Of a DNA stretch of 64,000 nt, positions 1 through 64,000 are shown piece by piece. The stretch comes from Pteria penguin (Eukaryota > Mollusca > Bivalvia > Pterioida > Pteriidae), in NCBI GenBank assembly GCA_035048485.1, contig CM068584.1, positions 62,540,420 through 62,604,419 on the forward strand. The letters are read 5' to 3'. The translations under genes and the position numbers were made by a program. The notes under the pieces are model-generated. The model worked only from the letters and a program-made list of their open reading frames with translations, made no database searches and was not told the origin of the DNA. Within the stretch, counting starts at the first letter, position 1. The number at the start of each line of letters is the position of its first letter.

Positions 1-183
1 TGACATAGTAAGCCATATATAGCAGAATACTAATGGCCTTAGTTTAAGAAAAGTTTTGTCGATTCACTTAAAAAATCCAAGTTGTACGTTTTTCATGAGC
101 ACTATCAGCGTTGTTGTGTTGGGGTTATAGACATTATTTATTCATGTGGAATGTCAGCTTATATGCATCTTCTATTCACCAAA

Positions 184-456
184 GCCGGCGTGGCCTAGTG
201 GTATCGCGTCGGACTTCTGATCGGGAGGCCGGGGTTCGAGTCCCGCTCTGGTCATGCCGGTGTCATGTCTTTCGGATGAGACAGTAAAAACCGAGTCCCC
301 GTGTCGTGGTATGCATGGCACGTGAAAGATCCCTCACTACTTCGGGTGGGTCCGATGCAAAGGTCAAAATTTGTATGCCCCGCATCAGGCAGATGCCGTC
401 GCCATATACGTGAAATATTCGTGGTGTGACGTAAAACAAAAATCAATCAATCAATC
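184..456 (+). mobile_element. tRNA-derived SINE, full length
   Basis: A non-autonomous retroposon with an RNA polymerase III promoter. Box A (TGGCCTAGTGG, 191-201) and box B (GGTTCGAGTCC, 233-243) are intact. A conserved body follows, ending in GTGAAATATTCGTGGTGTGACG and a tail of ATCA repeats. The same body recurs on the minus strand at 11125-11400 and, diverged, in every unit of the 19-44 kb array. The tRNA-like head is part of the SINE and not a functional tRNA gene. Confidence 0.85.
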
Positions 457-919
457 TATTCACCAAATATGTGGATAAAGCAAAGAAACAGTTTCATTTT
501 AAGTGATCTTCAATATAATATAAAAAAACCCAACAGGCTGCTAAAGTTGAGAGTACATAGAAATAATAGATATTATAAAAACAGAAATCCAATTTTAGGA
601 AAAAATATATCTGAGTGAGAAAAATGAGGTGGAGATTAAAACTCTGAAAACGCCTTTTCTGATATAGTTAAAAAATACAAGTGCTGGAAGTATGCAGATG
701 GATGAGGTCTACTCATCAGTCCAGTTGAATGGGGAAAACGAATTAACAATTTAGAGAAATCATATCAAAGTGAAAAAGATAAGTTTCTGCCAATGAAGTG
801 CTGACGGTATTTCCTTTAAAGAAGAAATGCATTTCATTCCAACACATCGCTCATGCGGTAAATTTAACAAAACAAAGAACGAGAAAATGTATGTTAAGTT
901 TTTAGACCTACATCAAATG
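457..919. other. AT-rich stretch without recognisable feature
   Basis: No conserved coding, RNA or repeat signal was recognised. It may include the decayed 5' part of the Penelope-like element that becomes recognisable further right. Confidence 0.4.
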
Positions 920-1216
920 GAAAATTCGAGGAAACTGTTGAATGAAATGGATATATAATGTCCCGATGTATAATTTTGATTGAAGTTGTGAAAATGAACT
1001 ACGCCTCTGAAAAAGGCAGACAATGTCATGCTCTTCCGAAAATTGACATCATAATATTAAATGAACCTAACTTTTTACTATGTTTGAATGAAACATGGCA
1101 GAGACAGAAATCTCTGTTCAGGACTTGGCAAATTCTATTAAAAAGAGGATAACTGACTTACGTGCTAAATATGTCTTTGTTCCTGCTGATAAAGCAGGTA
1201 ATAACATAATAGTTGT

Positions 1217-2400
1217 TTGAAACTATATTATATTGAAGTACTTAAAAACGAATTAAACTACACTCATACATATGTGGAAAGCCCTACCTCAAAAGACAGC
1301 ACCTTGCACGATCAGCTCATGTCCGACTTCAAAAGTAAAACTGATAAATCTGATCTACCAGCCATACATTGGCTCCCAAAACTACATAAAAGTCCATATA
1401 AATCACGTTTCATATCTAATTCTAGCCACTGCTCTACTACGGTACTATCGAAGCGTATTACGTCTGCTCTAACTGCTATAAAAGATCATATTATCAAATA
1501 TTATGATGTCGCATTTCATAATAGTAACATCAATTACTTTTGGTCGATTAAAAATTCTCATGAAGTTATAGACAAACTTCTTTCGCTAAATTTCAAAGCG
1601 ACTCAAATTTCTACATTTGATTTTTCTACACTTTATACATCTCTACCTCATGATTTGATTAAAAGCAGGTTGCTGTCTCTTATACAATGGTGTTTTCACA
1701 GAGAATCTAAAAAGCACATATGTACTTCCAATAACTCAGGATTCTTTTCCGACTAGCAATATACTTCATATAAATATTGGACTTGCAAGGAATTATGTAA
1801 AGCACTAGATTTTCTCATGAATAATATTTTTGTGCAATTTGATGGCAAGATATTTCAACAAATAGTTGGGATTCCTATGGGTACTAACTGCGCGCCTCTG
1901 ATAGCAGATTTATTTCTTTATTGTTATGAGAGGGATTTTATGGTTTCTATTCAAAAATCAAAACGTTTTGACCTCATTGACAAATTTAATAATACTTGCA
2001 GATATCTGGATGATATTTTGGTGATCGACAACCCTGAATTCGAACAATTTATATCAGAAATATATCCACCAGAGCTCACATTGAAAAAAGCTAATACTTG
2101 AAATAAATCTACACCTTTCTTAAATTTAAACATCAAAATTATCAACCACCTAATATATACTAATATTTATGATAAACGTGAGGATTTTGGATTTCCTATT
2201 GTAAATTTCCCTTACTTGGATGGCAATATCCCTCGACTCCCATCATATGGTATCTATATATCTCAATTAGTTCGATTTGTCAGAGGCTGCACCGATGTTT
2301 TGGACTTTTTATCATGTAATAAAATAGTCAAACGTCTTCTAAATAGACAATATGATATTGAGATCATCAAAAAGACTATAGGTTTGTATTTGGCCCCATC
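1217..2400 (+). pseudogene. PLE reverse transcriptase remnant
   Basis: Three consecutive pieces in different frames or interrupted by stops make up the reverse transcriptase. 1217-1756 carries the finger region and the FDFSTLYTSLPH block. 1817-2101 carries the GIPMGTNCAP block and the catalytic YLDD. A downstream piece from about 2110 to 2390 carries the conserved NFP-LDG and YGIYISQL segments. RT catalytic aspartates are visible in YLDD, but frameshifts and stops (for example after 1756 and 2101) prevent a full-length product. The enzyme would have made cDNA from the element's RNA in the nucleus. Assignment to PLE rather than another RT class rests on the KLHK and SMGT/PMGT type blocks. Confidence 0.8.
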
Positions 2401-3237
2401 TACAGCCTTATGCAGACTTTTACTTGAACGTTGCTCGCTGACTAACAGGGCGGTGGGGACTATATGGCGGGCCTTGTCCAAACCTCTTTCAGAGGAGACA
2501 TGGTCCTGGACCTCGTCCCCTCTGACTGTTAGTCGGGACTCCTACAGATCTAGGGTCTTAGCTCGCTTTCAGACTGGCAGAGCACGGTTTATCATGTTGA
2601 TGTCGCATATATTTTTATACCATTATGTGTTTTACAATACCTTAAGTGTTTATATTTTTGTGACCTCTCAATATGCGATACCTGTTGACGCTGTTCTTTA
2701 CATGGAGGATTATTTATATATTTTTAAATGTACGTCCTTTGATTGTTCTGCTGTTACAGTGTGTGGGAAGGTTGGCCCGTATACCGGTTAACCACACCAT
2801 GTGTTTGGCTTTTGTCAAATTAAATGACCGTCCTAAGTCGGTATCGTAGCTGCACTACAATCAAGTATTTTTGTAATGTGTTATATGTTCTAGTATATTA
2901 TCTATATTCATGTATTGTATAGCTCCATGGTGACTTCTGCCACATAACTGAGCCACTAACTCCTCTTTTTTCTTCTACTTCCAAAACAGCGTTAAGCACG
3001 AAAAACGTATAGCATATTGAGCACTTGTGAGACAGTTAGAGGAAGGAGTCATATGCCTGAAAAGTACAGTTGAGTGCAGTCCTAAAATTACACTCTAAAT
3101 CTCAGGAGTATCTACCTCATGCATAGCTCTGTCCTTAGATAGATTCTTTGGTTCACTTTTCGGTCATTTTAGCTTCAACACTCCTCTTCATATTTCTATA
3201 TATTTTGGGAATTCCAATCATTCGGCTACGAGCATCA

Positions 3238-3276
3238 CTGAAGAGACATAACTTGTCGAAATGCGCATGTGGTGCA
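3238..3276 (+). ncRNA. Hammerhead-like ribozyme motif at PLE 3' end
   Basis: CTGAAGA (3238-3244) fits the CUGANGA core. GACA (3245-3248) can pair with TGTC (3254-3257) as stem II, GAAA follows at 3258-3261, and TGCGC (3262-3266) can pair with GTGCA (3272-3276) as stem III. Hammerhead ribozymes are known from PLE terminal repeats. The base triplet after stem III is not a clear NUH cleavage site, so activity is doubtful. Confidence 0.45.
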
Positions 3277-3300
3277 CAAAATTAAAATGTATATATGTTC

Positions 3301-3929
3301 TATATTTATTACATTCAAGTACAATGCAATTATTATTATTATTTGTTTGTTTGTTTTATATTGTTTTTTTTTTTTTGTCCTGAAAACCACTCATAAAGGT
3401 AGTCAAGTGCACTTCATGTCAAGTTTACTATAAAGTAATTCCGTATTCAAGTCTTTAAGTTTACTGTCACGTGACACCATGTTTCCTTTTCACTTTCAGT
3501 AATTAAGATTATGCAGTTACGTATAACACTATATACTTTTTTCATCTTTTTGTTATGAATTACTATGTTATACGGCACTTCTTGTAAGTTCTGCATTTTG
3601 TGGTTTAACTTCGACAGGATGTATAGATGTTCCAATAATGGGGTATTCCGTAGCAAACAATACACTGACTTCTATTTTGGGTTTCGAGGCAAACAGGGTA
3701 AAAATGAGGTGGCTTCAGTTACATATTTCTGTTATTTGATATCTTAAAGTATTCTACTGAAGAAGATACGTCTAATCTCAGCGATCGCATGACGACTTTC
3801 ACGTAATAAAATTGTCATTTTCCTTATATACACTGCTATCTGAGATGGTTCTATTGTATTTGTTTCTATGCCAAATGTTTAAATGATAGAAAGTACTTGA
3901 AAATGTAATGGCATGTGCAGTCTCGTTGC
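3301..3929. other. AT-rich intergenic or intronic DNA
   Basis: No gene was recognised. A short piece near 3393-3465 shares AAGTGCACTT and AAGTTTACT motifs with the palindrome-rich element at 3930-4121. The rest is simple-sequence and AT-rich DNA. Confidence 0.4.
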
Positions 3930-4121
3930 ATCAAGTGAAGTAAAGCGGTATATATCTACATGCATATAGAAATTGAAATATTCATAAAGTGCACTTGAAG
4001 TAAACTGAGTCAAGTTTAGTACTAAACTTGATTTCATGTGTGCTATATTGTCGCCTAGTAAACTTAAAATGCAGTCATAAAATGATATCGAGGTGCACTT
4101 TATGTAAGATTAGGACTGCAT
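3930..4121 (-). mobile_element. Short palindrome-rich interspersed repeat
   Basis: The reverse complement of this stretch matches the segment found once in every unit of the 19-44 kb array (for example 21625-21817). It runs from GCAGTCCTAATCTTACAT to ATATACCGCTT near the other end. It contains palindromes such as AAGTGCACTT and AAGTTTAGTACTAAACTT. No coding capacity is visible, so it resembles a small non-autonomous DNA element (MITE-like). Here it lies opposite to its array orientation relative to the neighbouring ankyrin exon, so it inserted independently. Confidence 0.6.
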
Positions 4122-4419
4122 CCAACCGTAGTGTGATTGAGCATTTGTCATTACTACAAATGGATGTGAATTGCAAAGGAATAGTTCAGACCCCAACACT
4201 AATTCTAATTTAGGGGAGATAATCTTTATACTTCTTTTATTTGTTTACAGCAGTATGAAATTACATGTATTCTGACGGAGAACTAGGACGGTAATATGAA
4301 AATAATTCGTCTCCTGTTCATGGTCAGTATTTCTAATGGTGATATGAAACATAAACAAAAATCTTCATTTTTATTTATTTAATTTTTTTTTTTTGGTAGG
4401 ACACCCTGATTTGACTTAC

Positions 4420-4518
4420 CCTATTCTTGACATTAACATCCGCCTTAGCATCGATAAGTAACTTCACTATATCGGTGTGACCATTTGATGCTGCCTTGTG
4501 AAGAGGGGTGTCGTGGTC
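4420..4518 (-). CDS. Single ankyrin-repeat exon (diverged copy)
   Basis: A 99-bp exon in phase 0 encodes exactly one 33-residue ankyrin repeat, beginning DHDTPLHKAASNGHTDIVKL and ending with a VN turn. Ankyrin repeats are helix-loop-helix protein-binding modules; the partner cannot be inferred. The acceptor (TTGTAG) and donor (GTAAGT) are both good on the minus strand. Length and phase match the exon at 17783-17881 and the six array exons, so this is probably a further 3' exon of the same minus-strand gene. It is the closest of the eight to the ankyrin consensus. Intron sequence on its acceptor side (about 4220-4350) resembles the array unit, which points to an old duplication. The gene's start and end lie outside what can be seen. 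Confidence 0.75.
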
Positions 4519-6307
4519 CTACAAGGAAAAAGACGTGAATGACGTAGAATACCAAGTCATTATTATTTTACAAATTGTGGAAAGTTCACAAATTATTGAC
4601 ACGAAGTGGATTGGAGCACTCGATTCAACAAAGAAGAAATTATTTATGCAAAAATGTTTAAATATACAATGTGCAAAATTGTACGACTGTGATTAATACT
4701 GCAAAGTTTTATTGGAAAAAAAATTGCCCATACACTCAGTGGTGTATTAGTATCTAGTTTATTTATTTGCAGAAATAGAGGGAAGACTAAGAAGTAAAAA
4801 ATAAAAAACAGTGGTGAAATTTCTGGGAAATTTAAATTATAACACGATAGAGTAAGTCATTATACAGAATACTGATAATAAAAAAAAACATTCTGTTTAC
4901 TTCATTGAAAATTTCCAAGTCATCTCTTTTTCATGAATATCGCCAGTATCGTTGTTCAGGTATTAAAGATATCATTTAAAAGATTTCGCTGACGAACCAA
5001 ATAACATTGAAAACCCCGCGTGTCTTCACTCCTTAATCCATTACATTTATTGCAATCCTCAGATTTATTTGTAAGCATAAAGAGTGATGACAACTTTTGA
5101 AGTGCTGCATATATCAGCTGCCAACGAAAGTAGTGATAGGTACTTTTCTATTCAAGAATGAAAGAGCTATGAGATATGAGTAGCTGTTGCAGTAGGAATA
5201 AGAAAGGAGGGCATTGATGAATAGGTATGATTTATTTCCTTTGTGTATATAGGTTATGCTTATATAATTGATTCTGAAATCGGACCCCTCAAAATGCTGA
5301 ATATTTCGTAAGTTTTTAACAGGGGTATGTACTTTGACAGAGACGAGGAATGCACTTTCAGTTAGTAAATATACAAAGTAAAATTTATTTTTGTTTTAAT
5401 TTCGAACAATTGTTACACATTTCTGGAAATAAATCCGTTTCTCTGATATGGAGTAAATTGAAAATGACCATTATTAAATTGTGTAGGCAAAGTAAACATT
5501 CTATGGTAGCTTAGCAGTGCACAAGTATTAAAGAATGGACAGTCATAAGAAATTATGACAGCATTTAAAGGAACTATATTGTATTTTGCTTTAACTTTAG
5601 CAGTGTCAGTTCTAATTTATTATGTGAACAATCACTGCAATATATATTTATACAGGCAAACAAGGGGTTTTTTTTTTGTTCCTATTTATTTATTTATTTA
5701 TTTTTTTTTATTGGGGGAGTTATAAAGAAATCACATTGTCTACCTGTCCGGTCCATTACTTTCTTTTATTTTCATAATTGTTTTTCTATGATCCAATAGT
5801 GTGTCATGACATTTAAGCAAGGTCATATCTTCAAGGTCAAGGTCTTAGTGCACCAAAAAGCAGAATTCCTGTTCGGGCCATAGGTTCAGTCTTATACTTT
5901 GGATGGAGATTATATTTCACACAATTCGTATATATGACTCATATCCATAAGGTCTAAAGTCCGAGTGCTTGTTGTCAATTATTATTTTTCAAAATATACA
6001 AGTGCGGCATCCAGTAACCTTATACCGGTGATGTATCTTGGGATGAATTATTGGGTAACGGGACGTTTCGCCCCGAATGCGCGTTTAGTCTGGAGGTGTT
6101 TCGCTCTGAAAGACCATTCGCCCCGATATGTTTTGCTACGAATATACTATAATTTAAATATATTATATAATGTCCGAAGTAAAAATGTTGGTTTGAAACT
6201 GTGTTTTATTGAATCATATCTTATTAAATTCTCCTCCATTTATCAGTATTTCATCTAGCTTTATATATTATCAAGTCCCGCAAGTTTGTAAAAAATTACC
6301 ACTCTGC
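4519..6307. other. Intron-like AT-rich DNA
   Basis: No further exon was recognised on either strand. If the ankyrin exons belong to one gene this is intron. Near 5818-5850 there are repeated AAGGTCA-type half sites. A T/A-rich simple stretch lies near 5660-5710. Confidence 0.4.
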
Positions 6308-7460
6308 ATCCCTTTTCACAATAAAATCTTACGAATTATCTGAAGTCTTTTAATTTACGAACTTCGTAAGAGAATTCTTAAGTCCTTTTCGCGAATGCAC
6401 TCTTAAAAGAAATTACGACAAAAAGTTACGAACAAACTTACGACAAATTTTCCCTAGCAACTAGTTAGCGCATGCGTCGTTTAAACTTCAGATGTGAAAA
6501 TTTTTATGTGTACATGTATATTATATGTATTTAGATCTATGTATTGGCCAATGCTATATGTTATTCTCTATTTTCATAATGTACTCACATCATCATTTAT
6601 ATAGAATGTGTAAACAATTATACACGAGAGGGCCCAGGAGCCAGTTTTATCAAACGGCAGAACTTTTGGCGTATGCTTAGTTTGTAACCTTCCGACTGAT
6701 TAATACCACTCGTAAGTATAAAATTGCTGTTTCCCATGACGAATGTTTTGCACTATTCGGTCTGTTAAAATGGTCAAAAATGACATTTTTTTATAAAATT
6801 TTACCGATCAAAAGGGGAGGGGGGCTGCAACCCTTGCAACTCCCTCTCTAAATACGCCAATAAATTCCATCCATATTTCACCGGAAACAGTCTGCCTTAC
6901 AAAAATTAGCTAATTCAATTTTACGGGGACATGAGGAGGGTGTTAGTCGTCTTAGACATTAAGAGATTGACAGAAAGGGGAAGGAGGATTCTCATTTTCG
7001 TTTTCGTGATCCGCTTGACTTTATACATCCTTATAGATGTGGACACATATGAAGTTACAATCCCGAAACTCTGTTATATGATGACGTATTTTCAAGTACT
7101 GCATGCGATTCCATGACGTCACTACATGTTACAAGCGCATCGTGTAAATGTAAGTGCGTGTTGCAAAATAAATGCATCTAAAGTTAAACCTCTGTAAGAG
7201 GTACTCTTGGACTTTCGAGAACTTTAAAATGTATATACTTCATGCATGTATTTCCACAGTCACCTTCAACTCACGACAAAAATTTTATACTTACGAGTGG
7301 TATTAATCAGTCTGAAAGTTACGAACGATATTTGACTTGCTAAGTTCGTAAATTTTTTTTTCTTTTTTTTTTGGGGGGGAGGGGGGGGGGACGGAACGAG
7401 TTCGTAAGATTCTTCGTAAGAGAAATGTTTGTCGTAAGAATTTTTGTGAAAAGGGCTACA
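6308..7460. mobile_element. Putative non-autonomous DNA transposon with inverted ends
   Basis: The left end reads CCCTTTTCACAATAAAATCT and the right end, in reverse complement, CCCTTTTCACAAAAATTCTT; both continue into TTACGA. Further in, a perfect 32-bp inverted pair lies at 6694-6725 and 7281-7312, extended by an imperfect 19-bp match. The motif TTACGA recurs along both arms. No transposase reading frame is visible, so it would be non-autonomous. Exact ends and a target duplication were not established. Confidence 0.5.
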
Positions 7461-9224
7461 GATCAATATGAGTTATAATCACATCAAAATTTCTAATTAG
7501 TTTATTAAAGTGACAAACATTTTTAAAGCCCGTTGACTGTAGTTTTAACTAATTCATCATGTTTTATAGGATTTTCTCCAGGGTTTCAGATTTAAGTTAG
7601 AAGCCTTGAGGTATCAACATTTGTCCTATCAATCAATTTCGTTGAAAATCGCACAGTAGTTATCCTTTATATAGATACACATTATGTCACAGTTACGAAT
7701 GAATTGATCCATGGATATTGTTTTGACAACAGCACAATATTAGGATTCTTCAATCCATTCTAGCATCCTTTGAATTGATTTCAAGATATTATTACAAATG
7801 TTCATGGTAACTGATAGCAAAGGGTTAGATCAGTATATAAAAATTGTCAATGCTTTTGAAGGATATATGCAATAATTAAAAGGCCTCATCTAACTTATTC
7901 TTTGCATAGTCTTTGTGAAATGAACTTATTCCCTGAATGATGTAATAAAATTTACCAATTACCGAGTCTCTCATAAGATTATATCTATCCGTCTCATTTA
8001 ATTTTTTTTCAAAAACTATGAATGTTTTATCAATTTAACAGCATTCTTCTGTATCAGTTTAAAGAAAATTTGACCTAGGGTTACTAAGATTTTCAGAGTT
8101 AAATTACCTCTTTACCTCCCTATGATCCAATGTCCAGATGTGATATGTACATGTATAATAATCAACTCGTAAACAACATCCTAAAACTTTATTAGAGAAT
8201 GTTTGAATGTCTATACAAGACAACAATTTGTGTATGGTATTAACTTTGTATGTCCCCCGGATCGAAATACGTGGTGTTGGGTGTCCATGTATTAATATTA
8301 CTTTTACACATTTTATCAAAACACGAGGGACAGATACTTCAATCTGAGAGATGTACTCCACTAATGAAACCCTTTCTAACGACACCAAATTCAATGACAT
8401 TGTGACCTTGACCTTAATGTCAAAAATAACTTTGACCTTGCCCATTACGTATGAATTATAAAAGATACACGTTTGGTATGCAATGGTGCATTTATGGGGA
8501 GAGTTGCATGGTTTGAAAAGTTTTTCAAAATCAAAGTCATTTTCGCGCATTTTATGGCTGTAACTCCCTTTCCGGACCGAATTCTGCAAAATATTAGTCA
8601 CGGGAAACTGCATTCCCCCCACTCCTCCCTTTCAAAATTTTCTAAATCCGCTTATTGTATCTGTACTTCTGACGATATTTAGGTGACATTATCTTGTGAT
8701 CTGGACTGTGAATCATGAGTCGCGTTGAAATATTCTACCTATTTCCTTGGGATATTATTCTTGTTTTATTTCCACGCCCTGCGTTTATTTGTGTGTGTGT
8801 GTGGGGGGGGGGGGGGGTGAGTGGATGGGTGTCTATCCGTCTCACTAGAGAGCTTTTATGCCATATAACAGTACATGTTGATTTTAGAAATATATATATA
8901 TGATCGGTGGAATTCTTAAATAGGTTTTTTTTCAATTCTAAAAAAGAAGACAGATGGTATCTGACTAAGCTGTACGACACAAATCACCAATGATATACAC
9001 ATAAGGCATGATAATAGTAAAATATACACAGAAAAAGACATTGCAACATATTTGATTGTACTGGTGTTACGGTACGGACTTAGTACTGTCAAATAAAGTA
9101 ACAACGTCACTTAACTTAATTGGGCGCCAAACCTCCACTCGCCGAAAACAAAAACGGCACAATAAAATGACACACATTTAAAACTTTATGAATAATCCCC
9201 CGTACAACGGGTTTCACAAGACGA
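7461..9224. other. Unclassified repeat-like DNA
   Basis: No supportable gene was found. An open stretch on the minus strand (8104-8622) contains repeated TGACCTTGACCTT-type sequence and has no recognisable domain; it is treated as repeat DNA. A GT run joined to a G run lies at about 8789-8818. Confidence 0.4.
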
Positions 9225-9660
9225 GCGGTCATACCAATAACAACACTAAACGTTTTATGGAATGATATGCTAGTATCAAAGATATGTTAGAAGACATCAA
9301 AATAATTAAACCCTGCTCTGTCCGTCTATAAGATTATAAGAGTCCGAAATCCATCGGAAAGATTAAGGAAAATCTTTAGTTTATGGCCAATACAAAATGA
9401 ATATATTTTATGACTTAATGTAATGTAGACGTAGCTATAACTCGTAACCAAAGTAGAATCTTGGTGCCAACTTACAGGGTTTTTCGACAATCCTTGCAAG
9501 TTTTGTCAACTTACCGTATTACATTTTGCTAGGAAATAACTAATAACATGAAAGTGTGACTACCGGACAGACGGACGGACGGATTCAGGACAAAGTGATC
9601 CCTATGTGCCGCCATGCTTCGGAAAGTGACACAAAAATGAAGTCAAGACAATATTTCATA
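9225..9660. repeat. Dispersed repeat, copy 1
   Basis: The segment containing ATATGCTAGTATCAAA, a GAAAGATTAAGG block, CTATAACTC-TAACCAA and a GACGGACG run followed by TATGCTTCG-type sequence is matched, in the same order and with divergence, at about 18465-18840. No coding capacity is visible. It is probably an old interspersed element. Confidence 0.55.
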
Positions 9661-10763
9661 CAGTGAAAGAAATGTTTTGCAGTCTCTCTGCAATGGTCAC
9701 ATAACATATGTGCAAAAAGGCGAACAAAGCAACATTACAACTGAACTTGTAAGACAAACATATATGTGTAGAATTTCGAAACATGTAAAAAATTGGATTA
9801 ACCGTTAAAATAAATGTTTATTTATGTTATGACTTATTATATTGATGGGAGGTGTGAAAAAGAACTAAGCCTCTTTGAAGTCGGCCTTACACCGTATTTC
9901 CAAAAAGATAATTTAAAAGTGCATTCCTGCAGGAAAATATTAATGCATACCACCTCTGTCAATGTTAGAAAATAGAGTCAAGGAATTGAAAGATATGGAT
10001 ATTAAACAAAACCATGGAATGAAATTCATTCAAATTTCATTTATGTTATCACTTGAGAAATAAGAAGATGTGGGGTTCACTGTATCGAAAAAATTTGGAA
10101 ACCCTATAAATTATTTTTGTAGTCATCCAACATTCCAACATAATTCCCGACGGAAACACAAAAATGTTCTTTATAGCCACTTTTAATCAAATATAAGCAT
10201 AATATTTACAGTATAAAATTTACTTCAGTCGAAAGTATTACTAATTTACCATAGGAAACTAAATCCGTAGGAAAACTATTATTGGAATCCCAACTTTATT
10301 GGATTAAGCAGTTACAGACTCCATACCCCATTGGTTTTAATGACCATACATATCAAAAAGGAAATATTTCTTGTAATGATAACAATATTAATATTCTTCA
10401 TTGACAGCAGGTATGAGAAAAGAAAAACATAGGTCACACTGCAATCGCTGTAATGGCAACGGCAAACAAACAAACAAACAAACAAAAAACCCCAAACAAA
10501 CAAACAAAAAAAAAAAATAAAAAACAAAAGAAAAAAACCAAACAAAAACAAAAATAATAATAATAAAAGAAGAAAATAAGTAAATAAAAAAAAATTGATT
10601 ACATAGATCATTGGACAATGGCGGTCACGAATTATTATATGTACTATCATTTTTTCCGGTTACTAATCTGAAACACATCGTGGACGACGCTGATCTTAGA
10701 AGTTTGGGCAATTATAAATGATTTATACATGTACTTAATATTATTATTACATTATCATATAAC
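9661..10763. other. AT-rich DNA with A-rich simple sequence
   Basis: No gene was recognised. An A-rich stretch built mainly of CAAA units spans about 10458-10600 and produces spurious low-complexity open frames on the minus strand. Confidence 0.5.
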
Positions 10764-10930
10764 GATTGGTTGATTGGTGTTTTACGTCGCTTTCAACAAT
10801 ATTTCAGTTATATGGCGACATGAAAGCAGGAGGTTACCAACCTCTTAAATATAGTGGTGCAACCCGGGAATCGAACCCGGATCGTCGGCGCCACAAGCCA
10901 AGCGCTTAACCACTACACCAAGCCTGCCCC
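10764..10930 (-). mobile_element. tRNA-derived SINE, second family
   Basis: Read on the minus strand, it starts with a tRNA-like head containing GGTGTAGTGGTTAAGCG (box A) and GGTTCGATTCC (box B). The body differs from the SINE at 184-456, and it ends in CACCAATCAACCAATC. It is shorter, about 165 bp. It is a retroposon and not a tRNA gene. Confidence 0.8.
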
Positions 10931-11124
10931 TATCATATAACAACGTTTTATACGTATTTCTTCACTTCCGCCTAAGCATCAATTTCTTAAATTAACATTT
11001 ATCAATTAAGGTTTAAAACTACTTATAGTTTCGAATGTTTTCCGTGATCATAGAGTCAAATCTAAAATTCCGCAATATTTGTATAACCTTTAACCTCCAC
11101 TTATTTGTTATCAGAACAACAAAT

Positions 11125-11400
11125 TGATTGATTAATTGAATATTGTTTTACGTCACTCAAAAATTAGTTCACGTATATGTTGACGGTATCTACCTGATGC
11201 ATTGCATACACATTTAGCCCTTTGCAACGGACTCACCCTAAGCAGTTAGGGATCTTTTACGTGCCATGCCTACAGTGACACGGGACCTCGGTTTTTACTG
11301 TCTCATCCGAAAGACATCACCGGTGCGCCGAGGGTAGGAGTCGAACCCGGGACCTCTCGATCACGAGCTGAGCACCTTATTCACTAGGCCACACCGGCTT
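11125..11400 (-). mobile_element. tRNA-derived SINE, same family as 184-456
   Basis: Minus-strand copy with box A (TGTGGCCTAGTG) and box B (GGTTCGACTCC). The body shares CCGAGGTCCCGTGTCACTG-type sequence, and the 3' tail is AATTAATCAATCAATTT. It is nearly full length. Confidence 0.85.
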
Positions 11401-12479
11401 CACCAGCACAACAAACCTATCTGAAATCTTATTTCAATTTACAATGTAGTTACATCTAATGCTTGACGTTCTAAACTCTATTACATTTCTATGTTCTTGT
11501 AACAACTAAAGATATGTATATAAACCGGCATGTCATATCATCACTGGTGACGTAAAATGTATTTCTGATAAAAGTTAATGTTCACTTTTCCGACAAGTAC
11601 ATAAATATAGGTTAGGGAGAGATCTCAATACATGCTGTGATGATTCCATGCTGCTGGAATTTATTTGACCGTTCCGGTTTTGTATTTTGTTGACTTGTTA
11701 CGCTTCCATATCGAAGTGGATCGTGAATTCCAGTCCAATAGTTTTGTGATTCTGGCCTCCCTAAGGAGTAAGTAAGCATTTACGCTGTTGTAAATCACTT
11801 AATAAACTTCTTAGAGATTTGATGCGAATATGCATGTGTCATATAATCAAGTATTTGAGTGATTATTGATTTTTGTCTGACCTACTTTCGCTTCGTGTTG
11901 TCAACAAGTTAATTCTTTAGCTCACCTGGTAAAATTCTTGTGATAAAATTTTCCTTACATTGTTGGTATTATTAAATCTGAATGGTGATCGTTATTGATA
12001 CCGTGAGCTTTTGTTGACCTTATTTGTGGTTTATTCATATCATTTATTGATTTTGATGTATGGATTGGTTGATTTTGTGTATAAAATTTACATAAAGTTT
12101 GGAAATTCATTTTGAGGTCTAAAATGGATTTACACTATGATTGTATGTTTGTCAATTATTATTGTTCATTTGAGGTTTTATATTTTGAACCATTTGTATA
12201 TGCATATTACTGAATAATGTGTCTATTGTAATAATTATTGGGTAATTTGTCACCTGTACATGTAAGTGTACAATATGATAAATTTGTGGTATTTATCTAT
12301 GTTGTTTTCTTATGGTCGCTCATTTTGCATTGTAGTTTTAACTCTCATCGGAGGATAGACCCGGATGTGATTAAAGAGTTCTTAACCTGCACCAGTCTAC
12401 ACAGGTCACATGCCGTGATGTATTAGAAGAGGCGTTATAAACACACTGTAAACGTTTGTGTAGAAAAGAAAAAAGAAAC
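11401..12479. other. AT-rich DNA, no gene recognised
   Basis: No exon or element was identified with confidence. The final part (about 12310-12479) may be the decayed 5' portion of the PLE fragment to the right. Confidence 0.4.
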
Positions 12480-13260
12480 ACTTCATGTTTTAAATGATTG
12501 GAAATATGAGATTCTTAAATTTAACGACATTCGTTTTAACCACTTTACGGAAAATCCTCATTTTTTAAAACAGCCAAATACACTGTCAGTTCAGTCTATT
12601 AAAAAGTGAATGACTGATGTTTTTGTGCCTGCTCATAAAGCAGGCAATAATACAATGCTTGTTTGAAAACGATATTATACCAATGTGCTTCACACTAAAT
12701 TAAACTCTACCAAAACATATGATGAAACCCCTGCGTTGAAAGACAACACCTTGCATAACCATGCCTTGATTATGTTTGATTTCAAAATGAATCTTGATAA
12801 GTATGATCTTTTAAACATGTATAGGCTACCTAAATTACCAAAACATTTAAAAAAAAAAATATAAATCACGTTTTATTTCCGACTCTATTCATTCCTCCAC
12901 CACTGCACTATTTAGACATATTATGTAATTCCGCTTCTCAGAACAGTAACGTAAATTATTTTGGTCTATAAAACACTGATTTTATAGAAAAACTCCTTTT
13001 CCATGGTTTCCAAGCTACTCAAATCTTTACATTTAATTTCTTATATACCTCATGTACTTTTCTTCCAAATCATTTGATTAATAGGTGTTGGATATCATAC
13101 ATTGGTGTTGTAACAGAAAATCTAAAAAAATACCTGTACTTCCGATAATTCCGGATTCTTTTCGAACAAGCAGTATGCTTCATATAATTACTGGACGTCC
13201 GCAGAGTTATGTAAAGCCTAAGAGTTTTTGATGGATAATATCTTGTTAAATTTCATGGCA
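12480..13260 (+). pseudogene. Heavily decayed PLE fragment (lineage A)
   Basis: Sequence related to the element at 920-3300: a GTGCCTGCTCATAAAGCAGG block near 12628 corresponds to GTTCCTGCTGATAAAGCAGG near 1180. It is followed by recognisable counterparts of the KLHK and FDFSTLYT regions with many stops and indels. No useful open frame remains. Confidence 0.65.
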
Positions 13261-15314
13261 AGAGAGAAAACGGAATATCGATCAGTTTTCTATTGCCAAA
13301 GTCTTAAATGGGAGGATAAATTATGGACTTATCCCTTACAAACTGTTGCGAGCCCTGGAAGAGTGAGCGTCTTCTGTTTGCAAGATAAACCCGTTGCAAC
13401 AGTTATATGGAAGCATGTGAAATGATAGTGTCCAACGTGGTGTAATCAAAAGATTTTATACTGGTAACTTGATTGAAATTGGGGGATTTCAGATTATCTA
13501 AAAGTACTTAAGATTTTTACAGGATCCACATCTGATTGATACCGCTTCTAAAGTATTTTAATTCACAGTATGTTTGAAATATGGATAGTGATTTTTGGAG
13601 CACTTCTGACTATATGTGTAAGGGATCTCGTGTATTCTGGGAATAAGTCCAGTACGGTAAATCAAGTTCAGAATAATTTGAATACCGAAGAACAGATTTG
13701 TGATTATCAAGTGTCTTAAGAACAGATAAAGTTTTGAGTGTGTAAATTGGATTTCCGGGTGTTGAATTTTTCCTCTACCAAAAATAAATTTGAAATAATA
13801 TGTTTTGTAAACGAAGGTAAAATTGTAAGGAGCTTTGTCAATAGGAACAATGATGAAATTTCCATGAAGGACATAGAGTTCATTGGTAACACCAGGGTCG
13901 TAAAAATTGACTTGTGTCTAATATTAACAGATTGATTAAGACGTACTATCCTTCTTTTAAATATTAATCTATCCATTAGTAGACAGTGTCGAGTTCCATA
14001 TCTTCCTTTCTGGCTCATCGTCTGGCATACTCCTCTCATGTATCCATAATAATTTCAATATTCTCTACCGATTCCTGTTACGGACAATATTAAGGTCACC
14101 CGTTACCATATGACGGAATGGAGGGTAAATGAAGTCAGATGTAGAACAGGATATTTTAAGAGACTTTACGTCAAGGCACTGCGAATTGTGTTCAACTGGA
14201 AACAACTGTAGACATATAGATGTAGGAAAACGCAAGGCGACTGCTGGTGTTTGAAATAAGGAAAAGTTTATCCTTGACAGACCCGTAGTACAAAATGTTT
14301 CTCGAACACAGAGCATCAATCCACTTATTTACAAATTTAATTTTTAAGGAGTTGAAAACTTTTTTGACGAGTTGTCCATAATAATGCCTTGTAGGCAATG
14401 TTCCGCTGAACCATAATCGTAAACTGTAATGCACGATTTGACGATTCATATTATCTGTGTAACCTCTTCAAATCGAGTGAGTAAAGTTTCGTACGAATAT
14501 GATAAAAACCTGGACCGAGTTTTACTTTAAGTCGTAAGCCCAAACATAGAAGTAGACGTAAACGTAACTTACAAGTATTTTGCGTTTTACTAAAACATAG
14601 TAACCTACAATTATGCGTAAATTTCCGAATAAACTTACATGTGCCTAATAGCAGACGTAGCTTCGCACGTAAGTAAAATGTAGGCTGTTTTGTTGTTAAG
14701 TCAGAAAAGAATTGAAAGTCCCTTGAGGACAGACGATGACACATGAGACCAAGAAATCACGTAAAAGAGATATTAGAGATCGTTTAATGGACTTCGCCCC
14801 AATTAACTGCGGTACTAATGTTAAGGGAGGAAATGAAACTTATTCCCACAAGAATGAGGTAAAGAACAATGAAACGTTCTTATGACGTCATAAGGTTGCT
14901 AACGTTCAAAGCCGTTTCTGACTCATAGTACACAAGCTCCGCCTAGCAGATGATAACGGATGGCGAAGCTCATTAACACTTAGAGTGCCAAAATCACATC
15001 ATGGTCAAACTAGTACTGTAAGTTACGTCGATATGACGTTGTGAGTGACTTTAATCATGAAACTTACGCAGAGAGTAAATAATGGCGTCACAATAATCCT
15101 CACTAGCTGAGATAAATGACGTCACTCTTCCATCATGAGAAGCTAGCTGAATAGGCATTATGATGGGAATCGCGCACTTTCCATCAATAATCATTTCATA
15201 AATTAACGCTGTTTTATCTCGAAAACTCTACATCTAGCCGGAAATTTTTTCTTGTATCAAGGAAATATAAAGTCGAAATGTAAGACGGCTATTACTTTTG
15301 AACAATAAGAGAAA
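13261..15314. other. Unclassified DNA, no gene recognised
   Basis: Short open frames on both strands (for example near 13716-14744) overlap one another and show no domain, signal peptide or splice-site support. Several ACGTAA motifs recur near 14560-14670. Nothing functional can be claimed. Confidence 0.4.
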
Positions 15315-15364
15315 TGTCGTCACCATATACGTGAAATATTCGTGGTGTGATCAATCAATCAATC
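15315..15364 (+). mobile_element. SINE 3' end fragment
   Basis: Only the last part of the 184-456 SINE family remains: GTCACCATATACGTGAAATA, then the GTGGTGTGA end and an ATCA tail. It is 5' truncated. Confidence 0.75.
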
Positions 15365-15489
15365 TGTTTTCCTTGTGAATACACAATAAAGTCAAAAGTG
15401 AAAGCACACATTACGAAATAATGATTCCTATTGCTAAGAAATTAAAAGTTTCAGTCCTAGCTTACTACTGATACTACATCTAAGTGCAT

Positions 15490-15660
15490 TAACTGGATGT
15501 TTATGCACTCTATTCAAAAATCTAAACGCATTGGTAAATTCAATGATACATCTAGATATCTTGATTACATCTTAGTTATCGATAACACTAAGTTTGAAAA
15601 ACGTATACCCAAAATATAGCCATACGAAATTCAACTAAACAAAGCTAATATTTGTAAAAA
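15490..15660 (+). pseudogene. PLE reverse transcriptase fragment (lineage A)
   Basis: Counterpart of 1945-2110: SIQKSKR-like, then a TSRYLDYILVIDN-like block in place of YLDDILVIDN, then PYEIQLNKAN. The catalytic YLDD has lost its second aspartate. It is a short dead remnant. Confidence 0.65.
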
Positions 15661-16394
15661 CAGAAACGCAAAATATTAACATTTAAATATAATGATAAAA
15701 CGAGAAGTCTATCTTCTGTCTCATTCAAGGAACAAAGTTAAACAGAATTGAATGCACAGAATCAACACAATGAACATAAAGAAGAATAAGATTTCTGGCA
15801 CATACATAATATATCAAGGATACCTCATACTCTGTACAGCTCACGACTAGCTCAACATTTTGCCAAGTATTTACTTTCAGTGTCTTTGGCAAAGGACTCA
15901 ACACACATCAATTGAATATCAATGTGGTGTGATATACATGTATGTTTACACAAATTCAAAGAACATTTGTACTTTCTTCCAATTACTATGGTCTTTGGCG
16001 ACTCTAAGAACTTAAATTATTTCACTGGTTTTAATTTTTTTTTTGCTTGAGGTCAATGAATATCGCAAGTAACAAGACTTTCTAAGAGCTCCTGCCGAAA
16101 CAGGTGATATGAAATCCTTCATGATTATGGAAAGGTGCAGGAGACTTAATTATATCAGTTCTGATGAACGGCCTGAACGTAATGTAAGACCCGAGTTAAT
16201 CCACACAGTACTCATCTTCGCATTGTCACTTCCTATGATCGTACAAGTCCGAAATGCAATGATATAACCATAAAAACAATAAAATGAAATGTTAGAACAA
16301 ATATGTGTTTACCTTTTCATTTTTCAACTTATTTATTGCATCTTCTGTTCCATAAAATCGTCTCCATGTTTACCTTCCTCACCTCTTTTAAATA

Positions 16395-16570
16395 GTCGTT
16401 CGAAGGAGATTTTTTTGTCTAGTTTGAATATATTTTTTTTTTTTTTGCACGAACGATATAGTTTTTCGTTGGAACGAGTTAATTTCACGTTAGAATCAAA
16501 TAATTCATAACTCAGACGAAATAGTTTCGCATTCGAACGAGATTTTTTCTCTCGTTCGAAGAAGATAACT
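16395..16570. repeat. Degenerate CGTTCGAA palindrome cluster
   Basis: Several degenerate copies of the self-complementary motif CTCGTTCGAACGAG and its halves (TCGTTCGAAG, GAACGAG, CGAACGAGA) occur within 175 bp, separated by T-rich spacers. No coding role is seen. Confidence 0.45.
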
Positions 16571-17782
16571 TTGAGAAGTAATAAGTGTAAAAAATGGAAT
16601 TAAACTATTTTATCAAAAACATATAGATAGCCTATCAACGTAGCTAACATATGCTTCTCTGATCTGTAAAATCCGACTTACAGTCAGAAGGGATTAAGGT
16701 TCAGGACTATTTTTAACACTGGTATGTTATGGAGCCATTAGAACGAAAATAAGACTGAGGAGACTTGCTCTATATTTGATATAAACTTCAAAAACTCCGT
16801 TGAATTGAGAATGATATGTAGTGTTAAGAGCAAAGGATAGAGACTGTGTCGGTTTCTCCAACACCTTGTAGACATTATGAAAGATCTTTAAAGATTTGTC
16901 ATAAATCTGAAGTTGAAGTCAAGAAATCCAAGTGATAGAGGGAGTAAAGTTGGATGGGGGAAACGAAAAAAAACAGTCGTCTGCTTAGATACTGAGAAGC
17001 GAATTTAGTAAATAAGTAGGCAAATCAATTGGGTTAACTTCTGGATTGGAACTAAATACGTATGGCTTTTGTGAAAAACATTATATCCAATAAATATTTC
17101 GAAATTGGCAGTCAATGTCATGCGCTTCTAATATTAGACACTGATCATTTATGTGACTCTGACCATTTACGTAAATGATATCAGATCCACAATAGTAAGT
17201 AGAGACAACTCTGTTCAAAAATTTGCACCCTATTTCCAAAAGATCTTTTAACAGCGCAATCCAAATGATACGAGAACTTCTTACAATGGGCCTTTCAAGC
17301 AGGCACTTACTTAATAGTTATCTGCCCTTTACCGATACCGTCCCGATCGTATCTGCTATTAAGGAACTGAAAAAGCTGTTATCGAGAGAGTAAAAGGACG
17401 TACAAGCATAGTAGTTGAAAATATTTGTGTTTGTTTAAATTTAATTCACTGATATAATCTATGAATGACTAAAAATTAGTTACTGGGTTTGTTTTTATAC
17501 TCTGTTATGAATTTCTGATTTAAATTTTAGATTTAAATCTACAGAACAGAAATGGAATAGGAATCTTCTCCCTTACAAAATACTTCTTCGCCCAACGCTA
17601 AGTTATTTATTCAGTAATGAATGATGTATCAAAGTAGTGCGGTACATGTCTGTAGTGTGACAAAAAACTAGAAAGGTAAATATAAATGTGATTTTCATAA
17701 GTTTCATAATCAATGTTTCCACTGGTGATATTGGACAGTTTAAAAACAATTTGTATCTTGTACTAATACATATTTGACTTAC
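16571..17782. other. Intron-like DNA, no gene recognised
   Basis: No exon was recognised. A possible decayed PLE 5' piece occurs near 17050-17150, where GGCAGTCAATGTCATGCGCT resembles 1015-1034. If the ankyrin exons form one gene, this region is intron. Confidence 0.35.
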
Positions 17783-17881
17783 CAAGTTCGTGACATTAAC
17801 AACAGCATTAGCATCGATAAGTATCTTGACTATAGCTGTGTGACTATTTGATGCAGCCTGGTGGAGTGGAGTGTCCTGACA
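17783..17881 (-). CDS. Single ankyrin-repeat exon (diverged copy)
   Basis: A 99-bp, phase-0 exon encodes one 33-residue ankyrin repeat starting CQDTPLHQAASNSHTAIVKI and ending in VVNVTNL. The donor is GTAAGT and the acceptor is ATTATAG on the minus strand. TPLH and the VN turn are present, but the usual G before H is serine, so it is less canonical than the 4420-4518 copy. Its acceptor-side flank (about 17630-17730) has the ACATGTCTGTAGTGTGAC block also found in the array units. It therefore arose from the same ancestral exon and intron before the recent array formed. It probably lies between the array exons and the 4.4-kb exon in one transcript. Confidence 0.72.
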
Positions 17882-18411
17882 CTATAATGCGGAAAATATT
17901 GTTGAAAAACAGTGCTATAGAGTGATGAATTAGTGTTTATATATCAAGCAATGGAAAAAGATGCTTAGAAACTATGATAAAGATCTGACATACTAGAAAC
18001 AAAGAAGAGATGTACAGATTTATTGCGATAAAATAAAATAGCAACGAAAAGTAATAATCATAATAAAACAAAAGCACACTCTAAAATAAGAAACAAGAAA
18101 ACAACCCCGCCCCCTCCAAAAAAAAAAAAAATAATAATAATAAATAAATAAAATTGAATAAATAAATAAAAATTAAATTAAAATAAAACAGAAATCTAAC
18201 AATCAATATCTCTGTTTTTATAAAATCCAACCAGTGTCTATGTTCATTTTAAATATATTATATTATATTTTATGTCCTTTAGAGAGGCTATAGACTTCAC
18301 CATAGAAACTAGTAGTATAAAGACCTATACAATTAAAGTAGTGTTTGCATAAATATTTTATCCTACAAAGATCTGAAAGTAAATAATCTGACTCGACCAA
18401 ATTTACCAGGC

Positions 18412-18431
18412 CCCCCCCCCCCCCCCCCCCA
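18412..18431. repeat. C homopolymer run
   Basis: Uninterrupted cytosines of about 20 bases. Length is unreliable in assembled sequence. Confidence 0.8.
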
Positions 18432-18464
18432 GCCCCCTTTAGAATTAAATGGTCGTCCCCTAAA

Positions 18465-18840
18465 TGTCTTATCGAATAATATGCTAGTATCAAAAATATG
18501 TTCCTCCCGCCTTTAAGTCTATAAACATCTGAAAGATTAAGGGGTGCTTATTACTTATGGTCAATAAAAATCAATTTATTTATGATTTGATGCAATGTAT
18601 ATATAACTATAACTCCTAACCAAGATCCAAGATCAAGGCCATAAGGTGAAAAATGGTACAAACTAAAAACGTTCTTTGTTTGTTCGTTAAGCCTTGCAAG
18701 TTTTGTCTACTTACCTTATAAAAATTTTAAAGAAATAACCAATAACATAAAACTGTGACTACCAGCCAGACGGACGAATTCCGCTATGCTTCGCAGGTGA
18801 CATAAAAATGAAGTTAAAGTTTAAAACAATATTTCATACA
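18465..18840. repeat. Dispersed repeat, copy 2
   Basis: Matches 9225-9660 in the same orientation: ATATGCTAGTATCAAA, GAAAGATTAAGG, CTATAACTCCTAACCAA, and a GACGGACGA then CGCTATGCTTCG block followed by ACAATATTTCATAC. It is diverged and has internal deletions. Confidence 0.55.
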
Positions 18841-19019
18841 ACCAAATTGAAATTTGCTGGTGTATTCATGCGAGTCGTACTGATAAACATGTTTTCGAGT
18901 GCCAATTACAGGTATATTGGGGGAATATTAAAATTAAAATTATCATTTATAAAGTCTTCAATCCACATTTATTTGACTGAAAAAATTACGAATTTAAAGG
19001 TGTATCCTTTGATTATACC

Positions 19020-22000
19020 GCTGTTGCGGTGAATGGGAAGATTGGCCCGTAAACCGATTAACCATACCAATTGATTTACTTATGTCATATCGAATAATTT
19101 TGTGATGTCAATTTTTTTTTTGGAGGGGGGGGGGGGGAGGGTTGTGTCTTTTATTTCTCTGTTTTGTTTTTGGTTTTTTTTGTTTGTTTGTTGTTATTCT
19201 TTTCTTTTTCTTATTTGGTTTTACATAACATTGCATTAAAAACTGTATATTAGTAACTTTTCTTTCTTGCTTCAGTATGTCATTTCTACAAAAGGTTAGA
19301 AATTGCAGATTAATTGTTCAACAATTTTTTTTTCGGGGGTGGGGTGGGGTGGGTGGGTGTGGTGATCTTTAAACTACTTAATTATTTGCAAAAGTATGAT
19401 GTTACGTGACGGTAGTCTGACCGAGAGCTAGGACGGTAATCTAGATATGCTTTTTTCTGTTTGATCGTCAATATTTCCATTGGTGATACGGAACATTCAG
19501 TTGGAATTCCCTCTATAGCGTTATGTAATCTTTTTACTGAGCACTGTATTATGATTAACGGAGATTATATCACCTATCACATTGTTATCATATGGCATGT
19601 CATCGAGTTATGGTTATAAAGTTGTATATCTTCAATTCATTTCTGAGAGAACCTTTCCAAACAAAGATAAGACAAAGACAAAATAATTATAATAGACAGA
19701 ATGGCACTGCATTTCATTTAAGTCCAAGTTGTGCAGAGACACGTAACAAAAAAATAAAAGCAAATCGTAAAATCAGAAAGAAATATCGAAATGACAAAAA
19801 GGGCGTTTAAGTTTATTTCCACTTAAAAGCTGAGAATATTTCATAGAATGAAAGAGCTACATTTCAATTTTTATGCAATGGACACACAAGCAGATATGGA
19901 GAGGGATAGAAAGGAATACGTTACCAATATGTGTACTGCTAACAAAGTTAGAACAAAATGTATAGGGATCGAAAGCTAAGTGTTATTCAACATTTGTCAT
20001 CACTATAAAAGGGTGGAATTGCAAAAATTATTCAATACTTTACCAGTACGAGAAAATGATATTTGAAGCTCTAAATATTTTTACAAAATCTTTACCATAG
20101 GGGAGACGATACATGTCAGTAGTCTGACCAAAAATTAGAACGGTGAGAAAAATATATTTTTTTCCTGTTTTATAATCAATAATATCAATGGTAATATGAC
20201 ACATTTCTAGGGGTGATTGAGTATTCCTTTACGTCACTCCACCATTATTTCGCGTATACGGCTACGGCATCTACCTGATGCATTGCATTGAAATATTTAC
20301 CTTTGTTTCAGACCAACCAGGAGCACTGAGTGTTTTTTACGTGCCACGCCTATCCTGACACGGGACTTAGGTTTTTACTCGCATACGAAAGAAAGAACAC
20401 TGGTATACCCACGGCGGGAATCGAACACGAGACCTTTCGTTCGGAGCACATTATCCACTGGGCCACGCCGTATTCGCATTTCTAGGAAAAACTGAAACTG
20501 CATTTCAATCATGTAGGACATTCTTTTTTCACTGACCTTGCCCTCGGCATTGACATTCGCCTCTCCATCGATAAGTATCTTTACTACATCAATGTGACCG
20601 TTTCCTGCTGCCATATGGAGTGGAGTGTTATTATCCTGCAAGGAGAGAGGTATGAATCAGAATGAATGTCACGTTATTTTGATTTTACCAAATCTACCCG
20701 TGTCTTAATATATTGATCCTAAATGGAGTTTAATACTGGATTCAACAACGAAGAAATTATTAGCGAAAACAGTATGCAGATTGAAAATTGCAGTTGCAGA
20801 AATGGACAAAACATTGGTAAAATTACTGGAAAATTTAAATAATAACTTCAGGGGCATTTCACTTTCAAACTTACAGTTTTAAGAAAATATTTTTTTCCTT
20901 GTTAAATATTCCTTACGAAAGGGACATGAAAGACTATTAACGTTAATCGTAACAACTTTTCATTCTTTCCCCAGTTTTTTCATGTCAGAAATCCAGGTTT
21001 ATCGTTTTTGTTCCTATTCAATCTGCGTTTCCTCCTTGACTAAATTTCGGCTATATGTTATCCAAATAGGCGTAACACAGTCGATGATTCGGAAACCGAT
21101 GGGTCTCGGGTTCGAGTCCTACTTGTGAGCACATAGTAGGATTGGCACGTAAAATATTCCTCTTTACTTCTGGTCAGTTGCATAGGTATAATGATGTACG
21201 CGAAATAATCGTGAAATGACGTATAACAATAATCAATCAATCGATTGAAAAGAAATGCACGTAAATATAATTATCACCATTGTCCGAGAGAAATGTATTG
21301 ATAAATTTTCCTGTTTAACGGAAAAGACTGATCAAGGCAGAACTCTGACTGTGATATATGACTGGTTTCTGTGAAAAATGTTGTTACAAAATGGATTTTA
21401 AAATGTGTAAAATTCTGTTTATTGATGTATATCGCCAAAGAGATGCACATAAAACTGATAATAGTCAAATAGACACAGAAAAATGTATTTGTACAAAAAT
21501 ACCAATTTCTGAGTAATTGAAATTTATTTACATTTTCAGGTATTTCAGTCAGTTCTCTAATTAGCGGATATTCAAGCCCAACATTTATTTTATAGTCTGA
21601 GAGTTTGATCTCATATACAGTTAGCTGCAGTCCTAATCTTACATAAAGTGCATTTCAAGTTTACTTGGCGACAAAAGAGTACACTTGGAACCAAGTTTAG
21701 TAGTAAGCTTGCTTCCAAATTTAGTACGAAACTTGATGGCAAGTTTACTCCAAGTGCACTTAGTGTTTAGTTTACTTTCTATATACATGTATATACCGCT
21801 TCGATTCATTTGATATAACCGGACGGAATACACGCATTTAAATAATGGAGTTGTTTCTTTTAATTAAACGTTTGACATGGAAAGACATATCGTAAGGGCG
21901 TCTCGGATATCAATGTATATAAGGGAAAGGAACATTTCCCCAAACATATGACAATAGCAATTCTTAACTAGAAGAAAATGCAGATGCAGTTATAAGTATC

Positions 22001-22900
22001 GAAATTTCCAATAAAATACCGCCCGAATTTTCAACATGAAATCAAAAATGTATAAATTTTAAGTGTTTATATATATTTACTATATTTTTCTATTAAAACA
22101 ATTTTTATGTAAAATATGCACATGTACATAATAAGAGAATTATTTCTATCGTGTTACAGAATCAAATGCTTCCTTGTCTGAATATAGAGCTATTGTATCA
22201 AGTCCTGTGTAAAACAAAAAATATGATTTAGAGAGTAGAATTACATGTACACCAGGGACAAGGCCATACATTTAAATTAGAAAAAGTGAGGGGGCACAAA
22301 ACAATAATACTGTTGTGTATTTACATATCAAGGGAAGAATACAAAAAACCAGATGCCCGGGAAGAGTGAGCGTCTCCCGTTTGCTCGATAAACCATTCGA
22401 AGTTATACGGAAAACTGAAATTCGGTGAAAGTCCAATGCACAAAGGAAAATACAGAATGTGGCGTCAAAACAGAATTTGTCAAACAGTCGCACGCTAAAA
22501 CTTCAGAGATCATTCTGCAAAGCGAGGCCTCATATTTTCTTATGAGATCACCATAGAGACCGTAGAAATACCTCAGTGGCGATTTCAGGCGTTCTCTTAC
22601 ATGACCCTGAAAAAATAGCTTATCGGTCAGCGTTTAAACCTTGCGACAAAACCGTTATATTTCGAATATGCCTTAGCGCACTTTATAAGCTGAGATAAAA
22701 AAACGCCATAGACAGGAGAGAAAGGAATGTTGCTACACAGGAAAGTGAACATCGTTATGTGGAAATCGTCTGACATGCAAGATCCTTTCTTCCTGTTCAC
22801 AGCAAGGACTGAATGAAAACGGCTTCACATGTTAATACTTAATCTCTCCACGGAAGAACAATATCTATACTTTAAAATGTGTGTTTTTTATTATTATTCT
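19020..22900. repeat. Array unit 1 (left edge)
   Basis: Contents: minus-strand SINE 20213-20475, ankyrin exon 20537-20635, plus-strand SINE-like copy 21058-21245 with box B GGTTCGAGTCC, and palindrome-rich element 21625-21817. The first 250 bp or so are clearly more diverged than the same part of units 2-4, as expected for the outermost copy of a tandem array. Confidence 0.85.
20537..20635 (-). CDS. Ankyrin-repeat exon, array unit 1
   Basis: A 99-bp, phase-0 exon encodes one complete 33-residue ankyrin repeat starting DNNTPLHMAAGNGHIDVVKI and ending in NVNAEGK. The TPLH, AA-GH and VN positions of the ankyrin fold are intact. The acceptor CTTGCAG and donor GTCAGT are on the minus strand. Because the exon length is a multiple of three and both flanking introns are phase 0, any number of copies can be added without breaking the frame. 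The neighbouring 3' exon would be 17783-17881 and the 5' one 24416-24514. Confidence 0.8.
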
Positions 22901-25900
22901 TCTGTTGCGGGGAATGGGAAGATGGCTCCGTAAACCGATTAACCAAACCAATTGATTGACTAATATTATATCAAATATTCTAATAATTTTGTGATGTCTT
23001 TGGTGGGGAAGGGGTTGGTGTGTTTTATTGGATTTTTTGTTTGTTTGTTTGTTTGGTTTTTTTTGGGGGGGGGAGGAGGGGGTGGAGGTTGTATTATTTT
23101 TTTTGGGGGGGGGGTTTGTTATTTGGGGTTTTCTTCATAACATTATATTAAAAAAATATATATTTGTAACTTTTTTTTTCTTCCTTCAGTACGTCATATC
23201 TACAAAAATTACAAGATGTCTAAAGATGGATGGTTCAACAATTTTTTTTCGGGGAGGGGGATGGTCTTTAAACTTCTTAATTGTTTGCAAAAGTATGATG
23301 TTACGTGTGGGTACTCTGACCTATATGCTTTTTTTCTGTTTGATCGTCAATATTCCATTCGTGATACGGATCATTCAGTTGGAATTCCCTCTACAGCGTT
23401 ATGTAATCTTTTTATTAAGCATTGTATTCTGACTAACGGAGATTATATCACCTATCACATTGTTATCATATGGCATGTCATCGAGTTATGGTTATAAAGT
23501 TGTATATCTTCAATTCATTTCTGAGAGAACCTTTCCAAACAAAGATAAGACATGACAAAATAATTATAATAGACAGAATGGCACTGCATTTCATTTAAGT
23601 CCAAGTTGTGCAGAGACACGTAACAAAAAAATAAAAGCAAATCGTTAAAATCAGAAAGAAATATCGAAATGACAAAAAGGGCGTTAAGTTTATTTCCACT
23701 TAAAAGCTGAGAATATTTCATAGAATGGAAAGAGCTACATTTCAATTTTTATGCAATGGACACACAAGCAGATATGGAGAGGGATAGAAAGGAATACGTT
23801 ACCAATATGTGTACTGCTAACAACGTTAGAACAAAATGTATAGGGATCGAAAGCTAAGTGTTATTCAACATTTGTCATCACTATAAAAGGGTGGAATTGC
23901 AAAATTTATTCAATAATTTACCAGTACGAGAAAATGATATTTGAAGCTCTAAATATTTTACAAAATCTTTACCATAGGGGAGACGATACATGTCAGTAGT
24001 CTGACCAAAAATTAGAACGGTGAGAAAAATATATTTTTTTCCTGTTTTATAATCAATAATATCAATGGTAATATGACACATTTCTAGGGGTGATTGAGTA
24101 TTCCTTTACGTCAGTCCACCATTATTTCGCGTATACGGCTACGGCATCTACCTGATGCCATTGCATTGAAATATTTACCTTTTGTTTCAGACCAACCAGG
24201 AGCACTGAGTGTTTTTTACGTGCCACGCCTATCCTGACACGGGACTTAGGTTTTTACTCTCATACGAAAGAAAGAACACTGGTATACCCACGGCGGGAAT
24301 CGAACACGAGACCTTTCGTTCGGAGCACATTATCCACTGGGCCACGCCGTATTCGCATTTCTAGGAAAAACTGAAACTGCATTTCAATCATGTAGGACAT
24401 TCTTTTTTCACTGACCTTGCCCTCGGCATTGACATTCGCCTCTCCATCGATAAGTATCTTTACTACATCAATGTGACCGTTTCCTGCTGCCATATGGAGT
24501 GGAGTGTTATTATCCTGCAAGGAGAGGTATGAATCAGAATGAATGTCACGTTATTTTGATTTTACCAAATCTACCCGTGTCTTAATATATTGATCCTAAA
24601 TGGAGTTTAATACTGGATTCAACAACGAAGAAATTATTAGCGAAAACAGTATGCAGATTGAAAATTGCAGTTGCAGAAATGGACAAAACATTGGTAAAAT
24701 TACTGGAAAATTTAAATAATAACTTCAGGGGCATTTCACTTTCAAACTTACAGTTTTAAGAAAATATTTTTTTCCTTGTTAAATATTCCTTACGAAAGGG
24801 ACATGAAAGACTATTAACGTTAATCGTAACAACTTTTCATTCTTTCCCCAGATTTTTTCATGTCAGAAATCCAGGTTTATCGTTTTTGTTCCTATTCAAT
24901 CTGCGTTTCCTCCTTGACTAAATTTCGGCTATATGTTATCCAAATAGGCGTAACACAGTCCATGATTCGGAAAACCGATGGGTCTCGGGTTCGAGTCCTA
25001 CTTGTGAGCACATAGTAGGATTGGCATGTAAAATATTCCTCTTTACTTCTGGTCAGTTGCATAGGTATAATGATGTACGCGAAATAATCGTGAAATGACG
25101 TATAACAATAATCAATCAATCGATTGAAAAGAAATTTACGTAAATATAATTATCACCATTGTCCGAGAGAAATGTATTGATAAATTTTCCTGTTTAACGG
25201 AAAAGACTGATCAAGGCAGAACTCTGACTGTGATATATGACTGGTTTCTGTGAAAAATGTTGTTACAAAATGGATTTTAAAAATGTGTAAAATTCTGTTT
25301 ATTGATGTATATCGCCAAAGAGATGCACATAAAACTGATAATAGTCAAATAGACACAGAAAAATGTATTTGTACAAAAATACCAATTTCTGAGTAATTGA
25401 AATTTATTTACATTTTCAGGTATTTCAGTCAGTTCTCTAATTAGCGGATATTCAAGCCCAACATTTATTTTATAGTCTGAGAGTTTGATCTCATATACAG
25501 TTGGCTGCAGTCCTAACCTTACAAAAAGTGCACTTCAAGTTTACTTGGCGACAAAAGAGTACACTTGGAACCAAGTTTAGTAGTAAGCTTGCTTCCAAAT
25601 TTAGTACGAAACTTGATGGCAAGTTTACTCCAAGTGCACTTAGTGTTTAGTTTACTTTCTATATACATGTATATACCGCTTCGATTCATTTGATATAACC
25701 GGACGGAATACACGCATTTAAATAATGGAGTTGTTTCTTTTAATTAAACGTTTGACATGGAAAGACATATCGTAAGGGCGTCTCGGATATCAATGTATAT
25801 AAGGGAAAGGAACATTTCCCCAAACATATGACAATAGCAATTCTTAACTAGAAGAAAATGCAGATGCAGTTATAAGTATCGAAATTTCCAATAAAATACG

Positions 25901-26781
25901 GCCCGAATTTTCAACATGAAATCAAAAATGTATAAATTTTAAGTGTTTATATATATTTACTATATTTTTCTATTAAAACAATTTTTATGTAAAATATGCA
26001 CATGTACATAATAAGAGAATTATTTCTATCGTGTTACAGAATCAAATGCTTCCTTGTCTGAATATAGAGCTATTGTATCAAGTCCTGTGTAAAACAAAAA
26101 ATATGATTTAGAGAGTAGAATTTCATGTACACCAGGGACAAGGCCATACATTTAAATTAGAAAAAGTGAGGGGGCACAAAACAATAATACTGTTGTGTAT
26201 TTACATATCAAGGGAAATATACAAAAAAACCAGATGCCCGGGAAGAGTGAGCGTCTCCCGTTTGCTCAATAAACCATTCGAAGTTATACGGAAAACTGAA
26301 ATTCGGTGAAAGTCCAATGCACAAAGGAAAATACGGAATGTGGCGTCATAACAGAATTTGTCAAACAGTCGCACGCTAAAACTTCAGAGATCATTCTGCA
26401 AAGCGAGGCCTCATATTTTCTTATGAGATCACCATAGAGACCGTAGAAATACCTCAGTGGCGATTTCAGGCGTTTCTCTTACATGACCCTGAAAAAATAG
26501 CTTATCGGTCAGCGTTTAGCCCTTGCGACAAAACCGTTATATTTCGAATATGCCTTAGCGCACTTTATAAGCTGAGATTAAAAACGCCATAGACAGGAGA
26601 GAAAGGAATGTTGCTACACAGGAAAGTGAACATCGTTATGTGGAAATCGTCTGACATGCAAGATCCTTTCTTCCTGTTCACAGCAAAGACTGAATGAAAA
26701 CGGCTTCACATGTTAATACTTAATCTCTCCACGGAAGAACAATATCTTTACTTTAAAATGTGTGTTTTTTATTATTATTCT
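22901..26781. repeat. Array unit 2
   Basis: Contents: minus-strand SINE 24091-24356, ankyrin exon 24416-24514, plus-strand SINE-like copy about 24937-25125, palindrome-rich element 25505-25697. It begins with GT, T and G homopolymer runs near 23036-23120. Confidence 0.9.
24416..24514 (-). CDS. Ankyrin-repeat exon, array unit 2
   Basis: The encoded repeat is identical in protein sequence to unit 1: DNNTPLHMAAGNGHIDVVKI, then the ILIDGEANVNAEGK end. It is 99 bp, phase 0, with acceptor CTTGCAG and donor GTCAGT. The perfect protein identity of neighbouring copies fits a recent duplication or gene conversion. Selection cannot be separated from recency here, because the introns are almost as similar. 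Confidence 0.8.
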
Positions 26782-29700
26782 TCTGTTGCGGGGAATGGGA
26801 AGATGGCTCCGTAAACCGATTAACCAAACCAATTGATTGACTAATATTATATCAAATATTCTAATAATTTTGTGATGTCTTTGGTGGGGAAGGGGTTGGT
26901 GTGTTTTATTGGATTTTTTGTTTGTTTGTTTGTTTGGTTTTTTTTTTGGGGGGGGGGGGGGAGGAGGGGGTGTATTATTTTTTTTTTGGGGGGGGGTTGT
27001 TATTTGGGGTTTTTTTCATAACATTATATTAAAAAATATATATTTGTAACTTTTTTTTTCTTCCTTCAGTATGTCATCTCTACAAAATGTACAAGAGGTC
27101 TACAGATGGATGGTTCAACAATTTTTTTTTTCGGGGAGGGGGATGGTCTTTAAACTTCTTAATTGTTTGCAAAAGTATGATGTTACGTGTGGGTACTCTG
27201 ACCTATATGCTTTTTTCTGTTTGATCGTCAATATTCCATTGGTGATACGGATCATTCAGTTGGAATTCCCTCTACAGCGTTATGTAATCTTTTTATTAAG
27301 CATTGTATTCTGACTAACGGAGATTATATCACCTATCACATTGTTATCATATGGCATGTCATCGAGTTATGGTTATAAAGTTGTATATCTTCAATTCATT
27401 TCTGAGAGAACCTTTCCAAACAAAGATAAGACAAAGACAAAATAAATATAATAGACAGAATGGCACTGCATTTCATTTAAGTCCAAGTTGTGCAGAGACA
27501 CGTAACAAAAAAATAAAAGCAAATCGTAAAATCAGAAAGAAATATCGAAATGACAAAAAGGGCGTTAAGTTTATTTCCACTTAAAAGCTGAGAATATTTC
27601 ATAGAATGAAAGAGCTACATTTCAATTTTTATGCAATGGACACACAAGCAGATATGGAGAGGGATAGAAAGGAATACGTTACCAATATGTGTACTGCTAA
27701 CAAAGTTAGAACAAAATGTATAGGGATCGAAAGCTAAGTGTTATTCAACATTTGTCATCACTATAAAAGGGTGGAATTGCAAAAATTATTCAATACTTTA
27801 CCAGTACGAGAAAATGGTATTTGAAGCTCTAAATATTTTACAAAATCTTTACCATAGGGGAGACGATACATGTCAGTAGTCTGACCAAAAATTAGAACGG
27901 TGAGAAAAATATATTTTTTTCCTGTTTTATAATCAATAATATCAATGGTAATATGACACATTTCTAGGAGTGATTGAGTATTCCTTTACGTCAGTCCACC
28001 ATTATTTCGCGTATACGGCTACGGCATCTACCTGATGCATTGCATTGAAATATTTAACTTTGTTTCAGACCAACCAGGAGCACTGAGTGTTTTTTACGTG
28101 CCACGCCTATCCTGACACGGGACTTAGGTTTTTACTCTCATACGAAAGAAAGAACACTGGTATACCCACGGCGGGAATCGAACACGAGACCTTTCGTTCG
28201 GAGCACATTATCCACTGGGCCACGCCGTATTCGCATTTCTAGGAAAAACTGAAACTGCATTTCAATCATGTAGGACATTCTTTTTTCACTGACCTTGCTC
28301 TCGGCATTGACATTCGCCTCTCCATCGATAAGTATCTTTACTACATCAATGTGACCGTTTCCCGCTGCCATATGGAGTGGAGTGTTATTATCCTGCAAGG
28401 AGAGAGGTATGAATCAGAATGAATGTCACGTTATTTTGATTTTACCAAATCTACCCGTGTCTTAATATATTGATCCTAAATGGAGTTTAATACTGGATTC
28501 AACAACGAAGAAATTATTAGCGAAAACAGTATGCAGATTGAAAATTGCAGTTGCAGAAATGGACAAAACATTGGTAAAATTACTGGCAAATTTAAATAAT
28601 AACTTCAGGGGCATTTCACTTTCAAACTTACAGTTTTAAGAAAATATTTTTTTCCTAGTTAAATATTCCTTACGAAAGGGACATGAAAGACTATTAACGT
28701 TAATCGTAACAACTTTTCATTCTTTCCCAGATTTTTCATGTCAGAAATCCAGGTTTATCGTTTTTGTTCCTATTCAATCTGCGTTTCCTCCTTGACTAAA
28801 TTTCGGCTATATGTTATCCAAATAGGCGTAACACAGTCGATGATTCGGAAACCGATGGGTCTCGGGTTCGAGTCCTACTTGTGAGCACATAGTAGGATTG
28901 GCACGTAAAATATTCCTCTTTACTTCTGGTCAGTTGCATAGGTATAATGATGTACGCGAAATAATCGTGAAATGACGTATAACAATAATCAATCAATCGA
29001 TTGAAAAGAAATGCACGTAAATATAATTATCACCATTGTCCGAGAGAAATGTATTGATAAATTTTCCTGTTTAACGGAAAAGACTGATCAAGGCAGAACT
29101 CTGACTGTGATATATGACTGGTTTCTGTGAAAAATGTTGTTACAAAATGGATTTTAAAATGTGTAAAATTCTGTTTATTGATGTATATCGCCAAAGAGAT
29201 GCACATAAAACTGATAATAGTCAAATAGACACAGAAAAATGTATTTGTACAAAAATACCAATTTCTGAGTAATTGAAATTTATTTACATTTTCAGGTATT
29301 TCAGTCAGTTCTCTAATTAGCGGATATTCAAGCCCAACATTTATTTTATAGTCTGAGAGTTGATCTCATATACAGTTAGCTGCAGTCCTAACCTTACATA
29401 AAGTGCATTTCAAGTTTACTTGGCGACAAAAGAGTACACTTGGAACCAAGTTTAGTAGTAAGCTTGCTTCCAAATTTAGTACGAAACTTGATGGCAAGTT
29501 TACTCCAAGTGCACTTAGTGTTTAGTTTACTTTCTATATACATGTATATACCGCTTCGATTCATTTGATATAACCGGACGGAATACACGCATTTAAATAA
29601 TGGAGTTGTTTCTTTTAATTAAACGTTTGACATGGAAAGACATATCGTAAGGGCGTCTCGGATATCAATGTATATAGGGAAAGGAACATTTCCCCAAACA

Positions 29701-30656
29701 TATGACAATAGCAATTCTTAACTAGAAGAAAATGCAGATGCAGTTATAAGTATCGAAATTTCCAATAAAATACCGCCCGAATTTTCAACATGAAATCAAA
29801 AATGTATAAATTTTAAGTGTTTATAATATATTTACTAGATTTTTCTATTAAAACAATTTTTATGTAAAAATATGCACATGTACATAATAAGAGAATTATT
29901 TCTATCGTGTTACAGAATCAAATGCTTCCTTGTCTGAATATAGAGCTATTGTATCAAGTCCTGTGTAAAACAAAAAATATGATTTAGAGAGTAGAATTAC
30001 ATGTACACCAGGGACAAGGCCATACATTTAAATTAGAAAAAGTGAGGGGGCACAAAACAATAATACTGTTGTGTATTTACATATCAAGGGAAGAATACAA
30101 AAAAACCAGATGCCGGGAAGAGTGAACGTCTCCCGTTTGCTCGATAAACCATTGCAAGTTATACGGAAAACTGAAATTCGGTGAAAGTCCAATGCACAAA
30201 GGAAAATACGGAATGTGGCGTCATAACAGAATTTGTCAAACAGTCGCACGCTAAAACTTCAAAGATCATTCTGCAAAGCGAGGCCTCATATTTTCTTATG
30301 AGATCACCATAGAGACCGTAGAAATACCTCAGTGGCGATTTCAGGCGTTCTCTTACATGACCCTGAAAAAATAGCTTATCGGTCAGCGTTTAGCCCTTGC
30401 GACAAAACCGTTATATTTCGAATATGCCTTAGCGCACTTTATAAGCTGAGATAAAAAAACGCCATAGACAGGAGAGAAAGGAATGTTGCTACACAGGAAA
30501 GTGAACATCGTTATGTGGAAATCGTCTGACATGCAAGATCCTTTCTTCCTGTTCACAGCAAGGACTGAATGAAAACGGCTTCACATGTTAATACTTAATC
30601 TCTCCACGGAAGAACAATATCTATACTTTAAAATGTGTGTTTTTTATTATTATTCT
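26782..30656. repeat. Array unit 3
   Basis: Contents: minus-strand SINE 27969-28233, ankyrin exon 28294-28392, plus-strand SINE-like copy 28815-28998, palindrome-rich element 29381-29572. It is nearly identical to units 1, 2 and 4. Confidence 0.9.
28294..28392 (-). CDS. Ankyrin-repeat exon, array unit 3
   Basis: A 99-bp, phase-0 exon for one ankyrin repeat. It differs from units 1, 2 and 4 at one residue near the end (NAESK instead of NAEGK). Splice sites are the same: acceptor CTTGCAG, donor GTCAGT. The change lies in the loop after the second helix, a variable and often ligand-facing position in ankyrin repeats, though the effect is unknown. Confidence 0.8.
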
Positions 30657-33600
30657 TCTGTTGCGGGGAATGGGAAGATGGCTCCGTAAACCGATTAACC
30701 AAACCAATTGATTGACTAATATTATATCAAATATTCTAATAATTTTGTGATGTCTTTGGTGGGGAAGGGGTTGGTGTGTTTTATTGGATTTTTTGCTTGT
30801 TTGTTTGTTTGTTTTTTTTTGGGGGGGGGGGGAGGAGGGATGGGGGTTGTATTATTTTTTTTTGGGGGGGGGTTGTTATTTGGGGTTTTTTTCATAACAT
30901 TATATTACAAAATATATATTTGTAACTTTTTTTTTCTTCCTTCAGTATGTCATCTCTACAAAAAGTACAAGAGGTCTACAGATGGATGGTTCAACAATTT
31001 TTTTCGGGGAGGGGGATGGTCTTTAAACTTCTTAATTGTTTGCAAAAGTATGATGTTACGTGTGGGTTCTCTGACCTATATGCTTTTTTCTGTTTGATCA
31101 TCAACATCCATTGGTGATACGGATCATTCAGTTGGAATTCCCTCTACAGCGTTATGTAATCTTTTTATTAAGCATTGTATTCTGACTAACGGAGATTATA
31201 TCACCTATCACATTGTTATCATATGGCATGTCATCGAGTTATGGTTATAAAGTTGTATATCTTCAATTCATTTCTGAGAGAACCTTTCCAAACAAAGATA
31301 AGACAAAGACAAAATAATTATAATAGACAGAATGGCACTGCATTTCATTTAAGTCCAAGTTGTGCAGAGACACGTAACAAAAAAATAAAAGCAAATCGTA
31401 AAATCAGAAAGAAAATATCGAAATGACAAAAAGGGCGTTAAGTTTATTTCCACTTAAAAGCTGAGAATATTTCATAGAATGAAAGAGCTACATTTCAATT
31501 TTTATGCAATGGACACACAAGCAGATATGGAGAGGGATAGAAAGGAATACGTTACCAATATGTGTACTGCTAACAAAGGTTAGAACAAAATGTATAGGGA
31601 TCGAAAGCTAAGTGTTATTCAACATTTGTCATCACTATAAAAGGGTGGAATTGCAAAATTTATTCAATACTTTACCAGTACGAGAAAATGATATTTGAAG
31701 CTCTAAATATTTTACAAAATCTTTACCATAGGGGAGACGATACATGTCAGTAGTCTGACCAAAAATTAGAACGGTGAGAAAAATATATTTTTTTCCTGTT
31801 TTATAATCAATAATATCAATGGTAATATGACACATTTCTAGGAGTGATTGAGTATTCCTTTACGTCACTCCACCATTATTTCGCGTATACGGCTACGGCA
31901 TCTACCTGATGCATTGCATTGAAATATTTACCTTTGTTTCAGACCAACCGGGAGCACTGAGTGTTTTTTACGTGCCACGCCTATCCTGACACGGGACTTA
32001 GGTTTTTACTCTCATACGAAAGAAAGAACACTGGTATACCCACGGCGGGAATCGAACACGAGACCTTTCGTTCGGAGCACATTATCCACTGGGCCACGCC
32101 GTATTCGCATTTCTGGGAAAAACTGAAACTGCATTTCAATCATGTAGGACATTCTTTTTTCACTGACCTTGCCCTCGGCATTGACATTCGCCTCTCCATC
32201 GATAAGTATCTTTACTACATCAATGTGACCGTTTCCTGCTGCCATATGGAGTGGAGTGTTATTATCCTGCAAGGAGAGAGGTATGAATCAGAATGAATGT
32301 CACGTTATTTTGATTTTACCAAATCTACCCGTGTCTTAATATATTGATCCTAAATGGAGTTTAATACTGGATTCAACAACGAAGAAATTATTAGCGAAAA
32401 CAGTATGCAGATTGAAAATTGCAGTTGCAGAAATGGACAAAAACATTGGTAAAATTACTGGCAAATTTAAATAATAACTTCAAGGGCATTTCACTTTCAA
32501 ACTACAGTTTTAAGAAAATATTTTTTTCCTTGTTAAATATTCCTTACGAAAGGGACATGAAAGACTATTAACGTTAATCGTAACAACTTTTCATTCTTTC
32601 CCCAGATTTTTCATGTCAGAAATCCAGGTTTATCGTTTTTGTTCCTATTCAATCTGCGTTTCCTCCTTGACTAAATTTCAGCTATATGTTATCCAAATAG
32701 GCGTAACACAGTCGATGATTCGGAAACCGATGGGTCTCGGGATCGAGTCCTACTTGTGAGCACATAGTAGGATTGGCACGTAAAATATTCCTCTTTACTT
32801 CTGGTCAGTTGCATAGGTATAATGATGTACGCGAAATAATCGTGAAATGACGTATAACAATAATCAATCAATCGATTGAAAAGAAATGCACGTAAATATA
32901 ATTATCACCATTGTCCAAGAGAAATGTATTGATAAATTTTCCTGTTTAACGGAAAAGACTGATCAAGGCAGAACTCTGACTGTGATATATGACTGGTTTC
33001 TGTGAAAAATGTTGTTACAAAATGGATTTTAAAATGTGTAAAATTCTGTTTATTGATGTATATCGCCAAAGAAATGCACATAAAACTGATAATAGTCAAA
33101 TAGACACAGAAAAATGTATTTGTACAAACATACCAATTTCTGAGTAATTGAAATTTATTTACATTTTCAGGTATTTCAGTCAGTTCTCTAATTAGCGGAT
33201 ATTCAAGCCCAACATTTATTTTATAGTCTGAGAGTTTGATCTCCTATACAGTTAGCTGCAGTCCTAACCTTACATAAAGTGCATTTCAAGTTTACTTGGC
33301 GACAAAAGAGTACACTTGGAACCAAGTTTAGTAGTAAGCTTGCTTCCAAATTTAGTACGAAACTTGATGGCAAGTTTACTCCAAGTGCACTTAGTGTTTA
33401 GTTTACTTTCTATATACATGTATATACCGCTTCGATTCATTTGATATAACCGGACGGAATACACGCATTTAAATAATGGAATTGTTTCTTTTAATTAAAC
33501 GTTTGACATGGAAAGACATATCGTAAGGTCGTCTCGGATATCAATGTATATAAGGGAAAGGAACATTTCCCAAAACATATCACAATAGCAATTGTTAACT

Positions 33601-34533
33601 AGAAGAAAATGCAGATGCAGTTATAAGTATCGAAATTTATAATAAAATACCGCCCGAATGTTCAACATGAAATCAAAAATGTATAAATTTTAAGTGTTTA
33701 TATATATTTACTATATTTTTCTATTAAAACAATTTTTATGTAAAATATGCACATGTACATAATAAGGGAATTATTTCTATCGTGTTACAGAATCAAATGC
33801 TTCTTTGTCTGAATATAGAGCTATTGTATCAAGTCCTGTGTAAAACAAAAAATATGATTTAGAGAGTAGAATTACATGTACACCAGGGACAAGGCCATAC
33901 ATTTAAATTAGAAAAATGAGGGGGCACAAAACAATAATAATGTTGTGTATTTACATATCAAGGGAAGAATACAAAAAAACCAGATGCCCAGGAAGAGTGA
34001 GCGTCTCCCGTTTGCTCGATAAATCATTCGAAGTTATACGGAAAACTGAAATTCGGTGAAAGTCCAATGCACAAAGGAAAATACGGAATGTGGCGTCATA
34101 ACAGAATTTGTCAAACAGTCGCACGCTAAAACTTCAGAGATCATTCTACAAAGCGAGGCCTCATATTTTCTTATGAGATCACCATAGAGACCGTAGAAAT
34201 ACCTCAGTGGCGATTTCAGGCGTTCTCTTACATGACCCTGAAAAAATAGCTTATCGGTCAGCGTTTAGCCCTTGCGACAAAACCGTTATATTTCGAATAT
34301 GCCTTAGCGCACTTTATAAGCTGAGATAAAAAAACGCCATAGACAGGAGAGAAAGGAATGTTGCTACACAGGAAAGTGAACATCGTTATGTGGAAATCGT
34401 CTGACATGCAAGGATCCTTTCTTCCTGTTCACAGCAAGGGCTGAATGAAAACGGGCTTCACATGTTAATACTTAATCTCTCCACGGAAGAACAATATCTA
34501 TACTTTAAAATGTGTGTTTTTTATTATTATTCT
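30657..34533. repeat. Array unit 4
   Basis: Contents: minus-strand SINE 31847-32111, ankyrin exon 32168-32266, plus-strand SINE-like copy 32690-32873, palindrome-rich element 33257-33448. Confidence 0.9.
32168..32266 (-). CDS. Ankyrin-repeat exon, array unit 4
   Basis: A 99-bp, phase-0 exon encoding the same 33-residue ankyrin repeat as units 1 and 2, with acceptor CTTGCAG and donor GTCAGT. It lies about 57 bp upstream (in gene orientation) of the unit's SINE, as in every other unit. Confidence 0.8.
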
Positions 34534-37500
34534 TCTGTTGCGGGGAATGGGAAGATGGCTCCGTAAACCGATTAACCAAACCAATTGATTGACTAATATT
34601 ATATCAAATATTCTAATAATTTTGTGATGTCTTTGGTGGGGAAGGGGTTGGTGTGTTTTATTGGATTTTTTTGTTTGTTTGTTTGTTTGGTTTTTTTGGG
34701 GGGGAGGAGGGGGTGGGGGTTGTATTATTTTTTTTTGGGGGGGGGTTGTTATTTGGGGTTTTTTTCATAACATTATATTAAAAAATATATATTTTTAACT
34801 TTTTTTTCTTCCTTCAGTATGTCATCTCTACAAAAAAGCACAAGAGGTCTACAGATGGATGGTTTCAACAATTTTTTTCGGGGAGGGGGGTGGTCTTTAA
34901 ACTTCTTAATTGTTTGCAAAAGTATGATGTTACGTGTGGGTACTCTGACCTATATGCTTTTTTTCCGTTTGATCGTCAATATTCCATTGGTGATACGGAT
35001 CATTCAGTTGGAATTCCCTCTACAGCGTTATGTAATCTTTTTATTAAGCATTGTATTCTGACTAACGGAGATTATATCACCTATCACATTGTTATCATAT
35101 GGCATGTCATCGAGTTATGGTTATAAAGTTGTATATGTTCAATACATTTCTGAGAGAACCTTTTCAAACCAAAAAAACAAAAAAACAAAAAACAAAAGAC
35201 AAAAACAGAATAATTATAATAGACAGAATGATATTGCATTTTATTTAAGTCCAAGTTGTGCAGAGACATGTAATACAAAATTAAATGCAAATCCTAGATT
35301 AAGAAAATTATTTTGAAATGACAAAAAGGACGTCAAGACTTAGTGTATTTCCACTTAAGAGCTGAGGATATTTCATAGAATGAAAGAACTGTATTACAAT
35401 CTTTACGCAATGGACACACAAGCAGATATGAAGAGGGATACAAAGGAATACGTTACCAATGTTTGTACGGATGACAAAGTTAGAAACAAGTGGTATAGGG
35501 ATCGAAAGCTAAAGTGTTATTCAATATTTGTCATTATTACAAAAGGATGGAATTGCAAAAATTATTGAATACTACACCAATACGAGAAAATGATATTTGA
35601 ACCTCTAAATATCATACAAATGTTTACCATAGAGGAGACGATACATGTCAGTAGTCTGACCGAAAACTGGAACGGTAAGAAAAATATAATTTCCTGTTTT
35701 ATAATCAATAATACCAATGGTAATATGACACTTTTCTATGAGTGATTGAGTATTGCTTTACGTCACTCCACCATTATTTTGCGTATATGCTTACGGCATC
35801 TGCCTGATGCATTGCATAGAAATATTTACCTTTGTTTCAGAACAACTATGAGCAGTGAGGGAATTGTTACGTGCCATGCCTACCCTGACACGGGACTTCG
35901 GTTTTTACTGTCTCAAACGAATGAAAGAACACTGGTATGTCCACGGCGGGAATCGAACACGGGATCTTCCGGTCTGTGCACGTTATCCACTGGGCCACAT
36001 CGTCTTCACATTTTTAGGAAAAAAATAAGACAACATTTCTATCATGTAGGACATTCTTTTTTCACTGACCTTGCTCTCGGCAATTGACATTCGCCTCTCC
36101 ATCGATAAAGTATCTTTACTACATCAACGTGACCGAGTCCAGCTGCCATATGGAGTGGAGTGTTATGATCCTGCAAGGAGAGAGGTAAGAATCAGAATGA
36201 ATGTCACGATATTTTGATTTTACCAAATCTACCCGTGACATAATATATTGATCCTAAAGGAAGTTTAAAACTGGATTCAACAACGAAGAAATTATTCGCG
36301 AAAACAGTATGCAGATTGAAAATTGCAGTTGCAGAAATGGACAAAACATTGGTAAAATTACTGGAAAATTTAAATAATAACTTCAGGGGCATTTCACTTT
36401 CAAACTTACAGTTTTAAGAAAATATTTCTTCCTTGTTAAATATTCCTTACGAAAGGGACATGAAAGACTATTAACGTTAATCGTAACAACTTTTCATTCT
36501 TTCCCCAGATTTTTCATGTCAGAAATCCAGGTTTATCGTTTTTGTTCCTATTCAATCTGCGTTTCCTCCTTGACTAAATTTCAGCTATATGTTATCCAAA
36601 TAGGCGTAACACAGTCGATGATTCGGAAACCGATGGGTCTCGGGTTCGAGTCCTACTTGTGAGCACATAGTAGGATTGGCACGTAAAATATTCCTCTTTC
36701 CTTCTGGTCAGTTGCATAGGTATAATGATGTACGCGAAATAATCGTGAAATGACGCATAACAATAATCATTCAATCGATTGAAAACAAATGCACGTAGAT
36801 ATAATGATCACCATGGTCCCAAAGAAATGTATTGATAAATTTTCCTGTTTAACGGAAAAGACTGATCAAGGCAGAACTCTGACTGTGATATATGACTGGT
36901 TTCTGTGAAAAAATATTGTTACAAAATGGATTTTAAAATGTGCAAAATTCTGTTTATTGATATATATCGCCAAAGAGATGCACATAATACTGATAATAGT
37001 CAAATAGACACAGAAAAATGTATTTGTACAAAAATACCAATTTCTGAGTAATTGAACTTTATTTTCAGGTAATTTCAGTCAGTTCTCTAATTAGCGGATA
37101 TTCAAGCCCAACATTTATTTTATAGTCTGAGAGTTTGATCTCATATACAGTTAGCTGCAGTCCTAACCTTACATGAAGTGCACTTCAAGTTAAATTTATG
37201 ACTGCTTTTCAAGTTTACTTGGCGACAAAAGAGTAAACTTGGAACCAAGTTTAGTAGTAAGCTTGTTTCCAAATTTAGTACTAAACTTGATGGCAAGTTT
37301 TACTCCAAGTGCACTTAGTGTTTAGTTTACTTTCTATATACATGTATATACCGCTTCGATTCATTTGATATAACCGGACGGAACATACGCATTTAAATAA
37401 TGGAGTTGTTTCTTTTAATTAAACGTTTGACATGGAAAGACATATCGTAAGGGCGTCTCGGATATCAATGTATATAAGGGAAAGGAACATTTCCCAAAAC

Positions 37501-38530
37501 ATATGACAATAGCAATTCTTAACTAGAAGAAAATGCAGATGCAGTTATAAAGTATCGAAACATTTCCAATATAAATACCGCCCGAATGTTCAACATGAAA
37601 TCAAAAATGTATAAATTTTATAGTTGTTTAATATATATTTACATATACTTTTCTAATTTAAAACAATTTTTATGTAAAAATATGCACATGTACATAATAA
37701 GAGAATTATTTCTATTCGTGTTACAGATCAAAATATGCTTCCTTGTTCTGAATATAGAGCTATTGTATCAAGTCCTGTAGTAAAACAATTAAAATATGAT
37801 TTAGAGAGTAGTAGAAGTACATGTACACCAGGGGACAAGTCCATACATTTAAATTAGAAAAAGTGGGGCGGTGTGGAGGGGGCACAAAAACAATAACACT
37901 GTTGTGTATTTACATATCAAGGGAAGAATACAAAAAACCAGATGCCGGAAGAAGGTGAGCGTCTCCCGTTTGCTCGCGATAAACCAATGCAAGTTATACG
38001 GAATAACTGAAATTCGCGTGAAAGTCCAATGGCACAAAGGATAATACGGAATGTGGCGTTCATAAACAGTAATTTGTCAAAAACAGTCGCCACACCAAAA
38101 ACGTCTTCAAGAATCATTCTGCAAAGCGAGGCCTCATATTTTTCTTATGAGGTCAACATAGAGACCGTAGGAAATTTCTCAGTGGCGATTTCAGGCGCAT
38201 TCTCTTACATAACCCTGAAAAAAATAAGCTTGTATCGGTCAGTGTTTAGCCCTAGCGACAAAAACCGTTAATATTTCGAATATGTCTTAGCGCATCTTTA
38301 TTAAGCTGAGAATAAAAAACGCCATAGACAGGAGGGAGAAAGGAATGTTGCTACACAGGAAAGTGATCATCGTTATGTTGGAAATCGTCTGACATGCTAA
38401 GATCCTTTCTTCCTGTGTCACCAGCAAGGACTGAATGAAAAACGGCTTCGACATGTTAATCGTTTGATCCCTCTCCACGGAAGAAACAAGTATCTTTATA
38501 CTTTAAAATGTGTGTCTTTTGATTATTCTT
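34534..38530. repeat. Array unit 5 (mosaic)
   Basis: The first 0.6 kb and the part from about 36.2 to 37.5 kb match units 1-4 closely. About 35.13-36.18 kb is a distinct, more diverged version shared with unit 7, for example the AAAC-rich stretch near 35170 and TGTAATACAAAATTAAATGC near 35270. It holds SINE 35739-36008, exon 36070-36170, SINE-like copy 36597-36780 and palindrome-rich element 37157-37368. From about 37.5 kb extra single bases become frequent. Confidence 0.85.
36070..36170 (-). pseudogene. Ankyrin exon of unit 5, two single-base insertions
   Basis: Homologous to the 99-bp array exon but 101 bp long. There is an extra A in the CGGCAATTGACATT stretch and an extra A in GATAAAGTATC. 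Both change the frame, so the 33-residue repeat cannot be read through. Splice sites (CTTGCAG, GTCAGT) are intact. It could be a true broken exon that is skipped, or base-level assembly error, because the following sequence has many similar insertions. Several substitutions also mark it as a different subtype from units 1-4. Confidence 0.6.
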
Positions 38531-41500
38531 ACTGTTGCGGGGAATGGGAAAGATGGTTCCGTAAACCGATTTAACCAAACCAATTGATTGACTAATATCA
38601 TATCAAAATATTCTAAATAATTTTGTGATGTCTTTGGTGGGGGAAGGGGGGTTGATGTGTTTTATTGGATTTTTTGTTTGTTTGGTTTGTTGGTTGGTTT
38701 TTTGAGGGGGGTGGGGGGGTTGTATTATTTTTTTTGGGGGGGGGGTTGTTATTTGGGGTTTTTTTTTCATAACATTATATTAAAAAATATATATCTTGTA
38801 ACTTTTTTTTTACTTCCTTCAGGTATGTCTTCTCTACAAAAAGTACAAAAAGTCTACAGATGGATGGTTCAACATTTTTTTTTTTTTTTCGGGGGAGGGC
38901 CGGTGGTCTTTAAAATTCTTAATTGTTTGCAAATAGTATAATGTTACGTGTCGGTAGTGTGACCTATATGCTTTTTTTCTGTTTGATCGTCATTATTCCA
39001 TTGGTGATACGGATCATTCAGTTGGAATTCCCTCTACAGCGTTTTGTAATCTTTTTATTAAGCATTGTATTCTGACTAACGAAGATTATATCACCTATCG
39101 CATTGAGAGAAAACTTTTCAAAACCAAAAAAAAAAAAACAAAAAAAAAAAAAAAAAAAAAAAAAAAACAAAAAGACAAAAACAAAATAATTATAATAGAC
39201 AGAATGGCACTGCATTTCATTTAAATCCAAGTTGTGCAGAGGGAACACGGACTTACAAAAATAAATGCCAAATCCTTGTTTAAGAAAATTATTTCGAAAT
39301 GGACAAAAAGGACGTCAAGTCTTAGTGTATTTCCACTTAAGAGCTGAGAATATTTCATTGAATGAAAGGAACTGTATTACAATCTTTATACAATGAACAC
39401 ACAAGCCAGATATGGAGAGGGATAGGAAAGGAATAGGTTTCCAATATTGGTACGGCTGGACAAAGTTAGATACAGAGTGGTTATAGGGATGGAAAGCTAA
39501 GTGTTATTCAATATTTGTCATTACTACAAAAAGGATGGAAATTGCAAACATTATTCAATACTACACCAATACGAGGTAAATGATATTTGAAGCTCTAACT
39601 TTTATACCAAAAATGTTTACCATAGGGGAGGACGATACATGGTCAGTTGTCATGACCAAAAATTAGAAACGGTAAGAAAAATATTTTTTTTCCTGTTTTA
39701 TAATCAATAGTACCACTGGTAATATGACACTTTTCTATGAGTGATTGAGTATTGCTTTACGTCACTCCACCATTATTTCGCGTATATGCTTACGGCATCT
39801 GCCTGTGATGCGATTGTATAGAAATATTTACCTTTGTAACTGAACCAACCAGGAGCACTGAGTGACTTTGCTACGTTGCCACGGCAATCCTGAACCACGG
39901 GACTTAGGTTTTTTTACTCTTCATACGAAAGAAAGACATCACTGGTATACCCACGGCGGATAATCGAACACGGGACCTTTCGTTCGGAGCACATTATCCA
40001 CTGGGCATCGCCGTCTTCGCATTTCCAGGAATAAATGAGAACTACATTTTTATCATGTAGGACATTCTTTATTCCACTTACCTTGCCCTTGGTATTGGAC
40101 ATTCGGCTCTCCATCGACAAAGTATCTTTAAACATCATTGTGACCGTTTCATGCTGCCATATGGAGTGAAGTGTTTATTATCCTGCAAGGAGGGACAGGT
40201 ATGAATTCAGAATGAATGTCACCTTTTATTTTGATTTTTACCAAATCTACCCGTGTCTTAATATATTGAATCCTAATTTGGAGTTTAATACTGGATTCAA
40301 CAAACGACAGAAATTATTTAGCGAAAAAACAGTAGGCTAGAATTGAAAATGTGCAGTTGCAGAATTGGACAAATACATTGGTAATAAAATTACTGGAGAA
40401 AATTTATAATAATAACGCTTCAGGGGCATTTCACTTTCAAACTTACAGTTTTAGAAAAATATTTTTTTCCTTGTTAAATATTCCTTAACGAAAGGGGACA
40501 TGAAAGACTTTTAACGTTAATCGTAACCAACATTTTCATTCTTTTCCCCAGATTTTTCATGTCAGGAAATCCAGGTTTATCGTTTTTTGTTCCTATTCAA
40601 TCTGCGTTTCATCCTTGACTAAATTTCGGCTAGATGTTATCCAAATAGGCGGAACACTGTCCATGATTCGGAAACCGATGGGTCTAGGGTTCGAGTCCTA
40701 CTTGTGAGCACATAGTAGGAATGGCACGTAAAATATTCCTCTTTACATCTGGTCAGTTGCATAGGTTATAATATGATGTACGAAAATAATCGTGAAATGA
40801 CGTATAACAATAATCAATCAAAGCGATAGAAAAAGAATTGCACGTAAATATAATTGTCACCATTGTCCGAGAGAAATGTATTGATAAATTTTCCTGTTTA
40901 ACGGAAAAGACTGATCTATGCAGAACTCTGACTGTGATAGATGGACTGGTTTCTGTGAAAAATGTTGTTACAAAAATGGATTGTAAAATGTGTAAAATTC
41001 TGTTTTTTGATATATCATCGCCAAAGGGGGAAAAGGGGGATGCACATAAAAATGATAATAGTCAAATAGGACACAGAAAAATGTATTTGTACAAAAATAC
41101 CAATTTCTGAGTTTTGAAATTTTTTTACATTTTCAGGTAATTTCAGTCAGTTCTCTAATTAGCGGATATTCTCAAGCCCAAACATTTATTTTAGAGTCTG
41201 AGAGTTTGAATCTCATATACAGTTAGTTGCAGTCCTAACCTTACATAAAGTGCACTTCAAAGGTTTACTTGGCGACAAAAGAGTACACTTGGAACCAAGT
41301 TGTGTAGTAAGCATGCTTCCAAATTTAGTAGAAAACTTGATGGCAGTTTTACTCCAAGTTTGCCCATCTTAGTGTTTTAGTTTACTTTATATATACATGT
41401 ATATACCGCTTCGATTCATTTGATATATACCGTACGGATTACAACGCCATTTAATTAATGGAGTTGTTTCTGTTTAATTAAACGTTGGACATGGAAAGAC

Positions 41501-42573
41501 ATATCGTAGTTAAGGTCGTCTCGGATATCAATGTATATATGGGAAAGGAACATTTCCCCCAAACCATAAGGACAATAGCAATTCTTAAACTAGAAGGAAA
41601 ATTGCAGATGCAGTTTTAAGTATCGAAATTTCCAATAAATTACAGCCCGAATTTATAACATGAAATCAAAAAATGTATAAATTTTAAGTGTTTATATATA
41701 TTTACTATATTTTTCTATTAAAACAATTTTTATGTAAAATATGCACATGTACATAAATAAGAGAATTATTTCTATCGTGTTACAGAATTCAATGGCTTCC
41801 TTGTCTGAATATAGAGCTATTCGTATCAAGTCCTGTGTAAAACAAAAAATGATGGATTTAGAAGAGTAGATAGAATTACATGTACACCCAGGGACAAGGC
41901 CATACATTTAAATTAGAAAAAAGTTGAGGGGGCACAAAACAATAATACTGTTGTTGTATTTACATATCAAGGAAAGAATACAAAAAAAAACCAGATGCCC
42001 GGGAAGAGTGAGCGTCTCTCCGTTTGCTCGATAAACCATTTCGAAGTTATACAGGAAAACTGAAATTCGGTGAAAGTCCAATGCACAAAGGAAATTACGG
42101 AATGTGGCGTCAAAAACAGAAATTTGTCAAACAGTCGCACGCTAAAACTTCAGAGATCATTCTGCAAAGCGAGGCCTCATATTTTTCTTATGAGATCACC
42201 ATAGAGACCGTAGAAATACCTCAGTGGCGATTTCAGGCGTTCTCTTACATGACCCTGAAAAATTAGATTATCGGTCAGCGTTTAGCCCTTGCGACAAAAC
42301 CGTTATATTTCGAATATGCCTTAGCGCACTTAATAAGCTGAGATAAAAAAAAAAACCGCTATAGGGACAGGGAGAGAAAGGAATGTAGCTACACAGGAAA
42401 GTGAACATCGTTATGTGGAAATTGTTCTTGTCATGCAAGATCCTTTTCTTCCTGTTCACAGCAAGGACTGAATTAAAACGGCTTCACATGTTAATTACTT
42501 AATTCTCTGGCCACGGAAGAACAATATCTATACTTTAAAATGTGTGTTTTTTATTATTATTCTTCTGTTGCGG
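38531..42573. repeat. Array unit 6 (error-rich)
   Basis: Same order of parts: SINE 39739-40020, exon 40082-40182, SINE-like copy 40640-40825, palindrome-rich element about 41230-41430. It has numerous one-base insertions relative to units 1-4 and a long A run (39125-39172). About 60 bp around 39104, present in other units, is missing. The excess length (4043 bp) comes largely from scattered extra bases. Confidence 0.85.
40082..40182 (-). pseudogene. Ankyrin exon of unit 6, frame disrupted as assembled
   Basis: Homologue of the 99-bp exon but 101 bp long, with several small insertions and deletions, so the frame is not open across the repeat. The donor is GTAAGT, as in the older exons, rather than the GTCAGT of units 1-5. 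Given the density of single-base insertions throughout unit 6, sequence error is as likely as genuine decay. Confidence 0.55.
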
Positions 42574-44015
42574 GGGAATGGGAAGATGGCTCCGTAAACC
42601 GATTGACCAAACCAATTGATTGACTTATATTATATCAAATATTCTAATAATTTTGTGATGTCTTTGGTGGGGAAGGGGTTGGTGTGTGTTATTGGATTTT
42701 TTGTTTGTTTGGTTTTTTTTGGGGGGAGGAGGGGGGTGGGGGTTGTATTATTTTTCTTTTTGGGGGGGGGGGTTGTTATTTGGGGTTTTTTTCATAAACA
42801 TTATATTTAAAAAATATAAAAAATATATTTGTAAACTTTTTTTTTCTTCCTTCAGTATGGGGGTTCCCCCAATCTCTACAAAATGTACAAGGAGGTCTAC
42901 ACGATGGGATGGTTCAACAATTTTTTTTTTTCGGGGAGGGGGATGGTCTTTAAACTTCTTAATTGTTTGCCAAAAGTATGATGTTACTTGTGGGTAGTCT
43001 GACCTATATGCTTTTTTTCGGTTTGATCGTCAATATTCCATTGGTGATACGGATCATTCAGTTGGAATTCCACTCTACAGCGTTATGTAATCTTTTTATG
43101 AAGAATTGTCTTCTGACTAAACGGAGATTATATCACCTATCACATTGTTATCATATGGCTTGTCATCGGAGTTTATGGTTATAAAGTTGTATATCTTTCA
43201 ATACATTTCTGATGAGAACCTTTGCAAACCAAAAAAAAAAAATAAAAAAACAAAAACAAAAAGACAAAAAACAGAATAATTATAATAGACAGAAATGATT
43301 ATTGCATTTTATTTAAGTCCAAGTTGTGCAGAGACATGTAATACAAAATTAAATGCAAATCCTAGATTAAGAAAATTATTTTGTAATGACAAAAATGGAC
43401 GTCAAGACTTAGTGTATTTTCCACTTAAAGAGCTTGAGAATATTTCATAGAATGAAAGAACTGTATTGACAAACTGTTACGCAATTGGGACCACACAAGC
43501 AGATATGAAGAGGGATACAAAGGAATACGTTACCCAATGTTTGTACGGGATTGGACAAAGTTAGAAAAGTAACAATGTGGTATAGGAATCGAAAAGCTAA
43601 GTGTTATTCAATATTTGTCATTACTACCAAAAGGATGGAATTGCAAAAATTATTCAATACTTTACCAGCACGAGAAAAATGATATTTTGAACCTCTTAAA
43701 TCATTATACAAAAATGTTTAACATAGGGGAGACGATACATGTCAGTAGTCTGACCGAAAGACTGGAACGGTAAGAAAAAATATAATTTCCTGTTTATTAA
43801 TCAATAGTACCACTGGTAATATGGACACATTTCTAGGAGTGATTGAGTATTGCTTTACGTCACTTCAACATTATTTCGGCGTATACGGCTACGGCATCTG
43901 CCTGATTGATGCCACTGTATAGAATTATTTACCTTTGTTTCAGGACCAACCAGGAGCACTGAGTGACTTTGTAACGTTGCCACGCCTACCCTGACACGGA
44001 ACTTTCGGTTTTTTA
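42574..44015. repeat. Array unit 7, truncated by gap
   Basis: Starts with the unit marker and continues to the middle of the minus-strand SINE (43836-44015), where the assembly gap begins. The ankyrin exon expected about 60 bp further on would fall inside the gap. It shares the 43.2-43.8 kb subtype with unit 5. Confidence 0.85.
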
Positions 44016-44515
44016 NNNNNNNNNNNNNNNNNNNNNNNNNNNNNNNNNNNNNNNNNNNNNNNNNNNNNNNNNNNNNNNNNNNNNNNNNNNNNNNNNNNNN
44101 NNNNNNNNNNNNNNNNNNNNNNNNNNNNNNNNNNNNNNNNNNNNNNNNNNNNNNNNNNNNNNNNNNNNNNNNNNNNNNNNNNNNNNNNNNNNNNNNNNNN
44201 NNNNNNNNNNNNNNNNNNNNNNNNNNNNNNNNNNNNNNNNNNNNNNNNNNNNNNNNNNNNNNNNNNNNNNNNNNNNNNNNNNNNNNNNNNNNNNNNNNNN
44301 NNNNNNNNNNNNNNNNNNNNNNNNNNNNNNNNNNNNNNNNNNNNNNNNNNNNNNNNNNNNNNNNNNNNNNNNNNNNNNNNNNNNNNNNNNNNNNNNNNNN
44401 NNNNNNNNNNNNNNNNNNNNNNNNNNNNNNNNNNNNNNNNNNNNNNNNNNNNNNNNNNNNNNNNNNNNNNNNNNNNNNNNNNNNNNNNNNNNNNNNNNNN
44501 NNNNNNNNNNNNNNN
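44016..44515. other. Assembly gap of exactly 500 N
   Basis: 500 unknown bases. The exact round number suggests a placeholder gap, so its true length, and the number of further array units, is unknown. Confidence 0.98.
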
Positions 44516-47245
44516 AGTAAGCATCGCTATATATATAAATAAATAAATAAATAAATATACATACCTTACAGTAGCAAGTTCAGTAGAATTGAACATACCA
44601 TTCTCAGATCTACTGACCTGCTTTCTAACAGACTCAGCAACGGAGACTTTATTACCCGCCAACAGATCATTCAACATTACAACTCCAAGCTTTCTGATCA
44701 ACAGAATAAATTCAATCGTGATGGAATAACAAATGTTCCATCTACATATGGCTCGCCCAGCATCCTGCAGAATCCTTCCAAACGTAGACATAACAAATAT
44801 TTTAGGCGACATCGGAAGCACATCACAGCCGTCAAAAGTGCCCCCCCCCCCCCCCGTTGCTTAAGAGGATAAGCGGGAAGTTCTTAACCTTTCCGATTTT
44901 CCTCTGTCAGACAGCGACAAGAAGCTTCTTTCCAAGGGACTCACCTTCTGTCCTACCCCGAGAGTTGTTAATGAAAGAGCTGTCAGGGAGTATATCCGCG
45001 CCTTCGACGTCTACCGAATGCGAGGAAGATGATCAATGTGATAGTCATGAGCCGAATCCCTTCGCTAAAAAGAGTACATGGGAACCTGGAACCAGTAAAT
45101 GTGGAGCCCTAGATTAGCTCCAACCCGGGTCGAGTTAAAGACAAATTGGACAAGAAGAAGAGGAAAAGTTTACAAAGCCTCAAAGACAACGAGTCAATCG
45201 TCATCAAAAAAGATCTACTGTAGTTGTTATGAACAGGTCCGATTACATAAAAGAAGCTAACAAACAGCTCTCTTGCCCTTCTTACTACACTAAACTCGAT
45301 ACTGACCCCACGTCCGCAATTGCTAAGACTAACGCAGCAGATTTAGTAAAGATGTGTGATGCAGGTGAGATTGATGAGGACACTTTAATTACCTTTGCCC
45401 TACAAACTGTAGGCCAGGTCAATTTTATTTGCTTCCCAAAATCCACAAAAAAGGCATCCCTGGCCGTCCCATCGTCAGTACTATTGGTCATCCCACTGAG
45501 AAAATATCACAATTCCTAGACTAACATCTGCGTCCACAAGTTGTGCGGTTACCATCATATCTCAAAGACACAACGGATTACACTAATAAAACACCTAGTA
45601 GTAGTTTACTACCCGGCATCCTCCTTGTAACCATGGATGTCACCTCTTTGTATACCAATATCCCTCCCGACGAAGGGATAGAAGCTTGCAGAAAAGTGTG
45701 GGATTCGAGGCAAAACAAAAAGCCCTCCACCGAGTCTCTGGTAAATCTCCTTGAACACACACTCAAACTTAACAATTTCATGTTCAACGGAGAACATTAC
45801 CTCCAAATCAATGGTACATCCATGGGAACCAAGATGGCGCCCTCATACGCTAACATCTTCATGGGTGACTTAGAAAAAAGCCAGTCAAACCTATGAGTTG
45901 GCTTCGTTTTATTGATGACATTGAAATGAAATGGATAGCTGGTAGAGAGAATCTGGATGACTTTTTGCCAACAAGTTTTATCCTTCCATAAAGTTCATGG
46001 TTGATATTTCTGGATACCAGATCAACCCTCCTGAACGGAAATATAATCCTTGATCTTTACAGTAAGACCACTGATTCTCACCTCTACCTTAGGCCCGATA
46101 ATTGTCATCCTCCCCATGTCTTCGAAGGCATCCCGAAAAGTCTAGCCATTAGAGTACTGCGAATATGCTTGACCGATGACATGTATCGCACCGGGAGCTT
46201 GGAACTAAAACAGAGACTTTGCCACAGATGCTATAATAGGAACTCCGTTGAAAGAGCTCTTTCCGATGCCAAGTCCATTGGTAGAACTAATTTGCTCGAA
46301 TACAAGATCAATGACGCTGCACCGAGTATACCATTGGTCACCACCTTCCATCCATCTCTACTAAGACTATCCCCCATTCTACATAAGCACTTACCTACTC
46401 TCCTCAAATCCAAGCGGCGTATGACTAAGGTCATTCCGTCCCCCCCCCCTTCCAGGCTTGACAATCCGTTACCTGTTGGTTCATTCACAACCTGCAACAA
46501 CAAACGCTGCAAAACCACAAAGCTCTCTTGCAAATCCAAAAATGTGGTGTACCTAATCACATGCAGAGTGTGTAAGAAACAATATGTCGTGGAAACAGAG
46601 GATGCGCTCAACATGCGAGTAAATAACCACAGGTCGTCCATCACCACTAAAAATGCATTTACCTGTGGGTAAGCATTTTAACAAGGTTGATCACTGTTGG
46701 GAGGATATGATGGTTGTGGCCATAGACCATAACATTATGTGGACGACAGAAAACAAGAGTTGACGAAGAAAACTTTTGGCAATTCGCGCTTAAGTCCGTA
46801 GAACCTAATGGTCTCAACAAACTGATGGATGTCTACCAAATGAACAAAAAATATTAAACACTTGTCCTGTTGACTTTGTACTTACACCCCCACACCCTCC
46901 TTTTTTCTATTATTTATTTATTTACCTTCGCTGTGTTTTCTCATTCATTTTATCCTTTCTCATTACACTTTCAATTCTCAGCACTCTTATTACACTTATT
47001 ATTAGTCATATTACAACATGAATGGGTCAAGGCAAACCGCACACTAGGTGTCGCCCTATTCCCCTATGACCACGATATCAGATAAAGGCCTGGTTATTTT
47101 ACAAGCAAGCAAAATGTAGCTGACGCCCGATATCACCGCTAAATTAGACTAGTGCTTTCTATATAGTTTTTTTTTCTCATATTTCTATTCATGTAGTTTT
47201 TTATATTGTGTTGTCCAGAGGCAGGGGCAGATCGCCTCGAAAATT
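44516..47245 (+). mobile_element. Penelope-like element, lineage B, plus-strand copy
   Basis: It starts at the gap edge, so its 5' end is missing. It includes the N-terminal region (about 44560-45230), RT blocks (about 45400-45960), a linker, a GIY-YIG endonuclease remnant (about 46530-46640) and a 3' untranslated region. It ends near a GCCTCGAAAATTGGAC motif (about 47230) beside a TA microsatellite. The frame is interrupted by several indels. It differs in sequence from the lineage A copies in the left part of the window. Confidence 0.75.
44860..46856 (+). pseudogene. PLE RT plus GIY-YIG polyprotein, frameshifted
   Basis: Conserved RT blocks appear in order: a [14 protein letters not shown] block near 45425, [11 protein letters not shown] (45633-45665), [20 protein letters not shown] (near 45810-45870) and RFIDDIE (45904-45930) at the catalytic site. 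The C-terminal part (46001-46672) contains the conserved HPSL-LSPIL-KHLP segment, a CNNKRC cysteine motif and the endonuclease signature VVYLITC-VC-KQYVVETEDAL. The last glycine of the usual YVGET is valine. Frameshifts near 45480-45540, 45890 and 45970 show a dead copy. The enzyme pair would nick chromosomal DNA and prime reverse transcription there. Confidence 0.8.
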
Positions 47246-47246
47246 G

Positions 47247-47249
<3 letters not shown>

Positions 47250-47316
<67 letters not shown>
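47250..47316. repeat. (TA)n microsatellite
   Basis: Uninterrupted TA repeats of about 66 bp, lying exactly between the 3' ends of two oppositely oriented PLE copies. Confidence 0.9.
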
Positions 47317-47319
<3 letters not shown>

Positions 47320-47470
47320 CACAAAAAAAGGAAATTGTAACAACATTCACTATTCATAAGTATCGGATCAACCTCAATGAAGGCTAATGCAAATCGCTCG
47401 AGAAAAAGGGGTCAATATAAAAGCACAGGTAAGCGATAACGATACTAAAACAATTAAAAAATTGCCAAAT

Positions 47471-47497
47471 TTTCGAAGCAATCTGCTTCTTCTTCAG
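47471..47497 (-). ncRNA. Hammerhead-like core in PLE 3' region
   Basis: On the minus strand CTGAAGA is followed by A, then GAAGC-AGATT-GCTTC (a possible stem II) and GAAA. This resembles the CUGANGA-stem-GAAA core of hammerhead ribozymes known from PLEs. One extra A precedes the stem and no clear stem III or cleavage triplet was traced, so this may be only a relic. Confidence 0.3.
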
Positions 47498-47999
47498 GAC
47501 ACACACACACACTCACACAAATATAAAGACACGAAAAGAAAGATAGAAAATATATACAAAGCACTAGTCTAATAAAAACTGGTTTCTTCAATTGGCTACA
47601 TATTGAGCGTTTCTCTATGCGCTATCTAATAGGAAATGAGCCAAACACAAGCCGACAGCTTGCTTACAGGTCAAGTGGCGCCCCCTAAAATGTATTTGCA
47701 TTGACCTACTGAAGGTAATTAGACTAGGTGATAAGAAGTTATAGATAGAAGGACAAAGAAAATAAATAACAGAAATAAATGGGAGTGAAAAACAAATAAG
47801 TGATAAAATAAGTAAGTACAAAAAAAAAAAAAAAAAAAAAAAACTGTCAAGACAAGTGGTAATATTGGATGGCGAGTTACATGACAAGTATAAAGGCACG
47901 GATTCCAATCGTCTGTCCATACCAAACCCTACCCAAAAATGGGCATCTCCACAAAAGATACGGTGTTTGGGACAAACAGACGCAGACTGCTCTATTTCA

Positions 48000-48760
48000 T
48001 AATATAGGATGCTGGTGTCAATACTTCTTGTTCATCAAAAGGACATCTGACACTTTGTTTAGACCGCTTGGTTCTAGAGTGTGAAGCCTATGTTGCCAAA
48101 AGCCCTCTTTCGCCACTCGGTCATCTACTGTCCACATCGCACTATGGTCAATGGCCACAACAATCATGTCCTCCCAAGAATGGTTGTCCATGTTAAAATG
48201 CTTGGCTACTGGCAGATGCATTTTCTTGGTTTTGATGGACGACCTATGGTTGTTCACTCGCATGTTTCAAAGCATCTTCTGTTTCCCCAACATACTGTTT
48301 TTTACAACACCTTGCATGTGATAAGGTAAACCACATTTTTGGATTTACAGGAGAGTTTATCCAAAATCTTGTACTCCTTACCGGTTACAGAACTTTTGAA
48401 GGTGGATGTAGTGTCTGAGTGGGGGCACAGCTTGCAGCGTTTGTCATTGCATGTTGTGAACGAACCAATTGGTCGTGGATTGTCAAACCTTGACCTGACT
48501 ACATGATCTTTAATACTTTTAGGCTTTCTGTAGGCAACCATAGGAGGTGATGGGATGGCCTTCGCCATACGTTTGGAATTGTGGAGGGTAGGCAGGTGCT
48601 TGCGTAGGATTGTAGATAGGCCTTGCAAAGCTGGGTGGAAGGTGATGACTAAAGGTATTCTGGGGGCAGTGTCCTTAGTTTTGTATTTCAGCAAATCTGC
48701 TCTACTGGTTGACATGGCATTGGAGATAGCTTTGTCAACGGAGTTCTTATATATTGGTTT
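48000..48760 (-). pseudogene. PLE C-terminal/GIY-YIG remnant
   Basis: The minus-strand translation starts near VDKAISNAMSTSRADLLKYK and continues through a CNDKRCKLC cysteine motif and GKEYKI-LSCKSKNVVYLITC. In another frame follows KKQYVGETEDALK, then RVNNHRSSI, then KHFN and the conserved HSWEDMIVVAIDH block. YVGET is intact here, unlike the plus-strand copy. At least two single-base frameshifts (near 48290 and 48250) break the product. Confidence 0.75.
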
Positions 48761-48851
48761 TTTTTTTTTTTTTTGGTTTTTTGTTTCTTTGGGGGTTTTT
48801 TTTTGGGGGGGGGTTGTTTGTTTGTTTGGTTTGGGTTTTATTATTATTATT

Positions 48852-48918
<67 letters not shown>

Positions 48919-48946
48919 CTATATATATATATATATATATATATTG
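48754..48946. repeat. T/G-rich run and (TA)n microsatellite
   Basis: T and G homopolymers and TTTG units (48754-48840), a short ATT run, then about 90 bp of TA repeats with a few interruptions. Open frames of YI repeats here are artefacts. Confidence 0.85.
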
Positions 48947-49597
48947 GTTTTTGGGGGCTGGTTTAATTTTTTTTTATCAATTGTTTGTTAGAAACTAAAC
49001 TTAATCAATAAACAACGGGTAAAATATCATTTCTTCTTGTTATTCTCGGATGCGCAATCGTTTTATTTATTCCTTTAACTATTTATTCATTTATATTTTT
49101 CTGTACATTTATTTGATTCTTTCTTATATTTCAAAATTGAAATTCATGCCAATTCTATTCTAAACCTATGTGTATAATATGAGAGAGAGTGGTGAAAACA
49201 ATTGATATATTCTTGATTGAAAATTGAGGTCAAAGGGCGACACGACCTCTTTTTCTCCGGGACTCGTCTTTATTGAAAAAATATCATAAGTATACATGTT
49301 TTTATCATGAGAAGTTGTAGGTGAAAATGGGATGTTTAAGTGGCTAATAATCTTTAAACAAATAATTTTCTAATGTAGGTATGTAATTTAAGTATTTATT
49401 GATACATAGGTTTTCTACTAAACATGATTTCCTACTTTTACCATCTGGTTTTCCTGGCGTTATCCCTTCCAAAAATCATAGATCAGCCACAAATTTCTGT
49501 TCGAATACATACATGAATATCAATTTTAATTACGTTGTAGATCGGAACATTCATGAATACAGACCTTTTCACGAAGAGTGTATATTAACAGTACAGG
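48947..49597. other. Putative upstream region of the membrane-protein gene
   Basis: AT-rich sequence before the first coding exon. A second possible start (ATG at 49424, with a hydrophobic stretch MISYFYHLVFLALSLP) soon meets a stop and cannot be joined in frame, so it was not used. No core promoter was identified with confidence. Confidence 0.35.
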
Positions 49598-49766
49598 ATG
49601 GTATTTTATTCATTAATTTACTTTTATTTATTAATCTGTCATTTAGATGGATGCCCACAAATACATATGAAAGACAGTTTTCACATCCTGTATGTCGAGT
49701 GCTCATTCAGAGGAAAGTGTCCAAATGCAGATGAACCCACCTACCCATCTTATCAGCTTTACAAAT
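49598..49766 (+). CDS. Exon 1: signal peptide and Cys-containing ectodomain
   Basis: From ATG 49598 the frame encodes a hydrophobic leader (MVFYSLIYFYLLICHLDG), typical of a secretory signal, followed by a short ectodomain with cysteines in CPQ, VECSF and GKCPN. The exon ends at a good donor (T|GTGAGT) in phase 1. The reading continues without a stop into exon 2 (49923) in the same phase. The downstream exons add a stalk, one transmembrane helix and a cytoplasmic tail, so the product would be a small type I membrane protein. The domain family was not recognised. An alternative with a 46-bp intron (49601-49646) joining an upstream frame is possible but less likely. Confidence 0.5.
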
Positions 49767-49922
49767 GTGAGTTGTATGTTTACATCATATCATCCATTCT
49801 ACAAATCCATGATGCTATTCACATCTCTTGCTTGAATTAATTTACATGTATAGATTTTATACATTTTAAAATATATTATTTTATTTCTTGTAAGCATACA
49901 TTTTTTTTCCTCATACTTGTAG

Positions 49923-49965
49923 ATGATGGCTGTTACAAAGGAGATACAACTGAGACACATAATAG
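49923..49965 (+). pseudogene. Exon 2, 5' part, cut by Gypsy insertion
   Basis: After acceptor CTTGTAG the frame reads (Y)DGCYKGDTTETHN and is then interrupted by the retrotransposon LTR at 49966. The phase matches the end of exon 1. Removing the element and one ATAG target copy leaves an open frame for three more codons to a GTAATT donor at 59259. That would make a 51-bp exon with phase 1 at both ends. As assembled, the gene cannot give this exon normally, because 9.28 kb of antisense retroelement lies inside it. Confidence 0.5.
49962..49965. repeat. Target-site duplication ATAG, left copy
   Basis: ATAG directly before the left LTR, matched by ATAG directly after the right LTR at 59247-59250. 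A 4-bp duplication is within the Gypsy range and shows the insertion junctions are intact. Confidence 0.85.
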
Positions 49966-50993
49966 TGTAATGCCGATCCTCAATGTAACCGAGCGGAAGT
50001 TATATTTTTATGAAGTAGGGATCTCATTACTGGGGATCGTCTGGAATTGGCTTGAGGTCACACTTCTTATACATTACCAATGAATCACAGAGGCATTTGT
50101 TATTACTTGTAAAGTTTTATTTTGTCATACCAATTGACATACATTAGATCTACTCATTTACTGAATTACTGAACAATTCATGAAAATATCTATTAGAGAT
50201 TGACCAGTGATGGATCGTCAAATATCGGCAAATTTTGTCAAACTGTCAATGTCAGTTTATAACTGAGACAAATGAAGACTCCTATCAGACACTTAGCCTA
50301 ATATATATAAGTTATTTATATACTATAATGCATTTGACCACTGTGAGTAAAATTCAAGGACATTTGGAATTCATGGATTTATGGAACTTATTTTAATTGA
50401 CAATTTGTCAAATAATTCATACCATGATATCTTTGTCCATAACTGCAATGGGCATCAAAGTTGATGGTTTTTCTAGAGATTCTGTAGTCTCTAAAGGTGT
50501 GTTGCAGTTCACTTGAGTGTTACAGTAGACACTGATCATAAAATGAACATCCGCGGTCTTATATACCCAGTGTGACGTCACTTATGACGATAGGCAAATG
50601 ACGTCACAACGCATCCAAGAAGATCGAAATAGTTTTCCTACGAGTTGGCTGATTAACTAGCGGTGCTTATGTCGATATGTCTTACGAGTCGATAAAATAT
50701 AATATTAAGGCTTATAAAAGAATTCGTCAAGCAGTAACATGATGATAATAATTACAGTAAGTCACAAATATTTAAACTTGGTCGTACTCTTGAGATGACA
50801 TGTCCCGAATATACGTAAATTGATCCATTACCGGTCGAGTAAATTCGAGCTAATATAATAAACATTTGGTATGATCATATCATTCTAAGTGTCAATAAGA
50901 CATATAGTAAAATATCATCAATGACAGATAAATTGAAATGTTAATACATAGAATTATTACATAAATGAACTAGTAAAACTGGCTGGCATTACA
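49966..50993 (-). repeat. 3' LTR of the Gypsy element
   Basis: 1028 bp, with 9-bp perfect inverted ends (TGTAATGCC and GGCATTACA). It lacks about 15 bp present in the other LTR (near 58498) and differs by only a handful of substitutions seen by eye. It contains two TGACGTCA sites (50573-50580, 50599-50606), TATATAAG on the minus strand (50558-50565) and AATAAA on the minus strand (50116-50121). Confidence 0.95.
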
Positions 50994-51008
50994 TAGCCCC
51001 CTACTACA
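50994..51008 (-). other. Polypurine tract of the Gypsy element
   Basis: On the minus strand GTAGTAGGGGGCTA lies directly before the 3' LTR. This is the position of the plus-strand priming site. It is short and contains pyrimidines, so the call is positional. Confidence 0.55.
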
Positions 51009-51323
51009 TAAATTTGGTCCCCAAATTTTTTTTTTTTTTTTTACAATTCACTATACATTTCAATTCAAATTAAAGCAGATATATACAACACATTAACGCT
51101 TACATTTCTGAAAGAAGAATAAAGTCAATGGCATGTGACGAATGGATGAATGCTGAAAGGTAAGCAATATGTATATATACATATAAACATAGAAATAGTA
51201 TAATACTAGATATATAATATTCAATAAACAGTTCACATAATTTGATAGAATGCAATAATTTTTCTAATTGTAGAACACTACTATACTACGCTTCACTTCA
51301 CTTCGCTTAATTTAATTCATATT

Positions 51324-52685
51324 TTAATTGTAGGTAGGCACATATCCATATGACCAGCTATACATCACCTGATGGATTTTCCTCAACACTTGCATTTCCA
51401 ATCCTTTACAGTTGTAAAACCTGGCTTCGGCTAGAATTTCATGCAAGTACCTCTGATCCCTTGGGAGAGTTTCCAGGTCGACCATGCATTTGTTTCTGAG
51501 GTAATTTAATACGAATCTAAAATGTGCTGATTCTCTATCGATGAAGTATACCGGAACATCATTAGATTGAGTCGGTTGGAATGGACTCTCTTCTTTTAGC
51601 ATCTGAGCCAGAATACAACTCTTATCTGCCATGAGGCTTGATTTTGAGGCTTGAAATCGTGTTCCTCCAACATTTAATATGATTTTACTATCCTGACTTT
51701 GTTGTAATTCTTCTAAAGTTGGAGTCTTGATGGGTATCCCCAAAAGGTAATTTCTTGATGGTGTCATAAGTGGTCCTGTTTCATTCAAGGTATATTTAGC
51801 TGTATTGATGGGTGTGTTGGATGTCGGATTGGTGGGTGTTGTGGTCGTGGAGGTGGTTGATGTGGTGTCCGAGGAGGTAGTTGAGGTGATGATGCAGGTA
51901 GTGGTATCTGTGATTGGTTCTGCATATAACGCTATGGTTTCTGAGGTCACTGTGCTTGTGTGGTTTGGTTGTTCTGTTTCAGTGTCTGTATCTGTGTCAG
52001 TAATGTACTCCTTCGACTTTGGTGTTCTTAATCTCCTATGTTCTCTTTGTTTTGCAGGGGAGTTAGCATCCAGCTCAATTTCACTAATATCTGACAGTGA
52101 AGCTGCCTTTTCCACTACCCTTCTATCTTTAATTGGTGTAATTGGAGGACTGGTGCTTAGGAGAGTGGTATCTCTGGTGATTGTGTTAACGATGGCCAAT
52201 TGGTCCTTAGTTCTTTTGGATGGTGATATTGATCTTCTTCTCTTCTTATTTTCTTTGTCTAAATGTTCCTCACTTCGTCTTTTGGTAACCCTCTCAGAAT
52301 TTGTTGACTGTACTAGATATGTCATTTGTTCTTCTCTTTTCCATCTACTAAACATTTGTTTGGCTCTTTCCCCTCTAGTTCCGTCAGGTGCCACAATTAC
52401 CCAGTCCTCTACTTTAAGGTCCCTGCATCCATGCCTATAATTACGCCTGGAAAAGGTTCTCGTGCATCGAGAACATATGTGGGTGAAGTGGGAGTGAAAT
52501 TCCTGTACATGGCGTATTCCACCATATTTGTCCTTGTACTGTGTCTGACATATTTTACAGCTATAAGTATTCTGTAATATAGAAAAGGAAACTTTTCCAT
52601 CGTTTCTTTTTGATTTCATTCCTGCTTGTAAGTTGAAAGTGTAAGTAAAATATCTAAAAGACAAGTTGCACTTTACTGAATCCAA
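51324..52685 (-). CDS. Extra Gypsy ORF: zinc fingers plus KCTD-like BTB/T1 domain
   Basis: An intact 453-codon frame follows integrase. The first ATG is codon 23 (52619); upstream codons are open but lack ATG. Near the N-terminus is C43-X2-C46-X12-H59-X4-H64, a C2H2 finger, then a C71-X2-C74-X10-H85-X-C87 pair. A lysine/arginine-rich stretch (about 130-160) could be a nuclear signal, followed by a Thr/Ser-rich linker (about 160-320). Residues 334-433 look like the BTB/T1 domain of KCTD proteins: ILNVGGTRF, FIDRESAHFRFVLNYLR and EARFYNCKGLE. KCTD-type domains oligomerise and often act as cullin-3 adaptors. Its position is where env lies in retroviruses, yet no signal peptide or membrane helix is seen. 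Possible roles in chromatin targeting or protein turnover are inference. Confidence 0.85.
   Translation of the reverse strand: MDSVKCNLSFRYFTYTFNLQAGMKSKRNDGKVSFSILQNTYSCKICQTQYKDKYGGIRHVQEFHSHFTHICSRCTRTFSRRNYRHGCRDLKVEDWVIVAPDGTRGERAKQMFSRWKREEQMTYLVQSTNSERVTKRRSEEHLDKENKKRRRSISPSKRTKDQLAIVNTITRDTTLLSTSPPITPIKDRRVVEKAASLSDISEIELDANSPAKQREHRRLRTPKSKEYITDTDTDTETEQPNHTSTVTSETIALYAEPITDTTTCIITSTTSSDTTSTTSTTTTPTNPTSNTPINTAKYTLNETGPLMTPSRNYLLGIPIKTPTLEELQQSQDSKIILNVGGTRFQASKSSLMADKSCILAQMLKEESPFQPTQSNDVPVYFIDRESAHFRFVLNYLRNKCMVDLETLPRDQRYLHEILAEARFYNCKGLEMQVLRKIHQVMYSWSYGYVPTYN
52620..52660 (-). promoter_or_regulatory. Possible splice acceptor before the extra ORF
   Basis: On the minus strand a pyrimidine-containing stretch ending TTACAAGCAG lies two bases before the ATG-containing GAATGAAATC, and CTTGTCTTTTAG occurs a little earlier (near 52651-52662). 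Either could be an acceptor for a subgenomic spliced message. This is positional inference only. Confidence 0.3.
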
Positions 52686-52702
52686 TGTTCAGGCAAAGTT
52701 TT

Positions 52703-53311
52703 CTATAAGTAATAAATTTTCAGTTTATCATGATGTACAATTCTGGGTTTAGCTTTTGAATTCAGCTGTATTTTATATATGATATCATTTATTCTTTTAA
52801 GAACAACATAAGGTCCCTTCCAGGGTCTGTCCAGCTTTTTGCTTTTTCCCTTTTTACATATTGGATTATAGTACCATACTTTATCTCCAACATTATAGAT
52901 ATGTTGTGATATTTTATTATCATAGTTTCTTTTCTGGACACCACTAGCAAATGTCATACGTTTCCTAGCTATTTCATGTATTTGTTGTATTTTGTCAGCT
53001 AAATCACATGCAAAGATTGTACTGTCCATCTGTGAATCTATGTTTGAAGTCAGAGGTCGTCCAAAAACAAGATCAATGGGCAAAGTCATCTCTCTTCCAT
53101 ACATCATGACGCTTGGTGACATACCAGTACTCTCATGCACAGAGGAATTATAAGCCATGGTAAGCACAGATAGATAAATATCCCAATCATCTTGATTATT
53201 TGACACATAATTTGACAACATATTTTGGAGTGTACGATTTGCTCTCTCTACAAGTCCATCTGATTGTGGTCTCATAGTTGTTGTTCTTGTCTTATGTGAA
53301 CCTAAAATTCT
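52703..53311 (-). pseudogene. Gypsy integrase, C-terminal part
   Basis: Continues in the same frame as 53312-53755 after one TGA codon. It carries the third catalytic residue, Glu, in SDGLVERANRTLQ, then AYNSSVHESTGMSPSVMMYG, typical of Gypsy integrases. Near the end is the GPY/F module (RPWKGPYVVLKRINDIIYKI), which is involved in multimerisation. No chromodomain was recognised. Its stop precedes the extra ORF by under 20 bp. Confidence 0.85.
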
Positions 53312-53755
53312 TCACATCTCTTGAAATATTTCAGACTCAAAACAAGTACCTTGGTCACTGTGAATCTCCATTGGTACCCCATACAGAGTAACAAAATACT
53401 GAACAAAACTTTTAGCTATTGTTGCATCTACATTTTTAACTGGTACTGCTACCAACCACTTGGTAAAGTAATCACAAATAACAAGAATGTATTTGTTTTC
53501 TTCCTTAGTCTTAGGTAATGGTCCCATTATATCTAATGCAACTCTTTCGAGCGGTGCACCAACATTATACATTTTCATCTCTGACTTTGGTTTTCTAAGG
53601 GGCATTTTTCTAGATGCACATATTTCACATGTTTTACACCATCTCTCAACATCTCGTGAAAGTCCATACCAATAAAATCTGTGTTTGACTTTGTTGATGG
53701 TCTTCTTGACACCTAGATGACCTCCTGTGGGTGCATTATGCAGTTCTTTCAACAC
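53312..53755 (-). pseudogene. Gypsy integrase, N-terminal and core part, ends in premature TGA
   Basis: Contains the zinc-binding HHCC region (GGHLGVKKTINKVKHRFYW with the CKTCEIC cysteines) and two catalytic aspartates (VALDIMGPLP and EIHSDQGTCFES). An in-frame TGA at 53312-53314 follows FQEM, and the same frame continues beyond it to the catalytic Glu. The open frame extends upstream past 53755 to about 53822, where a one-base shift separates it from the RNase H part. The enzyme would insert cDNA into the genome, but as written it is split. Confidence 0.85.
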
Positions 53756-53822
53756 AACATTTCTTAATTCATGTGGCAGAATGATTTGTAAACAATATTT
53801 CTCTGAATTTACACTCTCTAGT

Positions 53823-54782
53823 TTATGACATAAGATGTTTATTTTCTATTATCAAGGAATCAAACCTATTCCAGTAGAATTTAAACTCTACAGGCTTGTG
53901 TGCTACTTCAGTCCATGTTGGCTTCTTGGCATTTTGTACAAAGCAAATTAAGTCTGATATAACTTTGTCATCTCTCTGCAAACGTTGCAAGAATTCCATA
54001 TTCATTTCTCCTAAGTGACTAATATTGTCAATACTTCTCATTTTTCCAGACCTTAGTATTAGGACATCATGTCCATCACTTGTGACCTTTGTGTTAGTAG
54101 TTTTTGTATTATGCACATCTGCATTTAACATACTAGAAGTGCCAGCACATACTTCACTAGGAAAACTCTCAGTTCCCACAGTGCTTATTGTATTAGAAGT
54201 GCTAATTGTTGAACAATTATCGTACCCAACTTCCTTTTTACACGTGGCATCTGGAACACAAATTGGAGCCTCTTTATCACTTAAAGAGTTGCTGCTTTTA
54301 TTATCAGGATAAGAATATGTACTAGAGGTGCCTGTCATTACAACACAGGAATTTCCAACCTCTTTTGTAACAATTTTATCCTCCTCTGGTTTATCTGAAT
54401 TCTCATGCTTTCTTTCTACACGATCGCAGTATTTACAATGACTTGCCACACATGGTCGCCTTGATAAACTATCTGCATTATTATGTATTCTGCCTGCTCT
54501 GTGTTCAATTTTGAAATCGTAAGTGGCTAGAAGTTCAAGCCATCTTGCCATCTGTCCCTCTGGTCTTTTAAAATTAAAGAGCCATCTTAGAGCTCCATGG
54601 TCACTTCTGACTAGGAAGTGTCTACCATATAAGTAATGATGAAATTGTTTTACTGCCGAAACCACTGCCAGAAGTTCTCGTCTAGTAACACAGTACTGAC
54701 GCTCTGACTTGGAAAAGCACTTGCTGAAATAACATATTACTTTCTCTTGCTCATTTTGAATTTGAGACAGAACTGCACCCAT
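53823..54782 (-). pseudogene. Gypsy RNase H and linker
   Basis: RNase H features: Glu in RRELLAVVSAV, Asp in VRSDHGALRWL and Asp in NADSLSRRP. The first catalytic Asp (LDTDAS) lies just upstream of 54782 in the same frame, after an in-frame TGA at 54819-54821. A long, variable linker of about 180 residues follows RNase H before integrase. It starts with CKYCDR and is rich in Ser/Thr/Lys. RNase H removes the RNA strand from the hybrid during cDNA synthesis. Confidence 0.85.
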
Positions 54783-54828
54783 GCCAACATTACTGGCATC
54801 TGTGTCTAAAATAAAGGTTCAATTGTCC

Positions 54829-55137
54829 TTAGGGTATGCTAAGATAGGAGCTTTTGATAAGGCTACTTTTAGTTTTTTGAAATGCATTCTGACAGGAATC
54901 ATTCCATACAAACTCTACTTTCTTTTCTGTCAGTTTATGTAATGGTTTAGCAATAGTAGAGAAATTCTCTACAAACTTCCTATAATATGAACATAAACCA
55001 AGAAAACTGCGTACATCTCTCACATTTCGTGGTGTAGGCCAATTAATGACATCCTTGACCTTTTTCTCATCTGTGTGTACACCATTTTCACATATTACAT
55101 GACCTAAAAATGAAACCTCTTTTGTAATAGAGAACAT
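54829..55137 (-). pseudogene. Gypsy RT thumb/connection segment
   Basis: In a frame shifted relative to 55104-56612, it contains SFLGHVICENGVHTD, WPTPRNVRDVRSFLGLCSYY and KPLHKLT, the conserved segment after the RT palm in Ty3/Gypsy elements. The shift occurs near 55115, where one A appears to be missing from a short run. It stops at 54829 and a further shift leads to the RNase H frame. Confidence 0.85.
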
Positions 55138-56612
55138 TTCTCTGGATTGACCTTGAGATTTGCTTCTTTTAATCGTTGAAACACCTCATTTAGATTTTCA
55201 ATTTGCTCGTCAAATGTTTTTGAAAACACTATTATGTCGTCAAGGTAGACAAGACATTTTTTCCAAGTTAACTTTGTTACTATTTTTTCCATTAGTCTCT
55301 CAAAGGTTGCAGGACTATTACATAAGCCAAAGGGCATGACCTTGAATTGCCAGAGACCATAACATTGGATAGAGAATGCTGTCTTGGGTCTATCGTCCTT
55401 AGCCACTCCTACTTGCCAGAACCCCGACTTCAGGTCCAAGGTACTAAACCATTTGGATCCTGACAGTGCGTCTAATGTATCGTCAATCCTTGGTAAAGGT
55501 TGACTGTCTTTTTGGGTTATATCGTTTAGTTTTCTATAGTCACAACAGAATCTAATAGATCCGTTGGGTTTTGTAACCATAATAATAGGGCTACTCCAAG
55601 GTCCAGAGGATGGTTCTATTACTCCTCTTGAGGCCATGTTTTTAATTTCATTCTCTGCAGCAATACGCTTTGAGAGAGGAATTCTATATGGGGGTAACTT
55701 TACAGGCTTGGAGTTTCCTGTATTAATAGTATGTTCTACTATAGTTGTATGGCCTATGTCATCTTCTGACATTGAAAATAAGTCTGTATGAGACAAAATA
55801 AGATTTTTCAATTTCCATTTTTGTTCTTCAGTAAGGTGGTCATGTTCTTGTAGAATAAGTTCTTTTAAAGGTCCTGGTATCTCATTTTCATGACTATTAT
55901 GCCAAGACTTAGTCTCACAACCACTACTTAAGGTATTCACAATCTCTGCCTTTTCAGCACTTGCAACAATAGTGTTAGGGTACAAAGTATAAGGTTCTTT
56001 GCTAAAATTAGCCACTCTTAAAGGATTTTTTGTCTGTTCACTATTGACTAATACTTTTCCCAATAATAAACCACTTTTTTCTACAAACTCAGGATTTGCT
56101 TCTATAAAACACATACTGTTTATGTGATCAAATTGTCCTATCAATTTTCCTGGAACAACCATTTCAGTCTCTGCAGGTATCACAATTTTTTGTGATACAG
56201 CCACTTTACAACATAGGAATTCTTCATCATTGTGTTTATCAAAAGGAATATATTCTCCATTGAATGACAAACATTTCTTAGTTGTCAAAACATCAATGCC
56301 ATGTTGTAAAATAAAATCTCTACCAATTATTCCATCATCTTGAATATCAGCTAATAAAAATTCTTGATTCATTTTCTGTTTACCAATTTGAAACTTGAGA
56401 GTTGTCTTCCCTTTAAAACATGCAATTTCATTAGTAGCAGTCTTAAACTTCATATTGACAGGAAATATAGGGAGATTCTGAGGGTTACTCATGCTTAATT
56501 TATCAAACATGTCCTTTTTCAAAATAGTGACACTTGAGCCTGTGTCAATTAACATGGATACTGACACACCCTCTACTAATGTAGACAGATAGAATCCCTC
56601 AGTTTTTCCCAT
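55104..56612 (-). pseudogene. Gypsy protease and reverse transcriptase
   Basis: Starts with an ATG at 56612, in the -1 frame relative to gag. The aspartic protease active site is DTGS at residues 23-26, with IIGRDF as the flap-side G-D block further on. RT blocks: PPYRIP, GVIEPSSGPWSSPIIMV, FCCDYRKLN, FSTLDLKSGFWQV, MPFGLCNSPATFE, and catalytic YLDD at residues 456-459. The frame ends prematurely after residue 502 by a one-base shift near 55115. Protease cuts the polyprotein and RT copies RNA to DNA. Confidence 0.9.
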
Positions 56613-56626
56613 AGTGGTTCTGACAT

Positions 56627-57742
56627 TTACTGTTCCTGTGTGGGACTTTGGAATTGTTGTCGAACTTCGCCCCTTAAATTCGACACTTCCCTGTTTGATT
56701 CACGGTTATTTTGATTTCCTTGATTATCAGAAGAGTATCTCCGGTTTCCTCTCCACCTATTTCTGTTATTGTTCCTAGGTCGAAAAGAATTTTGTCCCTG
56801 TCCGTGGTTATTTTGGGATGAGAGATTATTCTCACTTTTGCCTTGATTATCATTTGACTGAATTTGACTATTTCTGTCAAATCCTGACTTTGATTCACTT
56901 TGTTTCATACTGTTCACCTCATGCAAAAGTCTTGCCACCTCTTTTTTTATTTGTTGCAGATCATTGTCACCTGAGTCACTATTTCTGAGATGATCTATGG
57001 AGGCTTTATTCCTGCTTTTGTCAGCAATTCTGTGAGCTTCAAGTCTCACAGCTATCTTTTCAGCTTCTCCAATAGTCTTAGGTCCTACTTCTCTTAGTCT
57101 GAGTCTGATGTCAGAGTCACTGAGAGCATCTATGAAATAGTCAATTGCAAGAATGTCTATGACTTCAGATGTTGCACTTGGATAGGCTTTACGTGTCAAT
57201 TTTCTTATACTTTGAGCTAATTCTGGAATTGACTCATTCATGCTTTTGACACGACTTTGTAATTTTGACCTATAAACTTCAGCTTTGTTTACACTACCAA
57301 ATCTAGTATTGAGAGATTCTACTAGACTGTCGTAATCTCTTCTTTTTCTGTCATCAAGTTCATTTAAAAGAGCTCTTGCTGGCCCTGTTAAGCTGCTTGC
57401 TAAATACAGAGACTTAGTTTCATAATTCCATCCATTAATCTCAGCTATAATATCATACTGAGCTAAGTAGTCCTCCAAGTCTTCGTTCCCGTCATAGGTC
57501 TGTGTTTTTATTTTTGATGATTGGGGTCTTATGTCCATTGCATCTCCTATTCTAATTGGTGTACTATATCTTACATGTTGCCCCTCATTTTGATTAATGT
57601 TTCTAGACCTATGAGGTGGGGATGGACTTCTACTTCTTTTATTCAAAGTATTTATTTCACTTTGCATTTCTAACATTTGTTGTTTAAATTCTACCAAAGT
57701 GTTTTTAATTTCAGATGTGACTGATCCTATTTCATTATTCAT
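56627..57742 (-). CDS. gag: Gypsy gag (capsid/nucleocapsid)
   Basis: A 371-residue frame. A coiled N-terminus is followed by the capsid-like core: YDGNEDLEDYLAQYDIIAEI, ARALLNEL, and YFIDALSDSDIRLRLREV, all typical of Gypsy Gag. The C-terminus is rich in Asn, Arg and Gln (RPRNNNRNRWRGNRRYSSD) and probably binds RNA. No CCHC zinc knuckle is present, unlike many Gypsy Gag proteins. An open frame from ATG 57891 (MDDSNVVTIRKPETNEDIE) leads towards gag but in a different frame, so the original start may be upstream, with a one-base shift near 57790. Confidence 0.85.
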   Translation of the reverse strand: MNNEIGSVTSEIKNTLVEFKQQMLEMQSEINTLNKRSRSPSPPHRSRNINQNEGQHVRYSTPIRIGDAMDIRPQSSKIKTQTYDGNEDLEDYLAQYDIIAEINGWNYETKSLYLASSLTGPARALLNELDDRKRRDYDSLVESLNTRFGSVNKAEVYRSKLQSRVKSMNESIPELAQSIRKLTRKAYPSATSEVIDILAIDYFIDALSDSDIRLRLREVGPKTIGEAEKIAVRLEAHRIADKSRNKASIDHLRNSDSGDNDLQQIKKEVARLLHEVNSMKQSESKSGFDRNSQIQSNDNQGKSENNLSSQNNHGQGQNSFRPRNNNRNRWRGNRRYSSDNQGNQNNRESNREVSNLRGEVRQQFQSPTQEQ

Positions 57743-58182
57743 ATTCAGAATTTGATCTTGTATTATTTGTAATTCTTGTCCTTGATTTAATATTCATATC
57801 TGACACTGATTCTTTGATCACTTATATCATTTGTTTCTATGTCTTCATTTGTTTCAGGTTTCCTAATGGTGACAACATTAGAATCATCCATAATGTACAA
57901 GTTTGAAGATATAACCACCAACTCCAGATATATTTCAATAGAATTTGACAAATAAAATTTGACAAATTGAAAATTGAGTTAATGCTTTGTTTAAGCTAAT
58001 CACAAAACTGTTAATACTTTTATAAAGTATTCTTATTTGTTGAATTAATAAATTTGTAATGTACAAATTACTTAGTCGTCAAATTTTTATTTTGACAACT
58101 TGTCCAATGCCAGATTTGACGTGTTGTCAAATTTTAAAATGAAGCTTTGAAAGTAAGCAGCTGTTCAGTCTTTGAAATATGA
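57743..58182 (-). other. Gypsy 5' leader
   Basis: Untranslated leader between the primer binding site and gag, possibly including a frame-shifted gag start at 57891. No other feature was recognised. Confidence 0.6.
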
Positions 58183-58201
58183 GATCCCACCGCTGCCACC
58201 A
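58183..58201 (-). other. Gypsy primer binding site
   Basis: On the minus strand TGGTGGCAGCGGTGGGATC lies three bases after the 5' LTR. It starts with TGG, complementary to the CCA end of a tRNA. The tRNA species was not identified. Confidence 0.65.
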
Positions 58202-58354
58202 AATTGTAATGCCGATCCTCAATGTAACCTAGCGGAAGTTATATTTTTATGAAGTAGGGATCTCATTAGTGGGGATCGTCTGGAATTGGCTTGAGGTCAC
58301 ACTTCTTATACATTACCAATGAATCACAGAGGCATTTGTTATTACTTGTAAAGT

Positions 58355-58360
58355 TTTATT
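58355..58360 (-). terminator. Possible poly(A) signal in LTR
   Basis: AATAAA on the minus strand, downstream of the TATA box by about 450 bp. The equivalent in the 3' LTR is 50116-50121, where it would serve for transcript ending. Confidence 0.4.
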
Positions 58361-58810
58361 TTGTCATACCAATTGACATACATTAGATCTACTCATTTAC
58401 TGAATTACTGAACAATTCATGAAAATATCTATTAGAGATTGACCAGTGATGGATTGTCAAATATCGGCAAATTTTGTCAAACTGTCAATGTCAGTTTTTT
58501 CCTAGCTGTTTTATAACTGAGACAAATGAAGACTCCTATCAGACACTTAGCCTAATATATATAAGTTATTTATATACTATAATGCATTTGACCACTGTGA
58601 GTAAAATTCAAGGACATTTGGAATTCATGGATTTATGGAACTTATTTTAATTGACAAATTGTCAAATAATTCATACCATGATATCTTTGTCCATAACTGC
58701 AATGGGCATCAAAGTTGATGGTTTTCTAGAGATTCTGTAGTCTCTAAAGGTGTGTTGCAGTTCACTTGAGTGTTACAGTAGACACTGATCATAAAATGAA
58801 CATCCGCGGT

Positions 58811-58859
58811 CTTATATACCCAGTGTGACGTCACTTATGACGATAGGCAAATGACGTCA
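58811..58859 (-). promoter_or_regulatory. LTR promoter: two CRE sites and a TATA box
   Basis: On the minus strand two perfect TGACGTCA palindromes (58852-58859 and 58826-58833) precede TATATAAG (58811-58818) by about 33 and 7 bp. CRE sites bind CREB/ATF-type factors, so expression may follow cAMP or stress signals. The same trio is in the other LTR. Confidence 0.65.
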
Positions 58860-59246
58860 CAACGCATCCAAGAAGATCGAAATAGTTTTCCTACGAGTTG
58901 GCTGATTAACTAGCGGTGCTTATGTCGATATGTCTTACGAGTCGATAAAATATAAGATTAAGGCTTATAAAAGAATTCGTCAAGCAGTAACATGATGATA
59001 ATAATTAAAGTAAGTCACAAATATTTAAACTTGGTCGTACTCTTGAGATGACATGTCCCGAATATGCGTAAATTGATCCATTACCGGTCGAGTAAATTCG
59101 AGCTAATATAATAAACATTTGGTATGATCATATCATTCTAAGTGTCAATAAGACATATAGTAAAATATCATCAATGACAGATAAATTGAAATGTTAATAC
59201 ATAGAATTATTACATAAATGAACTAGTAAAACTGGCTGGCATTACA

Positions 59247-59258
59247 ATAGTATAGAAA
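59247..59258 (+). pseudogene. Exon 2, 3' remnant after the Gypsy insertion
   Basis: Positions 59247-59250 are the second ATAG target copy. 59251-59258 supply the last bases of exon 2 before a GTAATT donor at 59259. With one target copy removed, exon 2 totals 51 bp and ends in phase 1, matching the acceptor at 61238. The donor is only moderate, and the alternative is that the frame reads through to a TGA about 16 bases further on. Confidence 0.4.
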
Positions 59259-61237
59259 GTAATTTCCTACAACCATGAAACCAACAGGTTTGCCAAATGC
59301 ACAAGAAAATAGAAAACCAAACAGCATACCACTTAGTCAATTCTCCACAGAGGTGTTGTGGCTGCGGATACTTAAAGATAGCACCCAATCAATCACATGA
59401 TAAAATTATAGACAGTCAAACTTAAAAATACGATGCAAGTCAAACGCCAGTTTCCTAATGCAATTTGATTAACACAAACGTTTATTTGGAAAAAATACAT
59501 CAACTGAGTTGAGTATATAGTATACAGTGAAATGGAAAAAACGACTGATCATAAGTTATGGAACAGAATGCTACTTTAAACTCAGAATGTGCGAGATAAA
59601 AACTTAACGACACGAAAGAATGTATTGGACATTAAATAATAAATGGGGTGTGTGCGGTAGAAATTGTAGTTTTATCGCTATTCCGCTTACCTCCTCACAC
59701 AGCTAAAATAGGACAATTAAACATATAATTAAGATTATATATCCGTTTGCGTTCACCATCGTCATAATGCAGTAACTTTTAAAGCAGCTATACCTAACGA
59801 GTAGCGATGTCCATTCAAGTAATCATGTAGACTTGTTTGGGAAAATATATTATATTGCATATTCGAAGAAGTCCTCCAAAAGGAAGTCCGGTGCATAAAG
59901 AAGTAAAGGAACACAAACACTCTGACCTTTATCAAGCAATTTTTTCAGATGACAAATACAAAGCTAAGTAAAATTTATGTTTACGCTTCAAAAATACACG
60001 AGCTTCTTTGAAACGTAAACATGGATTTTACTTAGCTTTGTATTTGTCATCTGAAAAATTGCTTGATAAAGGTCGTGAGGTCGGACATTTGCAATACAGA
60101 GTGTGTGTGTTCCTTTACTTTATTATATTGAATGATTCAAACGCGACTGTGATGTTCAATTGCTTTCGGTTTTAGAAGGTACTGCATGATTTGACATAAG
60201 GAAAATACTTTAATAATATAATGAAATTATTTAATGTCATTAACAAAATGTTTCAGACGTTTTACTATGACATATTGTTCTACAACATCAAAGAACATGA
60301 TTTTAATCTACCCTTCAAGAAATGATAGCAGAACAGAGGAAGCACGCGGTAATATACATCATGTTCATTTGATATGGCAATAGGAATGTAAACTTTTGGC
60401 AATTTTATGTATGATCAAGCATCTCTACTACTTCACCATACTCGCATTTTAACAATATTTGTCTATTCAACAATGCTCAAGGCCGAAATTCTTGATATCT
60501 TAAGTATAAATATTTGAAAAGTAAACGAATTACTAATCGTAAGGGCCGAAAAATTTAAGGAAAATGCTTTGTATTGAGGAGATAGATTAGAATTTATGAA
60601 TGCTTTATAACAGCGTATACAATTTTGGTTAGTACAAAAGCACTGATCATTGGGTTTATCATATCTTCTGCAACTGTCTCCACCAGCTGCGATATACATC
60701 AATTGGTAGTAATAATGAAAAAATATAGCTATACAGTGTGTTGAGTTAATTAATGCACTGTATGAGTTTAAACAAGTTAAAACTACAAGAAGATGAAAAA
60801 GTCACCATGTCGCAAATTTTACTGTGTGCGTCAAATTAACACAGCTGAAATCGTTCCCTGGTATCTTGACTTACTAATTTTTGTTTACTTTTTATATTAA
60901 TACAATATTAACCTATTTAACCGACTATGGCAACTAAACTACGAGACATACAATTTCCTATTGCATCACGGTGACCAACAGAGAATGTTTACTCCAGCCT
61001 AACACCTGATCCCATCACATTCCTGTCAATATTTCTTATTTCTGTTTTTCGTATTATAGACATTCCTCTTTGATTAATCTTATGTTATAAGCATTTGACT
61101 AGTTTCTTAAATATTATGTATAGTGTTCTTGTTCATAATTACTGAAATGTAATTTGACGCGTTTTCCGTTGCTTTTAAGTTAACACATGAACTGTTATGG
61201 TTTGCTTGGCAATAATTTTATATAATTGTGGTTTTAG
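59259..61237 (+). other. Intron of the membrane-protein gene, with a hairpin
   Basis: About 1.98 kb without other recognisable exons. It contains the large inverted repeat at 59901-60120. Open frames here are short and unsupported. Confidence 0.4.
59901..60120. repeat. Long inverted repeat (hairpin)
   Basis: The arm at 59925-59985 is nearly a perfect reverse complement of 60014-60073, about 60 bp with a 28-bp loop. Outer arms 59901-59924 and 60097-60120 also pair, interrupted by about 23 extra bases on the right side. It lies within an intron, so its transcript could fold into a long double-stranded stem. It could be a foldback or MITE element. Confidence 0.8.
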
Positions 61238-61300
61238 TTACAATGACCATCAGCTCTAGTGATTCGAGTGATTCATCTTCTCAATATATATACATCTTAG
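61238..61300 (+). CDS. Exon 3: Ser-rich stalk
   Basis: A 63-bp exon, phase 1 to phase 1, after acceptor GGTTTTAG and before donor GTAATG. It encodes TMTISSSDSSDSSSQYIYIL, a Ser/Asp-rich juxtamembrane stalk suited to O-glycosylation. An ATG at 61243 is in frame and could also serve as a start for a shortened product. It joins exon 4 in frame, forming a GGT glycine codon. Confidence 0.55.
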
Positions 61301-61616
61301 GTAATGTCTCTTTTAATCAAATACTTCCTTAAAAACTATAATCTTGAAAGTTGATAAAAAATAAAATTAAAAAATAATAATAAAAGAGAAAAAAAATGAG
61401 GAAAAAAATTATATATATAACTTTACCGTTTTTCGTCACGATATGTTTCCAATATATATATGTATGAATTTTTTATATCATTTACAAGCAAGTAAAAATT
61501 ATCAACCTTACAGCGTAAATAGCTAAATCTATCTATCTATCTTTCTGTCTGTCTGACTGTGGCTCTCACTCTCCCTGTATCCATCTATCTAACGTTATAT
61601 TTATACTCATTTATAG

Positions 61617-61686
61617 GTCCAGCATTGGGTACAATAGTGTTTTTGCTTTTCGGACTGATGACAACATTGGTATATGTTACACTCAA
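61617..61686 (+). CDS. Exon 4: transmembrane helix
   Basis: A 70-bp exon between TTTATAG and GTGAGT. It encodes PALGTIVFLLFGLMTTLVYV, a clear hydrophobic membrane-spanning helix, followed by TLK, whose positive residue fits a stop-transfer signal with the C-terminus inside the cell. It enters in phase 1 and leaves in phase 2, matching exon 5. A single transmembrane exon of this kind is typical of type I receptors. Confidence 0.65.
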
Positions 61687-61893
61687 GTGAGTTGAGCTTT
61701 ATCGCTATTATTGAGGAATTTTTTTTAAATGTGTATGCTGAGAAATTCAGACTTGTGTAATCTCTTTATTTTGTGTTAGTTAAGTGTAACTGTTGTGGTA
61801 GTTAAAGTATGTACATAAAATAGGAAAGATTCGTAATCAATTTGAAATAATGAAAATACATAAATACAAGATCCTTTTGTTTATTCATTTCAG

Positions 61894-62038
61894 GACAGGA
61901 AAACATGGAAATGATGTGTATCAGCACACTACCAATTGTAATGTACATAGACAGGTCAATATACGGGACGAGTTCGTGTATTTCATTGAATTATCTTCTA
62001 TCAAACTGTCTCCAATATACAGTCAGATTGAAAAATAG
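61894..62038 (+). CDS. Exon 5: cytoplasmic tail and stop
   Basis: After acceptor TTTCAG the frame encodes about 47 residues beginning TGKHGNDVYQHTTNCNVHRQ and ending in YSQIEK before TAG at 62036-62038. Tyrosines occur in DVYQH, EFVYFI and SPIYSQI. The last resembles Y-X-X-I/L sorting or phosphotyrosine motifs, but no complete ITAM or ITIM is evident. It is the final exon of the proposed five-exon gene. Confidence 0.55.
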
Positions 62039-64000
62039 TTTGAAAATCGCAGCAACAAGTACTATTATCATGTCGTTTTATTAGGTTTTACAAATCGTAG
62101 TAATCACGTCATCATTTACATGATGCGATGTAGAGAAAATTTAATCTAGTCAGCGCAAATCCCCTCAAACAGTAATGAATTCGTACGAACAACATTTTCT
62201 CAATGTAGTCTTAACTGATATCATCAGCAAAACACCGAAGCGTTTTCGGTGAAACTCGCAGCCAAACCCACCAAGCAACGCCGGCTCCTTTTAGTTATAT
62301 TTTGTACATCCTCTACATAGTATATATGTGAATGAACAAATTTGATAACTAATGATGAGTTCCCAATTTTCGAAATTGAGGAATCTATACCACTTTGAAG
62401 AGACAAAATCATTGTCAACGAGCGTAGGATAAACTTAATTGATAAACATGCTTTTATTTCTTACTATGAAACTGCGTCATAAGCCCAATTTTTAAAATAT
62501 TTCTGTACTAGCTCCAATATACGTCCATCATGCATTGCTCTGTCGTTAAATTTGTTATTTGACTCTTTGAGGTCTTGTAATTAATTTGCTATAATTTCGA
62601 TTTCCTCTGATTATAAAAGATTTCACATTGCATCAGCTATGAATTTTGACCTAGTGGTATTTACCATTATATTTTACTTTTTACTCAAATATTTAATTTT
62701 TGCTGCATACTTTGAACTATAAGGGAAATAGCTTTTATATTTCACAATATCTGAATGTCTTTCTTTACACAAAATAGCAGTTGTTCAAACCATAGGCTGG
62801 CAATGAACAACACATACTTTTAAATCAATAATCCAATGAAATAGTTCTATCCGGAGCTCAAAGGTACATGTAACTGCAGCAATTCACAGATATTAACTTA
62901 GCACTACCCTTAACGTAAAGGAAAAAGCTCAGTGAAAACGAAACAAGTTATCATGTTTCATTTTTGAAGTATCAAGGTCCTTGATTTTTTATCTCAGTGT
63001 TACATGTTAAAACATCTGAAAGGTCTGAAATTATAAGTTAGTAATAGTTCTACATCATTATCGATAAACAAAGAGAACACAAGAAAAGAAATTTGATTTT
63101 TTTTCATGCAGGGCACTAAAATATTTTATATATGTAAGACAATATTAACCTTCGTTTTTGAAATCTAGGAATTATACATTTGTCTGCATCAACGTATATG
63201 TTTTTAATTCAGAACGAATCAAATTTTAAATCCCTGACTGAAATTTTAATTAAAAATTTTGTTAGGGTCTGTGTGAGTGACATAAATGCGGACATTTGAA
63301 AGTTCTTCTTGCGATTATTATCATTTTTTGTTTACCTTTGTCTCCATTCTCTTTACTGTATTTTACGTGCATAATTTGTATTTCTTTACAGTTGGGTGTC
63401 AATTTATACAGATACTGATGCACATACCCCCCCCCCCCCCCACACACACACACACTATCACCTACATCGTTCTCAAGACCTTAATGGATGCAATTCACAC
63501 ATTCTTTCTGGATATTCTATCGTAGAAATTTTCAAATGTGAGAGGTTTGTCAGTGAATTTTGTTTAAAATGGCAAATTAAAATATTATTATTGACTGAAC
63601 TTGTAGTTACCTTTAAGAATTTTCTTTACCAAATTATCTATCGTCCTACAACTACATACGATGCATCTATTTGCTATATTGAAAAGTTATACACTTGACT
63701 CTCATTTAAACTGATGCGATCTATTGGTACAATTATAAGTAATATGCATGAAACATACAATCAACGCCTAGTGACGTCATAGTAGAGTCAGATAAGCAGC
63801 TATGTAATAACATCCTTACCTATTTCTATTTAATTTTCCCGCGTCTGTGGTCAAGGGAAAATAGAATGTAATAATAGAGTTTTGTTTATGCATGCTTCTA
63901 TCGTTTTTGGATCGAATCCACTTATTTTTGGGGGATACTCTATTAGACAAGTTTTGATAAACAGGTTAACTAGTTATGATTTTAGCACTGGCAATCTTAA
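62039..64000. other. AT-rich DNA, no gene recognised
   Basis: No exon or mobile element was recognised. A C run joined to a CA repeat lies at about 63426-63456, and frames across it are low complexity. A short perfect hairpin, CACCGAA-GCGTT-TTCGGTG, lies near 62232-62250, with no known role. Confidence 0.5.

What the first reader, a model, noticed from the sequence alone, without database searches (positions are those of the whole stretch)
51324..52685. Gypsy retrotransposon carries a zinc-finger plus KCTD-type BTB protein in the env position
Seen: an intact frame of 453 codons between integrase and the 3' LTR, with a C2H2 finger, a second Cys/His cluster, a basic stretch, a long Thr/Ser linker and a C-terminal block with NVGGTRF, FIDRESAHFRFVLNYLR and EARFYNCKGLE. 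Known: those blocks define the BTB/T1 fold of KCTD proteins, which oligomerise and often link substrates to cullin-3. Inference: the element captured a host KCTD-like gene and fused it to a DNA-binding or nucleic-acid-binding head. It might direct protein turnover, counter host silencing or target integration. I know of no well-described Gypsy lineage with this architecture.
Basis: partly seen in the sequence, partly recalled or inferred. Interest (0 to 1): 0.88.

Follow-up and report, generated by a model that had tools for sequence, protein, structure and literature searches.

The report
Gypsy transposon carrying zinc-finger KCTD gene
A Gypsy retrotransposon family with near-identical copies in this genome carries, where a viral envelope gene could sit, a conserved gene for a protein with two zinc fingers and a KCTD-type BTB domain; the protein likely acts as a nuclear adaptor, which would mean that these jumping genes keep their own host-manipulating proteins.

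Summary
The frame is ORF3 of a 9,281-bp Gypsy element with near-identical LTRs (7 mismatches, 3 gap openings) and an ATAG target duplication. Its C-terminus is a BTB_2 domain (Pfam E 6.7e-16; first PDB match KCTD5). It is not private: eight copies keep the frame open, and the BTB sits downstream of Gypsy integrase in seven diverged lineages (sorted by eye; integrase C-terminal stretch 38-59% identical to the window's). Zinc ligands of the two-finger head are invariant in the four lineages aligned. dN/dS against an old dead copy is 0.27 (BTB 0.16), but lineage E shows no constraint on ORF3. Similar proteins come from Pinctada, Crassostrea, Mercenaria and Potamilus. The finger head may be older than the BTB: of 14 sampled related loci without BTB, 10 carry a strict two-finger ORF at the same place with other C-termini (one a GDSL/SGNH hydrolase). 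It is not an envelope (no membrane segment). I read it as a nuclear oligomeric adaptor; CUL3 docking is possible, not shown. Closest precedent: captured ORF3s of rotifer LTR elements.

The parts
51324..52685 (-). ORF3, 453-codon open frame (first ATG at 52619): two zinc fingers, basic Thr/Ser linker, KCTD-type BTB
52425..52559 (-). two-finger head, residues 43-87 (C43 C46 H59 H64; C71 C74 H85 C87)
   Evidence: ligands invariant in the 4 lineages aligned; pattern match
52212..52283 (-). basic stretch, residues 135-158 (KRR ... KKRRR), nuclear-localisation-like by eye
52074..52097 (-). short acidic motif LSDISEIE in the linker; similar motifs in some other lineages, no chance control made
51705..51737 (-). 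pre-BTB motif IPIKTPTLEEL
   Evidence: similar in L009 and P0001
51393..51683 (-). BTB_2 (KCTD/T1-type BTB) domain, residues 335-431
   Evidence: Pfam 6.7e-16; PDB KCTD5 5.3e-8 alone, 2.8e-18 with a profile of nine element BTBs
49966..50993 (-). 3' LTR
58205..59246 (-). 5' LTR
49962..49965 (.). target-site duplication ATAG (other copy at 59247-59250)
58185..58201 (-). primer-binding-site-like TGGTGGCAGCGGTGGGA (complement of a tRNA-Leu end by recall, not checked)
56627..57742 (-). gag-position frame, 371 aa
   Evidence: no Pfam family over its cut-off
55104..56612 (-). protease and reverse transcriptase frame
   Evidence: RVT_1 4.3e-37, Asp_protease_2 3.5e-8
53823..55137 (-). end of RT and RNase H, in separate frames in this copy
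52703..53755 (-). integrase, in two frames in this copy
   Evidence: H2C2 3.6e-19, rve 8e-10, p58_C 4.7e-11
52571..52572 (-). candidate splice acceptor (exon would begin at 52571), phase 0, 13 nt before the first head Cys
   Evidence: best of the 260 bases before the head, rank 14 of 650 AG sites in the element; inferred, untested
57574..57575 (-). candidate splice donor after gag codon 56, phase 0
   Evidence: rank 9 of 491 GT sites; inferred, untested

Best explanation
The frame is ORF3 of a Gypsy LTR-retrotransposon, a non-envelope accessory gene made of a two-zinc-finger head, a basic Thr/Ser-rich linker and a KCTD-type BTB domain, and its protein is predicted to work in the nucleus as an oligomeric adaptor whose fingers likely hold nucleic acid or a host factor while the BTB ring likely docks a partner, possibly the CUL3 ubiquitin ligase. 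Shown by sequence: element structure, position of the gene, domain content, recurrence in seven lineages (sorted by eye), purifying selection in the window's lineage, absence of membrane segments. Inferred: expression from a spliced mRNA, nuclear entry through the basic stretch, oligomerisation as in KCTD proteins, and CUL3 docking (this last step about 0.35). In this reading the head is the older part of a clade-wide ORF3 and the BTB is the effector that one branch acquired and kept. The likely benefit is interference with host silencing or regulation at the element's own DNA or RNA.
For: BTB_2 match, also in 8 of 10 protein pieces of relatives (the two misses are pieces without the C-terminus). 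KCTD5, a Kelch protein, SHKBP1, KCTD16 and KCTD9 lead the PDB list for the element profile. Eight copies, window included, are open over residues 1-453 at 99-100% identity, 8 of 8 with the 3' LTR behind the frame. Of 28 loci fetched because they matched ORF3, 25 have both integrase and BTB matches. dN/dS against old copy L013: all 0.27 (Fisher 1.3e-18), head 0.33, linker 0.27, pre-BTB plus BTB 0.16. Integrase tree: the 18 BTB rows lie on one side of a branch (61/47; one change in 64% of bootstrap trees; 0 of 500 shuffles as low). BTB tree: Kv channels apart from elements plus KCTDs at 100/99. No hydrophobic segment (max 19-residue Kyte-Doolittle 0.68). Acceptor-like sites 13-22 nt before the first head Cys in the window, L009, L021 and L087, and no Met between the preceding stop and the head in L009, L021 and L023.
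Against: No expression, binding or localisation data. In lineage E the ORF3s of related copies show dN/dS 0.76-1.02 while integrase of three of these copies shows 0.14-0.20 on few changes: there ORF3 is unconstrained or fast-evolving. Other comparisons give 0.53-0.89; against L024 the whole ORF gives 0.56, p 0.062; the eight open copies differ by only 6 silent and 7 replacement changes. CUL3 is not supported by sequence: of eight KCTD7 contact residues named in PMC10856315 (passages and one figure legend) the window keeps or resembles M76 (Ile), M80 (Met), D98 (Asp), Y131 (Phe) and none of R65, D74, R84, H85; KCTD5, a binder, also departs at several, so the test decides nothing (hand alignment, numbering offset of 8 inferred). 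KCTD16 and KCTD15, which do not bind CUL3, match about as well as binders, and Kv4.3 scores ahead of KCTD7. Structure models were poor (pLDDT 42.2 and 48.9). No head match in L014, L019, L022, L026 or L028. The splice matrices were recalled approximations, the sites were picked as best near the head, and L023 and several non-BTB loci gave no convincing acceptor.
Confidence: 0.47

Rival explanations
1. CUL3-independent DNA-binding regulator: the fingers bind the element's own LTR and the BTB merely multimerises the protein, as an activator or anti-silencer of the element.
For: Same anatomy; a two-finger ORF also stands at this place in related loci whose C-termini are not BTB (10 of 14); KCTD1 represses AP-2alpha through its BTB (PMC3212892 passages) and is a validated CUL3 non-interactor (PMC10856315 passages).
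Against: Two fingers, one of them C2HC, would give little DNA specificity (general knowledge); no binding site was sought.
Confidence: 0.25
2. Integration tether or nucleic-acid chaperone: ORF3 travels with the pre-integration complex and steers insertion.
For: Finger head, basic linker, recurring acidic IS[DES] motif.
Against: Insertion sites were not analysed; expression separate from pol is expected.
Confidence: 0.12
3. Divergent envelope or membrane protein, as the position would suggest.
For: Position between integrase and 3' LTR.
Against: No transmembrane- or signal-like segment in the window, L009 or L023 (max 19-residue hydropathy 0.68, 1.07, 1.16); intracellular-type domains.
Confidence: 0.03
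4. Passenger: a captured host KCTD fragment with little or no use to the element, at least in some lineages.
For: Lineage E copies show dN/dS 0.76-1.02 in ORF3 against 0.14-0.20 in integrase.
Against: Present in seven lineages, open in eight copies of the window family, dN/dS 0.16 in the BTB against L013.
Confidence: 0.08

Closest known systems
Bdelloid rotifer LTR-retrotransposons with captured ORF3 (Vesta, Juno, TelKA; PMC5408684, passages read)
   Same: Non-envelope ORF3 in addition to gag and pol, family-specific and diverse; GDSL/SGNH among them, as in our relative L092.
   Different: Their ORF3s are GDSL, DEDDy, env, TM or coiled coil; 'BTB' and 'zinc' occur 0 times in the main text. Here a two-finger head recurs and the C-terminus varies.
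KCTD proteins (KCTD5, KCTD7, KCTD9, KCTD16, SHKBP1)
   Same: BTB_2 domain by Pfam and PDB sequence search.
   Different: In the KCTD5 and KCTD7 chains the BTB lies in the N-terminal half and they are host genes; here it is C-terminal, behind zinc fingers, in a retrotransposon.
KCTD1 isoform b (Crypton-derived domain fused to a KCTD BTB; PMC3212892, passages read)
   Same: Transposon sequence joined to a C-terminal KCTD BTB.
   Different: Opposite direction: a host gene took a transposon domain. Here a transposon carries the BTB.
ZBTB / BTB-ZF transcription factors such as Mod(mdg4) (recalled)
   Same: BTB plus zinc fingers in one protein; may work alike.
   Different: Classical BTB at the N-terminus, fingers C-terminal (recalled); here the order is reversed and the BTB is KCTD type (PF00651 below cut-off).
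Drosophila gypsy with env (PMC4276936, search listing only)
   Same: Third ORF at the same place.
   Different: No membrane segment here.

Membership tests
Ty3/Gypsy LTR-retrotransposon | paired LTRs, target duplication, PR-RT-RNaseH-IN order | tested here: met
Ty3/Gypsy LTR-retrotransposon | placement in a named Gypsy clade by RT tree | not tested
   no reference RT set was at hand
KCTD-type BTB domain | BTB_2 (PF02214) over its cut-off | tested here: met
   58.9 bits against 21.4
KCTD-type BTB domain | groups with KCTDs rather than Kv channels | tested here: met
   Kv branch 100/99; elements lie between Kv and KCTD rows, as one clade in 0% of bootstrap trees but not rejected (p-AU 0.227)
KCTD protein family | BTB N-terminal, other domain C-terminal | tested here: not met
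   BTB is residues 335-431 of 453
CUL3 substrate adaptor | CUL3 contact surface | tested here: inconclusive
   4 of 8 KCTD7 contact positions kept or similar; KCTD5 departs too (hand alignment)
CUL3 substrate adaptor | binds CUL3 | not testable with these tools
   needs co-purification
Retroviral/errantiviral envelope | signal peptide and transmembrane segment | tested here: not met
   max 19-residue hydropathy 0.68
BTB-ZF (ZBTB) proteins | N-terminal classical BTB, then C2H2 array | tested here: not met
   PF00651 below cut-off, order reversed
Captured non-env ORF3 of LTR-retrotransposons | separate ORF between pol and 3' LTR, unrelated to env, kept in a lineage | tested here: met

The most novel reading that the evidence does not exclude
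A whole animal Gypsy clade has turned the env position into a modular accessory gene: a two-finger targeting head with swappable effectors. One branch carries a KCTD ring that recruits CUL3 to destroy host silencing factors at the element's own chromatin, another an SGNH hydrolase, a third an acidic module, so that retrotransposons have their own counterparts of retroviral accessory proteins such as Vif and Vpx.
Probability: 0.2. Interest if true: 0.93.

Novelty: new variant of a known kind. Interest (0 to 1): 0.77.

Why it matters
Captured ORF3s of LTR elements are known, as envelopes or enzymes for instance. A KCTD-type BTB adaptor that recurs through seven lineages and is under selection in at least the window's lineage would be evidence that retrotransposons encode regulators aimed at host protein networks. 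It gives a testable protein for the open question of how such elements escape silencing. Some bivalve proteins annotated as KCTD-like are probably pieces of this ORF3, so it also matters for gene annotation. In nine searches of the held open-access library no listed title or abstract start described such an ORF3; I saw at most 20 listed papers per search and passages of a few. Repbase and subscription papers were not searchable.

Tried and rejected
Single-sequence AlphaFold2 of the BTB and of the head gave pLDDT 48.9 and 42.2, too poor for a fold search, so none was run. Viral contigs held no relative. The protein search with the whole ORF alone found nothing; a profile of three lineages found one and a profile of nine C-terminal stretches found 71. 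The COX1 search to identify the organism found no match in this assembly. Private insertion, envelope and (for the window's lineage) neutral passenger were considered and rejected as above. A recent capture was rejected because the BTB recurs in lineages whose integrase is only 38-59% identical to the window's over the C-terminal stretch. Changes among the eight open copies were too few to show selection by themselves. The paper search for Gypsy + SGNH led only to a reference-list item on a Helitron. Weak head-like matches elsewhere (C10:28803709; C10:27620972 and C10:4802722) were not followed.

Full report
What is there. The finding lies on the minus strand of an LTR-retrotransposon that spans 49966-59246 (9,281 bp). 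The two LTRs align at 97.7% with gaps counted (7 mismatches, 3 gap openings), end in TG...CA and are flanked by ATAG on both sides, so the insertion is likely recent. In element order there are a gag-position frame (57742-56627), protease and reverse transcriptase (56612-55104), RNase H and integrase in broken frames (55137-52703), the frame of the finding (52685-51324), 330 bases without a listed frame, and the 3' LTR. Pfam gives RVT_1 4.3e-37, RT_RNaseH 1.1e-27, Integrase_H2C2 3.6e-19 and rve 8e-10. The element is Ty3/Gypsy type by domain order; its named clade was not tested. pol of this copy is broken; seven other copies have their integrase inside an open frame of 1,332 aa.

The domain. 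BTB_2 matches residues 335-431 at 6.7e-16. A single-sequence search of PDB chains puts KCTD5 first (5.3e-8). A profile of nine element BTBs gives KCTD5 2.8e-18, a Kelch protein 2.9e-18, SHKBP1 1.9e-17, KCTD16 3.7e-17 and KCTD9 8.2e-17; the best Kv channel (Kv4.3, 3.1e-13) is weaker than these but ahead of KCTD7 (7.8e-13). The classical BTB model stays below its cut-off.

Not private. In the same genome the frame is complete and without stops in eight copies, window included, at 99-100% identity, besides broken copies; 8 of 8 have the 3' LTR behind it. Of 28 loci fetched because they matched ORF3, 25 held both integrase and BTB matches and three (L014, L018, L020) BTB alone. By sight of the BTB letters I sort the 25 into seven lineages, A to G: A the window family; B L009, L012; C L010, L011, L027, L028; D L017, L025; E L023 and kin; F L021, L022, L026; G L019. 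The integrase tree does not bear out F as one group (L026 joins L017, L021 joins E and G). L018, L020, L040 and L039 look like host genes (KCTD and Kv) by sight only. Counts from the genome search are lower bounds because only the best candidates are scored.

The head. C43 C46 H59 H64 C71 C74 H85 C87 are invariant in the window, L009, L021 and L023. A strict two-finger pattern was sought in 15 BTB-bearing stretches and met in 4, those same four; it was not met in L010, L012, L013, L014, L017, L019, L022, L025, L026, L027, L028. Several of these are broken: tblastn finds parts of the head in L010, L011, L012, L013, L017, L025 and L027, but none in L014, L019, L022, L026 or L028.

Selection. Between the window ORF and the old broken copy L013, 384 codons give dS 0.61, dN 0.167, ratio 0.27 (Fisher 1.3e-18); head 0.33 (73 codons), linker 0.27, pre-BTB plus BTB 0.16. 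L010 against L011 gives 0.31; L017 against L025 has pS 0.75 and pN 0.17, saturated. Other comparisons are weaker: L009-L012 0.53, L014-L019 0.53, window-L024 0.56, L010-L027 0.59, L009-L033 0.67, window-L016 0.89. Against my reading, ORF3 in lineage E gives 0.76-1.02 (L030, L031, L032, L035 against L023), while integrase of three of those copies gives 0.14-0.20 on 6-11 changes each. There ORF3 is relaxed or fast-evolving. The eight open copies segregate 6 silent and 7 replacement changes, suggestive only.

Trees. An integrase tree of 35 rows puts the 18 BTB-bearing rows on one side of a branch, weakly supported (61/47; 64% of bootstrap trees need one change; 0 of 500 shuffles as few; long branches flagged). 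Rows with short stretches (L013, L022, L028, L031) and seven near-identical window-family rows (L001-L007) were left out; three rows had no label. The BTB tree holds 28 rows that I picked from the matches, P0001 and human KCTD5; not all host-looking loci were used. It sets Kv channels apart at 100/99; host KCTDs form one group (88/76); the elements lie between them, are one side of a branch in 0% of bootstrap trees, but as one clade are not rejected (p-AU 0.227). One acquisition of a KCTD-type BTB is the simplest reading; the donor is unresolved. The best host-looking matches to the whole ORF, L018 and L020, are 36% and 35% identical.

A possibly modular ORF3. I looked downstream of integrase in 14 related Gypsy loci (integrase 37-43% identical) that I picked from the 151 matches listed, mostly with long open frames. 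None of 14 has a BTB by the element profile. 10 of 14 have a strict two-finger ORF there, against 0 of 14 on the opposite strand and 0 of 700 mononucleotide shuffles; misses are L081, L082, L086, L091. Three pairs among them are near copies, so this is about 9 of 11 families. L092 bears a GDSL/SGNH hydrolase (PF00657, 9.8e-6, 26.3 bits over a cut-off of 23.6); L093 has no Pfam match, though its letters look alike. L083-L086, L089, L091 and L094 share an acidic motif (EDISSDEDE and variants), and similar motifs (SDISEIEL, EEISDVEL, EDISDVEL) occur in BTB lineages A, B and C, not in L023; no chance control was made. Common descent of the head across BTB and non-BTB elements is likely but not proven: the head profile matched 7 of 14 loci (E 9.6e-7 to 1.4e-3 in a very small set) and not L082, L086, L087, L088, L090, L092 or L093.

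Beyond this genome. A profile of nine C-terminal stretches found 71 proteins. P0001 (ENA, no organism shown) is 61% identical over 140 residues that include the pre-BTB motif. Of the 27 best, P0001-P0027, 12 match an element lineage better than any of the seven KCTD sequences set against them, by at least 17 bits. Among these 12, sources name Pinctada imbricata, Crassostrea virginica, Mercenaria mercenaria ('KCTD4-like') and Potamilus streckersoni. P0015 matches lineage E through the linker as well (39.6% over its residues 1-240). Their genomic neighbourhoods were not seen. The window's host is perhaps a bivalve or near kin, but COX1 was not found to help name it.

How it may be expressed. Just before the first finger lies an acceptor-like CAG, in phase 0 by my reading, in the window (rank 14 of 650 AG sites), L009 (15 of 624), L021 (4 of 450) and L087 (2 of 226) (recalled scoring matrix; best site near the head chosen in each). 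The open frames of L009, L021 and L023 have no Met before the head, so a spliced start is likely. A donor-like site after gag codon 56 is in phase (rank 9 of 491), so the protein could begin with gag's first 56 residues. All of this is inferred.

Mechanism. It is not an envelope: no hydrophobic segment. The anatomy fits an intracellular adaptor with a nucleic-acid- or protein-binding head and an oligomerising C-terminus. KCTDs are prevalently pentameric and 15-16 bind CUL3, chiefly through a variable loop (PMC10856315: passages and section 2.4 read), so CUL3 binding cannot be read from sequence. Mapping KCTD7 contacts by hand gave 4 of 8 kept or similar, and KCTD5 itself departs. I commit to the nuclear adaptor at 0.47 and to CUL3 docking at about 0.35. 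On re-checking I lowered the first from 0.5 because of the lineage E contrast, raised the passenger rival to 0.08, and lowered the novel case from 0.22 to 0.2 because the head profile misses 7 of 14 loci.

Known or new. PMC5408684 (passages read) describes diverse captured ORF3s in rotifer LTR elements, without BTB or zinc in its main text. Two bivalve transposon papers (PMC10294476, PMC8905726; term searches of the main text) have no occurrence of BTB, KCTD, zinc finger or envelope. So this is a new variant of a known kind, with a possible clade-wide modular gene as the wider finding.

Noticed in passing
L092:755-2014 (-) and L093:666-1688 (+): Gypsy ORF3 with two fingers; L092 has a GDSL/SGNH hydrolase match over the Pfam cut-off, L093 has similar letters but no Pfam match.
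   Followed up: partly
G000:C5:42403399 and 42411590 (L008, L003): Two copies of the ORF 8,191 bases apart on one strand, close to internal region plus one LTR: possibly a tandem pair sharing an LTR.
   Followed up: no
G000:C12:12317337-12318131 (L029): Three partial copies of the BTB part of ORF3 in a row, perhaps the seed of a satellite.
   Followed up: no
G000:C12:42594702 and 42609288: Two 100%-identical lineage-E ORF3 copies 14.6 kb apart.
   Followed up: no
lineage E (L023, L030, L031, L032, L035): ORF3 evolves with dN/dS near 0.8-1.0 while integrase of the same copies is constrained: relaxation or diversifying selection.
   Followed up: partly
window 45543-46672 and 48302-48856: Penelope-like element pieces by eye, beside long AT arrays at 47234-47327 and 48842-48949.
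   Followed up: no
window about 44000-44800: A run of N inside an apparent ORF: assembly gap or withheld stretch.
   Followed up: no
L075, L076: Another repeated BTB-like fragment family (LLPREP...EEAQFFALPG) whose context was not examined.
   Followed up: no
proteins P0003, P0007, P0010, P0014: Bivalve proteins, some named KCTD-like or potassium channel tetramerisation, look like ORF3 pieces rather than host genes.
   Followed up: partly
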